Of a stretch of DNA of 64,000 nt, positions 1 to 64,000 are shown in pieces. How positions within the stretch are numbered: the first letter of the stretch is position 1; each line of letters begins with the position of its first letter. The DNA comes from a virus. The position numbers were made by a program, and so were the translations under genes. Location: IMG/VR virus record IMGVR_UViG_3300037189_024364, positions 62,001 through 126,000 of that record; one strand, given 5' to 3'. Below the pieces are notes generated by a model. It was not told the DNA's origin, did no database searches, and saw only the letters and a list, made by a program, of their open reading frames with translations.

Positions 1-1
1 G

Positions 2-1771
2 TTGTTTGCATCTTATCCAACTGCCACGCGCTTGAAGTGGATCAAGGACTACTATGATGCCATCAGCAATCACGATGTGAGCCTACCGACACCGGTAATG
101 GCCGGTGTGAGAACACCGCAGCGACAGTTTTCATCATGCGTGTTGATTGAAAGCGACGACAGCATAGACAGCATCAATGCAACCACATCGGCCATTGTGA
201 AATACGTTAGCCAGAAGGCCGGCATTGGAATCAATGCCGGCCGTATTCGTGGCATAGGAAGCCCGATCCGCAGGGGCGATGCGTATCATACCGGTATCGT
301 GCCTTTTATCAAGCTGTTTCAAAGTGCTGTTAAGAGCTGCAATCAAGGGGGCATACGAGGCGGCGCAGCTACGGTGTATTTCCCCTTTTGGCACTGGGAG
401 TTTGAGGATCTAATCGTTTTAAAGAACAACAAGGGTACCGAGGAAAATCGCGCACGTCACATGGATTATGGAGTTCAATTCAACAAGCTCGCATACGAAC
501 GGCTATTGACCGGTGGCAATCTCACGCTGTTCTCGCCCGGAGACGTACCGGGATTGTATGATGCCTTCTTTGCTGATCAGGAGCGTTTCAGGGAACTTTA
601 TGAAGCGGCCGAGCGCAACACCAAGATTCGTAAAAAGACCTTAAAAGCTGCTGACCTCTTCACCATGTTCATGCAGGAACGCAAGAATACTGGTCGGATT
701 TATCTCATGAATGTTGACCATGCTAACACGCATAGCTCATTCATTGAAAGCGTTGCGCCAGTCCGACAGAGCAATCTCTGTGCAGAAATCACCTTGCCAA
801 CCAAACCAATGGACGACGTTAATGATCCCAACGGATTGGTAGCACTTTGCACCCTATCGGCAATTAACTGGGGTAAGATCCGAGAACCCAAGGATTTTGA
901 AAAGCCGTGTACCTTGGCAGTTCGAGGACTTGATGCCCTGTTGAGTTATCAGGATTATCCAATACTGGCAGCAAGAAAGCATACTGACTTGTATCGTCCA
1001 CTTGGCGTTGGTATTATTAACTTTGCCTATTGGCTAGCAAAGAATGGTCTCAAGTATAGCGACGATTCCGCGCTGGAAACGGTTGACGAATACGCGGAAG
1101 CATGGAGCTACTATCTCATCAAGGCGTCAATTGACTTGGCTCGCGAAAAGGGCGCGTGCGAGGGAGTTGATGATACCAAGTATTCCCTGGGAATCATGCC
1201 AATTGACACACGTAAGAAAGAAGTTGATGATCTGGTACCATACCGTGAGCGCATGCCATGGGACAATCTCCGTGCTGCGGCCAAGGAACACGGCATCCGT
1301 AATGCGACACTGATGGCATTGATGCCTAGCGAAAGCTCTAGCCAGCTCAGCAATGCCACCAATGGCATTGAACCCCCAAGGTCATACATCTCCGTGAAGC
1401 AAAGCAAGGACGGTGTATTGCGGCAGGTCGTTCCCGAGTACCGTAGGCTCAAGAATCGCTATGATCTTCTCTGGGATCAAGCCAGTCCAGAAGGCTATCT
1501 CAAGATAGCAGCGGTATTGCAAAAATACATCGACCAAAGCATCAGCATCAATACATCCTACAACCCGGAACATCATGAGAATCAACAGCTTCCGATGAGC
1601 GAGCTGTTACAGCACATGATCCTTGGATACAAGTGGGGGCACAAAACTTGGTATTATATGAACCAATTCGATGGGCAAGGAGAGGTCAATGTTTCCAAAA
1701 TGATGGAAGCAGATAAAGATTCGTCAACGGAGAAAGTTGAAGATCCTACTTGCGATAGCTGTGTTTTGTAA
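2..1771 (+). CDS. nrdA: Ribonucleoside-diphosphate reductase alpha subunit, class Ia (5'-truncated by window)
   Basis: Large catalytic subunit that reduces ribonucleoside diphosphates to deoxyribonucleotides for phage DNA synthesis. About 589 residues are visible and the N-terminal region lies outside the window. Seen: the FSSCVL redox cysteine, the active-site segment NLCAEITLPT (radical Cys and Glu), the partner cysteine in VALCTLSAINWG, and a C-terminal CDSCVL tail of the kind re-reduced by glutaredoxin. It is followed by an HNH gene and nrdB, with a glutaredoxin gene 4 kb on, so the system looks complete. Identity is secure; only the start is missing. Confidence 0.97.
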   Translation: MFASYPTATRLKWIKDYYDAISNHDVSLPTPVMAGVRTPQRQFSSCVLIESDDSIDSINATTSAIVKYVSQKAGIGINAGRIRGIGSPIRRGDAYHTGIVPFIKLFQSAVKSCNQGGIRGGAATVYFPFWHWEFEDLIVLKNNKGTEENRARHMDYGVQFNKLAYERLLTGGNLTLFSPGDVPGLYDAFFADQERFRELYEAAERNTKIRKKTLKAADLFTMFMQERKNTGRIYLMNVDHANTHSSFIESVAPVRQSNLCAEITLPTKPMDDVNDPNGLVALCTLSAINWGKIREPKDFEKPCTLAVRGLDALLSYQDYPILAARKHTDLYRPLGVGIINFAYWLAKNGLKYSDDSALETVDEYAEAWSYYLIKASIDLAREKGACEGVDDTKYSLGIMPIDTRKKEVDDLVPYRERMPWDNLRAAAKEHGIRNATLMALMPSESSSQLSNATNGIEPPRSYISVKQSKDGVLRQVVPEYRRLKNRYDLLWDQASPEGYLKIAAVLQKYIDQSISINTSYNPEHHENQQLPMSELLQHMILGYKWGHKTWYYMNQFDGQGEVNVSKMMEADKDSSTEKVEDPTCDSCVL

Positions 1772-1774
1772 TCT

Positions 1775-2470
1775 ATGAACTATAGTAGGATCTATTCGCA
1801 GTTAATCAACAAAGGTCGCAATAGAGTATTTGAAGGTTATGCTGAGAAACACCATATCATTCCTAAGTGTGTTGGAGGGTCAGATAATCCTTCTAACCTT
1901 GTACGGTTGACACCAGAAGAGCACTACATTGCTCATCTGTTATTGGTTAAGATCTATCCAGGCAATTCTAAGTTGATCTATGCGGCCAACATGATGGCTA
2001 ACCGTAACAACAAATCATATGGTTGGATTAAACGTGAATTTGGCGAACACATTCGCGAGCATAACAAGTCTTGGAGGCCCACTGATGATATAAAGGAGCG
2101 CATCAGCAAAGCTCACAAGGGTAGGAATAAGTCAGAAAATTGGAAGACGCAGATGTCCAAAATCAAGACAAAAACCCTGGAGTATAAAAGTGCCACCTAT
2201 CTAGGATATGAAGAACTACAACAGGCAACTGGAGTCTCACGACATCTGTACACCAAATTCTATCTCAAAGGCATCGATCCAACACCATATATCAACAATA
2301 GAACTTATGGGTGGGTTGCCAATGTCAAAGCTAATCCACCGAAAGCCGCCTTAGGTAAGAAATGGTACAACAATAGTCAAGAATGCCGGTACTTTGATCC
2401 AGGTCAAGAACCACACGGCTGGGTTAAAGGTAGATTGAGGTATTGCTCTTCACAAGAAGATAGACAATAA
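1775..2470 (+). CDS. HNH homing endonuclease between nrdA and nrdB
   Basis: Free-standing HNH nuclease of 231 aa. The HNH core is near residues 25-60 (EKHHIIPKCVGG, then a D-N-P-S-N-L segment and HYIAHLLLV). A NUMOD3-like DNA-binding repeat (ERISKAHKG) follows near residue 105. It starts 3 nt after the nrdA stop with no obvious Shine-Dalgarno, so it may be translated by coupling. HNH and GIY-YIG genes commonly colonise nrd genes of T4-like phages. Its own target is presumably nrdA or nrdB of competing phages; this is inference. Confidence 0.9.
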   Translation: MNYSRIYSQLINKGRNRVFEGYAEKHHIIPKCVGGSDNPSNLVRLTPEEHYIAHLLLVKIYPGNSKLIYAANMMANRNNKSYGWIKREFGEHIREHNKSWRPTDDIKERISKAHKGRNKSENWKTQMSKIKTKTLEYKSATYLGYEELQQATGVSRHLYTKFYLKGIDPTPYINNRTYGWVANVKANPPKAALGKKWYNNSQECRYFDPGQEPHGWVKGRLRYCSSQEDRQ

Positions 2471-2492
2471 TATAGAGCTCAGGAGACACATT

Positions 2493-3626
2493 ATGACATT
2501 CCATACACTAGACAGCGGCAACAGAGCCAACAGCACCAAGGTCCGGGCATTCCTGGACCAATCTGGCACCACAACTGTTGCTAGATATGACAACATCAAA
2601 TACCGCGTGTTTGATCGTCTTACCGAGAACCAGCTAAGTTTCTTCTGGAGACCACAGGAAGTTGATGTAACCAAGGACCAGAAGGATTTTCGCGCACTGA
2701 GTCCGCATGAACAGCACATCTTTACGTCCAACCTCAAGCGACAGATAATCCTCGACAGCGTGCAAGGGCGTGCGCCAAATCTCGCGTTCCTGTCCATTTG
2801 CTCACTACCAGAGCTAGAAACCTGGATACAGACCTGGGCATTTTCCGAGACCATCCACTCCAAGAGCTACACGCACATCATCCGCAACGTCTATCCGGAT
2901 CCCGGCAAGGTATTTGATACCATGCTCGATATTGAACAGATCGTCGACTGCGCCAGGGATATCACCAAGTATTATGACAGCTTGATCGAATACACCCAGT
3001 GGTATCATCTACTAGGAGAAGGTTCGCACAGCGTCAATGGCCAGACCATCGACATACGTCGCAGGGAACTAAAGAAGAGATTGTGGCTGTGTCTTAATTC
3101 AGTTAATGCACTTGAAGGTATTCGATTTTACGTTAGCTTTGCGTGCTCTTGGGCATTTGCCGAATTGAAGAAGATGGAAGGCAATGCCAAGATCATCAAA
3201 TTTATCTGCCGTGACGAGAATCTACACCTCGGCAGCACGCAGACATTGATAAAGCTGTTGCCGAAGGACGATCCTGATTTTGTTGAAATCGAAATCGAGT
3301 GCAGGGATGAGGTTACCAAGATGTTTATTTCTGCCATTGATCAAGAAAAGGCCTGGGCCGATTATCTGTTCAAGGATGGATCGATGATTGGTCTTAATGC
3401 AGCATTGCTCAAGGATTATGTCGAACACATCGCACATTCTCGCATGACTAGCATTGGCCTCGATAGCCCCTACAAGGGAAAGGCTAATCCACTACCGTGG
3501 ACCAACAAATGGATTTCCGGCAAGGAAGTGCAGGTGGCACCTCAGCAAGTCCAAATTTCCTCGTATAAGATCGGTGACGCTAAGATGGACGTCGACGAGA
3601 ATAGTTTCAAGGGCCTAAGTTTATAA
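2493..3626 (+). CDS. nrdB: Ribonucleoside-diphosphate reductase beta subunit, class Ia
   Basis: Radical-generating small subunit (377 aa) that houses the di-iron/tyrosyl radical cofactor. Iron-ligand segments are visible: ALSPHEQHIF, FSETIHSKSY, and CRDENLH with EIECRDEV further on. The C-terminal peptide ISSYKIGDAKMDVDEN...LSL is the tail expected to dock on NrdA. AGGAGA lies 7 nt upstream of the ATG. The last 23 codons are repeated at 4751-4822 with nine silent changes and no amino-acid change (see findings), marking this 3' end as an insertion site of the following GIY-YIG gene. Confidence 0.97.
   Translation: MTFHTLDSGNRANSTKVRAFLDQSGTTTVARYDNIKYRVFDRLTENQLSFFWRPQEVDVTKDQKDFRALSPHEQHIFTSNLKRQIILDSVQGRAPNLAFLSICSLPELETWIQTWAFSETIHSKSYTHIIRNVYPDPGKVFDTMLDIEQIVDCARDITKYYDSLIEYTQWYHLLGEGSHSVNGQTIDIRRRELKKRLWLCLNSVNALEGIRFYVSFACSWAFAELKKMEGNAKIIKFICRDENLHLGSTQTLIKLLPKDDPDFVEIEIECRDEVTKMFISAIDQEKAWADYLFKDGSMIGLNAALLKDYVEHIAHSRMTSIGLDSPYKGKANPLPWTNKWISGKEVQVAPQQVQISSYKIGDAKMDVDENSFKGLSL
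3555..3626 (+). repeat. nrdB tail repeat, copy 1
   Basis: Last 23 codons plus stop of nrdB. Its amino-acid sequence is identical to 4751-4822, but nine codons differ silently and the stop codon differs (TAA here, TGA there). Confidence 0.95.
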
Positions 3627-3636
3627 ACAATGATTT

Positions 3637-3679
3637 CTGTCTCCTGCACTAAATAGGTTTATCAAAGTGCAGGAGACAG
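3637..3679 (+). promoter_or_regulatory. RBS-sequestering hairpin with a late promoter motif in its loop
   Basis: A perfect 14-bp inverted repeat (3637-3650 and 3666-3679) buries the AGGAGA ribosome-binding site and GTG start of the GIY-YIG gene. The loop region carries TAAATA (3650-3655), the late-promoter core found before other late genes here. Transcripts reading through from nrdB would fold it shut, whereas a transcript starting at the loop would lack the 5' arm and be translatable. T4 I-TevI is known to be controlled in this way; its operation here is inferred from layout. Confidence 0.75.
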
Positions 3680-4434
3680 AGATAACTTATTATGTTTATA
3701 TTTTGGCTGATCCAAGAAAAAACGATCAGCCTTTTTATGTGGGCAAAGGAACGGGTCGTAGAGCCATCACTCATTTGTGGGAAATACCAGAAACCCGTAA
3801 CATGCACAAAGAAAACAAAATCACTGCTATAAGAGCAGCAGGCCTTGAGCCCAAGATAATTTATGTTGCAGAAAATATAATTGATGAAGACATAGCATAT
3901 GAGCTCGAAGCTTCTCTGATCAAAAAATATGGACGCAAGGGCTACAACAAAGGCGGAATACTTACTAACATTTGCGAAGATTCAAGACCGCCAAATCACA
4001 AAGGCAAATCTTACGAAGAAATATATGGATCAAAAGAAAAGGCAGACCAACAGCGTGCTTTTCGATCAATGCTACAAAAATCTAGGGGAGGATATGGCCC
4101 CAAAATCCATAGCAAAGAAACAAGAGAGAAAATTTCTGCCAAAGGTAAGGGAAGAATTTTGGGGTCATGTCCGGATGAAAGGAAATCTAAGATCGGTGCT
4201 GCAAACTCAAAATACAAAGGTGCGGCCAATAAGAAAAGCTATAGATGGATTTTGACAGACCCAACTGGTATGGACCATATTACAATTGGTAATCTAGATG
4301 AATTTTGCAGATCACTTGGACTTGCCCTAGCAACCATGCATAAGATGTTGTATCATCCTGAATATCGTCCGAGGTCAGGTCCTGCAGTTGGATGGAAGAT
4401 TAGATCAGAAAATGTTCATCATACCGGAGCTTGA
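3667..4434 (+). CDS. GIY-YIG homing endonuclease inserted at nrdB 3' end
   Basis: 255-aa GIY-YIG nuclease. The N-terminal domain reads YYVYILADP...FYVGKGTG with the expected downstream Glu (YELEASLIKKYG). Central NUMOD3-type repeats follow (SKETREKISAKGKG, DERKSKIGAANSKYKG), then a C-terminal helical DNA-binding region. The only start in frame upstream of the domain is GTG at 3667, inside the regulatory hairpin. It lies between nrdB and a downstream duplicate of the nrdB 3' end, as expected if it inserted there. Confidence 0.9.
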   Translation: MQETEITYYVYILADPRKNDQPFYVGKGTGRRAITHLWEIPETRNMHKENKITAIRAAGLEPKIIYVAENIIDEDIAYELEASLIKKYGRKGYNKGGILTNICEDSRPPNHKGKSYEEIYGSKEKADQQRAFRSMLQKSRGGYGPKIHSKETREKISAKGKGRILGSCPDERKSKIGAANSKYKGAANKKSYRWILTDPTGMDHITIGNLDEFCRSLGLALATMHKMLYHPEYRPRSGPAVGWKIRSENVHHTGA

Positions 4435-4822
4435 TAAAGACCTTATTGATTTTGCAAAATCTCTTGACGCTCGCTGGATTGGAATGGTTCCAATCATATC
4501 AAAACCATTTTGTAAGGAGTGGGACTGCCACAATAATACCATCGAATATACTAATTGGTATGGTGGCACTCGTATTATTGGATATTACCTTCTGAGAGAT
4601 ATTAACCGTGATGGTCATATAGCTATCTTGCATAGCGTAATTCAAACCTGGGAAAACAGGTTAATAGACATAACCCCTTTCATGGATGGGAGAACTTATA
4701 ACATGTTCTGCATTTTGAAGAATCAAATTCCAGATTACTATCGCCAGGAGATCTCAAGTTATAAGATCGGTGATGCTAAGATGGACGTCGACGAAAATAG
4801 TTTCAAGGGGCTTAGCCTTTGA
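4412..4822 (+). CDS. Chimeric protein: unknown phage domain fused to a NrdB C-terminal tail
   Basis: 136 aa. Residues 1 to about 110 are an unrecognised domain with motifs such as CHNNTIEYTNWYGG, GYYLL and AILHSVI...LIDITPF. The last 23 residues are identical to the NrdB C-terminus. It overlaps the end of the GIY-YIG gene and its TGA overlaps the TTG of the next gene. NrdB C-terminal peptides bind NrdA in class Ia enzymes, so this product could touch NrdA. Alternatively the tail is only a remnant of the original nrdB end displaced by the insertion. Function unknown. Confidence 0.7.
   Translation: MFIIPELDKDLIDFAKSLDARWIGMVPIISKPFCKEWDCHNNTIEYTNWYGGTRIIGYYLLRDINRDGHIAILHSVIQTWENRLIDITPFMDGRTYNMFCILKNQIPDYYRQEISSYKIGDAKMDVDENSFKGLSL
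4751..4822 (+). repeat. nrdB tail repeat, copy 2
   Basis: In-frame second copy of the nrdB 3' end, 1.2 kb downstream of the first and now the tail of the chimeric ORF. Only silent differences separate the copies, consistent with recoding of a homing site while the protein sequence was kept. Confidence 0.95.
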
Positions 4823-5523
4823 CCACAACTCGTGTAGCGGTTGTAACACCCTATCACAATGAGAAATATGAAATCTTAAAGAGATGCCACGATTCGGTGG
4901 CATCTCAGGATTATGGCGATGTTACGCATATGTTTATAGCTGACGGATTACCACACCCCTGTCTTAAAATATTTGCCAACATTGAACACATGATATTACC
5001 AGTACAACATGCTGATGCTGGTGCAACTCCAAGGGCAATTGGTGCTATTTCGGCGTTTAGCCGCGGATACGATGCGGTTGCGTTCCTTGATGCTGATAAC
5101 ACATTTTGCACTGATCACGTATCGACCATGGTTGACACGATGCGATCGACCGGTGCGGCAATCGTAACAGCAACTCGAAACATCTGCACTGAATCGGGGG
5201 ATCACCTATATGTTGATGATGTCGAAAGCAATGGCCGAGATTTTTGTGATACCAATTGCATGTTTATTGGCAAGCCGGCGTTGCATTTGTTAACATACTG
5301 GATCACGGAATCAGCCATGCGCTTATGGAGCGACAGGCAATTTTGGGCATCCGTGATCCAAAGCAACATGGCGAAACACCACGTTCCTACCGCAACGGTA
5401 AACTACCATTCTAGATGGGCTTGGCATTACCAACATGCTGGTAAAACTCCTCCGCCCCATAGCGTATGGATAGATCGAACCGTCGATGGTAGGCTCGTAC
5501 ATAAACAGCATTCAGAATTGTGA
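4819..5523 (+). CDS. Family-2-like glycosyltransferase
   Basis: 234-aa GT-A fold protein. It opens with VAVVTPYHNEKYEILKRCHDSV and has the metal/nucleotide-sugar site AVAFLDADNTF near residue 90, then a CDTNCMFIG acceptor-side segment. The start is TTG, overlapping the preceding stop (TTGA). It resembles the 16724 gene in layout and length, so the two may be paralogues modifying a glycan on the virion, DNA or host surface; the acceptor cannot be told. Confidence 0.8.
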   Translation: MTTTRVAVVTPYHNEKYEILKRCHDSVASQDYGDVTHMFIADGLPHPCLKIFANIEHMILPVQHADAGATPRAIGAISAFSRGYDAVAFLDADNTFCTDHVSTMVDTMRSTGAAIVTATRNICTESGDHLYVDDVESNGRDFCDTNCMFIGKPALHLLTYWITESAMRLWSDRQFWASVIQSNMAKHHVPTATVNYHSRWAWHYQHAGKTPPPHSVWIDRTVDGRLVHKQHSEL

Positions 5524-5533
5524 AAGGTTAATA

Positions 5534-5797
5534 ATGAAGGCCGACATTTATACCAAGATTAACTGCTCTTATTGCGTCAAGGCAAAAGAACTTTTTAACG
5601 AGAAAGGCATAAGTTATCAAGAATACATCATCAGTTCGGGATTTGGAGAAAGCGCCCTAACTGAAAATCAACAATATGTAACCAAGGCCATGCTGCTGGA
5701 AAAGGCTCCAAATGCCAAGACGGTTCCTCAGATTTGGTTAGAAGGTAACTACATTGGTGGATATACCGAACTGGCTGCATTTTTCAATCGTCAATAA
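5534..5797 (+). CDS. Glutaredoxin
   Basis: 87-aa thioredoxin-fold protein with the redox motif CSYC at residues 11-14, the cis-Pro segment KTVPQIWL and the glutathione-site motif GGYTEL. ATG 5534 is preceded by GAAAGG. T4-like phages use such a glutaredoxin as reductant for their own ribonucleotide reductase, matching the CxxC tail of the upstream nrdA. Confidence 0.93.
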   Translation: MKADIYTKINCSYCVKAKELFNEKGISYQEYIISSGFGESALTENQQYVTKAMLLEKAPNAKTVPQIWLEGNYIGGYTELAAFFNRQ

Positions 5798-5836
5798 CGG
5801 CCTTAAATAATTGATACCTGTGAAAGGATAAATTCA

Positions 5837-6727
5837 ATGCCGTTAAACCCACCGAGCTACATAGGACAAGACGTTTGGTTTAGTCCTGATACCTATGTTA
5901 ATCAAGTACCCGTTGCGCTTTGGCAACCAGCAAAGGAACGGGGCATACCTGCTAGTTTCGAAGGCGAGCTAACAGTTTATATGAACGGCGGAGAGGACAT
6001 ACAGTTCCAGGGCGGTGCAGAAGCGTCGAATCAACAAGCAGCATTGAATCAACGGCTGATCGAGCAAGGTGTTGTTACTCCGGAGCAGGTTGCCCAAGCA
6101 CAAGCAACCGGAGTACCAGCCGAAGAAGCGCCGCCTGTTAGCGGAGCGCCAACCACGTCTGGGCGGATAATCAGCAACGATACCGGCGGCATTGAAAATC
6201 GAACCGGACCGGTACCTCCAACCTTCCAGCTCAGCCAAAATTTCACGGTCCAGCAGCTAACCGAATTCCCGTTCCATGCTAGGGGCAACGGTATAAACAC
6301 CTACTGGTCTGCCGATCCGTGGAAAATTGGTGAACGGGGTAGCAATGGTCTCACACCGTGGCAGTTGATTGCTAACGCACGATTATTGTCGGTAAATGTT
6401 CTTGATCGAATCAAAAATCATTTTCCTGATTTTGCCGTAAACAGCACTATCAGGCCGGTGCAAAACAATCCAACATCGCAACATTGCAAATTCCAAGCTT
6501 GTGATTTTCGACGAACACAAGGCGGTCCTTCGGCCCTACATGAAACTGCACTGTGGTGTCGTGACAATGTCCCATTTGATCAGCTGTTGTTGGAATATGC
6601 CGGAGGAGGAGGATGGGTACACATATCGTATGCCAATCCTCCTCGGGTGCCGGAATCAAGAAAGGTTGGTACCATAGATTTGATAAACAATCGATCTTAC
6701 TGGGGCCAATTGGTCAAGCTGAGATAA
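5837..6727 (+). CDS. Virion-type protein with C-terminal M15-like peptidase domain
   Basis: 296 aa. The N-terminal part has a Gln/Ala-rich linker (near residues 60-110). The C-terminal 150 residues look like a peptidase M15A zinc carboxypeptidase: STIRP, then SQHCKFQACDFR supplying the H-x6-D metal ligands, and WVHISY supplying the last His. Such enzymes cut peptidoglycan cross-links or stems; baseplate/tail association or lysis are both possible. No signal peptide. Confidence 0.75.
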   Translation: MPLNPPSYIGQDVWFSPDTYVNQVPVALWQPAKERGIPASFEGELTVYMNGGEDIQFQGGAEASNQQAALNQRLIEQGVVTPEQVAQAQATGVPAEEAPPVSGAPTTSGRIISNDTGGIENRTGPVPPTFQLSQNFTVQQLTEFPFHARGNGINTYWSADPWKIGERGSNGLTPWQLIANARLLSVNVLDRIKNHFPDFAVNSTIRPVQNNPTSQHCKFQACDFRRTQGGPSALHETALWCRDNVPFDQLLLEYAGGGGWVHISYANPPRVPESRKVGTIDLINNRSYWGQLVKLR

Positions 6728-6791
6728 CCTACACAGGTTGCGCTCGCCAAATCTATCAAGCATATTGCTTAATAGAAACCGGAGAGCTACC

Positions 6792-7124
6792 ATGCTACTT
6801 GAAAAACCACTCGTTGCTAACGATATCATTTGTCTTAAGATCTCCAATGGGGATGAGGTGATCGGTAAGATCGTTGAAATCACCGAAAAGATCGTAACCA
6901 TAGCGAAACCTCTGCTGATGGTACTATCGCAGGATCCTCGCACACAGCAGCCGGGCGTACAGATGGTACCGTTCTGGATGTTGGGCAGCGATCGAGATGC
7001 CAGACATCCGGTATCACGTGATCACGTGGTATGCATGGTCAGGGCTAATCAGGATGCTATCAAGGGATATACCTCGATGACCAGCGGATTAACGATACCA
7101 GGCGGCGGCGGGCTAATTACCTAA
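6792..7124 (+). CDS. LSm/Sm-like phage protein
   Basis: 110 aa. The N-terminal half resembles an Sm fold: VANDIICLKISNGDEVIGKIVEI with the Sm-1-like ISNGDEV strand-turn. A conserved FWM...V segment and a Gly-rich tail (PGGGGLIT) follow. ATG 6792 has GGAGAG upstream. Small Sm-like proteins are common in T4-like marine phages; an RNA-binding role is family-based inference. Confidence 0.6.
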   Translation: MLLEKPLVANDIICLKISNGDEVIGKIVEITEKIVTIAKPLLMVLSQDPRTQQPGVQMVPFWMLGSDRDARHPVSRDHVVCMVRANQDAIKGYTSMTSGLTIPGGGGLIT

Positions 7125-7125
7125 C

Positions 7126-8028
7126 ATGCATCTACCATTCCAATATAGTAGCACACGCAACTTCAGCGGCATAAAAAACTATACCGATCAGAAATTTGTC
7201 GTCATTGGTGCCCCGGTCGATTGCGCAACCACGTTCCGCAGTGGATCACGGATGGGACCAAACTCCATCCGTGATGCTAGCATGATGCTAACCGACGGTG
7301 TAAACGAGCGGTATCCGGTATCCCTGATCGATCATGTCGGGGATGTTGGGGACATGGCCATCCCTAGCGGATATAATATCGATGCCATGAGCGAAATACG
7401 GCGCAGCATGCGCACCTTTGCCGGAAAGCACGTTGTGACCCTTGGCGGCCATCATGGCATAACACATCCAATACTTGCAGCATTAGAACGGTCGTACACC
7501 TCGGCAGAAATAGCCGTTGTGCATTTTGATGCACATTGTGATACCTGGCAGGATCATTTTGGCATGCCCACCGGGCATGGGACATGGATGTTCCGTGCGA
7601 TTGAGGACAACCTCATTGATCCGCATCATACCATCAGCATAGGTATCCGCAGTCCTGCTGATGAGATATCCCGTGCATTCCTCGAATGCCGCGGTGGTAC
7701 CACGGTGACTGCCCGAAAGGCCATGAGACATTCACCGAGATTCATGGCCGAACTGATACGTGCAAAGGTTGGCGATCGCCCGTGCTATCTCAGCCTAGAC
7801 ATTGACTGCCTTGATCCTGCATATGCACCTGGGACTGGTACTCCAGAGATCGGCGGACTAACGTCGATGTGGTTGATGGAGGTCATCGAGGAGTTACAGG
7901 ATATCAATTGGATTGGCATGGATTGTGTCGAGGTGGCACCGGCATACGATCACTCGCAAATCACCGCGATAGCTGCTGCAACGTTTGTATGGCAATATCT
8001 GTCAATGAACATTTCAAAGTCTTCGTGA
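7126..8028 (+). CDS. speB: Agmatinase/arginase-family ureohydrolase
   Basis: 300-aa binuclear manganese ureohydrolase. Metal-ligand motifs are all present: GGHHGI, HFDAHCDTW and SLDIDCLDP, with the family signature PGTGTPEIGGL. Substrate residues fit agmatinase better than arginase, though guanidinobutyrase or similar cannot be excluded. It would make putrescine from agmatine. An AdoMet decarboxylase-like gene lies at 30892, so both steps towards spermidine occur in this window. Confidence 0.9.
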   Translation: MHLPFQYSSTRNFSGIKNYTDQKFVVIGAPVDCATTFRSGSRMGPNSIRDASMMLTDGVNERYPVSLIDHVGDVGDMAIPSGYNIDAMSEIRRSMRTFAGKHVVTLGGHHGITHPILAALERSYTSAEIAVVHFDAHCDTWQDHFGMPTGHGTWMFRAIEDNLIDPHHTISIGIRSPADEISRAFLECRGGTTVTARKAMRHSPRFMAELIRAKVGDRPCYLSLDIDCLDPAYAPGTGTPEIGGLTSMWLMEVIEELQDINWIGMDCVEVAPAYDHSQITAIAAATFVWQYLSMNISKSS

Positions 8029-8085
8029 GCATTCTGATGCCTCCGGATTATTGATAATTATCATGACATTCCGTTAAATATCTGC

Positions 8086-8439
8086 ATGGGATATATTGTA
8101 GACGGACACAGCGGTAAAAGAAAGTTTTTCAAGGGCAGAGGACGTTCTGGTACCAAGAAACTTGATGATTATCAGCAAATGTTGATTGAGCAAGAGAAGC
8201 TCAATCAACTGGAGGAGGTCGACGCCCGGTTATGGCGTCCGTATGTACCACCAGAAACACCTCCAAAAGAATGCTATGCCATAGGACCGAGACCCAGAGG
8301 TCCGGAACCAAAATACAAGAATCCTCCATCTAGCGTCCTGGCATCATATAAGGGCCCGAATCCAAACAAACCCTTAAAACCAAAACGCCGGAGACCGAGG
8401 CCACATAAAACGTCCGGATGGGCCGGAGACGATTTTTAA
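8086..8439 (+). CDS. Hypothetical basic, proline-rich protein
   Basis: 117 aa, not recognised. Basic N-terminus (GKRKFFKGRGRSGTKK), a short helical middle and a Pro/Lys/Arg-rich tail ending WAGDDF. TAAATA (8075-8080) sits exactly 5 nt before the ATG with no Shine-Dalgarno, suggesting a leaderless late transcript. Composition suggests nucleic-acid binding or a virion component. Confidence 0.6.
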   Translation: MGYIVDGHSGKRKFFKGRGRSGTKKLDDYQQMLIEQEKLNQLEEVDARLWRPYVPPETPPKECYAIGPRPRGPEPKYKNPPSSVLASYKGPNPNKPLKPKRRRPRPHKTSGWAGDDF

Positions 8440-8492
8440 TATTATATAGGTAGGACCGAGTGGCAGTACTCGGCTATTTGAATAAATAGTTG

Positions 8493-9290
8493 ATGTATTA
8501 TCTATATCGCATCACAAATCTTATCAATCATAAAATCTATGTCGGCGTACATAAATCTGAATCATTTGACGATGATTACATGGGTTCGGGTACGGCAATA
8601 ATTCGGGCAATAAAGAAATATGGAATTCATAACTTCAGAAAAGAAATCATAGAAACTTTTGAATCATCTGACGACGCTTTTGCCGCAGAAGCTGAAATTG
8701 TAACAGAATCGTTTGTAAAAAGGAAAGATACTTATAATCTTAAATGCGGGGGTGTTGGAGGTTGGGATCACATTAATCACGATTTGCCCGAACATCGCAA
8801 AAATCTACAGGCACTTCGACAAAAATGCCAATCTGGGGAAATTAAAGTAGGAGGGACCAAGTATTGGACCGAAGAAACTTGGGCCAATGCTAAAAATCAT
8901 GGATGGAAAGCTCGAATAACAAATGGACAGATTGATCCAAATAAATGGAAAGGGTTATCTCCAGAAAAAAGAGCCGAGCGTGTTGCCAGGTTATCAAAAT
9001 CAATGTCAGGTAATCGGAACGGTATGCATGGTACCAAATTTTTTATCGATCAAAATCATCAAGGCCCGATCCCAAGCATTTCAATATTGAACACCTGTCA
9101 TAGGTATATTCCTGGTTCTGAACCAAACGGATGGATCTCATTGGATCAATGGAAAGATTTGAAAAAGAATCATAAATCACCGGCGTATGGACGATCTTGG
9201 TATAATGACGGGCATAGAAATTACTCCCTAAAAAAATTGGACCCAACAATATCTAATCTTGGATTAAAAAGGGGGAGAATACGAGGTTGA
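8493..9290 (+). CDS. GIY-YIG (Seg-like) endonuclease
   Basis: 265 aa. N-terminal GIY-YIG domain: MYYLYRITNLINHKIYVGVHKS, with AEAEIVTE supplying the catalytic Glu and YNLKCGG after it. The C-terminal half is basic with NUMOD-like segments and ends in YGRSWYNDGHRNY, a motif like the KKWYNN stretch of the HNH protein at 1775. TAAATA (8483-8488) lies 4 nt before ATG 8493. It sits directly before the tmRNA gene, a plausible target neighbourhood. Confidence 0.85.
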   Translation: MYYLYRITNLINHKIYVGVHKSESFDDDYMGSGTAIIRAIKKYGIHNFRKEIIETFESSDDAFAAEAEIVTESFVKRKDTYNLKCGGVGGWDHINHDLPEHRKNLQALRQKCQSGEIKVGGTKYWTEETWANAKNHGWKARITNGQIDPNKWKGLSPEKRAERVARLSKSMSGNRNGMHGTKFFIDQNHQGPIPSISILNTCHRYIPGSEPNGWISLDQWKDLKKNHKSPAYGRSWYNDGHRNYSLKKLDPTISNLGLKRGRIRG

Positions 9291-9315
9291 CAACTGAGGA
9301 GAATTTCGCATAAAT
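9287..9315 (+). promoter_or_regulatory. tmRNA promoter
   Basis: TTGACA (9287-9292), 17-nt spacer, ATAAAT (9310-9315). The same bases include TAAATA (9311-9316), so both sigma70-type and late transcription are possible. Confidence 0.65.
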
Positions 9316-9321
9316 AAAGAT

Positions 9322-9577
9322 GTAACTGTTTGACTGTAGCCAAATAAGCTGAACAAGACAGGAGTTCAATTCTCCTCCGGTCCACCATTTATGGGCCGGA
9401 TTTGGGATCGATTGGCAGCATTAAGGGCAAAAGGAATCTAGCAATAGTGCGGTTGCGGTGCGCAAGCTACCTTAACGCAAGAAAATTGTAAATGCAGCAA
9501 ATGATAACGCAGCATTTGAGAATGAGCTGCTAGCAGCGTAATTCCATTGGGCCACAAGGAAGGCCTAGAAACAGAAG
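9322..9577 (+). ncRNA. ssrA: Circularly permuted (two-piece) tmRNA
   Basis: Trans-translation RNA with reversed gene order. The acceptor piece comes first: T arm AGGAG-TTCAATT-CTCCT, then CCGGTCC and an encoded CCA ending at 9387. After only 5 nt the coding piece begins with GGGCCGG (9393-9399), which pairs with CCGGTCC to make the 7-bp acceptor stem, followed by the tmRNA-specific GGGATCGA. The reading frame 9494-9541 gives tag AANDNAAFENELLAA then TAA. Split tmRNAs are typical of alphaproteobacteria and cyanobacteria; the AANDN start fits proteobacteria. 5' and internal 3' ends are approximate. Confidence 0.92.
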
Positions 9578-9601
9578 GGGCGGGAGAAATCCCGCCCTAT
9601 C
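9578..9601. terminator. Bidirectional terminator after tmRNA
   Basis: Stem GGGCGGGA / TCCCGCCC (9578-9585, 9590-9597) with a GAAA loop. It separates the tmRNA from the convergent ADP-ribosyltransferase gene; CCTTTTA follows on the plus strand. Confidence 0.8.
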
Positions 9602-10430
9602 CTTTTATCAGCTTTCCTTTAGCATCAATGTAACCTCGAGCACCAGGCCGATTGTGCAGGATGAATTCGCTTTGTCCCGCGCGATCGGTTATCCAGATGA
9701 TGTCATCAACTGGTATTTCAGCCCTGACCACCTTTGTAAGTTTTCGAGCCCGTTTATCTATCAATTCCTGATGGTATCTCTGATGATCCTTGAATTCATT
9801 CTCAAGATCGTCGCCGTCGGTTAGTAGATCGTCGTGATTGTCATATATGTCGTAATAGAATTCGTCCTTTCCTTCCTCATCAGTCGGAGTGTCCGTGCGA
9901 ACGTATCGGTTCCTGAGGAATTTAACCTCTCCTGTTTTGGCATATGTGTCCAATGCGGATTGTATTTGTTCATCGGTAATGGGCTTCAGCTTCATTTCCC
10001 ACGGTTCGATACCGGCGAACGTGGCAGCAATTCGGGGATCGGATGTCCAGCTAAGTGTGGTTCTTTCCGTTTTCTCATTATCAATGCTCTCTTGGCCTCG
10101 ATACAACGTCATAACATTGCCAAACTTAGACTTCAATGCCGACTTTATAGGAGCAAATGCCGAATCCAACTGCTGACGCATTTTGATTCCTCGGGGACTT
10201 GGATTGGAAGAATATGCGTCTTCAAGCGGTCTGGAATGCATGATTCCAAATGTATATCCTTTTTTTATCGCATCGTGGGGAACCCCAACAAATGCGTCTA
10301 TGGCGGCCGCGGCTTCATCACCTAGATCGGCATCTGCCTGATTTACCAATGCACCGATGCCAAGTTTAACAACGCTGATGTCGGTAAATGATTCCTTGAT
10401 GATGTTTCTAGCCAATTCAATGATTCTCAA
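9597..10430 (-). CDS. ADP-ribosyltransferase with capsid-targeting-like N-terminus
   Basis: 277 aa. Expected R-S-E elements: TLYRGQ (NAD-binding Arg, near residue 110), LSWTSDPRIAATFAG (STS-like strand, near 130) and QSEFILHN (catalytic Glu, near 255), the last as Q-x-E rather than E-x-E. The N-terminus MRIIELARNIIKES matches the capsid-targeting peptide family of this window. T4 Alt is an injected ART that modifies host RNA polymerase; this is a candidate analogue, target unknown. A TAAATA motif and RBS (AGAGGA) precede the gene. Confidence 0.78.
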   Translation of the reverse strand: MRIIELARNIIKESFTDISVVKLGIGALVNQADADLGDEAAAAIDAFVGVPHDAIKKGYTFGIMHSRPLEDAYSSNPSPRGIKMRQQLDSAFAPIKSALKSKFGNVMTLYRGQESIDNEKTERTTLSWTSDPRIAATFAGIEPWEMKLKPITDEQIQSALDTYAKTGEVKFLRNRYVRTDTPTDEEGKDEFYYDIYDNHDDLLTDGDDLENEFKDHQRYHQELIDKRARKLTKVVRAEIPVDDIIWITDRAGQSEFILHNRPGARGYIDAKGKLIKG

Positions 10431-10506
10431 CGTATTGGTCCTCTCTTGTGATCCAGCGTATCTTGTCGTAATATTTAACGATTGATCACCTTAAGGAGGG
10501 ACAAAC

Positions 10507-11220
10507 TTGAACCATCATTATCCGCCGGATGCGATCCCGGCACTTTCTTCAAATGAAATCAATGCCGGGCTCAGGGAATACATGCTTGGTATCTACAACA
10601 GGATGACCGGTGCATTGGCCGTTACCGGCATCGTTGCATGGTGGGGCAGCACGGCACTGTTGCCATTGATGCACAGCTGGACTTGGATCGTGCTGGCACT
10701 GTTACCGCTGGTGTTTGTTTTGATTCTATCATTTGGAATGGATAGACTTAGCAACACCGCTGCTAACGTTTTGTTTTGGGCATTCTCGGCGTCGATGGGC
10801 GTGAGCTTGAGCACGATATTCGTATTATACACCACCGCAAGCATTGCCCAGGTATTTTTCATAACCGCGGGGACATTTGCCGCGGCAAGCCTTTATGGAT
10901 ATACCACCGGTAGGGATCTAACCACCATGGGCGGATTTCTCATCATGGGAGCAATTGGTATATTCATTGCCAGCATGGTTAACATCTTCCTAGCAAGCTC
11001 AATGATGACATTCATCATCTCCATCCTAGCCGTGGTGATTTTCACCGGGTTGACCGCGTATGACACCCAAAAGCTCAAGGAGGAATACTTCAGCCGAGGC
11101 GAGGTGTACGGGTTTGATTCGCCGACCAAGAGCTCGATCTTTGGAGCACTAACCCTTTATCTTGATTTCATCAATATCTTCGTGCATCTCATGCAGCTGA
11201 TCGGGATCAAGAAAGATTAA
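10507..11220 (+). CDS. Bax inhibitor-1/YbhL-family membrane protein
   Basis: 237 aa with about seven transmembrane segments. Family hallmarks near the C-terminal half: GRDLTTMGGFLIMGAIG and GLTAYDTQKLKEEY. The TTG start at 10507 is supported by AAGGAGGG 8 nt upstream. BI-1 proteins are calcium-leak/stress membrane proteins; bacterial YbhL/YccA relatives interact with FtsH. A phage copy could guard the host membrane or block FtsH, which is speculation. Confidence 0.88.
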   Translation: MNHHYPPDAIPALSSNEINAGLREYMLGIYNRMTGALAVTGIVAWWGSTALLPLMHSWTWIVLALLPLVFVLILSFGMDRLSNTAANVLFWAFSASMGVSLSTIFVLYTTASIAQVFFITAGTFAAASLYGYTTGRDLTTMGGFLIMGAIGIFIASMVNIFLASSMMTFIISILAVVIFTGLTAYDTQKLKEEYFSRGEVYGFDSPTKSSIFGALTLYLDFINIFVHLMQLIGIKKD

Positions 11221-11226
11221 GCTAAA

Positions 11227-11263
11227 TAGGATTGGCAAGTGCAAGGATCGCTTGCCAATCCTA
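11227..11263. terminator. Hairpin after BI-1 gene
   Basis: 13-bp perfect stem (11227-11239 with 11251-11263), no U tract; 3'-end hairpin or weak terminator. Confidence 0.6.
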
Positions 11264-11411
11264 ATTGATAAGTAAATATTATTGAAATAAGCACGCGACT
11301 GGTATTCAAAAAAGCTGGTCAATCATCGTTTAACAGCGCTAGAATCGGCCAGGCTGTTTGTATGATACGGATTATGTCAACGATTAGACGAAAACAGGAA
11401 AACACAAGTGG

Positions 11412-11441
11412 GGTAGGAATGAAAATTCCTACCTCTTTGTT
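11412..11441 (+). terminator. Rho-independent terminator
   Basis: Stem GGTAGGAAT / ATTCCTACC with GAAA loop, followed by the T-rich run TCTTTGTTTTT. Between the two hairpins (11264-11411) no gene was seen. Confidence 0.8.
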
Positions 11442-11451
11442 TTTGCATTGG

Positions 11452-11480
11452 TTGACAGACCTAGCATAGGTTTGCATATG
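11452..11480 (+). promoter_or_regulatory. Promoter for topoisomerase operon
   Basis: TTGACA (11452-11457), 17-nt spacer, CATATG (11475-11480). Good -35, weak -10; placed just after the terminator and 50 nt before the topoisomerase start. Confidence 0.55.
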
Positions 11481-11530
11481 CTTAAGACCAATGCTTAAGA
11501 CCAACTAGCATTTTAACATCTGGGATAACC

Positions 11531-13417
11531 ATGTCTAAAAAGAAAGCTGACGAGATAGTCAAGTTGAGCGATTACGCTCACCACAGGCTTCGCACAGAAA
11601 TGTATCTTGGTTCTAGGAACATACACACCCAAACCGTGATCAACTGGGACGGCACAAAACTCATAGCCGAGGAAGTGTCGTGGACACCTGCAGCGTATTG
11701 CTCCTTTAGAGAGGTGTTCGACAATGCCCTCGATGAGGTTGTTGGGCATGGACACGGTAACAACATTGATGTTACCTATGATCCAACGACATTGAGCTTT
11801 TCCGTAACCGATAACGGTCGAGGGATACCCATCGACTGGGACGAAAACGAAAACATGCACAAGGCGACCCTGGCACTAACCCAGGCCCGTGCTGGTCGAA
11901 ACTTTGGTGACCGTGAAGAAGTTCGCGGCACCAACGGTATTGGTGCTTCGGTGGTGGTTAGCTGTTCCAAGGAATTCACCATCGATATCGTCAGGGATAC
12001 CAAGCGATTCCAGCAAACCTTCCGTGAAGGCACGGAGATACTTCCGGAGCTAGATATCAGCGAACCGAAGATCACCAGCAACTCGGGCAAGACCGGTACT
12101 AATGTTCGTTTTACCCTGAGCTCATCCGTGTTTCCCAAGGCCAAGATCCCGCTGGCATTTGTCAAGGCCAGGGTATTTGAGGTCGCAGCAAACCATCCCC
12201 GTGTTAGGTTCACGTTTAATGGTGACCGCGTGGTGGTTGGTAAGAGCATCGACCGCACCATGTTTGCCAATAAGGACGTGGTGATCATCGGCATTGCTGA
12301 AGAAAAGTTCAACAGCACCTATTATCTTCTACCAGGATTTGCCGAGGAAGGAGAATATCTACATTCGACGGTCAACGATATCCCGGCATTCAATGGCGGG
12401 CAGCATATCGATACGTTCAAGAGGTTGTTTTACGGTGGCATGATCAAGGCCTTGGAACGTGAAAGCAAGCGGCGCGGATTAACTCCGAATCGAAGCGACA
12501 TCGCCGAAGGACTGTTGATCTACAATACCACCACCATGCATGCTCCAAACTTTGATAGCCAAAGCAAGACCAGGTTGATCAACGATGAGGTTGACAAATA
12601 TCTCAAGAACAGCCTTGAGGATGAAAATACATTCAAGATCATCATCAAGCAAAACAAGCCATGGATCGATGCGATTTATGCACGCTGCGCAGCACGAACA
12701 CAAAAGCGAGATGATGCTGACATTGCCAAGGCAAACCGCAAGCTGATGCGGAACAAGGTTCCCAAGCTTCTTGACGCCAATGGCAAGGATCGTACCAAGT
12801 GTGTGTTGCTGATAACCGAGGGCGACTCGGCCAAGACCATGGTGTCGGCCGTGCGTGACCCCGAGGTGCACGGTGCGCTACCCCTGCGAGGAAAGATCCT
12901 CAACGTCCGCGGCGAAAGTCCAAAGGATGTCATGGCCAATCAGATCATTGCTGACATGATGACAGCCATCGGTGTTGGCATTGGGCAAAAGGCTGAAAGA
13001 AAGGATCTGCGATATGGAAAGGTCTATCTTGCTGCTGACCAAGATCCCGACGGTGCTAACATCACCGCACTGCTGGTAAACTTCTTCTATCTGCATTGGC
13101 CAGAGCTGTTTGACGCTAATCTAACACCGTTCTTTTATGCCTTCCAGACTCCGTTTATCATCCAAGAAAAAGGTAAGAAGCGGCACTACTGGTATGCAGA
13201 TGATTATCATACCTACAATCCAGATAACTGGAAGGGTGCTCCAAAACCAACCAGGGCCAAGGGACTTGGTAGCCTTGAGGAAATCGACTGGGTAAACAGC
13301 TTGTCAACCCCTCGATTGATACCGCTAACCGATGACGGCAAGCTTGCCGAAGCGTTGGACTTAATCTTTAACGGATCCAGGGCCGATGATCGCAAGGCAT
13401 GGGTGGCACTGAACTGA
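11531..13417 (+). CDS. DNA topoisomerase II large (GyrB/ParE-like) subunit
   Basis: 628-aa ATPase subunit corresponding to T4 gp39 (with the gp60 part). GHKL ATP-binding motifs: EVFDNALDE, VTDNGRGIPI and REEVRGTNGIGAS-like glycine loop near residue 135. TOPRIM motifs follow: LLITEGDSAKTM and AADQDPDGANI with its metal-binding Asp residues. It relaxes or supports initiation of phage replication together with the 13787 gene. No frameshift or intron. Confidence 0.95.
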   Translation: MSKKKADEIVKLSDYAHHRLRTEMYLGSRNIHTQTVINWDGTKLIAEEVSWTPAAYCSFREVFDNALDEVVGHGHGNNIDVTYDPTTLSFSVTDNGRGIPIDWDENENMHKATLALTQARAGRNFGDREEVRGTNGIGASVVVSCSKEFTIDIVRDTKRFQQTFREGTEILPELDISEPKITSNSGKTGTNVRFTLSSSVFPKAKIPLAFVKARVFEVAANHPRVRFTFNGDRVVVGKSIDRTMFANKDVVIIGIAEEKFNSTYYLLPGFAEEGEYLHSTVNDIPAFNGGQHIDTFKRLFYGGMIKALERESKRRGLTPNRSDIAEGLLIYNTTTMHAPNFDSQSKTRLINDEVDKYLKNSLEDENTFKIIIKQNKPWIDAIYARCAARTQKRDDADIAKANRKLMRNKVPKLLDANGKDRTKCVLLITEGDSAKTMVSAVRDPEVHGALPLRGKILNVRGESPKDVMANQIIADMMTAIGVGIGQKAERKDLRYGKVYLAADQDPDGANITALLVNFFYLHWPELFDANLTPFFYAFQTPFIIQEKGKKRHYWYADDYHTYNPDNWKGAPKPTRAKGLGSLEEIDWVNSLSTPRLIPLTDDGKLAEALDLIFNGSRADDRKAWVALN

Positions 13418-13418
13418 T

Positions 13419-13712
13419 ATGGAAAAATTCCGATATCTCAACAGCGCTGATCATGCAAAATGGTACGTACCGGTCAATACCACCGGGGTGGATTTACGGT
13501 CAGAAATTCTCGACCAACGCCCTGATCTACGGATCGAAATTCGAGAGTGGGTTGAACGCCATTGCCATGGTACCGTGTGGGCATGGAACAAGACCCGAAC
13601 TCCGACATCTGGTCAATCCGGGTGGGGTGAGCTGATTGCTCCTCAGGGAGATATGGTGGTGTTCTTTGAAAGAATCGATGATCGAACTCTATTTCAGTTA
13701 ACATGGACCTAA
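13419..13712 (+). CDS. Small LTW-family protein
   Basis: 97 aa of unknown function, starting 2 nt after the topoisomerase stop. It ends in FFERIDDRTLFQLTWT, the C-terminal signature (acidic/aromatic strand, then LFxLTW) shared by at least seven other small proteins here (36218, 36325, 35915, 45197, 50043, 50251, 53374). It also has a DHAKW segment seen again in the 54537 protein. Confidence 0.65.
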   Translation: MEKFRYLNSADHAKWYVPVNTTGVDLRSEILDQRPDLRIEIREWVERHCHGTVWAWNKTRTPTSGQSGWGELIAPQGDMVVFFERIDDRTLFQLTWT

Positions 13713-13786
13713 AATTCCACCGCATGATAGCTGACACCAATTTATTTGCCTATTACACATAGTTAACGCATAGATGTGAGAACAGA

Positions 13787-15145
13787 ATGACCTACGCCGA
13801 CACCACAACATTCATCAAGGACACTAGCCGAGACTATTCGATCTACGTTTGCCAAAGCCGAGGAATTCCCTCCGTAAGCGACGGTCTCAAGGATTCCCAG
13901 CGTAAAGCTCTATTCGTGATGAAGACCATCAACGAAAAGATCAAAACGGTATCACTGGCCGGCAAGTTGATTTCTGAAAACATCTATCTTCACGGTGATG
14001 CCGCAGCAGCTGACACCATATCGATGATGGCTGCTCCGTATTGCAACAACATTCCTTTGCTTAGTGGCATTGGTGCATTTGGTACACGAATTGGTCCAAC
14101 CGATTGGGGTGCACCTCGATATACATATGTGAAGAAGAACGCACATACAGAGAACCTGATCTACCAAGATTATGATATCATCCCGTTGAAGGAAAACTAC
14201 GACGGATCGGTCCTCGAGCCGAAGAATTTCCTGCCACTGATCCCATTGGTATTGCTCAACGGTGTGAGCGGAATTGCGGTTGGATGGAGCACGGAAATCC
14301 TCCCACGTAGCATGTCCGGCTTGATCGAATCAACCCTGGCAGCCATTGACGGTAAGAAGAAGCTGCCGGAATTGCTACCTTGCTATGAATACTTGCAAAC
14401 CCAGGTCAGGGGATTGGGGGACAATGCATATGAGTTTACCGGCAAGGTCGTCATCGACGGGTCGACAGTTATAGTAACCGAATTGCCGCCAGATCTCAGT
14501 CCGGAAAAATTCAAGGCTCGGTTAAACAAGATGGAGGACGAGGAGCTGATACAAACCTACATCGATCGATCTACCAAGGATATCAAATTTGAGGTTAGGT
14601 TCAAACGAGGTACCATCAACGGCTGGACCGAAAGCAAGGCCATTGACTTCCTCAAGCTAAAAAGCAAAACAACCGAACGACTGGTGGTATTAGACTGGGA
14701 TGGAAACAACATCAAGCAATATGAAAATACAGAAATTCTCATCAGGGAATTCGTCGAATGGCGCTTGGGGTTTTATGGCGTTCGATATCAAAAGATGATC
14801 GACGATGCTAGCCGCTTGCTAAACTGGAATTTAGCCCTCAAGGCGTGCTACGATAAGGGACTTCCTGGTTTTCTTCCTAAGGCTGCTAATCGCACTGAGA
14901 TCATTGAAAAAATTATTGCATTTACGGCAAAAATTGACGTTGACGGTGAACAGAAAGATCGCATAGCGGCTCTGCCTAGCTATCGATGGGCCAAGGATGC
15001 GTATGATGAGGTCATTAAGAAGATCGCCGAACTGACCCAAACCATTGCTGATTATCAAGAAATCCTGGCTGATCCGGCAAAACTTCGATCGATTTATCGC
15101 CAAGAGGTCGTGGCCCTTAAAAAGCTATCCGCCATTGATCGATAA
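13787..15145 (+). CDS. DNA topoisomerase II medium (GyrA/ParC-like) subunit
   Basis: 452-aa DNA cleavage/rejoining subunit corresponding to T4 gp52. SRGIPSVSDGLKDSQRK opens the winged-helix domain and GAPRYTYV holds the catalytic tyrosine (near residue 110). The tower, coiled-coil and C-gate regions follow, ending soon after a Leu/Lys coiled coil; no GyrA beta-pinwheel, as in T4. Pairs with 11531. Confidence 0.95.
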   Translation: MTYADTTTFIKDTSRDYSIYVCQSRGIPSVSDGLKDSQRKALFVMKTINEKIKTVSLAGKLISENIYLHGDAAAADTISMMAAPYCNNIPLLSGIGAFGTRIGPTDWGAPRYTYVKKNAHTENLIYQDYDIIPLKENYDGSVLEPKNFLPLIPLVLLNGVSGIAVGWSTEILPRSMSGLIESTLAAIDGKKKLPELLPCYEYLQTQVRGLGDNAYEFTGKVVIDGSTVIVTELPPDLSPEKFKARLNKMEDEELIQTYIDRSTKDIKFEVRFKRGTINGWTESKAIDFLKLKSKTTERLVVLDWDGNNIKQYENTEILIREFVEWRLGFYGVRYQKMIDDASRLLNWNLALKACYDKGLPGFLPKAANRTEIIEKIIAFTAKIDVDGEQKDRIAALPSYRWAKDAYDEVIKKIAELTQTIADYQEILADPAKLRSIYRQEVVALKKLSAIDR

Positions 15146-15153
15146 ATATCACA

Positions 15154-15612
15154 ATGAAAGCCAGAGATTTACAACAGCCGCATAAAAGTGGCTCTGGCTG
15201 CCTTATCATAGCAATGGAGACTGATCGGTTTCTTCTGATACAGCGCAGCGAATACGTACCGATGCCCTTAACATGGGCATTGCCAGGGGGTAAGGTTGAC
15301 CCTGGCGAGAGACCTTCGGTTGCTGCCCGGCGAGAGGTGTTTGAGGAAATAGGGTTTGACATCGGTGATCGGCCACTACGGTTGATTTATACCAACGATG
15401 CACATGCTCCTAGATTTCGATTCTATACATATGCGTGTGTGGTTGAAAAGCAATTCCAGCCAACGTTGAACTGGGAAAGCGCCGGACATGTTTGGTGTGA
15501 CATTGATTCCCTGCCAGAGCCATTACACTGGGGAGTGTCCCAGATGATCAATCATGACTCGGCTGCCAAGATCCTAAAAAAGTTCGTGGAAGATCAAAAG
15601 GGATCCACATAG
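15154..15612 (+). CDS. Nudix hydrolase
   Basis: 152 aa with a full Nudix box near residues 45-68: GGKVDPGERP...REVFEEIGF. Hydrolyses a nucleoside diphosphate linked to another moiety; phage targets include nucleotides, NAD(H) or capped RNA ends. TAAATA (15143-15148) is 5 nt before the ATG, implying a leaderless late mRNA that starts inside the intergenic gap after the topoisomerase. Confidence 0.88.
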   Translation: MKARDLQQPHKSGSGCLIIAMETDRFLLIQRSEYVPMPLTWALPGGKVDPGERPSVAARREVFEEIGFDIGDRPLRLIYTNDAHAPRFRFYTYACVVEKQFQPTLNWESAGHVWCDIDSLPEPLHWGVSQMINHDSAAKILKKFVEDQKGST

Positions 15613-15721
15613 GCTCTTTGGAGTTGACAATCATCCTGCATGCTGTAAGCTGCAACAAATGCAACGGGATATCTTGGGAATCACACCCCCTGTCTAACAA
15701 TTAAAAGGATCGTTTGTACCA

Positions 15722-16687
15722 ATGGACATCATTAATGTTGATGACGTCGCACGGCTATTGGACGGTAAGAAAGACTGCCTCGTTGGTGTTAGCGGTGGGA
15801 TGGACAGCATGGTCCTCCTGCACTGGCTGGCACGACATCGAGATCTTCTTCCGGTACCTATCCGCGTGATGCATGTTGATCATGGCATCCATCCACATAG
15901 TGTGGATTGGTCGTATCATGTCATGGCAACCTGCACGATCCTTCGGATCTCATGTGAAGTTAAGAAGGTTAACCTCGATGGTCTCGGCAACAATCTAGAA
16001 TATGCTGCACGGCAAGCCCGTTATCGGGCGTTTTGCGAAAGTGGCGCCGATGCACTGATTTTAGCACACCACGCCAACGACCAGTGTGAAAGCTTCCTGC
16101 TCAAGCTGTTCAGGGGCAGCGGCGTTAAGGGTCTCAAGGCCATGGATACCAGCGCACCTTGCTGGTACGATGCTAAAATGATGATTCTCCGCCCGATGTT
16201 AAATGTCACACGGGATCAAATTGAAGCGTGGGCCGGTGAACATGGCGTGGTTGCGATTGAAGATCCTTCCAATTCTGATAACAAATATGACCGTAACTAC
16301 ATCCGCAATCGTATTTGGCCGGTGATCCAGGAAAGATTTGATATCGCCGACATCAACACCATTCGCAGCATCCAGCATCTTAGCGAAGCTTGGGAGCTAA
16401 CAACAATGCTAGCGGATCAGGACATCTCATCAGTAACCATGACAGATGGCTGTTTAGAATGGACCAAGGTGCGCGATTTAGGATATCTGCGCATCAAGAA
16501 CATGATCCTGCGTGTTCTTGATCTGCAAGGGGTGTATGGATTCAGCGTTAACCATGTTGAGCAGTTTGCACGCGGATTGCTCGATGCCGACTTTGACAGC
16601 CGCAATGAGCTTAGTCTACGTGGATTCACGATGAACAAGATTGGCAAGCGCATCCATGTTGGGAATAATCAGCGCAAGGCCGCATAG
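15722..16687 (+). CDS. tilS: tRNA(Ile)-lysidine synthetase-like protein
   Basis: 321-aa N-type ATP pyrophosphatase. The PP-loop VGVSGGMDSMVLLHWL is near residue 20, with HVDHGIH, ALILAHHANDQCES and SNSDNKYDRNYIRN segments typical of TilS. TilS converts C34 of tRNA-Ile(CAU) to lysidine so it reads AUA. It is shorter than E. coli TilS, lacking most of the C-terminal domains, like the minimal bacterial form. No tRNA-Ile(CAU) was found in this window. Confidence 0.85.
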   Translation: MDIINVDDVARLLDGKKDCLVGVSGGMDSMVLLHWLARHRDLLPVPIRVMHVDHGIHPHSVDWSYHVMATCTILRISCEVKKVNLDGLGNNLEYAARQARYRAFCESGADALILAHHANDQCESFLLKLFRGSGVKGLKAMDTSAPCWYDAKMMILRPMLNVTRDQIEAWAGEHGVVAIEDPSNSDNKYDRNYIRNRIWPVIQERFDIADINTIRSIQHLSEAWELTTMLADQDISSVTMTDGCLEWTKVRDLGYLRIKNMILRVLDLQGVYGFSVNHVEQFARGLLDADFDSRNELSLRGFTMNKIGKRIHVGNNQRKAA

Positions 16688-16723
16688 ATTCGTGACTTGT
16701 AGTGGTGATTCTGTGCATAATTA

Positions 16724-17452
16724 GTGATGGTAAAGTCAGCACTGGTGGTGATTCCCACAACCGGGTCTCCCACTCTCAGAACCGCTATCGCAAGTGTCCT
16801 CAACCAAACACACGAAAACATCACATGTTTAGTGGTGATCGACGGTCCGGAATTCCTGGATCGTACTAAATTGATACTTGACGAGTTTCCGTCCGTTAAG
16901 CACATGGTCCTACCATGGAATGTGGGAGCAAATGGATGGTACGGGCATCGGATTTATTTCATGAGCGCTGCCCTAATGGAGCAAGATTACTGGGTTGCTC
17001 TGGATCAGGATAACTGGTTTGAATCCGATCACATCGCAATTATGATTAATGCCTGTGAGACCAATGGGTGGTCATGGTGTCATAGCCTGCGCAAAATATA
17101 CGATGCAGATGGTAACTACATCTGTGATGACGACTGCGAAAGCCTAGGTAGATTCCCAATCTATCTCAGTGATCAGCATCATCTAGTCGATACCTCTACA
17201 TATTGCATACGGCGCGAAACCATTGTGATGATGGCGTCTGCCTGGTACAGTGGATGGGGAGGAGATCGACGATTTTATGCAGCAATATCACACCACGTTC
17301 CGAACTTTGGCTGCACAGGCCATGCAACCATTTGTTACAGATTGGATGGTAATCCGACCTCTGTTAATGCCAGTTTCTTTCTGCAGGGTAATGCTGTGAT
17401 GCACCAACGGTACCCAGGGGGATTCCCATGGCGAGCAACATCGGCGCATTAA
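16724..17452 (+). CDS. Family-2-like glycosyltransferase
   Basis: 242 aa. ALVVIPTTGSPTLRTAIASVLNQTH is the GT-A nucleotide-binding start and VALDQDNWF supplies the DxD-like metal site. Its general plan and the spaced cysteines (CDDDCES) parallel the 4819 protein, suggesting paralogy. First gene of a cluster with sulfotransferase and sugar-modifying neighbours; overlaps the next gene by 25 nt. Confidence 0.8.
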   Translation: MMVKSALVVIPTTGSPTLRTAIASVLNQTHENITCLVVIDGPEFLDRTKLILDEFPSVKHMVLPWNVGANGWYGHRIYFMSAALMEQDYWVALDQDNWFESDHIAIMINACETNGWSWCHSLRKIYDADGNYICDDDCESLGRFPIYLSDQHHLVDTSTYCIRRETIVMMASAWYSGWGGDRRFYAAISHHVPNFGCTGHATICYRLDGNPTSVNASFFLQGNAVMHQRYPGGFPWRATSAH

Positions 17453-17829
17453 CCCAACAACTGACGGTGTCTGTGGATAGCACCACACCTGAGAAACATA
17501 TACCTCGTTTAGAATCAGTTGACGGATGGCACAAGCTGTCGGTACGACGGGGTGTGTTTGATGCCAATGGAAAGGAAACATCAGAATTTGCAGCATGGAA
17601 GACTAGATGTTTAGGACGGGTCGTGGTGCAGCCAGAACCACTACCAAACGTTAATTACATGATACCTAGGTGGTACACATACACAGAAACCGAGGAAGAT
17701 AAGGTATCGTATATTCTGACCTTCGATGAGAAGATTTGGACACCAACAATTGATGTCGCTGCATACTATTGCCCATATGTGCCGTTGACAAGCAACGGTG
17801 TTATCATTAATTCGAACACGGTCGAATAG
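17428..17829 (+). CDS. Hypothetical protein in glycan cluster
   Basis: 133 aa, unrecognised; beta-rich with a conserved-looking WYTYTETEEDKVSYILTFDEKIWTP-type core. Start ATG 17428 lies inside the end of the glycosyltransferase gene, suggesting coupling. No transmembrane segment. Confidence 0.6.
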   Translation: MASNIGALTQQLTVSVDSTTPEKHIPRLESVDGWHKLSVRRGVFDANGKETSEFAAWKTRCLGRVVVQPEPLPNVNYMIPRWYTYTETEEDKVSYILTFDEKIWTPTIDVAAYYCPYVPLTSNGVIINSNTVE

Positions 17830-17913
17830 GTGGTTACCTTCAAGCCTAGATACGGAACAGTCTAAAACAAATTTAGGAAAATAGATTAAATCTAAACATA
17901 CTTAGGTGCCGAA

Positions 17914-18684
17914 ATGGTAAAATTATCCAACATAAATTCCCACGACAAAGCAGGAACCGCTGTTACACAATCCTCGATACTTGATCACAAGAAACTGGTG
18001 ATATTTGGATCTCCTAGATCTGGTACCAAGCTTCTAGCATCAATATTAGCATCGTTTGGGTATCACGCATTTGGTGAATTTTTTGATACGAGGACCAGCA
18101 GTCTTGAGAATGGCAAGATATCAAGGATGACGCCTGCTGACATAATCTATTATCGCAATCAGACAAGGGAACGCCCGTTGCTTGAGGATTACAAGCACAC
18201 TGTTAAGATTCTAGATCGCCTGCGTCGCTGGAGACAGCTATCGAACATACAAACCAGATGGGCAGTTACGGTGTGGCCAGACAACATCTTTCAGATTCCG
18301 TCCATCATGCTTGATCTGCAAGGATGCAAATGGCTGTGTGTACAACGCAACCCATGGGATCAGTTGGTCAGCTATCTGGTGGTTAGAAGCAATGCTAACC
18401 CGGATGGTCAACACGATAGTGAGCCCGTTGTGGTTGACTACAATACCATGCATAAGGTGTATTGGCGCATGCAGTCGACCATTCTGATACAAGAAGATTT
18501 GATTTCACGAGGTATTGGTATCCGAATTCAATTTGACGAATTGGTATCCGGGATCTATCCCGGATTTTCTAAACCATATCGCGTGGAAACGGTTGACCAG
18601 CATGCTGATCCGTCGCTATTGATAGAGAATCTAGACGAAGTTAAAGAATGGTATCACTCGGCAGAGTATAGAAGGAAAACATGA
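17914..18684 (+). CDS. Sulfotransferase-family protein
   Basis: 256 aa. The 5'-PAPS-binding loop is clear near residue 30: VIFGSPRSGTKLLASILASFG. A later WLCVQRNPWDQLVSYLV segment matches the 3'-phosphate-binding Arg/Ser region. Transfers sulfate to a carbohydrate or protein; the substrate is unknown. Forms a tight run with the sirtuin (ATGAGATGG junction). Confidence 0.85.
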   Translation: MVKLSNINSHDKAGTAVTQSSILDHKKLVIFGSPRSGTKLLASILASFGYHAFGEFFDTRTSSLENGKISRMTPADIIYYRNQTRERPLLEDYKHTVKILDRLRRWRQLSNIQTRWAVTVWPDNIFQIPSIMLDLQGCKWLCVQRNPWDQLVSYLVVRSNANPDGQHDSEPVVVDYNTMHKVYWRMQSTILIQEDLISRGIGIRIQFDELVSGIYPGFSKPYRVETVDQHADPSLLIENLDEVKEWYHSAEYRRKT

Positions 18685-18685
18685 G

Positions 18686-19411
18686 ATGGACGATAGATTA
18701 CCGACATTGGTGGTGATATCAGGGGCAGGTCTCAGCGCCCCGAGCGGCGTAGCAACTTTTCGAGATCAAAACGGTCTCTGGAACGGCTACGACGTCGACG
18801 TGGTTTGCAACGCATTAACATGGCGAGATTATCGGGAGGTTGTGCATGGATTTTACAACACCCTGCGGTCCAGTCTAGCTTCGGTTGTACCCACGATCGG
18901 GCACAGGCTCCTTTCAAATTGGAAGAAGGATTTCACCGATAGATCCATCATGTTGACACAAAACGTCGATGATCTACTTGAACGTGCCGGGTGCGATGAT
19001 ATCATCCATTTACACGGATATCTACAGGACATGAAGTGCATCGCATGCGGGCATGTTTGGGATGTTGGATATGAACCTTGGTCGGTTGACAACGATAGAT
19101 GCCCGAAGTGCAATAGTTCCAAGGGTGTAAAGCCCGGCGTGGTATTTTTCAACGATTCTGCCCCGAGGTATGCTGATCTCTATCGAGCGTTCAAGCGGCT
19201 ATCTAGCCGAGATGTGGTGGTGATGATCGGTACCAGCGGACAGGTGATCAACATCAATGCATTGATGACAAACTGCCCTGCTTTCAAGATACTCAACAAT
19301 CTTGAACCGTGTAACAGCATTGACGGCGATTTGTTTCATGAGGTCTTTTACGATTCAATCGAAACGGCCGCACCTGCATTGGATGATCTGGTTAGGAGCA
19401 AAATGGTATGA
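18686..19411 (+). CDS. Sir2-family NAD-dependent deacylase
   Basis: 241-aa sirtuin. NAD-binding motifs GAGLSAPSGVATFRD and TQNVDDLLERAG, catalytic His in IHLHGYL, and a four-Cys zinc module (CIACG, CPKCN). KPGVVFFNDSAP and VMIGTSGQV complete the fold. Could deacylate host or phage proteins, or act in NAD depletion like defence sirtuins; domain length fits a simple deacylase. Overlaps the next gene by 4 nt. Confidence 0.93.
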   Translation: MDDRLPTLVVISGAGLSAPSGVATFRDQNGLWNGYDVDVVCNALTWRDYREVVHGFYNTLRSSLASVVPTIGHRLLSNWKKDFTDRSIMLTQNVDDLLERAGCDDIIHLHGYLQDMKCIACGHVWDVGYEPWSVDNDRCPKCNSSKGVKPGVVFFNDSAPRYADLYRAFKRLSSRDVVVMIGTSGQVININALMTNCPAFKILNNLEPCNSIDGDLFHEVFYDSIETAAPALDDLVRSKMV

Positions 19412-20055
19412 AATTAATATTCTGCCTTCCTGGGCGCACATTTAGCTCCAACTATTTCAACTCGTGGAATTCAACCATTGCCGAATTGAGCGCTCGAGGT
19501 ATCAGTTACGCATACAGCATGGGATATGATCCGGTGGTGTATTATGCTAGAAATCGAATATTAGGCGGCCAGAATACCGCCGGACGTTCCCAACTGCCGT
19601 GGCAAGGGAAACTACCCTACGATCAGATGATATGGATCGATTCGGATATGGTATGGTCACCAGATGATGTTCTCAAGCTGATCTCCAGCGACAAGCCCAT
19701 CACCGGTGGCACATATATCATGTCCGACAATCAACATTATCCGGTGGTGGAAAATCTAGATTTCTCTCATCTTGCTGATCACGGGGTATTTAAGTTCATG
19801 GATCGCAACGAAATGGCATTTAGATCGCAGCCATTCAGAGTTAGTTATACTGGATTTGGATTTGTTGCCATCAAGGCCGGTGTCATCGAACAAATGGAAT
19901 ACCCTTGGTTCCGGCCGAGATGGGTCAGCAATGAAAGATTCCATGATTTTTGCGCCGAGGACGTTGGATTCTGTTGGACTGCCCAGGAGAATGGACACGA
20001 AATTTGGATAGATCCAACAATACGTGTTGGACATGAAAAGTCAACGGTGCTATGA
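19408..20055 (+). CDS. Glycosyltransferase-like protein
   Basis: 215 aa. KLIFCLPGRTFSSNYFNSW opens the protein and MIWIDSDMVWSPDDVLKL holds a D-x-D site near residue 75, followed by a GTYIM turn. Resembles phage proteins annotated as glycosyltransferases. ATGA overlaps tie it to the sirtuin and to the SGNH-like gene. Confidence 0.75.
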   Translation: MKLIFCLPGRTFSSNYFNSWNSTIAELSARGISYAYSMGYDPVVYYARNRILGGQNTAGRSQLPWQGKLPYDQMIWIDSDMVWSPDDVLKLISSDKPITGGTYIMSDNQHYPVVENLDFSHLADHGVFKFMDRNEMAFRSQPFRVSYTGFGFVAIKAGVIEQMEYPWFRPRWVSNERFHDFCAEDVGFCWTAQENGHEIWIDPTIRVGHEKSTVL

Positions 20056-20897
20056 TCGACCAAATGCCATCTCGATTATTTTTCAACGGATGTTCGTTTG
20101 TTCATGGTCTTGATGTAGCCTGGGATTACAACAAGAATCCCAGGCTCACCGAGGAAAGTCGAATCCTGGGCAGCAACTACTGGCACGATCTGCAGAAAGT
20201 TAATCTATCAGGGCGCGTACATGCGTTAATGGGTTCTACGGAAGTGGTTAACAAGGCCCGAAATGGCAACAACAACGACGTAATAGCATATGATACCATT
20301 GCATTTTTCAAGGCGATGATGGATTCGGGTGGCGATCCAACCGAATGGATGGCATTTATTGGCTGGACCGAGCCAGCACGTATAATGATATTTGATGAAG
20401 TGAATTCGCACGCAGCGATGACCTTCAATCCGTTTAATATCAACGACCTTATCAAACAAACTTCGATGTATGATAATGATCGCATGCAATATCTACATGA
20501 ATTTTATGAACGTCACCGAGAGTTTAGCAAGGCATTTGTCACCTGTGCAACTCCGACATGGTTGGCCAATCAACTGCTGAGGTCAGTGCTGACCTTGCAG
20601 TTTTTTCTAGATTCAATCGGTGTGAAATATGTGTTTTGGAATAGCTTGCATCCCATGCCAAGACCAAATGGTGCATATCTACCAAGGATGATTTATTCAA
20701 CCATTGACCAATCTCATTGGTTACCGGTATGGAGCACAACTGATCATCCAATATTTACAGGTTGGTTACCGACGATCAAAAAGTCCATGATGACTAGGAC
20801 CAACCATCCGACCAAGGAGGCAGTGGACATCTTTGCTGATCAGCTAGTTGGATTTGTTCAAAAATCCCATGGATTAGCGATTGACACTGTGACCTAG
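20052..20897 (+). CDS. SGNH/GDSL-like protein
   Basis: 281 aa. N-terminal FFNGCSFVHGLDVAWD has the G-x-S nucleophile elbow of SGNH hydrolases; KARNGNNNDVI could be block III (G-x-N) and WLPVWS...DHPIFTGWLPT the C-terminal region. May act as an esterase or acyltransferase on the glycan built by neighbouring enzymes. The 3' end overlaps the promoter of the following RNA genes. Confidence 0.6.
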   Translation: MIDQMPSRLFFNGCSFVHGLDVAWDYNKNPRLTEESRILGSNYWHDLQKVNLSGRVHALMGSTEVVNKARNGNNNDVIAYDTIAFFKAMMDSGGDPTEWMAFIGWTEPARIMIFDEVNSHAAMTFNPFNINDLIKQTSMYDNDRMQYLHEFYERHREFSKAFVTCATPTWLANQLLRSVLTLQFFLDSIGVKYVFWNSLHPMPRPNGAYLPRMIYSTIDQSHWLPVWSTTDHPIFTGWLPTIKKSMMTRTNHPTKEAVDIFADQLVGFVQKSHGLAIDTVT

Positions 20898-20909
20898 ATC
20901 ACATACATT
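20881..20909 (+). promoter_or_regulatory. Promoter of Y-RNA-like transcript 1
   Basis: TTGACA (20881-20886), 17-nt spacer, TACATT (20904-20909). The first stem of the RNA begins 9 nt later. Confidence 0.7.
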
Positions 20910-20917
20910 ACGTGCAA

Positions 20918-20970
20918 GGGAAACATGCAGCAAACAAAAATTGCTTTGTACGCAAACCAAAAGCTTTCCC
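20918..20970 (+). ncRNA. Y-RNA-like element 1 (short, no tRNA domain)
   Basis: End stem GGGAAA (20918-20923) / TTTCCC (20965-20970) enclosing a CATGCAGCAAAC motif. Same plan as the other members: closing stem, then (T/A)GTTCAGCAAC-like sequence. No tRNA-like arms. Confidence 0.5.
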
Positions 20971-21002
20971 GCTTTGTTGTTTAGAAATTTGAGAATACCA
21001 TA

Positions 21003-21093
21003 AGGAACGGTGCAGCAACACCTTAAAATCAGGAAGCTACGTTTGTAGCAAAACCAGGAGCCCAGCCTGGCTAAACAAGGGCAAAACGTTCCT
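21003..21093 (+). ncRNA. Y-RNA-like element 2
   Basis: End stem AGGAACG (21003-21009) / CGTTCCT (21087-21093), then GTGCAGCAACACC. Inside are two hairpins, GCTAC-GTTT-GTAGC and CCAGG-AGCCCAG-CCTGG. It shares the 20881 promoter with element 1. Confidence 0.55.
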
Positions 21094-21340
21094 GAGGGCA
21101 TTTATCAATGGATGGGTACAGCAGCATACTTCGACCCAACGGCGACGACTGGATCCTAGGTCCATTAGTCATCGAGGCTGCCTGGGCTTAGCCAGGATCG
21201 GTCTTGCACGAGGCAAGATATTGCTTGGAAGAAATCAAGCTAGGGCAGAAGGTGGGACCATATCGGTAACTGGACTTTGAATCCAGCTCTGGGCGATATG
21301 GATAAGATAATCTGCCAGAAAGAAATAAAAAGCGAACCAC
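21094..21340 (+). ncRNA. Structured RNA region with a Gln(UUG)-like anticodon arm
   Basis: No ORF. Stems seen: CTTGC/GCAAG (around 21203), GCTTG/CAAGC (around 21225), and CCATATCG/CGATATGG enclosing CTGGA-CTTTGAA-TCCAG, a perfect 5-bp, 7-nt anticodon arm with anticodon TTG (around 21268). D and T arms are not recognisable, so this is not a canonical tRNA. Probably the downstream part of the transcript from 20909, ending at the 21360 terminator. Confidence 0.5.
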
Positions 21341-21359
21341 AAACCATCCTGTAAAAAAG

Positions 21360-21395
21360 CAAAAGGGCATGCATCGATGGGTGCATGCCCTTTTG
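21360..21395. terminator. Strong bidirectional terminator
   Basis: 14-bp stem CAAAAGGGCATGCA / TGCATGCCCTTTTG (21360-21373, 21382-21395) with flanking A and T runs. Confidence 0.88.
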
Positions 21396-21409
21396 CTGTT
21401 AAATAGCTC

Positions 21410-21841
21410 ATGGACATGCGCAAACTTATTAACCTCCTAGAAAAATCTACCTACAAACGTGGAGGTAAGATAGGAAGGTGGGCGTTCCTATACATGGAAC
21501 CTACCCCGGCAAAATCTGAGAATTTCGCACAATGCAGTACCTGCCAGCTATTCATGCCCGGCAAACAACGCTGTGGTATATTCGGTAAGGATGACGTGGT
21601 CAAAGCCAATGGCAGTTGCGGACTTTATCTGCAAGGTGTGCCACACGATGATCAGCCCATTCAGGATATTGTCACACCCGAGGCATCTGGCTATGTTGAA
21701 GCCAATGTTCGCTGCGAAAACTGCGGATGGTTTGAAAATGGATCCTGTGGATTGTTTGTCATGCTTGACGACAAGATTCCGGATACATTTGATCTAGGCG
21801 GAAAGGTCGATGCCAAGGGCTGTTGTAACGCTTGGAACTGA
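21410..21841 (+). CDS. Cysteine-rich protein with capsid-targeting-like N-terminus
   Basis: 143 aa (start could also be Met3). Starts MDMRKLINLLEKS, matching the MRxLIN peptide family. Two Cys-rich modules follow (CSTCQLF...CGIFG...CGLYL and CENCGWFENGSCGLF), spaced like a HiPIP-type iron-sulfur or zinc protein. TAAATA (21400-21405) is 4 nt before the ATG. Probably a late, packaged protein; cofactor unknown. Confidence 0.7.
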   Translation: MDMRKLINLLEKSTYKRGGKIGRWAFLYMEPTPAKSENFAQCSTCQLFMPGKQRCGIFGKDDVVKANGSCGLYLQGVPHDDQPIQDIVTPEASGYVEANVRCENCGWFENGSCGLFVMLDDKIPDTFDLGGKVDAKGCCNAWN

Positions 21842-21846
21842 CTGCA

Positions 21847-22554
21847 TTAATCTCGACCTGACGATATCTGATTCAATACTTTGGACAACCGACTTGTGAA
21901 TCCGAGATCATTTGCTGGGTTCCTATTGCGACTTTCATGTTCCATAGGTATCGGCGGGCTGATTTCATTGCCGTCTAGCCATATCAGTATTATATCCGGA
22001 TCGGTATCATCTTGCACAAACACTGCTCTGGTTTGATGTGGATTACCACCGCGGCTATTATGTATTACCATGGCCTTTGCCATGTCTCTGAAAATTCGCG
22101 AGCTGCCGAACACGGTTACCATGCCGCGGAAGAACGTGCCATCAAACGCATAGATGGTCCATTTCTCCTGGCTCTTACCACTGAGCTCCCACATGCGCTT
22201 CTTGAAGAAATTCACGTCGGTGTAGTCATTAGTTGCAATGTCATTTCTTGTTGATCGCTGATCCGTTTGCCAGGCCGGAAATCCTCGATCATCCTTGGCC
22301 ACCGTAGCAGATGCCGGAGCTTTGAGCACATCATACGCCGCATTTATCATGGCAAGTGGTTGGTGATCACCGCCGGTCTTGTCAGGATGCATCTGTCTGA
22401 CCAATTTTATCCAGGTTGCTCGGATTTTATCGGGCGAGAGATCAGCGTCATTAGCACCATATTGCTTGAAAATGCCACGGGCCTGCCCAGGCGTTAGATC
22501 CTCGAGGAGGAATTTTATTCCGGATAACTCCAGCAATCTTATGAAATCGAACAT
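21847..22554 (-). CDS. J-domain (DnaJ-like) protein
   Basis: 235 aa from ATG 22554. The J domain spans roughly residues 20-85, with the essential HPD in VRQMHPDKTGGD and the tail INAAYDVLKA. No Gly/Phe or zinc-finger region, so it is a minimal co-chaperone that could redirect host DnaK. The N-terminus MFDFIRLLELS is like the capsid-targeting peptides. TAAATA overlaps an upstream ATG (22560) and lies 5 nt before 22554, the geometry of other late genes, which decides the start. Confidence 0.82.
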   Translation of the reverse strand: MFDFIRLLELSGIKFLLEDLTPGQARGIFKQYGANDADLSPDKIRATWIKLVRQMHPDKTGGDHQPLAMINAAYDVLKAPASATVAKDDRGFPAWQTDQRSTRNDIATNDYTDVNFFKKRMWELSGKSQEKWTIYAFDGTFFRGMVTVFGSSRIFRDMAKAMVIHNSRGGNPHQTRAVFVQDDTDPDIILIWLDGNEISPPIPMEHESRNRNPANDLGFTSRLSKVLNQISSGRD

Positions 22555-22588
22555 GCGCATATTTATGCAGGACATTTGATCTTTTCCG

Positions 22589-22617
22589 TTGACACGATCA
22601 CTGATCGATCGTATTAT
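22589..22617 (+). promoter_or_regulatory. Promoter of tRNA-like RNA A
   Basis: TTGACA (22589-22594), 17-nt spacer, TATTAT (22612-22617); the end stem of RNA A begins 9 nt downstream. Confidence 0.8.
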
Positions 22618-22625
22618 CAAGGCAA

Positions 22626-22725
22626 GGGATTAGTTCAGCAACTAACATTCAACCTACAGGTCATCGGTTCGAATCCGATCCGTTCCTCTGATATGGGACG
22701 GTAGCTCAGTTGGTAGAGAATGTTC
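22626..22725 (+). ncRNA. Permuted tRNA-like RNA A (probable Y RNA, interrupted 3' side)
   Basis: GGGATTA-GTTCAGCAAC motif (22626-22642), then a tRNA 3' half: T arm ATCGG-TTCGAAT-CCGAT and CCGTTCC (22680-22686). After an 8-nt linker comes a tRNA 5' half: GGGACGG (22695-22701), TA, D arm GCTC-AGTTGGTA-GAGA. GGGACGG pairs with CCGTTCC over 7 bp. The 3' strand of the outer stem is not found; the GIY-YIG gene 22706-23365 abuts and overlaps here, so the locus may be split by it. Confidence 0.65.
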
Positions 22726-23365
22726 TCCCCCGTCGCCAACACTTTCCCGGATTTATATGAGACCGTATATCTTTTACCCCATTTGTCCACCAATATTGGC
22801 CCTTATTTGCATCGCTTTGTTTCTTTTTTGTGTCTTCTGACACTGGACCTCTGCGAAGCGCAGCATCTTGTATTTTTTTACGGATTTCTAAAGATCTGGG
22901 GCCCGTAAGCTTGCGGCTGGCGCTTTCTTTTATCTTTCTCCGGTGTTCATCGGATAATTTACGACCTATTAACGATTTGCTCAGTTTTTCTCGAACATGT
23001 TGTGGCATGGTAGGTCGACTTTTGGCCGACTCTGAAATCTTTTGGCGAGATTGTAAGCTATGGGATCCTCCTGTTCCTCCGTCATTCATGTTTCGAAGTA
23101 TGCCAGAGCCATCACTTATTTTTCCGTACCACCGTATGTATCGACGCTCTAACGCAAGTGCCCCTAATTCAGTTAAGTTCTCTTCCATAATGACTATGTA
23201 ATCAAAGTCTTTTGGAACAGGAATATTCTTATGATCCACGTATGCTCTATATCCTTTTCCCTTTCCGATATAATAGGGAGTTCCTTTCTGTCCTTGTGTA
23301 GATGTTTGATTTCGAATATACGCATAAATGTAGAAACCTGATGGTATTCTATGGTACATAGTCAT
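22706..23365 (-). CDS. GIY-YIG endonuclease within the tRNA-like RNA array
   Basis: 219 aa from ATG 23365 ([18 protein letters not shown]). GIY-YIG core: FYIYAYIR...[13 protein letters not shown], with [11 protein letters not shown] holding the catalytic Glu. Two NUMOD3 repeats follow ([22 protein letters not shown]). Its last codons and stop lie within the D-arm sequence of RNA A, the sort of junction left by insertion into an RNA gene. Antisense to the RNAs. Confidence 0.88.
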
Positions 23366-23443
23366 GCTGTGACTCCTATCGGTTATAGAGCAGTTGGGGA
23401 TTCCGGCCCGCGAACTGCACACAATATTTAGCCAAAATACGCA

Positions 23444-23472
23444 TTGACTAGATGAGATATTTGCACTAATAT
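23444..23472 (+). promoter_or_regulatory. Promoter of tRNA-like RNA B
   Basis: TTGACT (23444-23449), 17-nt spacer, TAATAT (23467-23472). Confidence 0.75.
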
Positions 23473-23481
23473 TACGTTAAT

Positions 23482-23601
23482 GGATCAGTTCAGCAATTAA
23501 ACGCATGTCAAGCCGTAGGTCGCAGGTTCAATTCCTTGCCATCCCCGCCACAATTTACTATGGGGGTGTAGCTCAGAGGTAGAGCAACGTAAAGGTGATC
23601 C
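23482..23601 (+). ncRNA. Permuted tRNA-Asp-like RNA B (probable Y RNA)
   Basis: Outer stem GGATCA (23482-23487) / TGATCC (23596-23601), then GTTCAGCAA. Next an anticodon-type loop ATGTCAA (anticodon GTC, Asp), AGGTC, T arm GCAGG-TTCAATT-C(C)TTGC, acceptor CATCCCC, discriminator G and an encoded CCA (23548-23550). An 11-nt linker leads to GGGGGTG (23562-23568), which pairs with CATCCCC, then TA and D arm GCTC-AGAGGTA-GAGC. The T stem has an extra T, hinting at a mimic rather than a working tRNA. Confidence 0.75.
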
Positions 23602-23667
23602 TGTCGAATTATAATGTAAATGCAAGTTATTAGAAATAAGAAAGTTGATTACAGCGCAAATTAGTCG

Positions 23668-23696
23668 TTGACAAGAGCTAAAAACTAGCATAACAT
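23668..23696 (+). promoter_or_regulatory. Promoter of tRNA-like RNA C
   Basis: TTGACA (23668-23673), 17-nt spacer, TAACAT (23691-23696). Confidence 0.78.
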
Positions 23697-23704
23697 AGAT
23701 TTAA

Positions 23705-23836
23705 TGGATCAGTTCAGCAACAAACTGGAAGGTAAAATCGCCGGCGAAAGCCACTGTTGGTTCAAGTCCAACTCCCCCTACCAACCGAAGGGGGATAGCC
23801 AAATGGTAAAGGCAGCGATCCACAAAAGTTGATCCA
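23705..23836 (+). ncRNA. Permuted tRNA-Tyr-like RNA C (probable Y RNA)
   Basis: Outer stem TGGATCA (23705-23711) / TGATCCA (23830-23836), then GTTCAGCAAC. The 3' half follows: GTAAA (Tyr-like anticodon GTA) with stem strand ATCGC, a class II variable arm GGC-GAAA-GCC, T arm GTTGG-TTCAAGT-CCAAC, acceptor TCCCCCT, A and encoded CCA (23781-23783). Five nt later the 5' half begins: AGGGGGA (perfect 7-bp acceptor), TA, D arm GCC...GGC, A, GCGAT pairing ATCGC. No U33 is available next to GTA, so a simple religation does not give a normal anticodon loop. Confidence 0.78.
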
Positions 23837-23856
23837 GCATTAGATCAAGAGTTCAA

Positions 23857-23940
23857 GGAATCGGTTCAGCAACTACTTCGGTTGAAGCGACGCCCTTCGC
23901 GGGGCATTGTGAGGATGGTTCAAACCCACCATTCGATTCC
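23857..23940 (+). ncRNA. Y-RNA-like RNA D with degenerate tRNA-like arms
   Basis: Outer stem GGAATCG (23857-23863) / CGATTCC (23934-23940), then GTTCAGCAAC. Inside: CTTC-GGTT-GAAG (D-arm-like), GCCC-TTCGCG-GGGC, and GATGG-TTCAAAC-CCACC (T-arm-like). No separate promoter is clear, so it may be co-transcribed with RNA C. Confidence 0.6.
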
Positions 23941-23951
23941 GTACACTTTAT

Positions 23952-24004
23952 AGGTTGAGTTCCGCAACACCAATTGTTTTTATCAAACAAACCAAGTTCA
24001 ACCT
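23952..24004 (+). ncRNA. Y-RNA-like motif in the Ro60-like gene 5' UTR
   Basis: Outer stem AGGTTGA (23952-23958) / TCAACCT (23998-24004), then GTTCCGCAACACC; no tRNA arms. It ends 10 nt before the RBS (GAGGAG) of the Ro60-like gene, so the protein could bind and control its own mRNA. Confidence 0.5.
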
Positions 24005-24026
24005 GACACAGATGAGGAGAATAGAA

Positions 24027-25442
24027 ATGGTCACTTTCGCACAGGCACTACAGAATACCATGCAGCCGAGCCTTACTGCCAACGGCATGGCAACCAATCA
24101 AAGCAGCCTTGACCCTAACGTGGATCTGTTCTTCGCCATCGGTTCCAGCCGCGGCAAGGATCTCACCGGCGCATTTGCCCGTGCATATGCGGCCGAGCCG
24201 GCTGTGGCCATGAAGATCCTATTCTGGGCGCGCGACGTTCGCGGCGGTGCTGGCGAGCGTGAGACCTTCCGCAAGATCGTTCGTAACCTGGAGGTCAGCC
24301 ATCCGGAGAGCCTCATGCGCAATCTTGCGCTGGTACCCGAGTACGGTCGCTGGGACGACCTCCTCGAGTTCAAGACGCCGCAGGTCAAGATGGCGGCATA
24401 TGACCTGATCGCACGCGCCCTGCGTGGCGGTAACGGTCTTGCTGCCAAGTGGATGCCCCGCAAGGGCGAGGTAGCCAACGAGCTGCGCAAGTACCTGAAC
24501 TTCACTCCCAAGCAGTACCGCCGACTCGTCGTTGACCTCACCAAGGTTGTTGAGACGCAGATGTGCGCCAAGACCTGGGATCAGATCAACTACGATCACG
24601 TTCCTAGCGTGGCTGCCAACCGCTATCAGAAGGCCTTCAACAAGCGCGATGCCACCCGCTACGCGGCTTGGAAGGAGGGTCTCAAGGACGGCACAAGCAA
24701 GGTCAACGCCGGTGTGCTTTATCCGTACGACGTCATCAAGGCAGTTGCACATGGTGACCGTGCTGTGGCACTGGCGCAGTGGGAGGCACTGCCGAACTAT
24801 CTCGGTGATGATGCCATCCTTCCGATGGTGGATGTCAGCGGTAGCATGAGCTGCCCGGTTGGCGGACAGGCGGGTGCAGGTCTTACCTGCATGGACGTGG
24901 CAATCAGCCTCGGTCTGTATGTTGCCGACAAGCAGCAGGGTGCGTTCAAGGACATGTGGCTGACGTTCACCCGTGACAGCCACATTGACGTGCTCAAGGG
25001 AGACCTGCTAGCCAAGATCAACCAGGTGCGTCGCAACGTTGGTTACGACACCAACCTGGAGAGCGCGTTCCGCAGCATCCTGCAGGTGGCGGTGCAGAAT
25101 CGCGTGCCGGCTGATCAGATGCCTCGGTACCTCCTGGTGTTGAGCGACATGGAGTTCAACGCGGCCTGGGCCGGCGGTGCAAGCCTGGGTGCGTTTGATC
25201 TTGCCCAGCGCATGTTCGAGGCGGCTGGATACGAGCTGCCCAAGCTGGTGTGGTGGAATCTCAATGCCCGCCCGGATGCCACCGGCAACAGCCCAGTGCG
25301 CTTCGATCAGCGCGGCACGGCAATGGTGAGCGGGTTCAGCCCGAGCATCATGAAGAGCATCCTGGCGGCAGAGAACTTCACGCCGCGAGACATCATGCTT
25401 GAGACCATCATGGGTGAGCGCTATCAGGCCGTCACGGCCTGA
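24027..25442 (+). CDS. Ro60-like ring protein (TROVE/DUF2828 plus vWA)
   Basis: 471 aa. HEAT-repeat-like N-terminal part with hallmark RDVRGGAGERETFRKI and PEYGRWDDLLEF, then a von Willebrand A domain with MIDAS DVSGSMSC near residue 270 and a TFTRDS segment. Ro60 rings bind misfolded RNAs and Y RNAs; bacterial and phage Ro60 genes are known to have tRNA-like Y RNAs nearby, as here. It could equally be labelled DUF2828. RBS GAGGAG precedes ATG 24027. GC-rich codon use differs from neighbours, suggesting high expression or separate origin. Confidence 0.82.
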   Translation: MVTFAQALQNTMQPSLTANGMATNQSSLDPNVDLFFAIGSSRGKDLTGAFARAYAAEPAVAMKILFWARDVRGGAGERETFRKIVRNLEVSHPESLMRNLALVPEYGRWDDLLEFKTPQVKMAAYDLIARALRGGNGLAAKWMPRKGEVANELRKYLNFTPKQYRRLVVDLTKVVETQMCAKTWDQINYDHVPSVAANRYQKAFNKRDATRYAAWKEGLKDGTSKVNAGVLYPYDVIKAVAHGDRAVALAQWEALPNYLGDDAILPMVDVSGSMSCPVGGQAGAGLTCMDVAISLGLYVADKQQGAFKDMWLTFTRDSHIDVLKGDLLAKINQVRRNVGYDTNLESAFRSILQVAVQNRVPADQMPRYLLVLSDMEFNAAWAGGASLGAFDLAQRMFEAAGYELPKLVWWNLNARPDATGNSPVRFDQRGTAMVSGFSPSIMKSILAAENFTPRDIMLETIMGERYQAVTA

Positions 25443-25470
25443 TTGACAACGATAAGAAACGTGCTATAAC
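25443..25470 (+). promoter_or_regulatory. TGCTAT-class promoter
   Basis: TTGACA, 16-nt spacer ending in GTGC, TATAAC (25465-25470), starting at the Ro60-like stop codon. Confidence 0.8.
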
Positions 25471-25475
25471 TTCGT

Positions 25476-25510
25476 GGGTGCTGATGGAAACGTCAGCACC
25501 CATTTTCTTT
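25476..25510 (+). terminator. Hairpin plus T-rich tract at the transcript start
   Basis: GGGTGCTGA / TCAGCACCC (25476-25484, 25493-25501) followed by ATTTTCTTT. It can terminate the Ro60-like mRNA; for the promoter just upstream it forms the very 5' end of the RNA. Confidence 0.7.
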
Positions 25511-25541
25511 GGAGAATCATCATGCACAGGCTATTACCTTT

Positions 25542-25703
25542 ATGGAGATCACCCGCAAGAGCTGGATACCAGGCAGCAACGAAGGCAGCCAGAGCCAGGA
25601 ATACGAGCCATACCGTGTGCTCATGGCAGCTATGAACAAGGTCATGGCTGCACGAGATGCCGAATATGGCAATGAGGATTGCGAAGAGGAAGAAGATGTA
25701 TAG
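25542..25703 (+). CDS. Small acidic hypothetical protein
   Basis: 53 aa (MEITRKSW...CEEEEDV), unrecognised, acidic tail. No RBS at ATG 25542; a TTG at 25509 would give 64 aa, and another frame opens at ATG 25522 behind GGAG (37 aa, ending 25635), so the start is uncertain. Overlaps the next gene. Confidence 0.45.
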   Translation: MEITRKSWIPGSNEGSQSQEYEPYRVLMAAMNKVMAARDAEYGNEDCEEEEDV

Positions 25704-26040
25704 GATAGTTAGAGGAAGTCTGCGGGACTTCCCGTTGACCAGCAACTTCCATCGTGAGGGCTGGTGGTGGCATTCAAATGGTGACCCCGAGGGTTGGGAT
25801 TATGGCTTTGCTCCAGAAGGTCCGTTCCTCACCAAGGCACATGCCCAAAGGCATCTGAATAATACCCTACGATTGCACAGGGTAGCACAAAAAACAGGTT
25901 GTTGGCCCACCATGCCCACCGGTGCAGGTCTGTGCCCCAACTGGGGCGGTAGGTGTGCCAAGCCTACCATGAAGCCACTCAAGGGCACTAGATTTTTTGG
26001 TGAAAAGTATAGGAACTATCTCAAGGAGATGGAGCGATGA
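25696..26040 (+). CDS. Hypothetical protein
   Basis: 114 aa from ATG 25696, inside the end of the previous ORF. Trp/Gly-rich N-terminal half (EGWWWHSNG), then FLTKAHAQRHLNN, like the small phage proteins that display a tracking of query fields but without known function. ATGA overlap with the next gene. Confidence 0.6.
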   Translation: MYRIVRGSLRDFPLTSNFHREGWWWHSNGDPEGWDYGFAPEGPFLTKAHAQRHLNNTLRLHRVAQKTGCWPTMPTGAGLCPNWGGRCAKPTMKPLKGTRFFGEKYRNYLKEMER

Positions 26041-26402
26041 TCTTTTTCAAATTTCAGATTGATAATCCGTGGTTCTCTCCTCAAGAGGATTTCACCGACA
26101 AAAACTATTATTGGAAGAATGTAAAGCTTTCCGAGAACAAGAATTTCGAGATCCTGCTCAGCCGATCTGAGGCACGGGATATCCTGGATCTCAACATTGA
26201 TCTGCGATGGTGGGGTCAGGACCATCAGGGGCCCGAGCTCGATGTCACCCTGCTTGGGTTCATGTTCGATGTGAAGATCTATGATTCGCGGCACTGGAAC
26301 TGGGAGAAAAATCGCTGGCAAACCAAAGAGGAAACCCAGGCTGAAATTAACGAATATAACTGGGCAAAAGAACAGCAGGAACGAGAACAAAACCGACCAT
26401 GA
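26037..26402 (+). CDS. Hypothetical aromatic-rich protein
   Basis: 121 aa, start overlapping the preceding stop (ATGA). Rich in Trp/Phe/Tyr (FFKFQIDNPWF, WWGQD), with a helical Glu/Gln-rich tail. A family of such proteins is common in phages, function unknown. Followed at once by a terminator. Confidence 0.65.
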   Translation: MIFFKFQIDNPWFSPQEDFTDKNYYWKNVKLSENKNFEILLSRSEARDILDLNIDLRWWGQDHQGPELDVTLLGFMFDVKIYDSRHWNWEKNRWQTKEETQAEINEYNWAKEQQEREQNRP

Positions 26403-26427
26403 AAAAGGGAGCTTAACGCTCCCTTTT
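26403..26427. terminator. Bidirectional terminator between convergent genes
   Basis: AAAAGGGAGC / GCTCCCTTTT with a TTAAC loop. Confidence 0.88.
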
Positions 26428-26428
26428 C

Positions 26429-26629
26429 TTACTTCTTGCTGTTGTTGTTAACAACCGGTATCAGCTTTTCCCAAGCTTCCATGCCGGGCACAAACTTCAT
26501 CATGCTCTTGTTGAATTCGGCGTATTCCTTGACCATCTTGGTGCCAAACTCGTACATCTGCTTGTTGGTATCGACGGTGTAGTTGATCATTGCTTCGGCG
26601 AGGCTCTTGTAGTTGGTTTCCATTTTCAT
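26429..26629 (-). CDS. Small helical (phasin-like) protein
   Basis: 66 aa, amphipathic helix throughout (MINYTVDTNKQMYEFGTKMV). Resembles short phasin-like proteins only in pattern. Its ATG overlaps the stop of the DUF3563-like gene (ATGA), with AGGAG upstream. Confidence 0.55.
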   Translation of the reverse strand: MKMETNYKSLAEAMINYTVDTNKQMYEFGTKMVKEYAEFNKSMMKFVPGMEAWEKLIPVVNNNSKK

Positions 26630-26781
26630 GCTCCTGTTAGGTTTGTATTTTTTCGATGAATCAGGGTATAAAGACGCCGTTCGAAATCAGCAGCGTCGCG
26701 TGAGTTGCTGAGATAGCGCTCGTCATCGCTCATGGTAAAGTTTTCCCACCATTTGCGCATGTATTGTTTAATCCGACACAT
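26626..26781 (-). CDS. DUF3563-like small protein
   Basis: 51 aa. Central SDDERYLSNSRDAADFERRLYTL matches the pattern of DUF3563 and related short proteins common in alpha- and betaproteobacteria (aligned acidic-YL-x-x-A-x-D-x-x-D-x-ERR). Function unknown. A perfect TATAAATA lies 30 nt upstream, so it is a late two-gene unit with 26429. Confidence 0.65.
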   Translation of the reverse strand: MCRIKQYMRKWWENFTMSDDERYLSNSRDAADFERRLYTLIHRKNTNLTGA

Positions 26782-26809
26782 TTCATCTTCCCCTATTCTT
26801 CTTACATAC

Positions 26810-26817
26810 TATTTATA
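26810..26817 (-). promoter_or_regulatory. T4-type late promoter TATAAATA
   Basis: Exact match to the T4 late promoter octamer, on the minus strand upstream of 26781. Confidence 0.7.
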
Positions 26818-26870
26818 GAATTCTATGCTGCACTGCAACATAGAATTGGGAAAAATCTGCATACCTGGTA

Positions 26871-27311
26871 TTATGCAGGAAAATCTCGGATATTTTTAAC
26901 TTTCAACACGATTCGATACGACCCGTGTTCACCTCGGCTGTCGACGATTGGTATGATCTTGGATATCTGTCCAAATCGGTTGCACCATAGCGGTAGCTCG
27001 TATGCTATCCTACCACCCTTGCCGCAGATTATAACAACCTGTTTGGTCCCAAGCCGATGATGCGATCCAATGAATTCCTCGGTACGATGGTAGGCTTGCT
27101 GTACGGTCATTCCATGCAGATCTAGGCTCTTTTTCAGGTATATCGGCTTTTGTACCGGAGGCGAAGACCGACTGTTATCCGGTAATCGCAGTTGCCCAGA
27201 CACATAATCATTCCATAGTTGTTGATCAATCGGGTTTAACAGCGTCGATGTATTCGATTCGATATGTCGATTTCTTGATCGAAATCTTTGGCAGCGGTAC
27301 GTCTTTGACAT
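26871..27311 (-). CDS. Smr-domain protein
   Basis: Up to 146 aa. The C-terminal 85 residues form a small MutS-related domain: SLDLHGMTVQQAYHRTEEFI and VVIICGKGG, ending in a basic strand. Smr domains nick or bind branched DNA or cleave mRNA on collided ribosomes. The ATG at 27311 overlaps the upstream gene by 86 nt, so translation may begin at a non-ATG codon near 27230. Confidence 0.8.
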   Translation of the reverse strand: MSKTYRCQRFRSRNRHIESNTSTLLNPIDQQLWNDYVSGQLRLPDNSRSSPPVQKPIYLKKSLDLHGMTVQQAYHRTEEFIGSHHRLGTKQVVIICGKGGRIAYELPLWCNRFGQISKIIPIVDSRGEHGSYRIVLKVKNIRDFPA

Positions 27312-27441
27312 AAATTTCGTCTTTCTGAAGAATCACATGGAGACCGATGTTGTTTGCCTCCTGCAACAGTAAATTTAGCTCAGTGACGCAGGCTATCAGC
27401 TTGTTGCTGAGCTTTTCTCCGAGCTCAATCGTATCTTTCAA
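27226..27441 (-). CDS. Hypothetical small protein
   Basis: 71 aa, helical N-terminal half (IELGEKLSNKLIACVTELNLLL) and a short basic beta part. Overlaps the Smr ORF; probably its upstream operon partner. Unrecognised. Confidence 0.55.
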   Translation of the reverse strand: MKDTIELGEKLSNKLIACVTELNLLLQEANNIGLHVILQKDEIYVKDVPLPKISIKKSTYRIEYIDAVKPD

Positions 27442-27524
27442 TTTTTATCCATGGTATGACGAGTATGCTTGCTATATTGATTATAGGTCAAGACATCGGT
27501 TTAATAACGCAAAGGGAGATCAAC

Positions 27525-27974
27525 ATGGGAAAATATATTACCACCAAAACCTACGATCATAACGCAGGACTTACGTGTGCTTGGCGCAATTGGAAAGCAA
27601 AATCCAAGGCTAGATTTCTGCACGGTTATTCTTTGCATGTTAAGATAGTGCTTGCGGTGACCATGCTCGATGAAACGGGTCGAGCATTGGATCTGGATGA
27701 TATGGAAGAAATCGATTCGTGGCTCAAGGAAACATTTAGCCATACGACATGTATTGCTGAGGACGACCCTAGATTAACTGATTTTCAGCGCCTTCACTCC
27801 TACGGAGTAATTGACCTAAGAATCATGTCAGGTGTCGGGATGGAGCGATTTGCCGAGACGATATGGCACCGCGTGCGGGGCTGGTTGTGCGAGAGAGATC
27901 TAGAATCTCGGGTATCCGTGCGAACCGTCGAGGTCATGAAACATCCAGCTAATAGTGGCCTATATTTGGATTAA
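27525..27974 (+). CDS. QueD/6-pyruvoyl-tetrahydropterin synthase-like protein
   Basis: 149 aa from ATG 27525 (RBS AAGGGAG). FLHGYSLHVKI provides two zinc His ligands, FSHTTCIAEDDP corresponds to the FDHT strand and MERFAETIWHRV to the T-E-N helix. Canonical QueD makes a 7-deazaguanine precursor; phages with other Que genes modify DNA, but none are in this window. The first His of QueD is replaced by TCAWRNW, as in a common phage subfamily. Confidence 0.75.
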   Translation: MGKYITTKTYDHNAGLTCAWRNWKAKSKARFLHGYSLHVKIVLAVTMLDETGRALDLDDMEEIDSWLKETFSHTTCIAEDDPRLTDFQRLHSYGVIDLRIMSGVGMERFAETIWHRVRGWLCERDLESRVSVRTVEVMKHPANSGLYLD

Positions 27975-28170
27975 GGTTGCTGTTCGATCTTTTTGCGTAT
28001 ATATAGTTATGTCTACTATCAGGGTAGGTGACACATTCGCCTGCCCTAAGTTCTGTTGTGTGTTATATAACCGCAGTCAGTTCTAAATATCATATCGCGC
28101 CAATTCGTGGTGAAAACCGGCGTTCTTGATGGATAAGATTCTTATCGATCAATGGCTTAGATCATATACG

Positions 28171-28198
28171 TTGACATAAACGTTCCTGAGCCTATAAA
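28171..28198 (+). promoter_or_regulatory. Promoter of the SleB lysin gene
   Basis: TTGACA, 16-nt spacer, TATAAA (28193-28198). The rest of 27975-28223 holds one hairpin (AGGGTAGG/CCTGCCCT near 28020) and no convincing gene. Confidence 0.75.
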
Positions 28199-28223
28199 AC
28201 TAAGAAAAGGAGAGCATAGGATA

Positions 28224-28775
28224 ATGCGAGTCAGATATCTTGTCACGGTGTTATGGGTATTAATGACAGGAGTCGCTCAGGCACAACCAGTGGATGTTCG
28301 AGCTGATTATCGAGCGGTCCCAAGCCTGCGGCACCACCTGCCACTGACCATCCCAGAGGCACTTGTGTTAGAGGAACCTGCGCAGCGCGATCTCGAGTGC
28401 TTGGCATGGAATCTATATTTTGAAGCCCGAGGGGGCGTCCGAGCCGAGCAGATCGCTGTGGCTTGGGTACCAATTAATCGAATGGGCAATCCAGCCTTTT
28501 CATCAAACATCTGCACCAACGTGTTCCAATACGGATGGGCAGGTGGTCGCCGCCAGTATCAGTTTAGTTGGGCAGGCATAGTTCGAGGCCCGCGTTGGCG
28601 CCGAGAGGATGATGCTTGGATCAAGATGCAGGAAATAGCACTAGATGTGTATCTCGGACGATTACCAGATACCGCAAATGGATCAACATATTTCCATCAT
28701 CACGGATTGGTTCCGGGATGGGCACCAAGGGCCCGGAAGATTCGTTTGGGTTCCCATGTTTTTTGGAGAATGTAA
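28224..28775 (+). CDS. SleB-type cell wall hydrolase, exported
   Basis: 183 aa. Signal peptide MRVRYLVTVLWVLMTGVAQA at the N-terminus, then a Hydrolase_2/SleB domain: CLAWNLYFEARGGVRAEQIAVAWV with the catalytic Glu in FEARG, YGWAGGRRQYQFSWA, and STYFHHHG. Cleaves peptidoglycan as a transglycosylase or amidase. Typical endolysin of alphaproteobacterial phages; export by Sec would make it holin-independent. Confidence 0.88.
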   Translation: MRVRYLVTVLWVLMTGVAQAQPVDVRADYRAVPSLRHHLPLTIPEALVLEEPAQRDLECLAWNLYFEARGGVRAEQIAVAWVPINRMGNPAFSSNICTNVFQYGWAGGRRQYQFSWAGIVRGPRWRREDDAWIKMQEIALDVYLGRLPDTANGSTYFHHHGLVPGWAPRARKIRLGSHVFWRM

Positions 28776-28781
28776 ATCAAG

Positions 28782-28810
28782 TTGACCCGATGTTGGCGGT
28801 GTGCTATTCT
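28782..28810 (+). promoter_or_regulatory. TGCTAT-class promoter
   Basis: TTGACC, 17-nt spacer ending GTGC, TATTCT (28805-28810), for the phosphoesterase gene. Confidence 0.75.
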
Positions 28811-28834
28811 ATAGCTGCATAGGGAGCATGTAGA

Positions 28835-29665
28835 ATGAAATTCGCACTGGTATCAGACATTCACGTCGATTTGAATCGCTGGGACTGGGAGTGCCTGGAA
28901 AACATGGACCCTGATGTAAACACATTGGTAGTAGCCGGAGACATCAGCAACGATGTTAGAGAAGCCAGCCGATGGCTGATTCTAGCCAAGCAACGATTCA
29001 CTAACGTCGTTTGGGTGGCAGGAAACCATGATTTTTACAATCTTGGTTTCCACCAAACCCGCGTTTATGATCGAGAGTTTGAGGAGAAATGGCCGTATCC
29101 ACACGACATGCCCGAGATGCTTGACCACTACCAGAGGTGGAGTGATACCAATGGTATCACCTTCCTCCATCGCAACAAGGTGGTGATCGACGGAGTGACC
29201 TTTGTCGGTGCTACCGGATGGCACGACTACCGTGCGGGTGATCCCTATAGCACCGAGGATCAGATTAAAGTTTGGTACGAAGTATTAAATGATCGCACGA
29301 TCCCATGGCAGCGTGGACTGATACAACCTGACCATCTCAAACCATTTGATGCTGGGGTGCGTGATTGGGAATATATCCGTGATCAAATACCAATGATAGA
29401 AGGTCCGGTGGTGGCGGTCACCCACCACATCCCAAATCGACGTTTCCTATGGCAACGCCCGCATGATCGAGTTTGGACCCTGCTGCATGGTAGCTTTGCC
29501 AACACTCGCATGGAAAGCATCGTGGATCCAAAGATCCGATACTGGATCTATGGACACACTCACCAACGCGATATGGCGAGCATTGGACCGACAACTTATG
29601 TTTGCAACGCCAAGGGATATCGTGGAGAAAACGACAACTGGACACCAATAGTCCTAGAGGTATGA
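28835..29665 (+). CDS. Calcineurin-like metallophosphoesterase
   Basis: 276 aa. Full metal-site series: VSDIHVD, VAGDIS, AGNHDFY, THHIPN and YGHTHQRD. Cuts phosphomono- or diesters; possible roles in DNA, RNA or nucleotide metabolism. RBS GGGAGCATGTAG upstream. Confidence 0.9.
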   Translation: MKFALVSDIHVDLNRWDWECLENMDPDVNTLVVAGDISNDVREASRWLILAKQRFTNVVWVAGNHDFYNLGFHQTRVYDREFEEKWPYPHDMPEMLDHYQRWSDTNGITFLHRNKVVIDGVTFVGATGWHDYRAGDPYSTEDQIKVWYEVLNDRTIPWQRGLIQPDHLKPFDAGVRDWEYIRDQIPMIEGPVVAVTHHIPNRRFLWQRPHDRVWTLLHGSFANTRMESIVDPKIRYWIYGHTHQRDMASIGPTTYVCNAKGYRGENDNWTPIVLEV

Positions 29666-29699
29666 TGAGGTGTTTGTGGTCATATGGTGCCCGATTGCA

Positions 29700-29705
29700 T
29701 AAATA
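29700..29705 (+). promoter_or_regulatory. Late promoter motif TAAATA
   Basis: GCATAAATAATCG, 28 nt before the structural gene at 29733. Confidence 0.55.
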
Positions 29706-29732
29706 ATCGAAATTGCATGCAGGGGAAACCAT

Positions 29733-30878
29733 ATGACCACCTATTCTCTTAACCCAACCTATTATCAAGTAACCTGGACGCTTAACAGTCCAACCGATTA
29801 TTCCGGATTAACCGGAAATCAAAACGGTGGGCTTGATCCAGTAACATCCTGGGGAACCAATCGACTTGTTAGCGTGACTGGCGTTTCGCCCGTGACCGGA
29901 ACTCCCATGGCAGATGACGAGACCATCGTGATCAACGGTTATTCGATAGCATTTCTTTCAACCGATAACCTAGCTAGCATTCTCAGCAAGATCAATCTTG
30001 CTTCGAAGTTCACCGGAGTGGTGGCAGATCAAAGCGTTGCTGGTACTTATGTCACGCTGAAAAATGCGCCAACTAGGGAAGGGCAGGCGTTTTGGATCGC
30101 TGAGGGCAATGGTACGGCACTGTTAATCAAGCTAGGATTGCAACCGGCAACATACTCATATGCTCCGAGTGAAATTGGTACCGCATTTACATCGGTTACA
30201 ACTGATTCAAACATCGCCATCAACGGCGTAAACATCGTGTTTACAACGGGTGCTGTTGCCAGCGCTGCAAGCCAGCTCAATGCATACACACCACAGACCA
30301 GCGTGGCCGCATACGTTGCTGGACCATACTTGCAACTAGCCAGCATCAACGGACAACCCTGGACCATCAACAGCGGTAACGCCGTGTCAAACCTGGGAAC
30401 CACGCTAGGCAACCACGGGGGCTATCCAACCACCCTGTCTAATAGCCAGGCCAGAGAACGTGCTAATATGCGCTGGACACAGATGACCTCGGAATTAGAG
30501 GAAAACGCCACACCAAATTTCCTAGGTAATATCGTCCGCACCGGAAACATCTCCAATGTTGCCACAACAACGGTGACATTTACGGTTGGATATGAGCGCC
30601 CTGACACGGTCTATACCTATGCAAGGCCAACTGAGCCGGATGCTGGTAATCTGTACGTTGGTACCGATGCCATCAAAAGACAGGTTGCGCGGGCATTGGT
30701 TAGCGAGATAGCTAGCAATAGAAAGCTGTTCGATCCAACCATACAAAACTACGGTGCATATTCCGATCGTCCAAATGCAGCAAGGATCGAAAGCATCACC
30801 GCCGCACCTATTGACATCATTGCTAATATTGCTATAGTTGAAAATAACATCTCCGTGGTACAGATCTCCGGAGTTTAA
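29733..30878 (+). CDS. Putative virion structural protein
   Basis: 381 aa, Thr/Asn/Ser/Ala-rich and beta-rich, without a signal peptide. Repeated strand-turn segments (IVINGYSIAFLSTDN and IAINGVNIVFTTGA are internal repeats, about 80 residues apart). Composition and the late promoter point to a tail, tube or fibre component; exact role not recognised. Confidence 0.6.
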   Translation: MTTYSLNPTYYQVTWTLNSPTDYSGLTGNQNGGLDPVTSWGTNRLVSVTGVSPVTGTPMADDETIVINGYSIAFLSTDNLASILSKINLASKFTGVVADQSVAGTYVTLKNAPTREGQAFWIAEGNGTALLIKLGLQPATYSYAPSEIGTAFTSVTTDSNIAINGVNIVFTTGAVASAASQLNAYTPQTSVAAYVAGPYLQLASINGQPWTINSGNAVSNLGTTLGNHGGYPTTLSNSQARERANMRWTQMTSELEENATPNFLGNIVRTGNISNVATTTVTFTVGYERPDTVYTYARPTEPDAGNLYVGTDAIKRQVARALVSEIASNRKLFDPTIQNYGAYSDRPNAARIESITAAPIDIIANIAIVENNISVVQISGV

Positions 30879-30891
30879 AAGGAATCAATCG

Positions 30892-31302
30892 TTGAAGCCC
30901 AGTGCTCATTTGCATCTTCTGGTGATCGCCAATATCACCGAACCACCAGGACCAGAAGATTGCGAACAGATAAACGAATTCATGCGAGGTATGGTCGAAC
31001 ATGTTCGCATGAAGGTCATGCTTGACCCAGTGTCGGCATGGTGCGGCGAACCGGGCAACGAGGGCATTACATCCACGGTGATCCTCACTACCAGCCATTG
31101 TGCTATGCATATATGGAACATGCCCGAGCCTCAACACAGCGTCATGCAGTTTGATCTCTATAGCTGCGCTCCGTTCGAAGTGTCAGAGGTATTTGACTAC
31201 ATTAATAGACATTTCAAGGTCCAATGTGCCTCGTACAAGTTCCTAGACCGTGAACAGGGCTTTACCGAGATCAGCCAGGGCGAATATCGGCAGGTGATCT
31301 AA
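30892..31302 (+). CDS. speD: S-adenosylmethionine decarboxylase-like proenzyme
   Basis: 136 aa from TTG 30892 (AAAAGGAAT upstream). STVILTTSHCAMHIW holds the Ser that would be cleaved to form the pyruvoyl group, and MQFDLYSCA the catalytic Cys region. Supplies decarboxylated AdoMet for spermidine. Cyanophages carry such genes. Stop overlaps the next start (TAATG). Confidence 0.8.
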   Translation: MKPSAHLHLLVIANITEPPGPEDCEQINEFMRGMVEHVRMKVMLDPVSAWCGEPGNEGITSTVILTTSHCAMHIWNMPEPQHSVMQFDLYSCAPFEVSEVFDYINRHFKVQCASYKFLDREQGFTEISQGEYRQVI

Positions 31303-32657
31303 TGAAGATCAGCACTTTGCTGTTTTTGTGCGCCATATCACTAAGCACTTTGGCTGCATATTACTCAATCGTCGGCCTAGCAACCATATTTTCCAGCGCT
31401 TTCTGGCCGGTTGTATTCATGGCGTCGATATTAGAAGTCAGCAAGCTGGTCGTAACCAGCTGGCTCTATCACAAATGGAATATCGTGACCGGTTGGGTAA
31501 AAGGATACCTTGTTACTGCCGTGATTATATTGATGATAATTACCAGCTTGGGAATATTTGGATTCCTCAGCCGGGCACACGTTGATCAAAATCTCAATAA
31601 TACCGCCGTTCAATTGAGAATCGAACAACTTAACACCCAGATATCGGCAGCAAATGAGGTGGTCGACCGATATCGAGACCAGCTAGAACAGCTAAACCGC
31701 AGCATCAACATACAGCTAGAAAACAATCGCGCCACACAGGCACTGGCCGCACGGCAACGGCAGACAACCGAACGAGACCAAATCCGACAGAGATTGGATT
31801 CTGAGCAGCAAAAAATAGCCGATCTCACGCAGCAACGATTACAGCTTCGACAGCAGATCAGTGTGCTGGAAAGTGAGGTCGGTCCGATCAGGTATATTGC
31901 TGAATTTTTCGTTACCAGTGGTCAGGTTGACCTTGAAAAAGCCATACGATGGATGATAGTTGTGTTGGTCTTGGTGTTCGATCCACTGGCCGTTCTCATG
32001 TTGATCGCAGCTAACATCAGCTTTTCCAAGGAGCGACGGCAGGAACTTGAAATCCGCGATGATACGAGCGTTCCGTATCAACCGATGTTACCATTAACAC
32101 CATCCCCCATTGGACCTATTGTGGGAGAAATCGTTTCAATTGACGGTCGACCATATCGTTGGTGGGACGGTGCTAATTGGCAGCCGATCGAGGAATTACC
32201 ATCAAAAGAACCCAATCTCGGAGATCTTGTTATGGTTGACGGACGACCAATCAGATGGTGGGATGGCAATGCCTGGGCGCCGATTGATGTTCCGGTACCA
32301 TTGCTGCCACAGTACTCGCCCGTTGAAATAGCAAGACTGATCGACGAATCGATTGGTAAATGGATGTCCAACCGATCTGAGGTCACCGCCAGTGTTGATG
32401 CTGATGAAATCAGAAACATCGTTAAGGCTAGCATGGACGAATGGTTGACAAAAGCCTCTAGAGAAACACAATCTAACAGAGAAACAAACACCGTGCCAAC
32501 AGAAACCATCCCAAATCCACTCGAGCCCGATGTGATCGAACCAGAGCTGGTCAAGGGTGAGCCTTCACCGGATACGGTATCAATTCCACAGAATGGGCAA
32601 CCGGATCGTGTACAACCACCGGTTTCCTCGGTTAATACGACACCGTCGTGGCTTTAA
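31302..32657 (+). CDS. Membrane coiled-coil protein with two RWWDG repeats
   Basis: 451 aa. Three transmembrane segments near residues 5-100, a long Gln/Arg coiled coil (about 110-190), another transmembrane pair (about 215-245), then a soluble tail. The tail holds two copies of a GxxVxxDGRPxRWWDGxxWxPI unit (about 275-300 and 310-335). This architecture recurs in T4-like marine phages; a lysis, membrane or assembly role is unproven. Confidence 0.7.
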   Translation: MKISTLLFLCAISLSTLAAYYSIVGLATIFSSAFWPVVFMASILEVSKLVVTSWLYHKWNIVTGWVKGYLVTAVIILMIITSLGIFGFLSRAHVDQNLNNTAVQLRIEQLNTQISAANEVVDRYRDQLEQLNRSINIQLENNRATQALAARQRQTTERDQIRQRLDSEQQKIADLTQQRLQLRQQISVLESEVGPIRYIAEFFVTSGQVDLEKAIRWMIVVLVLVFDPLAVLMLIAANISFSKERRQELEIRDDTSVPYQPMLPLTPSPIGPIVGEIVSIDGRPYRWWDGANWQPIEELPSKEPNLGDLVMVDGRPIRWWDGNAWAPIDVPVPLLPQYSPVEIARLIDESIGKWMSNRSEVTASVDADEIRNIVKASMDEWLTKASRETQSNRETNTVPTETIPNPLEPDVIEPELVKGEPSPDTVSIPQNGQPDRVQPPVSSVNTTPSWL

Positions 32658-32690
32658 ATACCACTATCATAATATCACAACCAGAAGGGA

Positions 32691-33944
32691 ATGATCGGTC
32701 TCATGACCACTAAGGTCTATCACCAATGCAGTTTCTGTGACAAGAATCAGCAGCAAGTTAGCAAGTTAGTCGCTGGTAATGATGTTTACATCTGTGACGA
32801 ATGCATCATGCTGTGCCATGAAATCATACGGCAGGATGCACCCAAAGCAATACCAGAAAAGGATATCATACCAAGCAAGATCAAAGCTCGATTGGACGAA
32901 TACGTCATCGGACAGGAACATGCCAAGAGAACCCTTGCGGTCTCTGTTTACAACCATGTCAAGCGGATCAATAATCCAGTAATCGACGGGGTTGAAATCG
33001 ACAAAAGCAACATGTTGTTCATAGGTGGATCTGGTACGGGCAAGACCTATACCATCCAAAACATTGCCAAGATCATGGACGTACCGTTTGCCATAGTCGA
33101 TGCTACTAGCCTGACTGAAAGTGGATACGTTGGATTAGATGTCGAGGATGCCATTGCAAAACTATTTCATGCCGCAGAAATGGACATCGAGAAAACCCAA
33201 CGAGGCATCGTTTACATCGACGAGATCGACAAAAAAGGACGCAAGAGTGAAAACACCTCGGTAACACGCGATGTCAGTGGCGAAGGCGTACAGCAGGCAT
33301 TGCTCAAGATGATCGAAGGGTGCGAAGTAAAGATACCTCCGCAGGGCGGTCGAAAGAACCCTAACGGTGATTTCGTTACCATTAATACCAAAAACATCCT
33401 ATTCATTGTCGGTGGGGCATTTGAAGGTCTTGATCGCATCATCGAGAGGCGGCAAGGTGAAGGTAATACCTCTATTGGATTTGGTGCATCGGTTAAGGAT
33501 CCAACCGTCCGGCAGAGCAACGCGGCGTTCATCAAGGATGTGCGCAGCGAGGACCTGGTTAAGTTTGGTATCATACCAGAGTTGATCGGTCGTTTACCGA
33601 TCATAGTTACATTTGATGATCTCGATGAGGCAGCATTGATACGAGTGTTAACCGAACCGAAGAATGCCATCGTCAAGCAATTCCAAAAGATGTTTAAGCT
33701 TGATAAGATCGGGCTCGAATTTAGCCAAGATAGTCTCAAGGCCATTGCAGCAATGGCCATGTCTCGCAAGACCGGTGCTCGAGGGCTGAGAAGCATTGTC
33801 GAAAACATCCTGTTGGGTGTACAATTTGAACTACCCAATCTTTCCAAACAAAACGTGAAAAAAATCTGCATAACAAGGGAGACTGTTGAAAATATGAGCG
33901 AACCATTAAAGGTCTATGATCAAGAACAGGGGACTGCATCTTGA
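32691..33944 (+). CDS. clpX: ATP-dependent protease unfoldase ClpX
   Basis: 417 aa, full length. N-terminal zinc-binding domain (CSFCDK...CDECIMLC), Walker A GGSGTGKTYT, pore loop ESGYVGLDVE, Walker B VYIDEIDKKG, the ClpP-docking loop SIGFGAS and sensor-2 RKTGARGLRS. So it can in principle unfold substrates and dock host ClpP. The phage tmRNA tag ends LLAA, the kind of C-terminus ClpX reads. Overlaps infC by 4 nt (TTGA). Confidence 0.96.
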   Translation: MIGLMTTKVYHQCSFCDKNQQQVSKLVAGNDVYICDECIMLCHEIIRQDAPKAIPEKDIIPSKIKARLDEYVIGQEHAKRTLAVSVYNHVKRINNPVIDGVEIDKSNMLFIGGSGTGKTYTIQNIAKIMDVPFAIVDATSLTESGYVGLDVEDAIAKLFHAAEMDIEKTQRGIVYIDEIDKKGRKSENTSVTRDVSGEGVQQALLKMIEGCEVKIPPQGGRKNPNGDFVTINTKNILFIVGGAFEGLDRIIERRQGEGNTSIGFGASVKDPTVRQSNAAFIKDVRSEDLVKFGIIPELIGRLPIIVTFDDLDEAALIRVLTEPKNAIVKQFQKMFKLDKIGLEFSQDSLKAIAAMAMSRKTGARGLRSIVENILLGVQFELPNLSKQNVKKICITRETVENMSEPLKVYDQEQGTAS

Positions 33945-34516
33945 GTGGATTTTATCAAAGAGATAGGCGAGGTCCTCGCCGCACGGAAGATCCGATCAAG
34001 GACGCAATCGTTAGCAATGAACGCATACGATACCAAGAGGTCCGTGTGGTTGACGAAGATGGTTCGCAGCTCGGAGTCATGCCAACCAGGCAGGCACTAT
34101 GGACGGCTAGAGACAAAGGGCTAGATCTAATCGAGATCACCGCCGACGCTAAACCTCCTGTGGTTCGCATGGTGGATCTAAACAAATGGGTGTATAATCT
34201 CAAGCGTGCTAAAAAAGAGCAGGAAAAAAAATCCAGAGAAAACGCCACCGTTATCAAGGAGATCCAGCTTCGTCCGGTAACAGACAAGCATGACATTGAG
34301 GTCAAGCAGAACCACGCCAAAGAATTTTTAGCAGACAGCAACAAGGTCAAGGTGGTGATCAAATTCCGTGGCCGAGAGTTGAGCTTTACCCAACGGGGTT
34401 TTGAGGTCATGCAAAGCTTTATCGATGGACTCGGTCCATGCAAGATCGAAAAACCACCGGAGATGAACGGTCGTATGCTGATGGCCGTAATAGCCCCATC
34501 AATAAAGAAAGCTTGA
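33941..34516 (+). CDS. infC: Translation initiation factor IF-3
   Basis: 191 aa, both domains present: N-terminal IRYQEVRVVDEDGSQLGVM...LDLIEI, linker helix rich in Lys/Glu, and C-terminal HDIEVKQNHAKEFL...VKVVIKFRGREL and GRMLMAVIAP. Starts at TTG 33941, overlapping the clpX stop. Normally sets start-codon choice on the 30S subunit; a phage copy could bias initiation towards phage (including leaderless) mRNAs. Confidence 0.95.
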   Translation: MSGFYQRDRRGPRRTEDPIKDAIVSNERIRYQEVRVVDEDGSQLGVMPTRQALWTARDKGLDLIEITADAKPPVVRMVDLNKWVYNLKRAKKEQEKKSRENATVIKEIQLRPVTDKHDIEVKQNHAKEFLADSNKVKVVIKFRGRELSFTQRGFEVMQSFIDGLGPCKIEKPPEMNGRMLMAVIAPSIKKA

Positions 34517-34577
34517 CACTACCACCAAGCTATCAGTAAAAAATACATACACATATCATCCAGGGAACAAGGATAAC

Positions 34578-34886
34578 ATGGATAACGACGATTTCGTGCT
34601 CAGGAAGAAGGGCATGACCGTAAAGGTCTTCAATGGTAATATCGAGGGCGCGATTGCGCAGCTCAAGCGTCGCATGAACAGCGAAGGGGTTAACAAGGAA
34701 CTGCGGAAGCGCAAGCATTTCACGTCTCCTTCGATCGTCCGCCGACAGAAGCTTGCCGAAGCAAAGCTTCGTTGGAAGAAGAAGTATGCCCAGATCATGG
34801 AACTGGACACGCCAAAGAAGAAGAAACCGAAGCGGTTTGAAAAGGTTGTGAACCGCTCGGTGATCACTGAATCGACCAACATTTAA
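34578..34886 (+). CDS. rpsU: Ribosomal protein bS21
   Basis: 102 aa. VFNGNIEGAIAQLKRRMNSEGV is the bS21 core, followed by the basic RKRKHFTSPSIVRRQKLAEAKLRWKKK. The C-terminal 30 residues are extra. bS21 sits by the anti-Shine-Dalgarno end of 16S rRNA; phage copies are known and may exchange into host ribosomes. TTGACA (34513-34518) in the infC end may be its promoter. Confidence 0.93.
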   Translation: MDNDDFVLRKKGMTVKVFNGNIEGAIAQLKRRMNSEGVNKELRKRKHFTSPSIVRRQKLAEAKLRWKKKYAQIMELDTPKKKKPKRFEKVVNRSVITESTNI

Positions 34887-34890
34887 GGTC

Positions 34891-34999
34891 TTGACATATC
34901 GGGGTTAACGATCGTTTAATACGGTTGTTAACTTCGGTTAACCCGGACGCCTATCTAGGGTCCTAAATCTACTTCGCTTTTTTCAAGGAGGTAAACACC
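34891..34999 (+). promoter_or_regulatory. Hsp20 promoter and structured leader
   Basis: TTGACA lies at 34891-34896. The leader contains GTTAAC-TTCG-GTTAAC (34928-34943), nested with GGGTTAAC-type arms, then TTCGCTTTTTT before AAGGAGG. A thermosensor is conceivable but unproven. Confidence 0.45.
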
Positions 35000-35488
35000 A
35001 TGCGAAGCCTAACCACACTAGACAATACCGTTGCGGAAATGTTCCGCGACTTCAACCGTTTTGCCGTGGGTTTTGAACCCACTTTCCGCATGCTGGACCA
35101 GGTCCGCAATACGGCAACAACCGGTTATCCGCCATACGATCTCGAAAGCATTGATGAGGACCGCTACCGCCTGAGCATGGCTGTGGCAGGATTCTCAGCC
35201 GACGACCTCGACATCACCTTGCACGACGGGGTGCTGACCATCGAAGGCAAGGTCAATCAGGAAGATGTCCGTAAGTATCTGCACAAGGGCATCGCTGGTC
35301 GTAGCTTTCGCAGGATCTTCTATCTTAACTCGATGATCAAGGTAACCGGCAGCAATCTAGCCAACGGTATCCTTACCATTGATTTTGATCAGGAGATCCC
35401 GGAAAGCATGAAACCTCGAAAGATCACCATTGGAAATCACGAGGCAATCAACACGGTTATCGAATCTGAAACCAACCGGGTGGCTTGA
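35000..35488 (+). CDS. Small heat shock protein (Hsp20/alpha-crystallin)
   Basis: 162 aa. Alpha-crystallin domain about residues 45-135: YDLESIDEDRYRLSMAVAGFS, LTIEGK, and ANGILTIDF (the A-x-x-x-n-G-v-L core). Holds unfolded proteins for refolding. Strong RBS AAGGAGG. Confidence 0.93.
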   Translation: MRSLTTLDNTVAEMFRDFNRFAVGFEPTFRMLDQVRNTATTGYPPYDLESIDEDRYRLSMAVAGFSADDLDITLHDGVLTIEGKVNQEDVRKYLHKGIAGRSFRRIFYLNSMIKVTGSNLANGILTIDFDQEIPESMKPRKITIGNHEAINTVIESETNRVA

Positions 35489-35531
35489 CAAGCCGATCTC
35501 GTACGGCTAGAATAGACTAAAGGAGCAACGC

Positions 35532-35840
35532 ATGGCTGAAACTGACACGGTAACTGACATTGAGTCATCGATAAAGGTGGTTATGCGTCCTCCGAGCAAG
35601 TTCAACGTGGTCTTGTACAATGATGACAAGACCACGGTTGAATTTGTGGTCTTGGTATTGATGACGATATTCCACAAGAATTTTGATGCTGCAAGCCAGC
35701 TGACCATGCTTATACATGAAAATGGACGCGGTGTTGCTGGTACATACAGCCTAGAGATTGCATCGCAGAAGCGTGACGAAACAATCCATGCAGCTAGGAC
35801 CAATAAGTATCCGTTGCGATGTGAGATCGAAGAATCCTGA
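35532..35840 (+). CDS. clpS: ClpS-like adaptor
   Basis: 102 aa. PSKFNVVLYNDDKTTVEFVVLVL is the ClpS core, with MLIHENGRGVAG carrying the His of the N-degron pocket. ClpS hands N-degron proteins to ClpAP. The phage has ClpX but no ClpA here, so it likely works with host ClpA, either as adaptor or as decoy that blocks tag degradation. Confidence 0.9.
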   Translation: MAETDTVTDIESSIKVVMRPPSKFNVVLYNDDKTTVEFVVLVLMTIFHKNFDAASQLTMLIHENGRGVAGTYSLEIASQKRDETIHAARTNKYPLRCEIEES

Positions 35841-35914
35841 TCGGTGTTGATCTGGCCTACGCTTTAAATTAACGCTGTGTAAATATACACCCAGCTGGCT
35901 TTGGGGAATGATCA

Positions 35915-36145
35915 GTGCGAGAAAGCATCGAAAAACAGCGATGGACGTCTTACAACAATTGGGGTCCGAGGGGTCCGTATCTCGTCCTAATCATAGATTG
36001 TGAATGGTGGGATTCCAATCGAATCAAGATCGACGAATGGTTCGATCGCAACTGTCCGATCTGTAAACCCGAACCAAGTGATACCATAATCACGTTCCAG
36101 GAACAAAGCCAATATACCCTTTGGCGCATGTGTTGGTCTGGTTAA
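35915..36145 (+). CDS. Small LTW-family protein (divergent)
   Basis: 76 aa from GTG 35915. Trp-rich; ends ITFQEQSQYTLWRMCWSG, a diverged version of the LTW C-terminal signature. Function unknown. Confidence 0.5.
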   Translation: MRESIEKQRWTSYNNWGPRGPYLVLIIDCEWWDSNRIKIDEWFDRNCPICKPEPSDTIITFQEQSQYTLWRMCWSG

Positions 36146-36158
36146 TCTAAAATAGGCC

Positions 36159-36186
36159 TTGACCTAGAACCTGTGCCGTGTTAACA
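36159..36186 (+). promoter_or_regulatory. Promoter with straddling inverted repeat
   Basis: TTGACC, 16-nt spacer ending CGTG, TTAACA (36181-36186). AACCTGTGCCG (36168-36178) pairs with CGGCGCAGGTT (36189-36199) around the -10. Confidence 0.65.
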
Positions 36187-36217
36187 TGCGGCGCAGGTTC
36201 ACAATGAGGATACACAC

Positions 36218-36334
36218 ATGTACCGATGGAGGCACAGCCTGGCCGGACCTCCCAGCCGTGCGGATCCCGAGTTCAACACATGGGTGTTCGAGAGGGAAGA
36301 GGATGCTGTTCTCTTCAACCTAACATGGGCTTAG
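36218..36334 (+). CDS. Tiny LTW-family protein
   Basis: 38 aa, little more than the family signature: WVFEREEDAVLFNLTWA. Overlaps the next gene by 10 nt in another frame. Confidence 0.55.
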   Translation: MYRWRHSLAGPPSRADPEFNTWVFEREEDAVLFNLTWA

Positions 36335-36570
36335 TCCTAAAACCTGGCACCCGATTTCCATTTACCATCAGCATTGCTGAGGAATCCATGCTGGGCGGCG
36401 ATCACACCTGGGGATCGGTTGCTGATTGGTGCACCTTGCTAATTGGTCCAATGGACGAATGGTGGACGCTGGACTGGCAGGAGCAACGCGGCATGGTATG
36501 GGGTTTCAAGAGAAAGGAGGACGCCATGATGTTTGCGTTTACCTGGGAAGAAAAGATCAAAAAAGCTTGA
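36325..36570 (+). CDS. Small LTW-family protein
   Basis: 81 aa from ATG 36325. Ends WGFKRKEDAMMFAFTWEEKIKKA, the signature with an extra basic tail. WWTLDWQEQRG precedes it. Function unknown. Confidence 0.6.
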   Translation: MGLVLKPGTRFPFTISIAEESMLGGDHTWGSVADWCTLLIGPMDEWWTLDWQEQRGMVWGFKRKEDAMMFAFTWEEKIKKA

Positions 36571-36629
36571 ACTAGGCGTTGGTTAATATATCACAAACGA
36601 GTAAATGCCAACATTTATTATTTGGGCAG

Positions 36630-37517
36630 TTAGCCGGAACTTAACCAATCCTGATTTAGTTTTATCCATTCTTCTACTGTTACTGGCTGTCCGTTCCACA
36701 TAGTGGACCCATGGCTGTATAATCTAAGGTCCTCGGCATAGATCTGTCCCCATTGTGTGAGGGGGTCAAGTCCTAGGTCAATGCAATGATACCGTAATGG
36801 TGCATATGTATTGCCAGTATGTCCGATCTGAATCCCCTGTTCCATCATGTATGCGTAATGGTTGAATTCTTTCGACGGATTGTCGAGTTTTTTTAACCAA
36901 AAGCACGATGCGCGATCCATGATATCTGAGCTAGCGTACCAAAGGACATCATCTATGCGGGTTCCGACGACCTCAGTATCGGTATAGAAACGCGAGCGAT
37001 CATTTTTCCATGTTAATATGTCATGTGTCAATGTCCTCGATCTACGATATACCATGTCTGCCCGCAGCTTAACAACTAAGTCGTATTTAAATCCATTAAG
37101 CAGTTCGTGGTCGCGTTTCAGCAATATGCTTTGGTACCAGCTATAATATAACGGTATCCATCTATCGCTGATGCCATTGGTTCGATATACTGACCATTCT
37201 GGCAGACACGCTGGTATCCCTCGCTCAATTTCCATGCGCCGGACGGCCATGTCGTAGCTTTCAACAACCATGCTAACAGGATTCCAGATGTTCCTAAACC
37301 GATCAGCATCGTCTCCAAGATGACAAAATATCTCCGGAATAAATTTTACATTCGGAGTCTGCATGGTGAACCCATGATTTGATTTCTGCATGTTGAAATC
37401 CCATGCATGGACAAATATGTCACAATTTGGTAAGTATTCGCCTAGATATCGTTTGATGTTTGGTGCAGCGTAGCACCCTGTTCGTATTTGACCGCTAATA
37501 CAAATGGCAATTCTCAT
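36630..37517 (-). CDS. Glycosyltransferase-like protein
   Basis: 295 aa. Starts RIAICISGQIRTG and CDIFVHAWDF, the pattern of a poorly characterised glycosyltransferase group, with VVKLRADMVYRR as its nucleotide-sugar/metal region. Minus strand and flanked by plus-strand genes, so separately regulated. Acceptor unknown. Confidence 0.7.
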   Translation of the reverse strand: MRIAICISGQIRTGCYAAPNIKRYLGEYLPNCDIFVHAWDFNMQKSNHGFTMQTPNVKFIPEIFCHLGDDADRFRNIWNPVSMVVESYDMAVRRMEIERGIPACLPEWSVYRTNGISDRWIPLYYSWYQSILLKRDHELLNGFKYDLVVKLRADMVYRRSRTLTHDILTWKNDRSRFYTDTEVVGTRIDDVLWYASSDIMDRASCFWLKKLDNPSKEFNHYAYMMEQGIQIGHTGNTYAPLRYHCIDLGLDPLTQWGQIYAEDLRLYSHGSTMWNGQPVTVEEWIKLNQDWLSSG

Positions 37518-37634
37518 TGTATAGCTATTTACACATGTAATGTGTAATCATAAATCTTGCGAACCCGCATCGATCGTACCAATCACTGATTAAACGTGAT
37601 CTGTATTTGTGACCCCTGCAAAATAAATAGCTTT

Positions 37635-38372
37635 ATGAAAATCAACGAAATCATTTCAGAAGCATTTAGCCTCGAAAATACCATGTCATCGATTGCAGCT
37701 GACATAGGCAACGGTGTAACCGACACGTTTGACGCTCTTAAAGCCAGCGCCAGCAACTGGATGGGAGGGCACGATAGTCTCAAGGGATGGGGATTCGTTT
37801 CCAGTAGCGTCGAGACCAGGATGTGGTGGGACCGGATATGGGCACCGGTAACCAATCCAAAAAAAGGCAGCAGCAAACCAAATCCTGGATTGCAAGGTGA
37901 ACTATACGATCTGTCACGGCAAGCTGGTCGATCTGGGCAGCCATTAGCGGCTTTTCTCCGTGATATGATAACCGGACGGGGTAGCTTCGTTCGATTAAGC
38001 AGCACCCTCCCGACCATGCTCATCAGCATCGGTCAAGCACACGGAAATGACAATCTGGTCACCAAGGCCAAGAAATGGCAGGAAGAGCTACGAGACTTCC
38101 AAGCATGGCTAGCTGATCTTGAATCTGCTAGACCATCGAAATCTTCCAAGAAAAATCAAGATGAACCAAAGTCAGAACCGGTTTCTCAGCTAACAGCAAA
38201 GCCTGCATCCATGATTCCCGGGCAGAATGTCGCTGCTGAAAAAATCGTCAGTGATGTGTTGCGTGGCCTACCAGCTGGCGTGGCTGGGGACATCAGGCAA
38301 GCGATAGCAAAAAGTTCCAACAAGATACAAGCATTGCAGGTTGAACTAAGCAAGCGCGGTATCAAACTTTAA
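37635..38372 (+). CDS. Putative internal virion protein
   Basis: 245 aa from ATG 37635. N-terminus MKINEIISEAFSLEN is of the capsid-targeting type. A helical body follows, then a Ser/Lys/Pro linker and a C-terminal helix bundle. TAAATA (37624-37629) lies 5 nt upstream of the ATG. No enzyme motif recognised. Confidence 0.65.
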   Translation: MKINEIISEAFSLENTMSSIAADIGNGVTDTFDALKASASNWMGGHDSLKGWGFVSSSVETRMWWDRIWAPVTNPKKGSSKPNPGLQGELYDLSRQAGRSGQPLAAFLRDMITGRGSFVRLSSTLPTMLISIGQAHGNDNLVTKAKKWQEELRDFQAWLADLESARPSKSSKKNQDEPKSEPVSQLTAKPASMIPGQNVAAEKIVSDVLRGLPAGVAGDIRQAIAKSSNKIQALQVELSKRGIKL

Positions 38373-38386
38373 AAATTTAAAACATC

Positions 38387-39589
38387 ATGAAGGATGTATC
38401 AATGGACCATAGCTGCCGATATCCATGGACTTGGGTTGTTATCAATCTAGATCGAAATCAGTGGTATTTTTGCTGCAAAACAGCTTGGCAGGAGGATTTC
38501 CTATCCGGTTATAATCAGCAAAATCATTTCTTACAATCGGTAAAGACCGAATTCATGGAAGGCAAAAAGCCGTCCGCTTGTAACGCATGTTGGAGAGATG
38601 AGGAACTCGGTGGTGCTAGCTTTCGAACCACCAATGCCGGTGCTATAGATCAGGCATCGTTGTCGTCATTGAACGGTCTCACATATATTGACATAATGAT
38701 CGGTGATCTTTGCAACCTATTTTGTGCAACCTGTGGTGCATATTCTAGCACTCGATGGCAAGGAATACTAAAGGCCAACAACATGCCGTTCAAGATAACA
38801 AAAGCGTCTGACGACATTAAAGAAAAAGTCATTGAACGAATTGCCGAATTGGTTTATGACAATGCTTCCACTCTGACAAATATTAATATAATGGGCGGCG
38901 AACCAAGCATTGACCCATTTTTTATTAAATTTATGGAAAGCATATCCATGATAAACGTGCCGAATCTAGGCTTTCGACGCAAACCCTTGATCTCAATCAT
39001 AACCAACGGAATGTGGCCGCACGATAATATAGGTCAAAAATTCCTAAAAAACGTTTTAGCCGTGTCGGCAAAAGGATGGGATGTTCGATTGAAGATCAGC
39101 GTCGACGCTATCGGAGAAAACGCAGAATACATCAGAGGTGGTAAGAATTGGACGTTGTTTGAGAAGAATCTAGATGACGTGGTTTCTGCAGGAATAGCGG
39201 CAGATTTTGCTATCACCACTAGCCTGTACAATTTACCTGTGCAAGGGGAAATCATGGAATTTGCCATATCGAATCCACGATATGGTAAGATATCTCCCAT
39301 ACGCAATCTAGCAACAACTCCACACAAGATAGCCGTGTCCAATCTCGGACCAACGATAGCTAAATTTTTACCAAAGATGGACCATTTACCGGATCATCCA
39401 AATTGGCGATTTTATCGCCACTGGATTAAAAATCTAGCGTCGGTGCAATCAGTTGGTACAGCAGATATGAAAAAACTCGAAGAATTTAGAACACACACCA
39501 AGTGGTATTCATCGGTAACCGGGATACCGATACCATCAAAGCTGGATGCCATATACGAATCCTATCTCAATCCAAATAACATCGTTTAA
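38387..39589 (+). CDS. Radical SAM (twitch-domain) protein
   Basis: 400 aa. CNLFCATC (near residue 108) is the CxxxCxxC cluster that binds the [4Fe-4S]/SAM centre; MGGEPSIDP is the GGE motif. An upstream Cys set (CCKTAW, CNACWRDE) probably binds a second cluster, as in SPASM/twitch proteins. Substrate unknown; such genes recur in T4-like environmental phages. Confidence 0.85.
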   Translation: MKDVSMDHSCRYPWTWVVINLDRNQWYFCCKTAWQEDFLSGYNQQNHFLQSVKTEFMEGKKPSACNACWRDEELGGASFRTTNAGAIDQASLSSLNGLTYIDIMIGDLCNLFCATCGAYSSTRWQGILKANNMPFKITKASDDIKEKVIERIAELVYDNASTLTNINIMGGEPSIDPFFIKFMESISMINVPNLGFRRKPLISIITNGMWPHDNIGQKFLKNVLAVSAKGWDVRLKISVDAIGENAEYIRGGKNWTLFEKNLDDVVSAGIAADFAITTSLYNLPVQGEIMEFAISNPRYGKISPIRNLATTPHKIAVSNLGPTIAKFLPKMDHLPDHPNWRFYRHWIKNLASVQSVGTADMKKLEEFRTHTKWYSSVTGIPIPSKLDAIYESYLNPNNIV

Positions 39590-39603
39590 TCTAGATACGC
39601 ACA

Positions 39604-39632
39604 TTGACCAACGGTATGATTCATGTTATACA
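39604..39632 (+). promoter_or_regulatory. Promoter of untranslated region
   Basis: TTGACC, 17-nt spacer, TATACA (39627-39632). Confidence 0.65.
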
Positions 39633-39639
39633 TAGTTTC

Positions 39640-40120
39640 TAAGGAAGCTAATGCTTTAGAACATCCGGAGCTGTAACATGTACTAATCTCGATATATTGC
39701 ATTGATTTTATTAGCCCTGCGTAGGGACTGACCACCTTAACAGTTGGGCTTAAACTTACTAAAACTGGTTACGCACACCACACAGACTGCGGGCGTTACA
39801 TTCCAGGGAAAGAATGGATACCTGGGTTCTCACTACCAGACACGGAAATGCCCAGCGCGGTAAGGAAGATGCCGTACATAGGAAAATCCATGTTGGATCA
39901 ACACGCCTAGAGCCACTGGGTAGAAGCATAGTACCATGAAATTGGCCAGGAACACCGTGCCGACAGAGAGATGAGTATCCAGTCTTACCATTCTTCCCTG
40001 GCGAGACCGGGAAAAAGCGCAGGAGTGAAATAATCTCCTCTTTAGGGTAGGCTTGGCAAGCCGTTTGATCCTATTGGTTCGCCACCGAACTTCAATGGCA
40101 AGGTCTCCCGTGTTTGTTTG
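39640..40120 (+). ncRNA. Candidate long structured non-coding RNA
   Basis: About 500 nt behind a promoter, with no credible ORF and many local hairpins (for example CCAGG...CCTGG near 39803-39816, CCCTG-CGTA-GGG near 39716, GGCTTG-GC-AAGCC near 40050). Not matched to RNase P RNA, 6S RNA or a group I/II intron by eye. Could be a long leader of the small gene at 40138. Confidence 0.4.
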
Positions 40121-40137
40121 CAACGAAAGGAAACATT

Positions 40138-40269
40138 ATGAAAAATATCTACGATGCTGACGAAAATGACAACGATCAAAGCTTTTTAATTGGCCTTCGC
40201 AATGCCTTGTTGATGTCCTTGATGATATTTGGCGGTGTCGGACTGATCGCCTGGTCAATTCTCGGCTGA
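40138..40269 (+). CDS. Small single-span membrane protein
   Basis: 43 aa. Acidic start (DADENDNDQ), then one hydrophobic helix (NALLMSLMIFGGVGLIAWSIL). RBS GAAAGGAAAC. Possible holin-like or membrane-anchoring peptide. Confidence 0.6.
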   Translation: MKNIYDADENDNDQSFLIGLRNALLMSLMIFGGVGLIAWSILG

Positions 40270-40406
40270 GCCTAAATAGCCTTGGATGGACGAGGAGTAA
40301 CAAAGAGCACGGCCTCGGGGGTCTAGCGGGCATGGAAGGGAGCGGCGCTAGCTAGTTGACTGATCGACGATTTTTTAGCTAGAATTCAGTGTTGATCAAG
40401 GAACGA

Positions 40407-40642
40407 ATGCAAATGCAAGTTAGCAAGAACGCAGTGCTGGCGCACATTGATGCCATCATCAATCGACAGCAACAGGATCTAGAAGAATTGTTGTCATCGA
40501 AACCTAGAATTAAATCCCAAATTGAACGTGCTAAATTAAAGCTCAGCGAGCTGAGATCATTTCGAAAAGATCTTTCGATGGATTCAATTACCAACCAGCG
40601 CATGCTGATATCAATTACAAATGACATGAAGGAGCTCGGCTG

Positions 40643-40646
<4 letters not shown>
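40407..40646 (+). CDS. Small coiled-coil protein
   Basis: 79 aa, helical throughout ([27 protein letters not shown]). ATG 40407 follows AAGGAACG; overlaps pyrG by 4 nt. Unrecognised. Confidence 0.6.
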
Positions 40647-42211
<1,565 letters not shown>

Positions 42212-42263
42212 TCCGATTCTGCCAGTTGACAGGTGCTGGACGACCCTGCACACTTAGGCTGAA

Positions 42264-42584
42264 ATGTTAAATGAAAAACAAGAAGCGGAAAAAAACTTCT
42301 ATACGGAAGTTGCAAGATTATTAAGCTGCGAGCAGCATGTCTACTCGCCTCGGATCTACGAAAAAAGAACCAGATGGAATCATCGGAATCCGGGAAACGG
42401 TCGTTATCCCGGACACGGTGTGGTTCGGCGATATTCTCCAACCATGATACACGTCTTCCTACAATCCCCACAATTGAATGGGACATTTTCCACCGATGCG
42501 GCAGCATTGCTAGCCATTGTGCGTGCCCTCGCAGAATGCACTGTTAAAAACACAATTGACCAACCCGCTGTTACGCTCTTATAG
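42264..42584 (+). CDS. Conserved phage hypothetical protein
   Basis: 106 aa. Core [25 protein letters not shown] is a recurring phage motif. The 3' end overlaps the prs promoter region. Function unknown. Confidence 0.65.
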
Positions 42585-42618
42585 TGCTGTTATCACCGAT
42601 GTATTGACGGAGACCGGA

Positions 42619-43551
42619 ATGAAAATCGTAACTTGTAATAGCAATCGACCGATGGCGGAATCCGTCGCAAGTCATTTATCAACCGGCCTAGCAAAGGCCA
42701 CCGTTCGACGATTTGCGGACATGGAGGTATTCGTTGAGCTGCACGAAAACATCCGAGGCGAGGATGTGTTTGTGATGCAAAGCACATCGTATCCAGCTAA
42801 TGACCATCTCATGGAACTTTTGTTGACACTGGATGCATTGAAAAGGGCAAGTTGCCGGCGTGTCACCGCCGTGCTACCGTATTTTGGTTATGCCCGGCAG
42901 GATCGCAAAAGCGGTCCACGCACACCAATCAGTGCTAAACTGGTTGCCAATCTCATCACCGAGGCAGGCGCTGACCGAGTGCTGACGATGGATCTCCACG
43001 CCGGACAGATACAGGGCTTCTTTGACATTCCGGTGGACAATCTCTATGCTGCACCATTATTTGCCAAGGATATCAAGGATCGATATTCTGGTCGAAATCT
43101 AACGATCGTTAGCCCTGATGTTGGTGGGGTCGTTCGTGCAAGGGCCATCGCGACCAGGCTGCATACCGATCTTGCCATCATTGACAAGCGCCGAGAAAAG
43201 GCCGGAGTGTCGGAAGTGATGAATGTGATCGGCGACGTTCGAGGTAAGGATTGCATATTGATCGACGATATCGTGGATTCCGGCGGAACGTTAATCAATG
43301 CTGCCAAGGCACTGTTGTCAAATGGTGCTGCGAGTGCTAGCGTTTATGTCACGCACGGTGTGCTCAGCGGAGAAGCGGTCAATAGAATCGCTACCAGTCC
43401 GATCGAAATGCTAACCATCACCGATTCGATCCTGGCAACGGATCATGTTAAATCCGCAAGGAACATCCGACAGCTTACCATTGCTCCGCTCATTGCAGAT
43501 GCCATGGACAGGATCCACACGGAAAAGAGCGTGAGCAGCTTGTTTGATTGA
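42619..43551 (+). CDS. prs: Ribose-phosphate pyrophosphokinase
   Basis: 310 aa from ATG 42619. [36 protein letters not shown] (catalytic loop region), [13 protein letters not shown] and the PRPP loop [14 protein letters not shown]. Provides PRPP for nucleotide or NAD synthesis; with RNR and PyrG it forms a nucleotide-supply set. Confidence 0.96.
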
Positions 43552-43580
43552 TCTCAACATTTGCATGAGGAACCAGTGAG

Positions 43581-43724
43581 ATGAACATCTACATGAACGG
43601 TACGATTTTATCCGTGGGTATATTATCGTCCATCGTCCACGCATTACAGGGACAATGGGTAATATTTGGAATCTCTTTCTCGTGCGTGTTGGCAATGTTA
43701 TATCTTTGCTGGCGAGGTAGATGA
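43581..43724 (+). CDS. Small membrane protein
   Basis: 47 aa, one or two hydrophobic helices (GTILSVGILSSIV and VIFGISFSCVLAMLYLC) ending WRGR. Its 3' end lies in the following terminator stem. Holin-like size. Confidence 0.55.
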   Translation: MNIYMNGTILSVGILSSIVHALQGQWVIFGISFSCVLAMLYLCWRGR

Positions 43725-43744
43725 TCGTCTACCTCGCCAGCAAA
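43705..43744. terminator. Strong terminator overlapping a small gene's end
   Basis: 14-bp stem GCTGGCGAGGTAGA / TCTACCTCGCCAGC (43708-43721, 43728-43741), flanked by TTT and AAA. Confidence 0.85.
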
Positions 43745-43750
43745 ATTCCA

Positions 43751-43779
43751 TTGACATAGACAGCTTCTAGCAGTAGTAT
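43751..43779 (+). promoter_or_regulatory. Promoter
   Basis: TTGACA, 17-nt spacer, TAGTAT (43774-43779). Confidence 0.7.
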
Positions 43780-43818
43780 CAAATGGGCGGCATTTTTGCC
43801 CATAAAATGGAGGTTTTA

Positions 43819-44100
43819 TTGTCAAACGAAGGTCCCTCAGTCCTGCAAAGCATGGCTGCCGCAGCGATAATCGTAGCCATCCCGTTTGCGATCTTTTTGT
43901 TCATCCGATGGATTTTCACCAGCAAGATCGGAGCCGTGGTTGGATTTATCATTGCCGTGTTGATCATGGTTTCGGTCATGTCGACCCCGGTCCAGCAAAC
44001 TCCTGCCCAACCGAATACCGATGCCGTCGGTGCGGCGATAACGGATCTGGAACGATCACTCCAGGAGTTTACCGCCCGGCACCAAGCCCACATCAAATAA
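43819..44100 (+). CDS. Small membrane protein
   Basis: 93 aa from TTG 43819, chosen for TGGAGG 7 nt upstream; ATGs at 43783 and 43807 are in frame alternatives. Two hydrophobic helices (AAAAIIVAIPFAIFLFI and GAVVGFIIAVLIMVS), then a Gln/Pro linker and a short helix. Holin candidate. Confidence 0.6.
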   Translation: MSNEGPSVLQSMAAAAIIVAIPFAIFLFIRWIFTSKIGAVVGFIIAVLIMVSVMSTPVQQTPAQPNTDAVGAAITDLERSLQEFTARHQAHIK

Positions 44101-44118
44101 TCGGGGCTACAGAGAATC

Positions 44119-44367
44119 ATGGCATCAAACATTGCAGCTGATATCAAGGACATGATGGGTCGACCGTTGGGTATCGGCGATGCCGTGGCATGTAGGTCTC
44201 CATCGAGACAAAGTCTTGAGGTCGGCCGTATCACCAAGATCACCGCAAAAAAGGTTCGAATAAACTGGACAAGAAACTCATATGAGCATACCCAGTATTC
44301 ATATCCCTGTGATTGCATTAAAATCGATCTTGATGCTTACTTTGCCTACGCGCTAACACATAGCTAA
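44119..44367 (+). CDS. Small SH3/KOW-like protein
   Basis: 82 aa: LGIGDAVACRSPSRQSLEVGRITKIT then KVRINW, a short beta-barrel pattern seen in RNA- or DNA-binding KOW folds. Unrecognised family. Confidence 0.5.
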   Translation: MASNIAADIKDMMGRPLGIGDAVACRSPSRQSLEVGRITKITAKKVRINWTRNSYEHTQYSYPCDCIKIDLDAYFAYALTHS

Positions 44368-44397
44368 ACGCAACAACATGGATCCCCGGAGAGGTCA

Positions 44398-45024
44398 ATG
44401 ATCATTAATCGATCATTTCCGATCGTGAAACGAATTCTGGATGTCATAGGATCTGGATTAGCCATCCTGTTCTTCCTTCCGATACTGAGCGTCATTGCCT
44501 TTTTGGTTCGCAGGGATGGAGGCCCGGCATTGTATGCCGACGTTCGGATCGGTAAGAATGGTGCCAAGTTTGGATGCCTCAAATTTCGATCAATGGTGGT
44601 TAATGGCAATGAGGTACTGGCCGATCATCTAGCAAAGAACCATCTTGCACAGGAAGAATGGGCATCGACCCAAAAACTCAGGAACGATCCGCGCATCACA
44701 AGTATAGGTGGATTCCTACGAAAATCCAGCCTTGATGAGCTGCCACAATTCATCAATGTCTTCAAGGGCGACATGAGCCTAATAGGTCCGCGTCCGGTTG
44801 GACAACGAGAACTTGAGGAAAGATACGGAAATAGTGCTGCGGCATATTGCTCGGTTAAACCAGGTATTACCGGACCGTGGCAGATCAGTGGACGAAGCAA
44901 TCTCAGCTACGAACAACGGGTGATGCTTGACGTCGAATATGCCACACACCCGTCATACTGGAAAGATACCAAGATCATCATGGCCACGCCGATGGTGGTA
45001 ATGCAGCGCCGAGGGGCATATTAA
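44398..45024 (+). CDS. Undecaprenyl-phosphate sugar phosphotransferase (Bac_transf)
   Basis: 208 aa. N-terminal membrane helix (KRILDVIGSGLAILFFLPIL), then KFRSMVVNG, LRKSSLDELPQFINVFKGDMSLIGPRP and GITGPWQISGRS, the full signature of polyprenol-linked sugar-1-phosphate transferases. It would start a lipid-linked glycan at the host inner membrane, so the phage may alter host surface polysaccharide. Confidence 0.93.
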   Translation: MIINRSFPIVKRILDVIGSGLAILFFLPILSVIAFLVRRDGGPALYADVRIGKNGAKFGCLKFRSMVVNGNEVLADHLAKNHLAQEEWASTQKLRNDPRITSIGGFLRKSSLDELPQFINVFKGDMSLIGPRPVGQRELEERYGNSAAAYCSVKPGITGPWQISGRSNLSYEQRVMLDVEYATHPSYWKDTKIIMATPMVVMQRRGAY

Positions 45025-45026
45025 GG

Positions 45027-45200
45027 ATGGAACTCTACAACAACACCCCAACAATGTTTAAGGTCATACGGACCGATGACAACGGCTGTGAATATGTTAT
45101 CGCACGTGGTTTATCCGAAAATGAAGCAGGACTGTTGGTAGAACGGATGACCGCGCTTGGCCACAAACAGCTTTATGATGCCAACGCTGATGTTCGATGA
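45027..45200 (+). CDS. Small hypothetical protein
   Basis: 57 aa; alpha/beta pattern (FKVIRTDDNGCEYVIARGLSENEA). Stop overlaps the next ATG (ATGA). Confidence 0.55.
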   Translation: MELYNNTPTMFKVIRTDDNGCEYVIARGLSENEAGLLVERMTALGHKQLYDANADVR

Positions 45201-45439
45201 GATCTGGATTTTATTATCGAACGGATGAAACTCACAAATGGCCGCATACCCGCACCTTGCACCTGACCAAGGATGACCTCAAGAAACTGCGGGAATGGTT
45301 GGTAGATAAAACCAACCGTCGATACTACGTATCAGTTAGAAAAACCAAGAGGGCTAAGACAGAGGGAATACACAGCGTTGTTGTTTATCTCGATGACCCA
45401 GATGCATGGCCGCTGTTCATGCTAACTTGGTGTTGGTGA
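45197..45439 (+). CDS. Small LTW-family protein
   Basis: 80 aa. Ends VVVYLDDPDAWPLFMLTWCW, the family signature. Basic centre (RKTKRAKTEG). Confidence 0.6.
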   Translation: MRSGFYYRTDETHKWPHTRTLHLTKDDLKKLREWLVDKTNRRYYVSVRKTKRAKTEGIHSVVVYLDDPDAWPLFMLTWCW

Positions 45440-45441
45440 TA

Positions 45442-45969
45442 TCAGTCATCATTTCCCATGATGGATCGGGCAATGCTATCTTCGGTACCAGGTCTAACGA
45501 TCATGAATGGTGTTGGATCACCTTCGGCTTGCCAGTCCCCGCCGAGCATCTCAGCTAGCTTTGGATTTTCATCCCAGCCCAGCTCGCTGGCGATCCGCTT
45601 GGACATGAGCTTGTACGCCCTTGCTCGGCTTGGTTCCTTGGCTGTGAAATACAGGGCATTGACCAATCGTCCGTTGCGGCGTATGAAATCCCTGATAGCC
45701 TCGGCCATGCCAGAAAATACGGCAAACTCCTTGCCGGTATTGGTGATCTCCATGCTAACGGATCCGTCGTCGGTGTGCAACACGAAAGATACCTCAAACA
45801 CTCCCTTGATATACGAGGCAGCAAAGTTCAGTATGTATTCGTGAACCTTACGATCCTTTCCAACGACATCAACGGAATACGTTGCACCGCCAAGCTGATT
45901 CCCTGATTCATATTTCCAAGATACGTCCGGTTTTTGTTGCCCAGGGGCAAAAAGCTCATTTATGCGCAT
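45442..45969 (-). CDS. Putative packaged (internal head) protein
   Basis: 175 aa, N-terminus MRINELFAPGQQ of the capsid-targeting type. TAAATA (45975-45980) is 5 nt upstream of the ATG. Alpha/beta body with FTAKEPSRARAYKLMSKRIA, a motif seen in phage acetyltransferase-like or uncharacterised internal proteins; function not assigned. Confidence 0.6.
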   Translation of the reverse strand: MRINELFAPGQQKPDVSWKYESGNQLGGATYSVDVVGKDRKVHEYILNFAASYIKGVFEVSFVLHTDDGSVSMEITNTGKEFAVFSGMAEAIRDFIRRNGRLVNALYFTAKEPSRARAYKLMSKRIASELGWDENPKLAEMLGGDWQAEGDPTPFMIVRPGTEDSIARSIMGNDD

Positions 45970-46110
45970 GCTAATATTTAGCCGTTTGGAACCAATGATC
46001 TGGATGTAACATGTTGTCGAAGAAAGAGATGCATGATCAGCATGGTATTTGATTGATCTCCGGTGTAATCAATGCTAACCTTGTTTATGATACAAACCGA
46101 GGAGCTGTTG

Positions 46111-46563
46111 ATGAAAAAGGGTGAAATGCTCGGACGCATGTTGGTGCTGGTCACCAACGCACATGCTGGCCAATACGACAAGGGCGGGCAGCCGTACATC
46201 CTGCATCCCCTCAAGGTCATGCACTATCTCAAGAGCAATGACGAGGAGCTGCAATGCATCGCACTTGGACACGACGTGATCGAGGACACCGACGTTACCT
46301 ACCATGACCTAAGGCAGGCTGGTATCTCGGAACGGATCATCAAGGGTATCTCCACACTTACCAAGCTGCCTGGTGAAACCCTGGACGAATACAAGATGCG
46401 AGTGTTCGCTAACCGTGATGCCATGATGGTCAAGCAAGCCGATCTTCGACACAACACCGATGTGCGTCGGCTCAAGGGCATCACGGAAAAGGACATCGCA
46501 AGGATGGCACGTTATCATCAGTTTTACCTCGAGCTGTGTGAAAAGCTCAACGGCACAAGCTGA
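46111..46563 (+). CDS. HD-domain (p)ppGpp hydrolase-like protein
   Basis: 150 aa from ATG 46111 (GAGGAG upstream). SpoT/MESH1-type motifs in order: AHAGQYDKGGQPYILHPLKV, LGHDVIEDT (HD with ED) and VKQADLRHN. It could hydrolyse the host alarmone (p)ppGpp and keep translation running during infection; NADPH or another nucleotide substrate is possible. Confidence 0.85.
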   Translation: MKKGEMLGRMLVLVTNAHAGQYDKGGQPYILHPLKVMHYLKSNDEELQCIALGHDVIEDTDVTYHDLRQAGISERIIKGISTLTKLPGETLDEYKMRVFANRDAMMVKQADLRHNTDVRRLKGITEKDIARMARYHQFYLELCEKLNGTS

Positions 46564-46674
46564 CATGTCGATACCGATTTTTCATCCTTGATTGACAGCA
46601 ATCTAGCTGATTTGTGAAATGCCGGTCTTAGCAGTGAATTCCCTCCAAAGGTCGGAGATCACAAGACCGGAATC

Positions 46675-46773
46675 ATGGAATGGACGGTTCTCAACGACCC
46701 GGTCCGGCTTGGGGGCGGATTGCAAGCCATAAGCAACCGAGTGTTCAAGGACGTTACGATCACCAAAAACTAA
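46675..46773 (+). CDS. Possible small ORF
   Basis: 32 aa (MEWTVLND...ITKN), preceded by an open frame from 46617 without a start. TTGACA (46592-46597) may drive it. Weak evidence; otherwise 46564-46835 holds only this and a TAAATA motif (46799). Confidence 0.3.
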   Translation: MEWTVLNDPVRLGGGLQAISNRVFKDVTITKN

Positions 46774-46835
46774 CCAAACACATCCGATGGGATCTCCGTA
46801 AATAGCTGAAATCATGCAAATGGAGATTCTTGCAA

Positions 46836-47630
46836 ATGGATAGTCACTCGGATTCAATGAGGCTGCTGATCAACGCAGCCTCATTGAATGAATTGAAGAT
46901 GCTGCCGATCAGAGGGGAATTTTCCAAGGTAGCCGGTAGTTGGGCAGCCGATGAACCGGACATATGGGCAGGGCTGCTGAAAAAGGTCGTACCCGGTATC
47001 AATGTGTTGGGCACAGGCGCTAATGCGGTTGCCTTGGATCTCCCGGGCGATCGGTTCGTTCTCAAGGCATGGAAACAGGACCCGGCATATGAAGCATTCA
47101 TCGGGTTCTGCCAAAAATATTCCGGCAATGGCTCACAGCATCTTCCTAGATTCGTACCACCAAACATGTTGAGAAAGCTGCGAAAGAACCTAGACGAAAA
47201 CATCATCGGTTCGGCAAGTCTTAGCCCGACGGATAGGTTTCACTTTGTTATCGTTGAACGGTTGGATCAGATACCATACGGCACCATGATAGAAAAATGG
47301 CTACCTGAGATGGCATATCTAGCCGCGATGAGCGCCCTATACATCACCGACGGCATGGAGGTAGTGCGTGCGCTAGCCAACGATCGACGAACGGCTGCGG
47401 TAATCTCGGAAAACAAAATCCGCTCGCCCAGGGATTTGTCAGTTCCAAAGAACTGGAAACTGGTCGAAGCCGCATTGGGCGGCGTACCGGTTGGATGGAA
47501 AACCGTGATCAAGTCCCTGTCCAAACTCAAGTCCAGGATCGACACCGGCTGGGATCTGCACGATCAAAACATCATGCTCAGGGGAGAAACCCTGGTGATC
47601 AACGATCCGTTCCACACCTCCGCAGGCTAG
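46836..47630 (+). CDS. Kinase-fold-like putative packaged protein
   Basis: 264 aa. Starts MDSHSDSMRLLINAASLNE, the same extended N-terminus as the 55500 protein (SDSMRxLIN). GTGANAVALDLPGDRFVLKAW resembles a glycine loop plus catalytic Lys; GWDLHDQNIMLR matches the H-x-D-x4-N catalytic loop and VINDP the metal-binding D. A small, divergent protein-kinase-like fold, perhaps injected with the DNA. Confidence 0.62.
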   Translation: MDSHSDSMRLLINAASLNELKMLPIRGEFSKVAGSWAADEPDIWAGLLKKVVPGINVLGTGANAVALDLPGDRFVLKAWKQDPAYEAFIGFCQKYSGNGSQHLPRFVPPNMLRKLRKNLDENIIGSASLSPTDRFHFVIVERLDQIPYGTMIEKWLPEMAYLAAMSALYITDGMEVVRALANDRRTAAVISENKIRSPRDLSVPKNWKLVEAALGGVPVGWKTVIKSLSKLKSRIDTGWDLHDQNIMLRGETLVINDPFHTSAG

Positions 47631-47641
47631 ACAAATATCTG

Positions 47642-47670
47642 TTGACCGAGTAGCTGTTCCGTGCTAAGTT
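47642..47670 (+). promoter_or_regulatory. Promoter with straddling inverted repeat
   Basis: TTGACC, 17-nt spacer ending GTGC, TAAGTT. GTAGCTGTTCC (47650-47660) and GGAACAGCTAC (47679-47689) form a perfect 11-bp repeat around the -10 and start codon. Confidence 0.75.
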
Positions 47671-47676
47671 TGCTGC

Positions 47677-48132
47677 ATGGAACAGCTACCAAACATATTC
47701 TCATCAGACGCTGGCAACTGGTCCACGGATCGGTGGCAAGCAGAATGGCTCCATGTGCAAAAAACGTGGATCCCATCCGAAGCACAGCTCGGCCAGCTGA
47801 GTGACGGCGAGATTGAGGTCATGGCCCTTTGCACGCCGTTACCGATCGGTGCATCAGACGAGGAGTTTTCCGTGGCCGTTCGTCGCAAGAACCTAGCTGG
47901 ATTGGAATTTGGCCGACGGCAGGGATGGTGGACAGGATTTTCAAAATCAGGTCCAAATGTTACCATTGAAACCATTAAGGTTGACGACTGGAATCAACAG
48001 ACCATGGCACATCTCGTGGTGCATCTCGGTTGGTTTCCCAGCGTTAGCCAGGCCCGTAAAAACGGCTGGGATCGTCCGGTTGAGCCGGGGGTCTTTCGCA
48101 TGGGCAAGACCCGGGCCATCCAACTGATTTAA
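47677..48132 (+). CDS. Hypothetical protein, probably leaderless mRNA
   Basis: 151 aa. ATG lies 6 nt after the -10, leaving no room for an RBS. C-terminal HLGWFPSVSQARKNGWDRPVEPG is a motif recurring in small phage proteins, loosely S4-like. Function unknown. Confidence 0.65.
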   Translation: MEQLPNIFSSDAGNWSTDRWQAEWLHVQKTWIPSEAQLGQLSDGEIEVMALCTPLPIGASDEEFSVAVRRKNLAGLEFGRRQGWWTGFSKSGPNVTIETIKVDDWNQQTMAHLVVHLGWFPSVSQARKNGWDRPVEPGVFRMGKTRAIQLI

Positions 48133-48147
48133 CTACGAGGACATAAA

Positions 48148-48372
48148 ATGCGGCGTTCTTTTAACCCAGGCGAGAATCACAAGGATAGCACTATTGAGCC
48201 GAATCCCATTTTTTGGGATGATCATACCAAGCTGGCGCATTCCATGCGGATGGCCGAAAAGCTGATCGACAGCCATCCACATTTGGCAGAAGTATGGCTC
48301 AAGAGCTCAGACCTGATCCGAACGAGGATCGCTAGCATGACTAGCGATCCAATTAAAACAGGATCGATCTAG
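48148..48372 (+). CDS. Small hypothetical protein
   Basis: 74 aa; helical (KLAHSMRMAEKLIDSHPHLAEVWL). RBS ACGAGGAC. Confidence 0.55.
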   Translation: MRRSFNPGENHKDSTIEPNPIFWDDHTKLAHSMRMAEKLIDSHPHLAEVWLKSSDLIRTRIASMTSDPIKTGSI

Positions 48373-48503
48373 CTTAAATTTTCTTTATCATCAGCAGGTT
48401 ATAACAACAATCGGACTATCTGCACCAGTAGCAAATCCGATGCTATTCCGGATGAATTTTCAATGGAATGATATTAGGCGTTACCTGTGTAAATACGCTT
48501 ACC

Positions 48504-48785
48504 ATGCGAATCAAAGAAATCATCGAAGCCATCAATGCAGATCAAATCGGCTCGGTAGCAGGTCTGCGAAACATCCAAGACGCTCGCACTGCCGCCCTGG
48601 CCGTGCTACATTCACAAACAGCCTCGCCAAAGAAGCGTGCTGACATGCGAGATGAGATCATGGCAGCTGGCACCACCGATCAGTTGATGAAGATACTATG
48701 GAAGTGGAAATTAAGCCTGGACGGTGGCATGACCCTGGGCACTCCCACGGTAAGAACCGGCAAGGGCATCGGATATGCTCGCTAA
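48504..48785 (+). CDS. Small putative packaged protein
   Basis: 93 aa, N-terminus MRIKEIIEAINADQ of the capsid-targeting type; helical body and Gly/Thr-rich end (GTPTVRTGKGIGYAR). TAAATA (48490-48495) lies 8 nt before the ATG. Confidence 0.6.
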   Translation: MRIKEIIEAINADQIGSVAGLRNIQDARTAALAVLHSQTASPKKRADMRDEIMAAGTTDQLMKILWKWKLSLDGGMTLGTPTVRTGKGIGYAR

Positions 48786-48857
48786 CGTTCAAAATATCGA
48801 TTGATCATTTACAACTTGTGCTGTAAGCTACGGTATGATCAATTCCCAGGAGAACCA

Positions 48858-49052
48858 ATGACAATATCATATACCCTTTGGCAGCTGGTTGCCCTGTGGT
48901 TCAGCGTTGCCATATTCTCCGGACATCTGTTTGCACGGTTGCGAACCTTGGTGTTCGAACGGCAGAAAATGCCAGGGCGAATCGCCGATGTTGTGCTTTG
49001 CATCACTTACGCTAGCATGGCCGTTGCCCTGCTCAACGTAATATATCGCTAA
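48858..49052 (+). CDS. Small membrane protein
   Basis: 64 aa, two hydrophobic helices (WQLVALWFSVAIFSGHLFA and ADVVLCITYASMAVALLNVI). RBS AGGAGAACC. Confidence 0.6.
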   Translation: MTISYTLWQLVALWFSVAIFSGHLFARLRTLVFERQKMPGRIADVVLCITYASMAVALLNVIYR

Positions 49053-49074
49053 CATCGACATCGGTACAGTGACG

Positions 49075-49368
49075 ATGGTCACTTTAACCCTCTCAATGGA
49101 GGATCTCTTGATTTGGTTCGTAGCGTATCTCACCGCCGGGGTGATCACCAGTGGCATCATGTCATACATGGAATGGGCCAGGGGCGACGACATCACCCTG
49201 GCTGATCTGTGGATGGTGTTGGTGCGGGCCGTCACATGGCCCCTTGGGGTGTTTGTGCTGATCACCAATCTGCTGGACCAGTGCAAGCCATTTGATACCA
49301 TAGTGTTGATCCGAGGCAGCAGATCTGCCAAGATGTTGCGCGAACTCAGGAGAAACAATGATGACTGA
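49075..49368 (+). CDS. Small membrane protein
   Basis: 97 aa (GTG 49069 alternative). Two hydrophobic helices (WFVAYLTAGVITSGIMSYM and WMVLVRAVTWPLGVFVLIT), basic C-terminus. Likely operon with 48858. Confidence 0.6.
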   Translation: MVTLTLSMEDLLIWFVAYLTAGVITSGIMSYMEWARGDDITLADLWMVLVRAVTWPLGVFVLITNLLDQCKPFDTIVLIRGSRSAKMLRELRRNNDD

Positions 49369-49465
49369 CGAAGATAGCATTCCGTCCGACACAATCAATG
49401 CGGCGATCAAGCTACTGAGGTCACACGGATACGAGGTCAACGCTCCCAGGGGGATTACCGAATGA
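49358..49465 (+). CDS. Tiny hypothetical protein
   Basis: 35 aa (MMTDEDSIPSD...ITE), overlapping the previous end; CAGGAGAAAC upstream. A 15-codon ORF (49462-49509, MKIRHLQGQLAEPEG) overlaps its stop and may be translated by coupling. Confidence 0.4.
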   Translation: MMTDEDSIPSDTINAAIKLLRSHGYEVNAPRGITE

Positions 49466-49518
49466 AAATCCGGCACCTGCAAGGACAGCTGGCTGAGCCG
49501 GAAGGCTAAAACGACGAC

Positions 49519-49554
49519 CGGGGCAGGAACCGCTGAGCATGTTCCTGCCCCGGC
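49519..49554. terminator. Hairpin terminator-like element
   Basis: 13-bp stem CCGGGGCAGGAAC / GTTCCTGCCCCGG, no clear U tract. Confidence 0.6.
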
Positions 49555-49598
49555 TGATCAAATGCCACCATTGTTAACCAATCTAGGAACGTTGAATC

Positions 49599-50039
49599 AT
49601 GGCACGCAAACCCGGAGTACACACCTCCAAGATCTACGCATTCAAGAGCCAGGTGCTGGGAAAATACATCAGTGTACGGGCCTGGGGTTACGATGGCAAC
49701 ACGGACTATAAGATCAGATATCTCGAAGTAATTGACCATCCGGTTTCCGTTGCCAGGTCCGAAAAGGCCATGCGAAAGATCGCAAGCCTGATTCCTGCAC
49801 GGCTGCAAGAAGAAATCGTCGAGGCCGAGCAGAACATTGATCAAGCACGGAGATCGTTGGACAGCATCTTGGACCTTAATCGTCGGGTGCCGCCCAATGG
49901 TGGTTACCGTGTGCAGCCATATCATGATGCATTGGATCGTTGCATTGAGATCAGGGACGAGCTGATGGCTCTCCTGACCCATCCAATCGACATCGTGATG
50001 ATCGAGATCCGCACCGAAACGCAGGAAACCCTGGTGTAG
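49599..50039 (+). CDS. Hypothetical protein with coiled coil
   Basis: 146 aa. Beta-rich N-terminal half (YISVRAWGYDGNTDYKIRYLEV), helical middle (ARLQEEIVEAEQNIDQARRSLD). Unrecognised. Confidence 0.6.
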   Translation: MARKPGVHTSKIYAFKSQVLGKYISVRAWGYDGNTDYKIRYLEVIDHPVSVARSEKAMRKIASLIPARLQEEIVEAEQNIDQARRSLDSILDLNRRVPPNGGYRVQPYHDALDRCIEIRDELMALLTHPIDIVMIEIRTETQETLV

Positions 50040-50042
50040 CCA

Positions 50043-50249
50043 ATGAAGATCATCAGATTGGATCGAGATTATTATCCCCAACATTCAGAGATCTGCCATT
50101 GGCTGCTGGACAACATTGGACTCGGTGGGAGTTGGAAGCCCACCATGCCCGATGACTGGTTCTGGGATTTCGCCGAAATATTCGGACATGCCGACGTGAG
50201 ATTCCGTCGGCTCGAGGACGCCATGCTGTTCCAGCTGACATGGTGTTAG
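50043..50249 (+). CDS. Small LTW-family protein
   Basis: 68 aa, ends VRFRRLEDAMLFQLTWC. Immediately followed by paralogue 50251, a tandem pair. Confidence 0.65.
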   Translation: MKIIRLDRDYYPQHSEICHWLLDNIGLGGSWKPTMPDDWFWDFAEIFGHADVRFRRLEDAMLFQLTWC

Positions 50250-50250
50250 C

Positions 50251-50508
50251 ATGATGAAGGTTGAGTTGATAAGGCGACACCATGCTGATGCTGAGATCCT
50301 GGTCGAAAATCCGCAGCACCATCCCAGTGTTGTTAAGCTGAACATCACCACCGATGCCATACATGATCACGTGGATTGGTGCGTCAATAATCTAACCATG
50401 GATTCATGGACCTGGGGGCATGAATCCATGGTAACCGAGTCCGGACGGGCAATGTTTACCTTTAAAAACCACGAGGATGCGATCTTGTTCCAGATGACGT
50501 GGACATGA
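50251..50508 (+). CDS. Small LTW-family protein
   Basis: 85 aa, ends MFTFKNHEDAILFQMTWT; tandem paralogue of 50043 with a longer N-terminal part. Confidence 0.65.
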   Translation: MMKVELIRRHHADAEILVENPQHHPSVVKLNITTDAIHDHVDWCVNNLTMDSWTWGHESMVTESGRAMFTFKNHEDAILFQMTWT

Positions 50509-50523
50509 TCGATAAATAATCCC

Positions 50524-50724
50524 ATGCGGGCCTGGGAATTCATCAAGGAAAACTTCGCGGACGGCAAGGGGCCTGGTCGTCCGGGTGACAGCCGCCGGCA
50601 CGGCATACCAAAACACGCCAGCCTAGGGCAGTTGGATAAGATCGGCCGCGGATCTGGGCGCAAGGCCCAGCTAGCACGCTGGCAGGCCAACATGCGACGT
50701 GGCCGCAAGCGCGCAGGAAAATGA
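50524..50724 (+). CDS. Small basic putative packaged protein
   Basis: 66 aa. N-terminus MRAWEFIKENFADG (capsid-targeting type), then a Gly/Arg/Lys-rich body ending RRGRKRAGK, suggesting DNA binding in the head. TAAATA (50513-50518) 5 nt before ATG. Confidence 0.65.
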   Translation: MRAWEFIKENFADGKGPGRPGDSRRHGIPKHASLGQLDKIGRGSGRKAQLARWQANMRRGRKRAGK

Positions 50725-50737
50725 TAAAAAATATCCC

Positions 50738-50766
50738 TTGATTTTGGTTTGCAACCGTGCTATGTT
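50738..50766 (+). promoter_or_regulatory. TGCTAT-class promoter
   Basis: TTGATT, 17-nt spacer ending GTGC, TATGTT (50761-50766). Confidence 0.7.
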
Positions 50767-50798
50767 AGCTGTGCAACATACCAACGGGAGACCAAAAG

Positions 50799-50903
50799 AT
50801 GTTAGACATCATCACCGATCCAATGACACGCATGATCGCCGCGTTTGGCATGCTGTTGACGCCCTGGGCTGCGATTTCCCTGAACGTTTTTCGCGGCCGC
50901 TAA
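50799..50903 (+). CDS. Tiny membrane peptide
   Basis: 34 aa, hydrophobic (MIAAFGMLLTPWAAISLNVF). RBS CGGGAG. Confidence 0.5.
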   Translation: MLDIITDPMTRMIAAFGMLLTPWAAISLNVFRGR

Positions 50904-50915
50904 GGGCATCCGACG

Positions 50916-51350
50916 ATGTGCGACATCCACGAGTGCATTAAGATAACCACATCACGGCACCGCGGTCGCTGGCGGCAAGCCATAGCCGCTGACCACGGCT
51001 GGCGATGCCATTGGTGCAATCAGGAGATAACCATGGATGTGGGATTCATGCACACCGCAACCATCGAGCACATGGTACCCCAGTGCCAGGGAGGCGATAA
51101 CCACCGATGGAACCTCACAGCCGCATGCCATCGATGCAACAGCGTTCGCCGACATACCGACATGCATGAGTTTGAGCTGATCTCGCGGCGATTTGAGCAG
51201 GACCAGCGACGCATCGAGGACGCTGCGGTGGTCAATCGCCGCGCGCGCCGCCAGAGGCAGCGTGCCAAGCAGCGCGGCGTTGGTGTTCTCACCATGCGTG
51301 AGCGGCTGCTGTTGTGGATGCAGGGATTTGCCCAGATGTTGCCGATCTAA
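50916..51350 (+). CDS. HNH endonuclease
   Basis: 144 aa. Zinc-Cys HNH: CHWCN...TIEHMVPQCQGGDNHRWNLTAACHRCN, followed by a highly basic helix. Could be a homing, packaging-related or recombination nuclease. Confidence 0.85.
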   Translation: MCDIHECIKITTSRHRGRWRQAIAADHGWRCHWCNQEITMDVGFMHTATIEHMVPQCQGGDNHRWNLTAACHRCNSVRRHTDMHEFELISRRFEQDQRRIEDAAVVNRRARRQRQRAKQRGVGVLTMRERLLLWMQGFAQMLPI

Positions 51351-51444
51351 TCAAGCGGTACCGAACCAGTCGTGCCATTAACCTCAGGTTTATGATCCAA
51401 ATGCCGTAAAATAAATATCTCCATACATTACTGGAGATACAACC

Positions 51445-51762
51445 ATGGTATGGATATTAGCTGCGATTTTCCTCCTGGCCTTTGTCGTTGAGATGCTGGT
51501 CACCACGCATTTCTTCATGCAGGGCAACACGCTAAAAAAGCATCTAGGACCTGGCATGCGGCGCTGGGCATTTGCCAGCCTCGCGCTGATGAGCTCGGTG
51601 AATCTAGCAGGGCTGCATGGCGTGTCTGATGCCATGCAATACGGTGTTCCACTGGAGCTCCACAACTACGTGCAGGCCGTGTTTGCCATCAGCACCCTGA
51701 GCCTGTTAAGCTGGGTATATGCATTCCACCAGATGCTGTGGAAAGGCAAGCCCGATGCTTGA
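51445..51762 (+). CDS. Membrane protein
   Basis: 105 aa, three predicted transmembrane helices (WILAAIFLLAFVVEMLV, MRRWAFASLALMSSVNLAG, YVQAVFAISTLSLLSWVY). Function unknown. Confidence 0.6.
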   Translation: MVWILAAIFLLAFVVEMLVTTHFFMQGNTLKKHLGPGMRRWAFASLALMSSVNLAGLHGVSDAMQYGVPLELHNYVQAVFAISTLSLLSWVYAFHQMLWKGKPDA

Positions 51763-51874
51763 ATCCATTGGCATGATGCTTGTTGCGGCGAAGAACTTCG
51801 TGTTGGCTGGTCTTGGATCCTGGACCGTGTTCAATCTAGCCGTGGGACTTGGATGGCTGGCAGGATGGTGGTGA
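51755..51874 (+). CDS. Tiny membrane protein
   Basis: 39 aa, overlaps the previous gene; hydrophobic (VLAGLGSWTVFNLAVGLGWLAG). Probably a coupled partner. Confidence 0.5.
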   Translation: MLESIGMMLVAAKNFVLAGLGSWTVFNLAVGLGWLAGWW

Positions 51875-51878
51875 TCCA

Positions 51879-52370
51879 ATGGCAATAACAATAACCAGGG
51901 CTCTCAAGGAATATCTTCCCAAGCTGCAATTCGTCGCCGTGGTGATAACCATCGCACTAGGCACGCACACCGCATATGATAGATTCCTGCGCGGCGATAA
52001 ACCAGTGTTGATCTGGGATGAGTCAGGATTTTCCGTGCGGCCTGGCACGGCACCGCACACATGGCAGGTCACCGTGGCCCGGCGCAAGCTGCGCAACGAC
52101 TGCCCGTTGAAAAGCTTTGATGCAGGCATTGTAGACGCGGATGGATTTGCCCATTCCGTGGTCAACAGCGCCAATCGCACGGTAGGGACGTCGTCCGACG
52201 GCAAGGTTGAAACCTTCAGCTGGGTCATGCGCATGACAAACCGCGATTCGGTGGCGGCAGGCACAGCAAGGCTAACCGGCACGTTGGTGTACGAATGCCG
52301 CGAAGGCCAGCAGATGATAGATTATCCCCGCACACCCAGATTGGAATTCGAGGTGACCCATGCCAACTGA
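51879..52370 (+). CDS. Membrane-anchored hypothetical protein
   Basis: 163 aa. One N-terminal helix (LQFVAVVITIALGTHTAY), then a beta-rich periplasmic part with two Cys (CPLKSF, YECREG). Unrecognised; possibly part of a lysis or exclusion module with neighbours. Confidence 0.6.
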   Translation: MAITITRALKEYLPKLQFVAVVITIALGTHTAYDRFLRGDKPVLIWDESGFSVRPGTAPHTWQVTVARRKLRNDCPLKSFDAGIVDADGFAHSVVNSANRTVGTSSDGKVETFSWVMRMTNRDSVAAGTARLTGTLVYECREGQQMIDYPRTPRLEFEVTHAN

Positions 52371-52692
52371 CGATGCCAAGCCTGCTGCTGAAATCTCCGG
52401 TAAGGTTGACCCGCGCATGGGTGCCACCATGCTCAGGGATTATGCCGGGGTCATGGTGTGCTCCGTTACCGTGGTGTCATTCATCAGCATTGGTTTCGTC
52501 ATGATGGCGATCAAGGTGATGGGAAGTTCCGATGCAGCACCACCAGGTGAATGGATGGCAGCCATGCTGAGCCTGGCATCAACCGCGCTGGGATTCTTGG
52601 CCGGACAGAGAACCCCAGCGCTGGGTGCCGGTTCGGTACAGAGTACCAAGAAGGATGATACCCGCTGCGCATGCGATGCCAAGATCAATTGA
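52360..52692 (+). CDS. Two-span membrane protein (holin-like)
   Basis: 110 aa: hydrophobic helices VMVCSVTVVSFISIGFVMMAI and AMLSLASTALGFLAG, charged tail with RCACD. Pattern of class II holins, unproven. Confidence 0.55.
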   Translation: MPTDDAKPAAEISGKVDPRMGATMLRDYAGVMVCSVTVVSFISIGFVMMAIKVMGSSDAAPPGEWMAAMLSLASTALGFLAGQRTPALGAGSVQSTKKDDTRCACDAKIN

Positions 52693-52772
52693 TTCCTGCG
52701 GGTGATATCCGCAGGGATGCTGGTATCAAGCCGATAAATACCAGGATAATACCAGTTAACATCGGAGACACC

Positions 52773-53363
52773 ATGAAATACATCATAGCCATCATTATCA
52801 TCATCGCGGCGGTGATGACATCGCCCACGGCAGCGCAAAGCCCCGGCACCCAGGGCCTGACCACCTGCAACGGGGAGTTTGCATTGTGTGCCGCGTCGAC
52901 CTGCACCCCCACGGGTCGAACCATCACCACCACGTCTGGTGAGAGCTATCCCGAGGTGGAATGCCGCTGCCCCATACTGACGGGTACCGCGCTGGCCGAC
53001 ACGCAGGCGGGCAACATGACAGGTACCTGCGACATCCCCCGAGAAGGCACGGTGTGGAGCTTGTTCGCACCGCGGGTGTTTTACCCACAGGAAGCATCGG
53101 GATTCTCACACCGCCCCCGGGACATGAGGGCCAGGGTGCAGATGTGCGGTGCCGAGCTCAACCAGGGCTACAACGCATCCAATTGCTTTTCATTCCTCTG
53201 CGAGAATCTCGGCAACGGCATGGCCAGCTGCCGCTGCCCCATGGGACAGGTGCCTGCCAACACAGCATTTCTCACCGAGGCCGGACAGGGAGACCCGCAG
53301 GCATGCAGCCAACATCCGGTGAGCTTACCGCTGGGCGTGCTTCGCCAGAATCAACGACGCTAA
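52773..53363 (+). CDS. Exported cysteine-rich protein
   Basis: 196 aa. Signal peptide MKYIIAIIIIIAAVMTSPTAAQ, then many paired Cys (CNGEFALCAASTC, CRCPI, CFSFLCENLG, SCRCPM) as in disulfide-rich secreted proteins. Unknown role, perhaps host envelope modification. Confidence 0.65.
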   Translation: MKYIIAIIIIIAAVMTSPTAAQSPGTQGLTTCNGEFALCAASTCTPTGRTITTTSGESYPEVECRCPILTGTALADTQAGNMTGTCDIPREGTVWSLFAPRVFYPQEASGFSHRPRDMRARVQMCGAELNQGYNASNCFSFLCENLGNGMASCRCPMGQVPANTAFLTEAGQGDPQACSQHPVSLPLGVLRQNQRR

Positions 53364-53373
53364 TGGTGGACCG

Positions 53374-53643
53374 ATGAGCAGCGGGTGCGATAACACGCTC
53401 CCGCTGTATCGTCGGCTGGAAAACGGCGGCCGAGAATGCCATCCTGCTTATTCCAATCTGCTTGATCGGGCCTGGGACGATCTCAATGACACGGAGGGTG
53501 ATTCCATGGCCAGGCCCATTGCCGATGCGCGTGTCAACGAGGAGATAGCCAGCTTTGGCGGAGTGACAACATTTGGCATTGACGGCTACATTGAATTTCC
53601 CAGCCAAGAGCACAAGATCGCATTCCTGATGAAATGGGCGTGA
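53374..53643 (+). CDS. Small LTW-family protein (divergent)
   Basis: 89 aa. Ends YIEFPSQEHKIAFLMKWA, aligning with the LTW signature. Confidence 0.55.
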   Translation: MSSGCDNTLPLYRRLENGGRECHPAYSNLLDRAWDDLNDTEGDSMARPIADARVNEEIASFGGVTTFGIDGYIEFPSQEHKIAFLMKWA

Positions 53644-53667
53644 TGTGCGCGGTTCGGCAAATATCGC

Positions 53668-53695
53668 TTGACACCTAGGGCTGTTCTGCTACAAT
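53668..53695 (+). promoter_or_regulatory. TGCTAT-class promoter with inverted repeat
   Basis: TTGACA, 16-nt spacer, TACAAT (53690-53695). GGGCTGTT (53678-53685) and AACGGCCC (53701-53708) flank the -10. Confidence 0.75.
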
Positions 53696-53740
53696 CGGTT
53701 AACGGCCCGCGGGGCTGATCAACGCTGGGATTGACATCAC

Positions 53741-53968
53741 ATGCTTAATCGAAACCAATTTGAAAATCGCTTTGAAAAAAGCCGCCGGCGCATGGATCTG
53801 TTCGGCCGCATGTTCATGGTGCTCTGGGTGCTGATGTTTGTTGGCATCCTTGGATTCTGGGGACTGGGTGCATATCTGCAATACCAATGCTATTCCAGCC
53901 GAGATCCCAACAGCTTTGCCTGCTGGTATGTCAGCGATCGCGTTGAGGTTGGGATTCGGCAGCGATGA
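53741..53968 (+). CDS. Small single-span membrane protein
   Basis: 75 aa; basic N-terminus, one helix (FMVLWVLMFVGILGFWGLG). ATGA-type overlap with the next gene. Confidence 0.6.
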   Translation: MLNRNQFENRFEKSRRRMDLFGRMFMVLWVLMFVGILGFWGLGAYLQYQCYSSRDPNSFACWYVSDRVEVGIRQR

Positions 53969-54540
53969 GCGATAAACCCCGCATGACCCGCAGCGAAGTG
54001 CATGCACTGTATGAAAAGGAAGTTGCCAGCATCCGGGCTCTCCGAGCCGGTGGAGAGCATCAGCAAGGCATCAGCATGGCCATGAACGAAGCCCGCCGTT
54101 GGTTGGATCGCGAGCTGGACCTTGCTGTGCCTGATCCGGTTGAACCTGCCCACAAGACCCTGGGCGCGCTGCTGCGCGAGAACATCCAGGAGGCGGAGAG
54201 ACTGCGCTTGGATCGCGATGCGGCCGCAAGCCGGGAACTGCGAGAGAAGGCGGAGAGACGCCGGCAAGAGGTGTTCTTGGCCATCCAAGAGCTGCAAAGC
54301 CGCATCGCGCGCTCAATCAACGAGGGCTTGGTGCTCAAGCCCATGCGACTGCCCAGGACGCTGAATGATGCTCGCCGCTATGACACCAGCATTGCCCAGG
54401 CACATCACGGTGATCATGCGCAATGGTGCAGGGAAATGGTCGCTTGGGCAGACGCACAAGGACTGGATCTCCAGGTCATTTCAGATCATGACGGTGCAGG
54501 CATGGAAAGCTGGTGGAGCCTGGTGGTGAAGCCGCGATGA
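53965..54540 (+). CDS. Helical hypothetical protein
   Basis: 191 aa, Arg/Glu-rich helices; ends with a GDHAQWCREMVAWADAQG segment like the DNHAKWC part of 54537 and DHAKW of 13419. Unrecognised. Confidence 0.6.
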   Translation: MSDKPRMTRSEVHALYEKEVASIRALRAGGEHQQGISMAMNEARRWLDRELDLAVPDPVEPAHKTLGALLRENIQEAERLRLDRDAAASRELREKAERRRQEVFLAIQELQSRIARSINEGLVLKPMRLPRTLNDARRYDTSIAQAHHGDHAQWCREMVAWADAQGLDLQVISDHDGAGMESWWSLVVKPR

Positions 54541-54812
54541 ACCAGCAGCTATACAGGATCCGCAGCGGTCGCGTCTGGTACAAGGGCCGCAGCGGTTGGT
54601 GTCGGGACGAGCATGACAGTCCCGTCTTCACCAATCGTCTCAGCGCCGAGCGCAAGATGCGCAGCGAGCTCAAGACCAGCCGGGAACTCATCGAGCTCAA
54701 GACCAGCCGGGAACTCAGCGAGACCCGGAGGTATCTTCCCTGGCAGGTTGATAACCATGCCAAGTGGTGTGCCGCTGAAATCGTGGTGTATGATCTGGTG
54801 CCGGTGCAATGA
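54537..54812 (+). CDS. Small protein with tandem internal repeat
   Basis: 91 aa. A 27-bp tandem DNA repeat (about 54664-54717) encodes ELKTSREL twice. Ends VDNHAKWCAAEIVVYDLVPV. Overlaps both neighbours by 4 nt. Confidence 0.6.
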   Translation: MNQQLYRIRSGRVWYKGRSGWCRDEHDSPVFTNRLSAERKMRSELKTSRELIELKTSRELSETRRYLPWQVDNHAKWCAAEIVVYDLVPVQ

Positions 54813-55027
54813 GCGGTGTTGCCTGCCACGGACATGTTTTCCTGCCGTTCAAAGGCGAGGAGAGCATCTGCTGGACCTGCGGCTGGGTGACATGGCCGGT
54901 GGATACCTTTGATGAGGCCGATGCCGCCCTGCGAGATCAGGGAGGCGGGACCTGTCCCGGTATCTGGCACGGTCGGCACGGCAAGCTGCCCCGCAAACCG
55001 AGATCGAAGACGATCAGGGAACAATGA
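54809..55027 (+). CDS. Small zinc-ribbon-like protein
   Basis: 72 aa. CHGHVF...CWTCGW offers Cys/His ligands; basic tail (RKPRSK). Confidence 0.5.
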   Translation: MSGVACHGHVFLPFKGEESICWTCGWVTWPVDTFDEADAALRDQGGGTCPGIWHGRHGKLPRKPRSKTIREQ

Positions 55028-55081
55028 CGCCTCTCACCGCCGTGGCAGCTAACCTGGGGATAACCAACAAGGATCGCAAAC

Positions 55082-55408
55082 ATGACAAACTTCATCATCG
55101 CCACGCTGCACGACAATGACTTCCACTGTCACCTCATGGCAGGCGTGCCCTACATCGCCCAGCGGGCCGAGCATGAACTCACGGCAGAGGAGTTCCGAGA
55201 ATGGTTGGTGGACTTCATCACCTATCATTCGGCCATCCGCGTGATCAATAGGCATTTCAAGCGAACGCCCGAGGATCTTGCACACACCCGTCGATATGCG
55301 CATGAAAACCTCCGCGTGTGGTATTCCGACGCCAAGCCTGAGTACCACGATGAGAACTGGGAGTTCGTCATGCATGATCGCGCCCTCAACTATACCTGGG
55401 CTGCATAG
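55082..55408 (+). CDS. Hypothetical protein
   Basis: 108 aa; IIATLHDNDFHCHLMAG start and an ARRYAHENLRVWYSD-like helix; recurrent phage small protein type without known role. Confidence 0.55.
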   Translation: MTNFIIATLHDNDFHCHLMAGVPYIAQRAEHELTAEEFREWLVDFITYHSAIRVINRHFKRTPEDLAHTRRYAHENLRVWYSDAKPEYHDENWEFVMHDRALNYTWAA

Positions 55409-55499
55409 CTTTGATGGTTGACCTGGGGTAGCGATAAATATCCCATCAGATGGGCTGGCATGCTAAATATCCCATACCACATCCAGGAGACCATGTAAC

Positions 55500-56420
55500 A
55501 TGTCCGCTTCAGACTCCATGAGACAGCTGATCAACCGTATTAGCGTTTGTGAGGATCCATTTGTGATCTTCTGCACGGAAATCAACCAATCCAGCATGCT
55601 GCTGGAAAGCACGGCACTCAGCGAGGGTGCCATACTTGATCGCATTCGCAAGACCACCAAGGCCGTCAAGGACAAATACGACGATGTGCAATACTCGCTG
55701 TTGTCCAAGGCTACCACCCGAGCCATGGACATGTTCAATTCCTCGGGCAAGATGGATCCCAAGGTCGGTGCGGTGTTGACCAAGATCGGCAAGATGGGCA
55801 AAGCCGCCGCAGCAAATCGCACATTGATATTGGTGCTGGTAGGCATGGTAGGCACGCTGATAGGACTGGCGTCCAATCCCGCAGCAGCACAAAGCGCAGC
55901 AGCACAGATGGATCAGTCACTGTCTGGCAACATTGATCAGCTGGTAAACACGGTCACTGGCGGCAGCGGGGGAGATGTTGCTGCCGCACAGACCGCAGCA
56001 AACCCCAACACAATTCAGAACGTTTTGCAGTTCAATGCCACCCGAGTTCCTTCCACCAATGGTGCCATCAATCTTGAACGCATCGCCATGCAGGACGAAA
56101 CCGGTGTGATCGGTGGGCGGCAGCGGTGGCAGCGCTTTACCGACGTCATCAACGACAATCAGGGGCGCTTGACCAGTTATACCCGCAATTCACCCGAGGT
56201 GATGAACGCTGTCTCCCGTGCTGTTGCTGAGAATCCCATGCCGAATATCAGCAACTATCAGATCGATGCCACCCTGCGAAATCCCGAAGGGTTCCAGCGT
56301 TATACCACCGATGTCACCACCTATTTCCATAACCTAACGCGCTTTGCCAAGGCCACGCTAGAGAGGAACGAGGATGTGGCACAGATGGCCATGAATCGTC
56401 TGCAATCCCTGCGTAGATAA
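55500..56420 (+). CDS. Putative internal virion protein
   Basis: 306 aa. N-terminus MSASDSMRQLINRISVCED shares SDSMRxLIN with 46836. Helical with a hydrophobic stretch (TLILVLVGMVGTLIGLASNPAAAQ) near residue 115 and an Ala/Gln-rich middle. TAAATA motifs at 55435 and 55462 precede it; RBS AGGAGACC. Could be a membrane-active ejection protein. Confidence 0.62.
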   Translation: MSASDSMRQLINRISVCEDPFVIFCTEINQSSMLLESTALSEGAILDRIRKTTKAVKDKYDDVQYSLLSKATTRAMDMFNSSGKMDPKVGAVLTKIGKMGKAAAANRTLILVLVGMVGTLIGLASNPAAAQSAAAQMDQSLSGNIDQLVNTVTGGSGGDVAAAQTAANPNTIQNVLQFNATRVPSTNGAINLERIAMQDETGVIGGRQRWQRFTDVINDNQGRLTSYTRNSPEVMNAVSRAVAENPMPNISNYQIDATLRNPEGFQRYTTDVTTYFHNLTRFAKATLERNEDVAQMAMNRLQSLRR

Positions 56421-56445
56421 TCGCACCATATGGTTGGTTAGCAGC

Positions 56446-56474
56446 TTGATCGTTATGGTTGATGCTGCTATGTT
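56446..56474 (+). promoter_or_regulatory. TGCTAT-class promoter with inverted repeat
   Basis: TTGATC, 17-nt spacer ending CTGC, TATGTT. GGTTGATG (56457-56464) and CATCAACC (56476-56483) flank the -10. Confidence 0.65.
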
Positions 56475-56514
56475 ACATCAACCGCCAACCCAACTACCTG
56501 TGGACCAGAGAACC

Positions 56515-56676
56515 ATGAAGAAAAGCCGCTTTGCCGGAGAGGCAAACGAAATCGAAATGCTTCCGCATGTGAAAATCGAGACGGAAGACTTGACGACCCA
56601 TGAGCAGAAGAGCAAGAACGCGCGATTCAAGGCCATCATGGCCAGCACCTATGTGGAAGGCAAGGACGACAAGTGA
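56515..56676 (+). CDS. Small charged protein
   Basis: 53 aa from ATG 56515 (AGAGAACC upstream), alternating Lys/Glu; unrecognised. Confidence 0.55.
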   Translation: MKKSRFAGEANEIEMLPHVKIETEDLTTHEQKSKNARFKAIMASTYVEGKDDK

Positions 56677-56758
56677 CCATCGCCCGCTAGGATTGCCATA
56701 CGGCGGCGAAACCACATTCCACGGCTAAATAGGCTAACCACCGCCAAGGAGAACAAAG

Positions 56759-57340
56759 ATGGCAACCAAGGATCCAGGATACTACCGTAACCTGCTCGAA
56801 AGCATCGAGCACCAAGCAAGCGAAACCGTTGCCGAGGACAAGGGCCAGCTGACGGCCACCGCACAGGCAATCAAGGCCGATCTTGCCAAGGCGCTGAACA
56901 GCAAGGACACCAGCGAGATCATGAGGCTGGTGCAGGGAGCACACAACAGCATGGACGAGGTGCTGTTGACCATCCGACGCGGCGGCGTTGCCGAAGCCTA
57001 CGGACGTGGTGGACCACGCAGGGGTGACAGCGTTGATGCCGGCATGGGCATGGTGATGACCCGCCACAAGGGCACGCCCGATGAGGCCGAGTATGACGTG
57101 TGGATAGAATACACCGCAACCATGGTGTCACCGGGATTTGCGGGCGACCGCACCGATCCAGGACATGGTCCCGAGTGGGAGTTTGAAATCAACTCCATCG
57201 AGCTGGACCTTCCCAAGGGCATAAGCCCTGAGCCCGGCGACGAGCTGACCCCGAAGGAGCGTGAGGAAATCACCACATGGTTCCATCAGCACGAGGATGA
57301 CGCTGCTGAACGTGCCGACGACCAGCTCAGCAACTACTAA
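56759..57340 (+). CDS. Hypothetical protein
   Basis: 193 aa. Helical first half (YYRNLLESIEHQASETVAED), beta-rich centre and acidic C-terminal helix. RBS AAGGAGAAC; TAAATA at 56725. Unrecognised. Confidence 0.6.
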   Translation: MATKDPGYYRNLLESIEHQASETVAEDKGQLTATAQAIKADLAKALNSKDTSEIMRLVQGAHNSMDEVLLTIRRGGVAEAYGRGGPRRGDSVDAGMGMVMTRHKGTPDEAEYDVWIEYTATMVSPGFAGDRTDPGHGPEWEFEINSIELDLPKGISPEPGDELTPKEREEITTWFHQHEDDAAERADDQLSNY

Positions 57341-57478
57341 CACCGAAACCACCGGCGGCACCAGTGGCCACGGGGGTTTTCCGCGACCAAAAATATATTT
57401 TGGTTCCACACTGGTTCTGCACTGTGTTAACGCATTTGCAACACATTCATCCGCTACATTGTGGCATCGGCGAACACG

Positions 57479-57694
57479 ATGATTCGCTTGGTAGCCCTGG
57501 GAGGGGCAACGGCCATGATGGATGTGATTTTCTGGGTAGGTGCCGCGGTGGTGGCCTGGACCTTGCTGGGCGTGATGACGGCCGCTGCGGCCCTGGCAGC
57601 GGAAACCCTGCTGGCGATGTGGGCACGGTACGTGGCGATGGCGAGGCGCAGGATTCCTGCGGTATCAGCCGCCATGGGGCTGGAAAACGCTTGA
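57479..57694 (+). CDS. Small membrane protein
   Basis: 71 aa, one long hydrophobic region (FWVGAAVVAWTLLGVMTAAAAL). GTG 57461 is an alternative start. Confidence 0.5.
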   Translation: MIRLVALGGATAMMDVIFWVGAAVVAWTLLGVMTAAAALAAETLLAMWARYVAMARRRIPAVSAAMGLENA

Positions 57695-57719
57695 CGGCAC
57701 GGTGAGGCCGTGCTAGACT
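57691..57719 (+). promoter_or_regulatory. TGCTAT-class promoter
   Basis: TTGACG, 17-nt spacer ending GTGC, TAGACT; GCACGG/CCGTGC repeat inside the spacer. Confidence 0.65.
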
Positions 57720-57750
57720 GTTGATCAACACAGCTAGCAAGGATCCCGGT

Positions 57751-57954
57751 ATGACACCTGACAACCAGCTGGACGCGGTGATCGCGGCCATGACCAAGTT
57801 CGCCAGCAACACCAAGAACGATCGCCTCAGCGTGGAGGTGGCCCGCGTGGCCAGCCGCGTGCAGCACATTGGCCAGCCCTTTGAGCCGCCGCTGACCCGC
57901 CGTGAGATGTCGGTGGTGCGGCCCTTCGTCGAGCAAGTGGCCCGCGCGGCCTAG
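57751..57954 (+). CDS. Small helical protein
   Basis: 67 aa (MTPDNQLDAVIAAMTKFASN...), unrecognised. Confidence 0.5.
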   Translation: MTPDNQLDAVIAAMTKFASNTKNDRLSVEVARVASRVQHIGQPFEPPLTRREMSVVRPFVEQVARAA

Positions 57955-57958
57955 GATC

Positions 57959-58258
57959 ATGGGACAGGGCAAATACTCACCTCGCTGCCCGCATGCGCGA
58001 GACAACCAGTATGAATACAGGTTCAACTGCCGTGGTGAGCTTCCTGTGCCATATGATCACACCCGAGACGTTTACGACGAGCAACGGCACTTTGGCAACT
58101 ATGACGACGAAGGTTATGACAGCTACGGCTACGGTGCCTTTGATGTAGATGGTGTCTACCTGGGCATTGGTGCGGGTGTGGACCGTTTGGGCTATACCGA
58201 GATGGACTATCTCACCATGGGCAGTGATCGTTTCGAAGACATCACGCGGTGGGGTTGA
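57959..58258 (+). CDS. Tyr/Asp/Gly-rich small protein
   Basis: 99 aa; GNYDDEGYDSYGYGAFDVDG low-complexity centre; N-terminal CPHARDNQYEYRFNC. Unrecognised. Confidence 0.55.
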   Translation: MGQGKYSPRCPHARDNQYEYRFNCRGELPVPYDHTRDVYDEQRHFGNYDDEGYDSYGYGAFDVDGVYLGIGAGVDRLGYTEMDYLTMGSDRFEDITRWG

Positions 58259-58261
58259 TAT

Positions 58262-58300
58262 CCCCGGTGCTAGGCGGGTTTTAACGCCGCTACACCGGGG
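58262..58300 (+). repeat. Two-stem 3'-UTR element, copy 1
   Basis: CCCCGGTG/CACCGGGG closes an inner GCG-GGTTTTAA-CGC hairpin. A 35-nt block is nearly identical to 62357-62391. Confidence 0.7.
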
Positions 58301-58380
58301 TCAAACATGGTGGCCGCTAGCGTGACCACGGAGAGATGCCGAGGGGGTTGCAGCGGCGTTGCACGCGGGACATTTTATGG

Positions 58381-58408
58381 TTGACACCCTGTTCCACCGT
58401 GCTATAAT
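58381..58408 (+). promoter_or_regulatory. TGCTAT-class promoter with inverted repeat
   Basis: TTGACA, 16-nt spacer ending GTGC, TATAAT. CCCTGTTCC (58387-58395) and GGAACAGGG (58417-58425) flank the -10. Confidence 0.9.
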
Positions 58409-58437
58409 CACCACACGGAACAGGGAGCTAGATTGCA

Positions 58438-58665
58438 ATGGACAAGATCACTGGCATGCCGGCCTGGATCAACGCGGTGCGCAGGGACGACAAGGTGGGT
58501 GTTGGGTCCTGCAGCGTGATCGACGAGTGCTACACCGACGACGAGCTGCGGGCAGCGCTGACGCGGGACGGCATCCGTGGCAAGATCGAAAGCGTGCGCT
58601 GGGCGCGCAGGATCGATCGCAGCTATCGCGAGCGTGAGCGGGAAGCCCGCAGCGAGATCTTCTGA
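58438..58665 (+). CDS. Small basic protein
   Basis: 75 aa; WINAVRRDDKVGVGSCSVIDECYTDDEL then an Arg-rich helix. RBS AGGGAGC. Confidence 0.6.
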   Translation: MDKITGMPAWINAVRRDDKVGVGSCSVIDECYTDDELRAALTRDGIRGKIESVRWARRIDRSYREREREARSEIF

Positions 58666-58675
58666 GGAATGTTGG

Positions 58676-58704
58676 TTGACACCGCAGGGCCGGCATGCTA
58701 TGTT
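58676..58704 (+). promoter_or_regulatory. TGCTAT-class promoter with inverted repeat
   Basis: TTGACA, 17-nt spacer ending ATGC, TATGTT. GCAGGGCC (58684-58691) and GGCCCTGC (58705-58712) flank the -10. Confidence 0.85.
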
Positions 58705-58729
58705 GGCCCTGCAACCGGGAGACGACACC

Positions 58730-58867
58730 ATGGACACTCTGATGGAAATCCTCGCTGAGCCGCTGATCCTGCTGGGCTTCGTGGTGCTGCTGCTGGGTGC
58801 CACCAGCTTGGTCACACGCATCATGGACGGCACCTGGAACATCATCGATCCGGATCTGCGGCGATGA
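58730..58867 (+). CDS. Tiny membrane protein
   Basis: 45 aa, one helix (PLILLGFVVLLLGATSLVT). ATGA overlap with the next gene. Confidence 0.55.
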   Translation: MDTLMEILAEPLILLGFVVLLLGATSLVTRIMDGTWNIIDPDLRR

Positions 58868-59286
58868 TGCGGTTGTGCCTGATCGCGGCGTTGGTGCTGA
58901 TCGCTGGGCCAGCGTGGGGTCTGCCCGGGGACGGCGTCTATCGTGGAACCATGGCCTGCGGCACCAGCCTGCCGCATCCCACCACCGGCCTGCGCCATCC
59001 GGGATGGAGCCGACAGGGCTTGACGCTGACCATCACCAACGGGTCCCTGCGAGGCGATAGCAGCGGTCAGCACCGATCGGGCGTGCCGTGGGCGGAAACG
59101 TGGAACGGTGCGGTCAGGGACCAGCGCGTGTCGGTGCTGGCACAGGGGCAGGACTCGCGCAACGATCCGTGGTTCTACACCATGACCGGTGAGGTTCCCA
59201 CCACGCCGGAGTTGGTATTGCATGGAGCCATGTATGTGCTGAACCAGCGGCACAGGGTTTGCTGGTTCCGCGGGCAGCGGATCTAA
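58864..59286 (+). CDS. Exported small protein
   Basis: 140 aa. Signal peptide MMRLCLIAALVLIAGPAWG, then a beta-rich domain (YRGTMACGTS, LTLTITNGSLRG, YTMTGEV). Periplasmic; unknown role. Confidence 0.6.
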   Translation: MMRLCLIAALVLIAGPAWGLPGDGVYRGTMACGTSLPHPTTGLRHPGWSRQGLTLTITNGSLRGDSSGQHRSGVPWAETWNGAVRDQRVSVLAQGQDSRNDPWFYTMTGEVPTTPELVLHGAMYVLNQRHRVCWFRGQRI

Positions 59287-59299
59287 CCGAGGAAATCGG

Positions 59300-59328
59300 T
59301 TGACGGTGGAGGGCCGCGGTGCTATGTT
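59300..59328 (+). promoter_or_regulatory. TGCTAT-class promoter
   Basis: TTGACG, 17-nt spacer ending GTGC, TATGTT. Confidence 0.8.
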
Positions 59329-59356
59329 CATCATACGGAACAGGGAGCACGCGGTG

Positions 59357-59563
59357 ATGCAAGACATGGTGACCTTTCAAACGATCCTGGTGCCCAGCAA
59401 GGAAACCCCCAAGGCGTGGATGATCTGGGGCGGCACCTATGTGCCCAAGAGCCAAGCAACGGTGGTGAAGACCGGCACCACCAGCAGGGCCAGCCGGGGA
59501 CGGCAGATAGCCGTTGACATCGTTGACATCACCATGCCGCGCTGGCTCAACGAAAGGATGTGA
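59357..59563 (+). CDS. Small hypothetical protein
   Basis: 68 aa from ATG 59357 (CAGGGAGC upstream). Basic, beta-rich; unrecognised. Earlier in-frame starts would lie in or before the promoter. Confidence 0.5.
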   Translation: MQDMVTFQTILVPSKETPKAWMIWGGTYVPKSQATVVKTGTTSRASRGRQIAVDIVDITMPRWLNERM

Positions 59564-59567
59564 TGCA

Positions 59568-59759
59568 ATGATGACGTGGACCCTAACATTCGTCATCGTG
59601 GCCGTGATGCAGGGCCAGCCGGTGCGGCAGGAGACCTCGGTGCAGAACCTCACCGGGATCGAGCACTGTGCCAGGCTGGTGCGGGATTACCAAGCACGCC
59701 TCAGGCACGGTGCTCGCATCGTGCAGCCCCGCTGCGAGCAGGTGGGATATCGCACCTAG
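59568..59759 (+). CDS. Small exported or membrane-tethered protein
   Basis: 63 aa; hydrophobic N-terminus (TLTFVIVAVMQG) then ARLVRDYQARLRHGARIV with two Cys. Resembles small phage proteins of unknown role. Confidence 0.5.
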   Translation: MMTWTLTFVIVAVMQGQPVRQETSVQNLTGIEHCARLVRDYQARLRHGARIVQPRCEQVGYRT

Positions 59760-59775
59760 CACCGCTGATCTGGGG

Positions 59776-59804
59776 TTGACACCGCCGCAGTCGCGTGCTA
59801 GCAT
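59776..59804 (+). promoter_or_regulatory. TGCTAT-class promoter
   Basis: TTGACA, 17-nt spacer ending GTGC, TAGCAT; the next ATG is only 6 nt after the -10. Confidence 0.75.
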
Positions 59805-59810
59805 CAGCAC

Positions 59811-60242
59811 ATGACGATAGACCACAACAAGCTAGTGCAAGCGGCCAACCGAGCTGGCAACACCCTGGCAGCGGTGTTCCACCACCTGGCCCTTTTTGCC
59901 ATCGGTGCCACCACGGTGTGGGCCGCGGCGATGACCTTCGTTGGCCTGCTGGACAAGAGCCACGCCACCATCGCCGACATCCTCCTCTTGTTCATCTACC
60001 TCGAGATCGGGGCCATGGTGGGCATCTACTTCCGCACCAACCACATGCCGGTGCGGTTTTTGCTTTACATCGCCATCACCGCGCTGACCCGCCACATGGT
60101 GGACACGGTGAGCCACATACCGGTCAACACCAACGAGATGCTGGCGGTGGCTGGTGCCACGCTGGTCATGGCCATCAGCGTGCTGATCGTGCGGTTCACC
60201 TCGTGGCGGTTCCCGGCCAATCGGGATCATGATCCCGGCTAG
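59811..60242 (+). CDS. PsiE-like membrane protein
   Basis: 143 aa, four transmembrane helices. YLEIGAMVGIYFRTNHMPVRFLLYIAITALTR-type core (residues about 62-95) matches the PsiE (phosphate-starvation-inducible) family. ATG immediately downstream of the promoter suggests a leaderless mRNA. Role in infection unknown. Confidence 0.75.
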   Translation: MTIDHNKLVQAANRAGNTLAAVFHHLALFAIGATTVWAAAMTFVGLLDKSHATIADILLLFIYLEIGAMVGIYFRTNHMPVRFLLYIAITALTRHMVDTVSHIPVNTNEMLAVAGATLVMAISVLIVRFTSWRFPANRDHDPG

Positions 60243-60260
60243 GATCCGGCAAAAAATCGG

Positions 60261-60288
60261 TTGACACCCGCAGGCAACCTGCTATAAT
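60261..60288 (+). promoter_or_regulatory. TGCTAT-class promoter
   Basis: TTGACA, 16-nt spacer, TATAAT: best match to consensus. Confidence 0.9.
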
Positions 60289-60323
60289 CATCGCATAGAC
60301 GCTGGAACTAGAGGGCTTCGAAA

Positions 60324-60590
60324 ATGAAGAAGATCATCGCCGTTGTTGCCGTGTTGCTGACCACCGCCTGCACTGATCCCTACGGCAGGGTCGATCCCCT
60401 GGCCACGGGCCTGGCGGTCGGTGCTGGTGCGCTGGCCGTGGGTGCGCTGGGCTACGCTGCCGGCCAGAACTCCGCTCCACGCTACCACAACCATTATGCC
60501 GCTCCACGCTACCACAGCTCCTACGGCAGCAATCCCCCCTACGCCGTTCCCCGCCACTACCACGCTCCCCGCCACGGCTACTATCGCTGA
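60324..60590 (+). CDS. Small lipoprotein
   Basis: 88 aa. Lipobox LLTTAC at residues 11-16 after a hydrophobic signal, glycine-zipper-like GLAVGAGALAVGALGYAAG, and a His/Tyr/Pro-rich tail. Could be a superinfection-exclusion or Rz1-like lipoprotein. Confidence 0.7.
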   Translation: MKKIIAVVAVLLTTACTDPYGRVDPLATGLAVGAGALAVGALGYAAGQNSAPRYHNHYAAPRYHSSYGSNPPYAVPRHYHAPRHGYYR

Positions 60591-60596
60591 AATCAC

Positions 60597-60625
60597 TTGG
60601 CACGGGGCAGTCTCCGTGCTATGTT
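60597..60625 (+). promoter_or_regulatory. TGCTAT-class promoter
   Basis: TTGGCA, 17-nt spacer ending GTGC, TATGTT; CTCCGTG (60612-60618) recurs inverted as CACGGAG at the RBS. Confidence 0.7.
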
Positions 60626-60662
60626 GTGATCATGGGGATGCGCAACGCACACGGAGGCCAGC

Positions 60663-60920
60663 ATGCGGACCAACACTCCTCGCTTTGAGCACGACTGCCT
60701 GCGTCCCGGCTGCTGCCGCTATGCTGGCAGGACGCTGAACTGCGATGTTTATGCCTACGGCAGCATGCTGGACGAGACCGGCATGATCATGCGCCGCAGC
60801 GACGATGGTCCCGACTACAGTTCCTGGCCGGCCCTGCGCTATGCGGAGATGGCTGCGGCCGAGGACGCCGAAGTGTTCCATGCTGTGCAGCTGGTCAACA
60901 CCCTGTTGGAAAGCAGTTGA
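60663..60920 (+). CDS. Small Cys-rich protein
   Basis: 85 aa; CLRPGCCRYAGRTLNCDVY N-terminal Cys cluster, helical acidic end. RBS GGAGGCC. Confidence 0.6.
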   Translation: MRTNTPRFEHDCLRPGCCRYAGRTLNCDVYAYGSMLDETGMIMRRSDDGPDYSSWPALRYAEMAAAEDAEVFHAVQLVNTLLESS

Positions 60921-60944
60921 CACGGCCGGTAGACCTGCTATAAT
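60917..60944 (+). promoter_or_regulatory. TGCTAT-class promoter
   Basis: TTGACA, 16-nt spacer, TATAAT. Confidence 0.9.
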
Positions 60945-60971
60945 GCCCACACAGCAAAGGGAGACGGTGAC

Positions 60972-61193
60972 ATGGTCGAGAAGGTGACGAAGTGGGCAGC
61001 ATATGGCCGGCTGTTCGACAGCGAGGCCGATGCCGTCAACCACGAGCGTAAGCAGGATCTCATCACCAAGATCACCGAGTTCCTCTACATGCGTAACATC
61101 GACCACGACACCGCCGAGGACACCGCCCGGATCATCAGCGAGAACCTGGGCTGGTTCCGCACGGTGCTGGACGCAGCGGCAGGAAAAGGTTGA
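60972..61193 (+). CDS. Small helical protein
   Basis: 73 aa; ADAVNHERKQDLITKITEFL. RBS AGGGAGA. Unrecognised. Confidence 0.6.
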   Translation: MVEKVTKWAAYGRLFDSEADAVNHERKQDLITKITEFLYMRNIDHDTAEDTARIISENLGWFRTVLDAAAGKG

Positions 61194-61200
61194 CGTAAAC

Positions 61201-61368
61201 ATGACCGTGGCAGAATTGATCCAGCTCTTGCAGAAGATGCCGCAGGACGCCGTGGTGGTGCGACAGGGCGACGAATACAAGGATGACGAGCGATACCTCG
61301 TGGAGGTCAAGCATCGCCCCCAGCTGGTGCTGGGCATGTTGTGTGCGCCCAGCGTGATCTTGCGTTGA
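61201..61368 (+). CDS. Small conserved phage protein
   Basis: 55 aa: MTVAELIQLLQKMPQDAVVVRQG is a very common phage/bacterial small-protein opening. Function unknown; RBS weak (overlap of GTTGACG). Confidence 0.65.
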   Translation: MTVAELIQLLQKMPQDAVVVRQGDEYKDDERYLVEVKHRPQLVLGMLCAPSVILR

Positions 61369-61379
61369 TGGAAAAGTGG

Positions 61380-61408
61380 TTGACGCCCTGATCCAATCCT
61401 GCTACGTT
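61380..61408 (+). promoter_or_regulatory. TGCTAC-variant promoter
   Basis: TTGACG, 17-nt spacer, TACGTT. Confidence 0.7.
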
Positions 61409-61434
61409 GCCCGGGCAAGCAAGGAGCAACTACC

Positions 61435-61959
61435 ATGCGTGATGAGGACACCGTTTACTGGGTCGGTGACGTTGATGATGGCAGCCACGAGGGCTACTCC
61501 ACGTCGAGGATCACCCTCTTGCTGGGCACCGAGGTCATGGAAGTGCCCGGCGTGATGATCATGGAAAACGATTTCGACATGGTGCAGGGGATGTGGGAGG
61601 AAAACCTCGAGCAGGTTGAAGCCGGCGAGGAGGGCTATGCGCTGAGGCAGGTTACCGTGGAAGAAGCCAACAGGCTCTACGCAGGGCGCTTTTATCTGCA
61701 CGTTGAGGACGAGGCCCGCAACGCTGGTCACGCTGCCTACCACGCCGAGGTTGAATACGGCGACAACCCCCACGTTGAGGACAGCGAGGAACACTGGGAC
61801 TGGAGCACGGGCTGGGAACGGGCCTACGCCGAGGACAACGGCCGGGACTACGACTCCGAGGAGGATGATCGCCAGGAGCGGAGGCAGTACCGCGCGGATC
61901 TCGCTGCCAGCAAGGCCACGCTTGCACGCTGGTACCACGAGGAGCTGGCACTGGCCTAA
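61435..61959 (+). CDS. Acidic hypothetical protein
   Basis: 174 aa, strongly acidic (EEHWDWSTGWERAYAEDNG), helical. RBS AAGGAGC. Acidic phage proteins can mimic DNA; no evidence beyond composition. Confidence 0.6.
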   Translation: MRDEDTVYWVGDVDDGSHEGYSTSRITLLLGTEVMEVPGVMIMENDFDMVQGMWEENLEQVEAGEEGYALRQVTVEEANRLYAGRFYLHVEDEARNAGHAAYHAEVEYGDNPHVEDSEEHWDWSTGWERAYAEDNGRDYDSEEDDRQERRQYRADLAASKATLARWYHEELALA

Positions 61960-61965
61960 AACCGG

Positions 61966-61994
61966 TTGACACTCTCACCAAATGCCGCTAGTGT
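61966..61994 (+). promoter_or_regulatory. TGCTAT-class promoter (weak)
   Basis: TTGACA, 17-nt spacer, TAGTGT. Confidence 0.6.
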
Positions 61995-62022
61995 CCCTAA
62001 GCTAACAAGGAGCAAGCACAAC

Positions 62023-62349
62023 ATGTATTACAATCTCTGCATGTCCGCCAACCAAATCGCCCGCTGCAACCGCGCGCTGCCCAGCACGCACCACCTCCGC
62101 AACACCCAGATCACCCGCACCTGGAACGACATTACCACCCAAGAGGACGTGGTGTTGCTCACCGCCGAGGGCATCCACACCGTCATCGCTGCGCTGCGTG
62201 CCAACCCCGAGAGCACCGACCGCTACCGCGACGAGGACTTTGAGAGCATGGATATCGAACAGCTCAACCTCGCTGACATTGACACCACGCTGGAACTGGT
62301 GCTGGAGGATGCGCCCAGCGAGAACATGTTGCATGGGGTGTGCATCTAG
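62023..62349 (+). CDS. Hypothetical protein
   Basis: 108 aa; N-terminal Cys-containing MYYNLCMSANQIARCNR, acidic C-terminal half. RBS AAGGAGC. Confidence 0.6.
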   Translation: MYYNLCMSANQIARCNRALPSTHHLRNTQITRTWNDITTQEDVVLLTAEGIHTVIAALRANPESTDRYRDEDFESMDIEQLNLADIDTTLELVLEDAPSENMLHGVCI

Positions 62350-62356
62350 CACCCCA

Positions 62357-62391
62357 CTAGGGCGGTTTTAACGCCGCTACACGGGGGTCAA
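62357..62391 (+). repeat. Two-stem 3'-UTR element, copy 2
   Basis: Nearly identical to 58270-58304; here closed by ACCCC/GGGGT and followed by a second stem AGGGCCGCT/AGCGGCCCT. Confidence 0.7.
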
Positions 62392-62477
62392 GCACCAGGG
62401 CCGCTACCACTACAGCGGCCCTGCCGTCCCAGTGCTACAGCGCCGTCTACGACTCCGCTTGCGTTGTGTTTTTTCGC

Positions 62478-62505
62478 TTGACGCTGCTGCTAGGCGTGCT
62501 ATTAT
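62478..62505 (+). promoter_or_regulatory. TGCTAT-class promoter with duplicated leader
   Basis: TTGACG, 16-nt spacer ending GTGC, TATTAT. CGCTGC/GCAGCG flank it. The leader (GCGAGACACCGGGAGG...) recurs at 63661. No gene was found behind it on the plus strand to 62620. Confidence 0.75.
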
Positions 62506-62603
62506 ACGCGCATAAGGCAGCGAGACACCGGGAGGCTGTCGAGCCCTGACCCCATTGTTGCGCTGGCAAAACGATCCGTCGCCGGGCGGCCGGCCGTCGC
62601 TGC

Positions 62604-62632
62604 ATAATAGCACAAAAACAGCACTAGCGCAA
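62604..62632 (-). promoter_or_regulatory. Minus-strand promoter, -35 inside a hairpin
   Basis: TTGCGC, 17-nt spacer ending GTGC, TATTAT, reading left. Confidence 0.5.
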
Positions 62633-62657
62633 GCGTTCTTTTTGCTTGCGCTAGTGC
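62621..62657. terminator. 14-bp inverted repeat terminator
   Basis: GCACTAGCGCAAGC / GCTTGCGCTAGTGC with loop GTTCTTTTT; ends the minus-strand gene 62668. Similar core to 62997-63033. Confidence 0.75.
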
Positions 62658-62667
62658 GTGTTGCGTG

Positions 62668-62946
62668 CTATGCTTCCAGCAGTTCCACCGCCAGCAGCTC
62701 CAGCTCGTCGCCCGCCACCGCCAGCCCAGTGTTCAGCTCAAGCCCGTCATGCGTTGTGTAAAACGTGCCTTCGCCCTCAGCGTCCTCCTCGTAAAAGCCC
62801 TGCGCCAAGCACTCAGCGTCATCCGTTGCGTCAGCGTAAACAAACCATTCGCCGTCGCTTGCCTCGCCCACAATGTCCAGCACGCGCCCATTGCTATGCA
62901 CATAGCGCACGCCCATGTCAACCACTTCCAGCGTCACCTTCGTCAT
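62668..62946 (-). CDS. Acidic hypothetical protein
   Basis: 92 aa from ATG 62946 (MTKVTLEVVDMG), upstream GGAGCAAGCG. Beta-rich, many Asp/Glu (DATDDAECL, YEEDAEGEG). Longer in-frame starts to 63027 would cross its promoter. Confidence 0.6.
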   Translation of the reverse strand: MTKVTLEVVDMGVRYVHSNGRVLDIVGEASDGEWFVYADATDDAECLAQGFYEEDAEGEGTFYTTHDGLELNTGLAVAGDELELLAVELLEA

Positions 62947-62979
62947 CGTCGCTTGCTCCATGTTTGCTGCAACATCAGC

Positions 62980-63008
62980 GTTATAGCACTGCCAGTCCAG
63001 CAATGCAA
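62980..63008 (-). promoter_or_regulatory. Minus-strand TGCTAT-class promoter
   Basis: TTGCAT, 17-nt spacer ending GTGC, TATAAC; -35 lies in the terminator hairpin. Confidence 0.7.
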
Positions 63009-63033
63009 GCGTTTTGTTTGCTTGCATTGCTGG
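62997..63033. terminator. 14-bp inverted repeat terminator
   Basis: CCAGCAATGCAAGC / GCTTGCATTGCTGG with loop GTTTTGTTT, after the minus-strand gene 63050. Confidence 0.75.
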
Positions 63034-63049
63034 ACGTTTTGTGCTAGCC

Positions 63050-63400
63050 CTACTTGCGCAGCTTCACCAAGCCCAGCTCCACGCCCGTCTGTCGCAGCGC
63101 AGCCAGCGTTGCCCTGTCCTTGCCCATCAGCACCACCTTGTCCCAGCCCATGCCGCCGTCCCTGTAAAGCAGCACCGCCTTGTCGCCCTCCTCGTAAACG
63201 CTCCAGCCAAAGCCAATAGTCGCCGTGCATTGCACATAGCCGCCCTTGCAGTCGTTCTCTGCCAGCCCGTGCTGCTGCGCCAGCAGCGCCACCTGCTCGC
63301 GTGCATTGTCGCGCCGCAGCACATAGCTCTTGTGCTTGCCGTATTCTGCCTTAAGCGCAACAACCGTGTTATCATAGTCCTTATACGTCTGCGTCAACAT
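63050..63400 (-). CDS. Hypothetical protein
   Basis: 116 aa from ATG 63400 (MLTQTYKDYDNTVV), RBS CAGGAGC. Alpha/beta with KGGYVQCTATIGFGWSVYEEGDKAVL. Unrecognised. Confidence 0.6.
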   Translation of the reverse strand: MLTQTYKDYDNTVVALKAEYGKHKSYVLRRDNAREQVALLAQQHGLAENDCKGGYVQCTATIGFGWSVYEEGDKAVLLYRDGGMGWDKVVLMGKDRATLAALRQTGVELGLVKLRK

Positions 63401-63427
63401 GTTGCTTGCTCCTGTGTTGCAAGCAAG

Positions 63428-63456
63428 TGTATAGCACGCCCAAAGCCAACACGCAA
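63428..63456 (-). promoter_or_regulatory. Minus-strand TGCTAT-class promoter
   Basis: TTGCGT, 17-nt spacer ending GTGC, TATACA. Confidence 0.65.
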
Positions 63457-63622
63457 GCCAAATCTGCATCATTGCATCCCTGTAACGATAAAAACGCTAG
63501 CACCGTGTCGTCGCTGCGTCAACCAATCTTTTCGGTTGACAGTGGCGATCGTTTGGTGTGCGCAACGACACAGGCAACGTTGGCTAGCAGCTTGTTGTCA
63601 GCATGTCAAGGGATCTTTTTGG

Positions 63623-63650
63623 TTGACGGCGTGTGCGAGCGTGCTATTAT
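63623..63650 (+). promoter_or_regulatory. TGCTAT-class promoter with duplicated leader
   Basis: TTGACG, 16-nt spacer ending GTGC, TATTAT; leader like 62506-62560 and a GATCCC...GGGATC hairpin (63693-63712). No gene assigned in 63457-63809 beyond promoters. Confidence 0.8.
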
Positions 63651-63722
63651 ACGGACATAGGGCAACGAGACACCGGGAGGACGCCGAAACCTGATCCCAT
63701 CGTTGCGGGATCGTAACCATGC

Positions 63723-63751
63723 CAGCTAGCACCATTCAGCTGGTAGGTCAA
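63723..63751 (-). promoter_or_regulatory. Minus-strand promoter facing the duplicated leader
   Basis: TTGACC, 17-nt spacer ending GTGC, TAGCTG, reading left. Confidence 0.5.
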
Positions 63752-63775
63752 CCAAAAAGATTGGCACTTTTCTGG

Positions 63776-63803
63776 TTGACGGACGCTGCGGTGGTGCTAT
63801 TAT
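63776..63803 (+). promoter_or_regulatory. TGCTAT-class promoter
   Basis: TTGACG, 16-nt spacer ending GTGC, TATTAT. Confidence 0.85.
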
Positions 63804-63842
63804 ACGGACATGAAGAGCGCACAACACAACGGAGCGAGCGAC

Positions 63843-64000
63843 ATGAGCAACGAGAACAACACCGCTGTTGAGCACACCTACACCGTGGCTGGCACCAGCG
63901 TGCAGGACGGCGTGAACACCTACCGCTTTGCCAACACGCTGAAGCGCGCCGCGGTGCTGGCACGCAACGGGCACACCAGCGTGGTGCTGATGGAGCTGCC
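63843..64000 (+). CDS. Hypothetical protein (runs off the window)
   Basis: At least 52 aa from ATG 63843 (MSNENNTAVEHTYTVAG), preceded by CGGAGCGAG; an in-frame ATG at 63810, 6 nt after the -10, is an alternative leaderless start. Truncated by the window end; unrecognised. Confidence 0.6.
   Translation, partial: MSNENNTAVEHTYTVAGTSVQDGVNTYRFANTLKRAAVLARNGHTSVVLMEL

What the first reader, a model, noticed from the sequence alone, without database searches (positions are those of the whole stretch)
20881..25442. Ro60-like ring protein gene with an array of seven motif-sharing, tRNA-mimicking RNAs
Seven RNAs (20918, 21003, 22626, 23482, 23705, 23857, 23952) share one plan: a 6-7 bp end stem, then GTTCAGCAAC or a close variant right after the 5' strand. 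Stem sequences differ but pair, which is covariation-like. Four hold tRNA-like arms and four promoters (TTGACA/T-N17-TA...T) place transcription starts at the end stem. Bacterial and phage Ro60 genes are known to have nearby Y RNAs with a tRNA-like domain. Here the set is unusually large and the tRNA parts differ between members. This may be a phage RNA quality-control or tRNA-decoy system.
Basis: partly seen in the sequence, partly recalled or inferred. Interest (0 to 1): 0.95.

Follow-up and report, generated by a model that had tools for sequence, protein, structure and literature searches.

The report
Phage Ro60 with tRNA-mimic RNA array
A large phage carries a gene for a Ro60-like ring protein beside an array of small RNAs that share one handle and display different pieces of tRNA, in related phages including real-looking anticodon loops, so the RNAs may serve as tRNA decoys during infection.

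Summary
Beside a DUF2828/DUF7788 gene whose predicted fold is Ro60 (VIA-align Z 20.5) lies an array of small RNAs with a closing stem and a GTTC(A/C)GCAA-type motif. Six of the seven reported RNAs have a perfect closing stem; 22626 lacks its 3' arm; an eighth, larger member lies at 21110-21349. The stem covaries across phages, and the RNAs go with the gene (22 of 27 contigs picked by RNA pattern, 2 of 22 controls). Three window RNAs are YrlA-like: T arm, acceptor, D arm in circularly permuted order.

New is the anticodon arm, absent from a review's account of YrlA. Among 88 short RNAs chosen by closing stem alone, 7-nt-loop hairpins occur in 49 against 8.9 in shuffles, loops of 4, 5, 6 and 8 nt are at background (9 nt: 17 against 8.4), and 44 of 52 loops have U33. 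One stem carries different triplets in different phages. 19 of 59 permuted RNAs keep an anticodon arm. I favour a Ro60-bound set of tRNA/anticodon decoys (0.4); no functional data exist.

The parts
24027..25442 (+). DUF2828 + DUF7788 protein, 471 aa, with a Ro60 fold
   Evidence: Pfam; PHROG 850 'RNA-binding protein'; AF2 pLDDT 81.7; VIA Z 20.5 to 1yvp_A over 398 residues; Foldseek 9kop E 3.3e-10, 2nvo E 1.8e-7
20918..20970 (+). RNA 1: GGGAAA-CATGCAGCAAA ... AAAAGC-TTTCCC; inner hairpin TTGC-TTTGTAC-GCAA (4 bp, 7-nt loop, U33); loop TTTTGAT in L003, TTTCGGT in L004
21004..21092 (+). RNA 2: GGAACG-GTGCAGCAAC ... CGTTCC
21110..21349 (+). RNA 8 (not in the finding): GGATGG-GTACAGCA ... AAA-CCATCC-TG, 240 nt
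   Evidence: by eye, coordinates; folds of its inner part, and of the L003 homologue (z -3.51, -2.07, -1.82); those folds did not include both closing arms
21258..21301 (+). inside RNA 8: stem CCATATCG/CGATATGG carrying hairpin CTGGA-CTTTGAA-TCCAG (Gln UUG type); L003 has CCACGTCG/CGATGTGG and loop TTTTGGA
22627..22719 (+). RNA 3, broken: motif, T arm, acceptor hairpin and D arm present, 3' closing arm absent
22706..23422 (-). gene with a NUMOD3 motif whose 3' end overlaps RNA 3 (GIY-YIG-like by eye, from recall)
23482..23601 (+). RNA 4: permuted tRNA-Asp(GUC)-like module; 3' half 23503-23550 with CCA, loop 23551-23561, 5' half 23562-23589; extra U in the T stem
   Evidence: joined halves called tRNA-Asp(gtc) by ARAGORN
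23705..23836 (+). RNA 5: permuted tRNA-like module with a long variable arm, no anticodon loop
   Evidence: z -3.25; as L001
23857..23940 (+). RNA 6: closing stem, hairpins and a T-arm-like hairpin
23953..24003 (+). RNA 7: short member next to the gene; closing helix of 9 bp with tandem G.U pairs
   Evidence: 51.6 bits, but it is a member of the model
20881..20909 (+). promoter-like TTGACA-N17-TACATT before RNA 1
22589..22617 (+). promoter-like TTGACA-N17-TATTAT before RNA 3
23444..23472 (+). promoter-like TTGACT-N17-TAATAT before RNA 4
23668..23696 (+). promoter-like TTGACA-N17-TAACAT before RNA 5

Best explanation
What it is (about 0.9): a phage Ro60-type protein with a family of Y-type RNAs. 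Each RNA has a common handle (a closing stem of 6-9 bp, in the short members ending in tandem G.U pairs, then CAGCAA or CCGCAA on the 5' side and usually AA(G) on the 3' side) that I infer to be the Ro60 binding part, and a swappable display part taken from tRNA. In relatives the display is (a) D, acceptor and T arms in permuted order, as in YrlA; (b) the same plus an anticodon arm; (c) D, anticodon and T arms in normal order without acceptor; (d) the anticodon stem-loop alone; or (e) no recognisable tRNA part. How it works (about 0.4 in full): the RNAs are made in quantity, some from their own promoters, are held by the Ro60 ring, mostly cannot be aminoacylated because the acceptor is sealed or absent, and act as bait for enzymes that attack or handle tRNA, above all anticodon-loop nucleases; the swappable triplet sets the target. 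Shown: handle, covariation, linkage to the gene, tRNA-derived displays, anticodon-loop signature. Inferred: expression and abundance, Ro60 binding, decoy action.
For: Handle: motif 45 times denser in the 2 kb upstream of the gene (59 in 94 kb against 19 in 1,354 kb); of 35 unique sites picked by motif alone 30 have a perfect 6-nt partner downstream, against mean 6.0 and maximum 12 in 1,000 partner shuffles (50 of the 51 loci). 39 of 48 loci have at least one RNA in 2.5 kb upstream; 108 on the gene's strand, 7 on the other, 3 in one shuffle (near-duplicate loci included). Linkage: 22 of 27 contigs of 100 kb or more chosen by RNA pattern encode DUF2828, against 2 of 22 tRNA-bearing control contigs (Fisher 4e-7). 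Anticodon display: among 88 non-redundant short RNAs picked by handle alone, 49 have a hairpin of 5 bp or more with a 7-nt loop (shuffles 8.9, max 15); loops of 4, 5, 6 and 8 nt are at background; 44 of 52 loops have U33 (27% in shuffles). A34, rare in bacterial anticodons (recalled), is in 2 of 44 U33 loops, against A in 10 and 12 of 44 at positions 35 and 36. Stem TTTGA/TCAAA carries UUU, UCU, CAU, GCU, UGU and others; TCTTT/AAAGA carries GUA, ACG, GCA, GGA, UGA. All 20 permuted RNAs with an anticodon that I tested become ARAGORN tRNAs once de-permuted, 0 of 20 as encoded. Sealed acceptor: 13 of 59 acceptor loops begin with (N)CCA and 24 of 59 are 5 nt or shorter. Precedent: Hughes et al. 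raise the possibility that YrlA's tRNA-like domain competitively inhibits the anticodon nuclease (PMC7790460, passages). Possible abundance: in Listeria phage CKA15 two loci that its authors judge non-coding, within 2 kb upstream of an Rsr-like gene, take about 67% of phage transcripts at 40 min (PMC12282133, passages and section 8).
Against: 40 of 59 permuted RNAs show no anticodon loop by my test and 39 of 88 short ones no 7-nt-loop hairpin, so anticodon decoy cannot be the role of every member. In the window the clear anticodon hairpins are few: UUG at 21270, and GUC in 23482, whose local hairpin has only 2 bp. 2 of 35 tallied triplets would read stop codons, and the triplets range beyond tRNAs that known anticodon nucleases cut (recalled). 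In Salmonella, YrlA was not cut by the RecA-dependent tRNA nuclease (PMC7790460). No expression, binding or cleavage data exist for this phage, and the abundant CKA15 RNAs were not shown to be the RNAs described here. 9 of 48 loci have no detectable RNA upstream; of 12 named phage loci scanned, five (KVP40, GAP32, Munch, OC, DLP6) show none that I accept.
Confidence: 0.4

Rival explanations
1. Tether: as in the known Y RNAs, the tRNA-like part recruits a tRNA-binding effector (PNPase, an RNA ligase, a tRNA-modifying enzyme) to the Ro60 ring for RNA quality control or tRNA repair; the anticodon loop is the effector's landing site rather than a decoy.
For: Y RNA tethers Rsr to PNPase in Deinococcus, and a review ascribes PNPase binding to the effector domain (PMC7790460 and PMC8394870, passages). 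RNA ligase gene directly upstream of the DUF2828 gene in GAP32 and close upstream in Munch; a 'tRNA-splicing ligase' gene 1.3 kb downstream in Listeria phage LMSP-25. RNA ligase PF09414 over cut-off in 10 of 28 records.
Against: RtcB in 2 of 28 and PF09414 in 10 of 28 records (records may be fragments), and none in the window's own record, so no one ligase goes along. One effector would not explain many triplets on one stem.
Confidence: 0.35
2. Permuted tRNA genes: the handle is an intervening sequence; removing it and opening the acceptor yields working tRNAs, as in red-algal permuted tRNA genes (recalled).
For: De-permuted RNAs are well-formed tRNAs (20 of 20; swapped halves 30%, shuffled letters 0). 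In split anticodon stems nt 27-28 pair with 42-43 in 7 of 10, against a shuffle mean of 2.6 with 3 of 5,000 shuffles reaching 7. In Cronobacter phage S13, Aeromonas phage Aeh1 and metagenomic L134 and L203 the handle is a hairpin set into the anticodon stem of a tRNA in normal order with CCA. Window 23482 keeps CCA.
Against: 46 of 59 acceptor loops lack an initial (N)CCA and 24 are 5 nt or shorter; 40 of 59 have no anticodon by my test; anticodon-only members and normal-order members without acceptor cannot become tRNAs. The T stem of 23482 has an extra U. The joined forms were made with the tRNA fold in mind, so one search is not independent.
Confidence: 0.12
3. Debris: tRNA pieces spread by recombination within phage tRNA clusters, without function.
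For: Some arrays lie within tRNA clusters; (N)CCA remnants in 13 of 59 fit descent from tRNA genes.
Against: Covarying closing stem, strand bias, linkage to one gene and specific enrichment of 7-nt U33 loops.
Confidence: 0.05

Closest known systems
Bacterial Y RNA YrlA (Rfam RF02553) with Rsr/Ro60
   Same: Closing stem formed by the RNA's ends; tRNA-like module with T arm, closed acceptor, then D arm, in that order; Ro60-type gene beside it. Window 23514-23591 and 22659-22719 match the model at 29.0 and 24.9 bits.
   Different: Scores lie below the gathering score of 69 (also 0 of 14 phage records over it); CAGCAA is not in the YrlA consensus printed; relatives carry anticodon arms, whereas a review lists D, T and acceptor arms for YrlA (PMC8394870, passage); several members per phage.
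Phage and bacterial Y RNAs near Ro60 genes (Chen et al. 2014, cited in PMC7790460; paper not held, content recalled)
   Same: Likely Y RNAs with a tRNA-like domain near Ro60 in bacteria and phages.
   Different: I could not check whether anticodon-bearing or anticodon-only kinds are described there.
Ro60 of Thermus phage phiLo (PDB 9l5y; title only)
   Same: A phage Ro60 with a solved structure; Z 16.4 to the window protein.
   Different: Matches TROVE by its title for 9kop/9l5y; nothing seen about its RNAs (paper search found none).
Putative Y RNAs of Listeria phage CKA15 (PMC12282133)
   Same: Strongly transcribed loci upstream of an Rsr-like gene, TTGAC/TATAMT promoters, Y RNA suggested by the authors. 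In the relative LMSP-25 I find three RNAs with this handle just upstream of the DUF2828 gene.
   Different: No handle or anticodon loop in the passages read; identity with my RNAs not established.
Circularly permuted tRNA genes (PMC3978253; search listing with start of abstract)
   Same: Permuted order of the tRNA halves.
   Different: Most acceptor loops here lack CCA; no splicing shown.
Phage tRNAs that evade anticodon nucleases (PMC10264068, PMC11455837; passages)
   Same: Phage RNAs with tRNA anticodon loops in the same arms race.
   Different: Those are real tRNAs that resist cutting; the terms decoy, mimic and Y RNA do not occur in the main text of PMC10264068.

Membership tests
Ro60/TROVE protein | Helical-repeat ring followed by a vWA domain, Ro60 fold | tested here: met
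   VIA Z 20.5 to 1yvp_A, 398 residues, rmsd 4.2; first non-Ro row 11.1; Foldseek's top three hits are TROVE/Ro entries
Ro60/TROVE protein | MIDAS motif DxSxS in the vWA domain | tested here: met
   D269, S271, S273 invariant in 28 aligned proteins
Ro60/TROVE protein | Match to Pfam TROVE PF05731 | tested here: not met
   0 of 29 records, own included; DUF2828 and DUF7788 instead. I call it Ro60-like by fold, not a Pfam TROVE member
Ro60/TROVE protein | Binds Y RNA | not testable with these tools
   no binding data
YrlA Y RNA (RF02553) | Closing stem plus permuted T-acceptor-D module | tested here: met
   23482 and 23705; 22626 has the module but not the 3' arm
YrlA Y RNA (RF02553) | Model score at or above the gathering score | tested here: not met
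   29.0 and 24.9 bits against 69; 0 of 14 records over it, and 13 of 14 control genomes also give sub-threshold matches
YrlA Y RNA (RF02553) | GNCGAAN0-1G motif (recalled) | not tested
   -
Circularly permuted tRNA gene | 3' half before 5' half; joined halves form a tRNA | tested here: met
   23482 becomes tRNA-Asp(gtc); 20 of 20 RNAs tested
Circularly permuted tRNA gene | Acceptor end that can mature | tested here: inconclusive
   13 of 59 acceptor loops begin with (N)CCA; 24 of 59 are 5 nt or shorter; window 23482 has CCA and an 11-nt loop
Circularly permuted tRNA gene | Spliced, mature tRNA in the cell | not testable with these tools
   no RNA data

The most novel reading that the evidence does not exclude
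Phages carry a programmable decoy set: one Ro60-binding handle on which anticodon stem-loops are swapped by changing only the triplet, each member drawing off a particular anticodon nuclease or other tRNA-targeting defence. Phage Ro60 would then be a counter-defence platform.
Probability: 0.33. Interest if true: 0.95.

Novelty: new variant of a known kind. Interest (0 to 1): 0.82.

Why it matters
The role of phage Ro60 (DUF2828) is open as far as I could find, although 675 of 50,697 phage records hold a relative. RNAs that display anticodon loops on a common handle beside it give a concrete, testable role for the tRNA-like part of Y RNAs and a possible new kind of counter-defence. They also account for odd annotations, such as 'tRNAs' of more than 110 nt in phages S13 and Aeh1.

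Tried and rejected
Read first as pre-tRNAs spliced like permuted tRNA genes; demoted because many acceptors are sealed and anticodon-only members exist. YrlA membership at Rfam cut-off: not met. TROVE by Pfam: not met. RtcB as partner enzyme: 2 of 28 records. DNA similarity of 20000-26000 to named phages: only the protein gene matched, in 2 records; 23857-24026 gave chance matches of 21 nt in 5 records. A handle pattern with 50 hits in viral contigs gave none in the collection of 84,980 prokaryote species, and a tRNA-bearing pattern that I did not run in that form on viruses gave none either; exact patterns do not exclude divergent cellular forms. Named phages: of 12 loci scanned (L241-L252), Bas63, Lolly9, phiM12, BUCT-ZZ01 and RHph_I1_18 have RNAs of this kind, S13 and Aeh1 the inserted form, and KVP40, GAP32, Munch, OC and DLP6 none that I accept (some descriptor hits inside genes were set aside). 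Covariance model R1 finds 23953 in the window (51.6 bits, a model member); 22627 and 23706 are weak (E 0.16 and 0.42); outside the model it finds BUCT-ZZ01 3838-3896 (E 9.5e-5). In one search two of five measures are less striking: further pair types reached by 100 of 500 shuffles, pairs changed on both sides by 1 of 500. Papers: (DUF2828) listed plant papers only; searches showed nothing on anticodon-bearing Y RNAs in phages; most subscription papers are not held.

Weak points of my counts: one search had a faulty pattern and was replaced; one search counted some RNAs twice and its output was cut, so I use it for the window only and otherwise; rows of alignment A2 were partly chosen by pairing, so one search is biased and one search is the cleaner test; one search used 50 of 51 loci, 48 of 51; loci include near-identical contigs. 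The 27 contigs are those of 100 kb or more in the listings shown (one search shows 80 of 120), leaving out L061 and L213, which lie in contigs already known to have the gene. Controls are those of 60 kb or more shown (80 of 120), leaving out L254, which lies in a tested contig that has the gene; among the seven of 100 kb or more 1 has it. Normal-order members and the second S13 and the L055 cases were read by eye.

Full report
Setting. The window is part of a 170,318-base virus record (window = bases 62001-126000). A contig of 452,799 bases carries a gene whose protein is 100% identical (L002). The only tRNA-type gene ARAGORN finds in the window is a permuted tmRNA, and Rfam at gathering score gives the same.

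The protein. The 471-aa product of 24027-25442 matches DUF2828 and DUF7788 in Pfam and PHROG 850, 'RNA-binding protein'; NCBIfam gives nothing. Pfam TROVE matches in 0 of 29 records, own included. An AlphaFold model from 28 relatives (pLDDT 81.7) aligns with Ro autoantigen over 398 residues at Z 20.5, first non-Ro row 11.1; Foldseek's three best hits are TROVE/Ro entries. MIDAS residues D269, S271, S273 are invariant. By sequence profile the PDB gives only chance-level matches. Relatives exist in 675 of 50,697 phage records, with names such as 'RNA-binding protein', 'Ro-like RNA binding protein' and 'putative Ro sixty-related protein'. So the gene is a phage Ro60 by fold.

The handle. Six of the seven reported RNAs have a perfect closing stem with the motif. 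RNA 22626 has motif, T arm, acceptor and D arm, but its 3' arm is missing; the L003 homologue is intact, and in the window a minus-strand gene with a NUMOD3 motif lies there. An eighth RNA at 21110-21349 closes with GGATGG/CCATCC. In 50 of the 51 loci the motif GTTC(A/C)GCAA is 45 times denser in the 2 kb upstream of the gene than elsewhere; of 35 unique sites chosen by motif alone, 30 have a perfect partner for the preceding 6 nt, against mean 6.0, maximum 12 in 1,000 shuffles. In an alignment of 19 short members 97.7% of cells pair, five of nine pairs change on both sides, and the covariation score is 0.400 against 0.111 (0 of 500 shuffles; some rows had been chosen by pairing). The inner end of the helix is a tandem of G.U and U.G pairs. 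39 of 48 loci have at least one such RNA in 2.5 kb upstream, 108 on the gene's strand, 7 on the other, 3 in one shuffle. Nine of the 48 have none.

Linkage to the gene. Of 27 contigs of 100 kb or more found by RNA pattern, 22 encode DUF2828; of 22 control contigs of 60 kb or more found by an ordinary tRNA pattern, 2 do, 1 of 7 among those of 100 kb or more. Fisher's exact p is 4e-7. The handle pattern with 50 viral hits has none in the prokaryote genome collection.

The tRNA modules. Rfam's YrlA model matches 23514-23591 and 22659-22719 at 29.0 and 24.9 bits, under its cut-off of 69; the matched order (T arm, closed acceptor, D arm) is the YrlA order. Sub-threshold matches also occur in 13 of 14 control genomes, so the order and the handle carry the argument, not the score. 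Over the loci I found 59 non-redundant RNAs of the permuted kind. In 19 of the 59 an anticodon stem-loop is present (U33, purine 37), nine with the whole 5-bp stem locally and ten with it split by the handle; in the split ones nt 27-28 from the D side pair with 42-43 in seven of ten, against 2.6 in shuffles, with 3 of 5,000 reaching seven. When the halves of these 19 and of window 23482 are put in normal order, ARAGORN calls all 20 tRNAs with the expected anticodon, and none as encoded; letter shuffles give 0 and swapped halves 30%. The joins were made with the tRNA fold in mind, so this shows fit rather than processing. 13 of 59 acceptor loops start with (N)CCA and 24 of 59 are 5 nt or shorter: I infer descent from tRNA genes, with many that cannot mature to tRNAs.

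Other layouts. At least five members carry D, anticodon and T arms in normal order with the handle in place of the acceptor: L040:4250 (UUU), L063:4524 (UCU), L015:6852 (GCA), L020:889 (UGU), L047:7627 (AUA) (order read by eye). In Cronobacter phage S13, Aeromonas phage Aeh1 and metagenomic L134 and L203 the handle is a hairpin with a TG..AA loop set into the anticodon stem of a tRNA in normal order with CCA; a second S13 case and L055 were read by eye. S13's two are annotated tRNA-Ser and tRNA-OTHER, Aeh1's tRNA-Val of 122 nt. So one composite fold occurs opened at either end.

Anticodon loops alone. Short members were collected by the two handle patterns in all loci up to L240 and reduced to 88. 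Hairpins of 5 bp or more with a 7-nt loop occur in 49, against 8.9 (maximum 15) in dinucleotide shuffles; loops of 4, 5, 6 and 8 nt occur in 10, 10, 11 and 10 against 11.2, 10.5, 10.5 and 9.1; 9-nt loops in 17 against 8.4. Of 52 seven-nt loops, 44 have U at position 33 (27% in shuffles). An earlier form of the test gave anticodon-type loops in 20 of 72 and 7 of 18 RNAs, against 0.97 and 0.11. A34 occurs in 2 of 44 U33 loops, against A in 10 and 12 at positions 35 and 36. One stem carries different triplets: TTTGA/TCAAA has UUU, UCU, CAU, GCU, UGU and others; TCAAA/TTTGA has UGA, GAA, GAU, UGU; TTGC/GCAA has UGU (window), UUG (L003), UCG (L004), GUU. Two of 35 tallied triplets would read stop codons, so not all are sense anticodons.

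Function. Shown: fold of the protein, handle, linkage, tRNA displays. Inferred: expression, binding of the handle by Ro60, decoy action. In the P100-like Listeria phage CKA15 two loci that its authors judge non-coding, within 2 kb upstream of an Rsr-like gene, took about 67% of phage transcripts at 40 min; strong early promoters had TTGAC and TATAMT, and the authors suggest Y RNAs (PMC12282133, passages and section 8). The relative LMSP-25 has three RNAs with this handle just upstream of its DUF2828 gene, but I could not show that these are the abundant ones. Hughes et al. raised competitive inhibition of an anticodon nuclease as one possibility for YrlA, and found YrlA itself not cut (PMC7790460, passages). 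A review describes YrlA as resembling D, T and acceptor arms (PMC8394870, passages), so the anticodon arm is the difference. I put the decoy reading at 0.4, a tether for a tRNA-handling effector at 0.35, permuted tRNA genes at 0.12, debris at 0.05.

Limits. Chen et al. 2014, which by recall reported Y RNAs near Ro60 in bacteria and phages, is not held; I cannot say that anticodon-bearing forms are absent from print, only that searches did not show them.

Noticed in passing
window 9294-9632 +: Permuted tmRNA in a phage record (ARAGORN tmRNA*, tag AANDNAAFENELLAA; Rfam tmRNA_permuted 67.7 bits).
   Followed up: no
window 21054-21082: CCAGGAGCCCAGCCTGGCTAAACAAGGGC inside RNA 2 looks like a pseudoknot; L003 has it and L004/L006 a variant (CAGGAGCACAACCTGTATAAATAAGGGCAA).
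   Followed up: no
L241:5896-6138 (Cronobacter phage S13), L246:8151-8272 (Aeh1): Annotated tRNAs of more than 110 nt are tRNAs with this RNA's handle set into the anticodon stem.
   Followed up: partly
L244:6388-6540 (JohannRWettstein bas63_0137, minus): Annotated hypothetical CDS overlaps RNAs of this family on the other strand, so it may not be a gene.
   Followed up: no
short RNAs in loci such as L088, L099, L146: Some members instead have hairpins with TATGG or ATTGG in or near the loop; meaning unknown.
   Followed up: no
window 18686-19411 +: Sir2-family protein in the phage (SIR2, E 8.3e-36).
   Followed up: no
PMC12282133: The Rsr-like CKA15_055 protein was among proteins detected in purified phage particles (passage), so phage Ro60 may enter with the DNA.
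   Followed up: no
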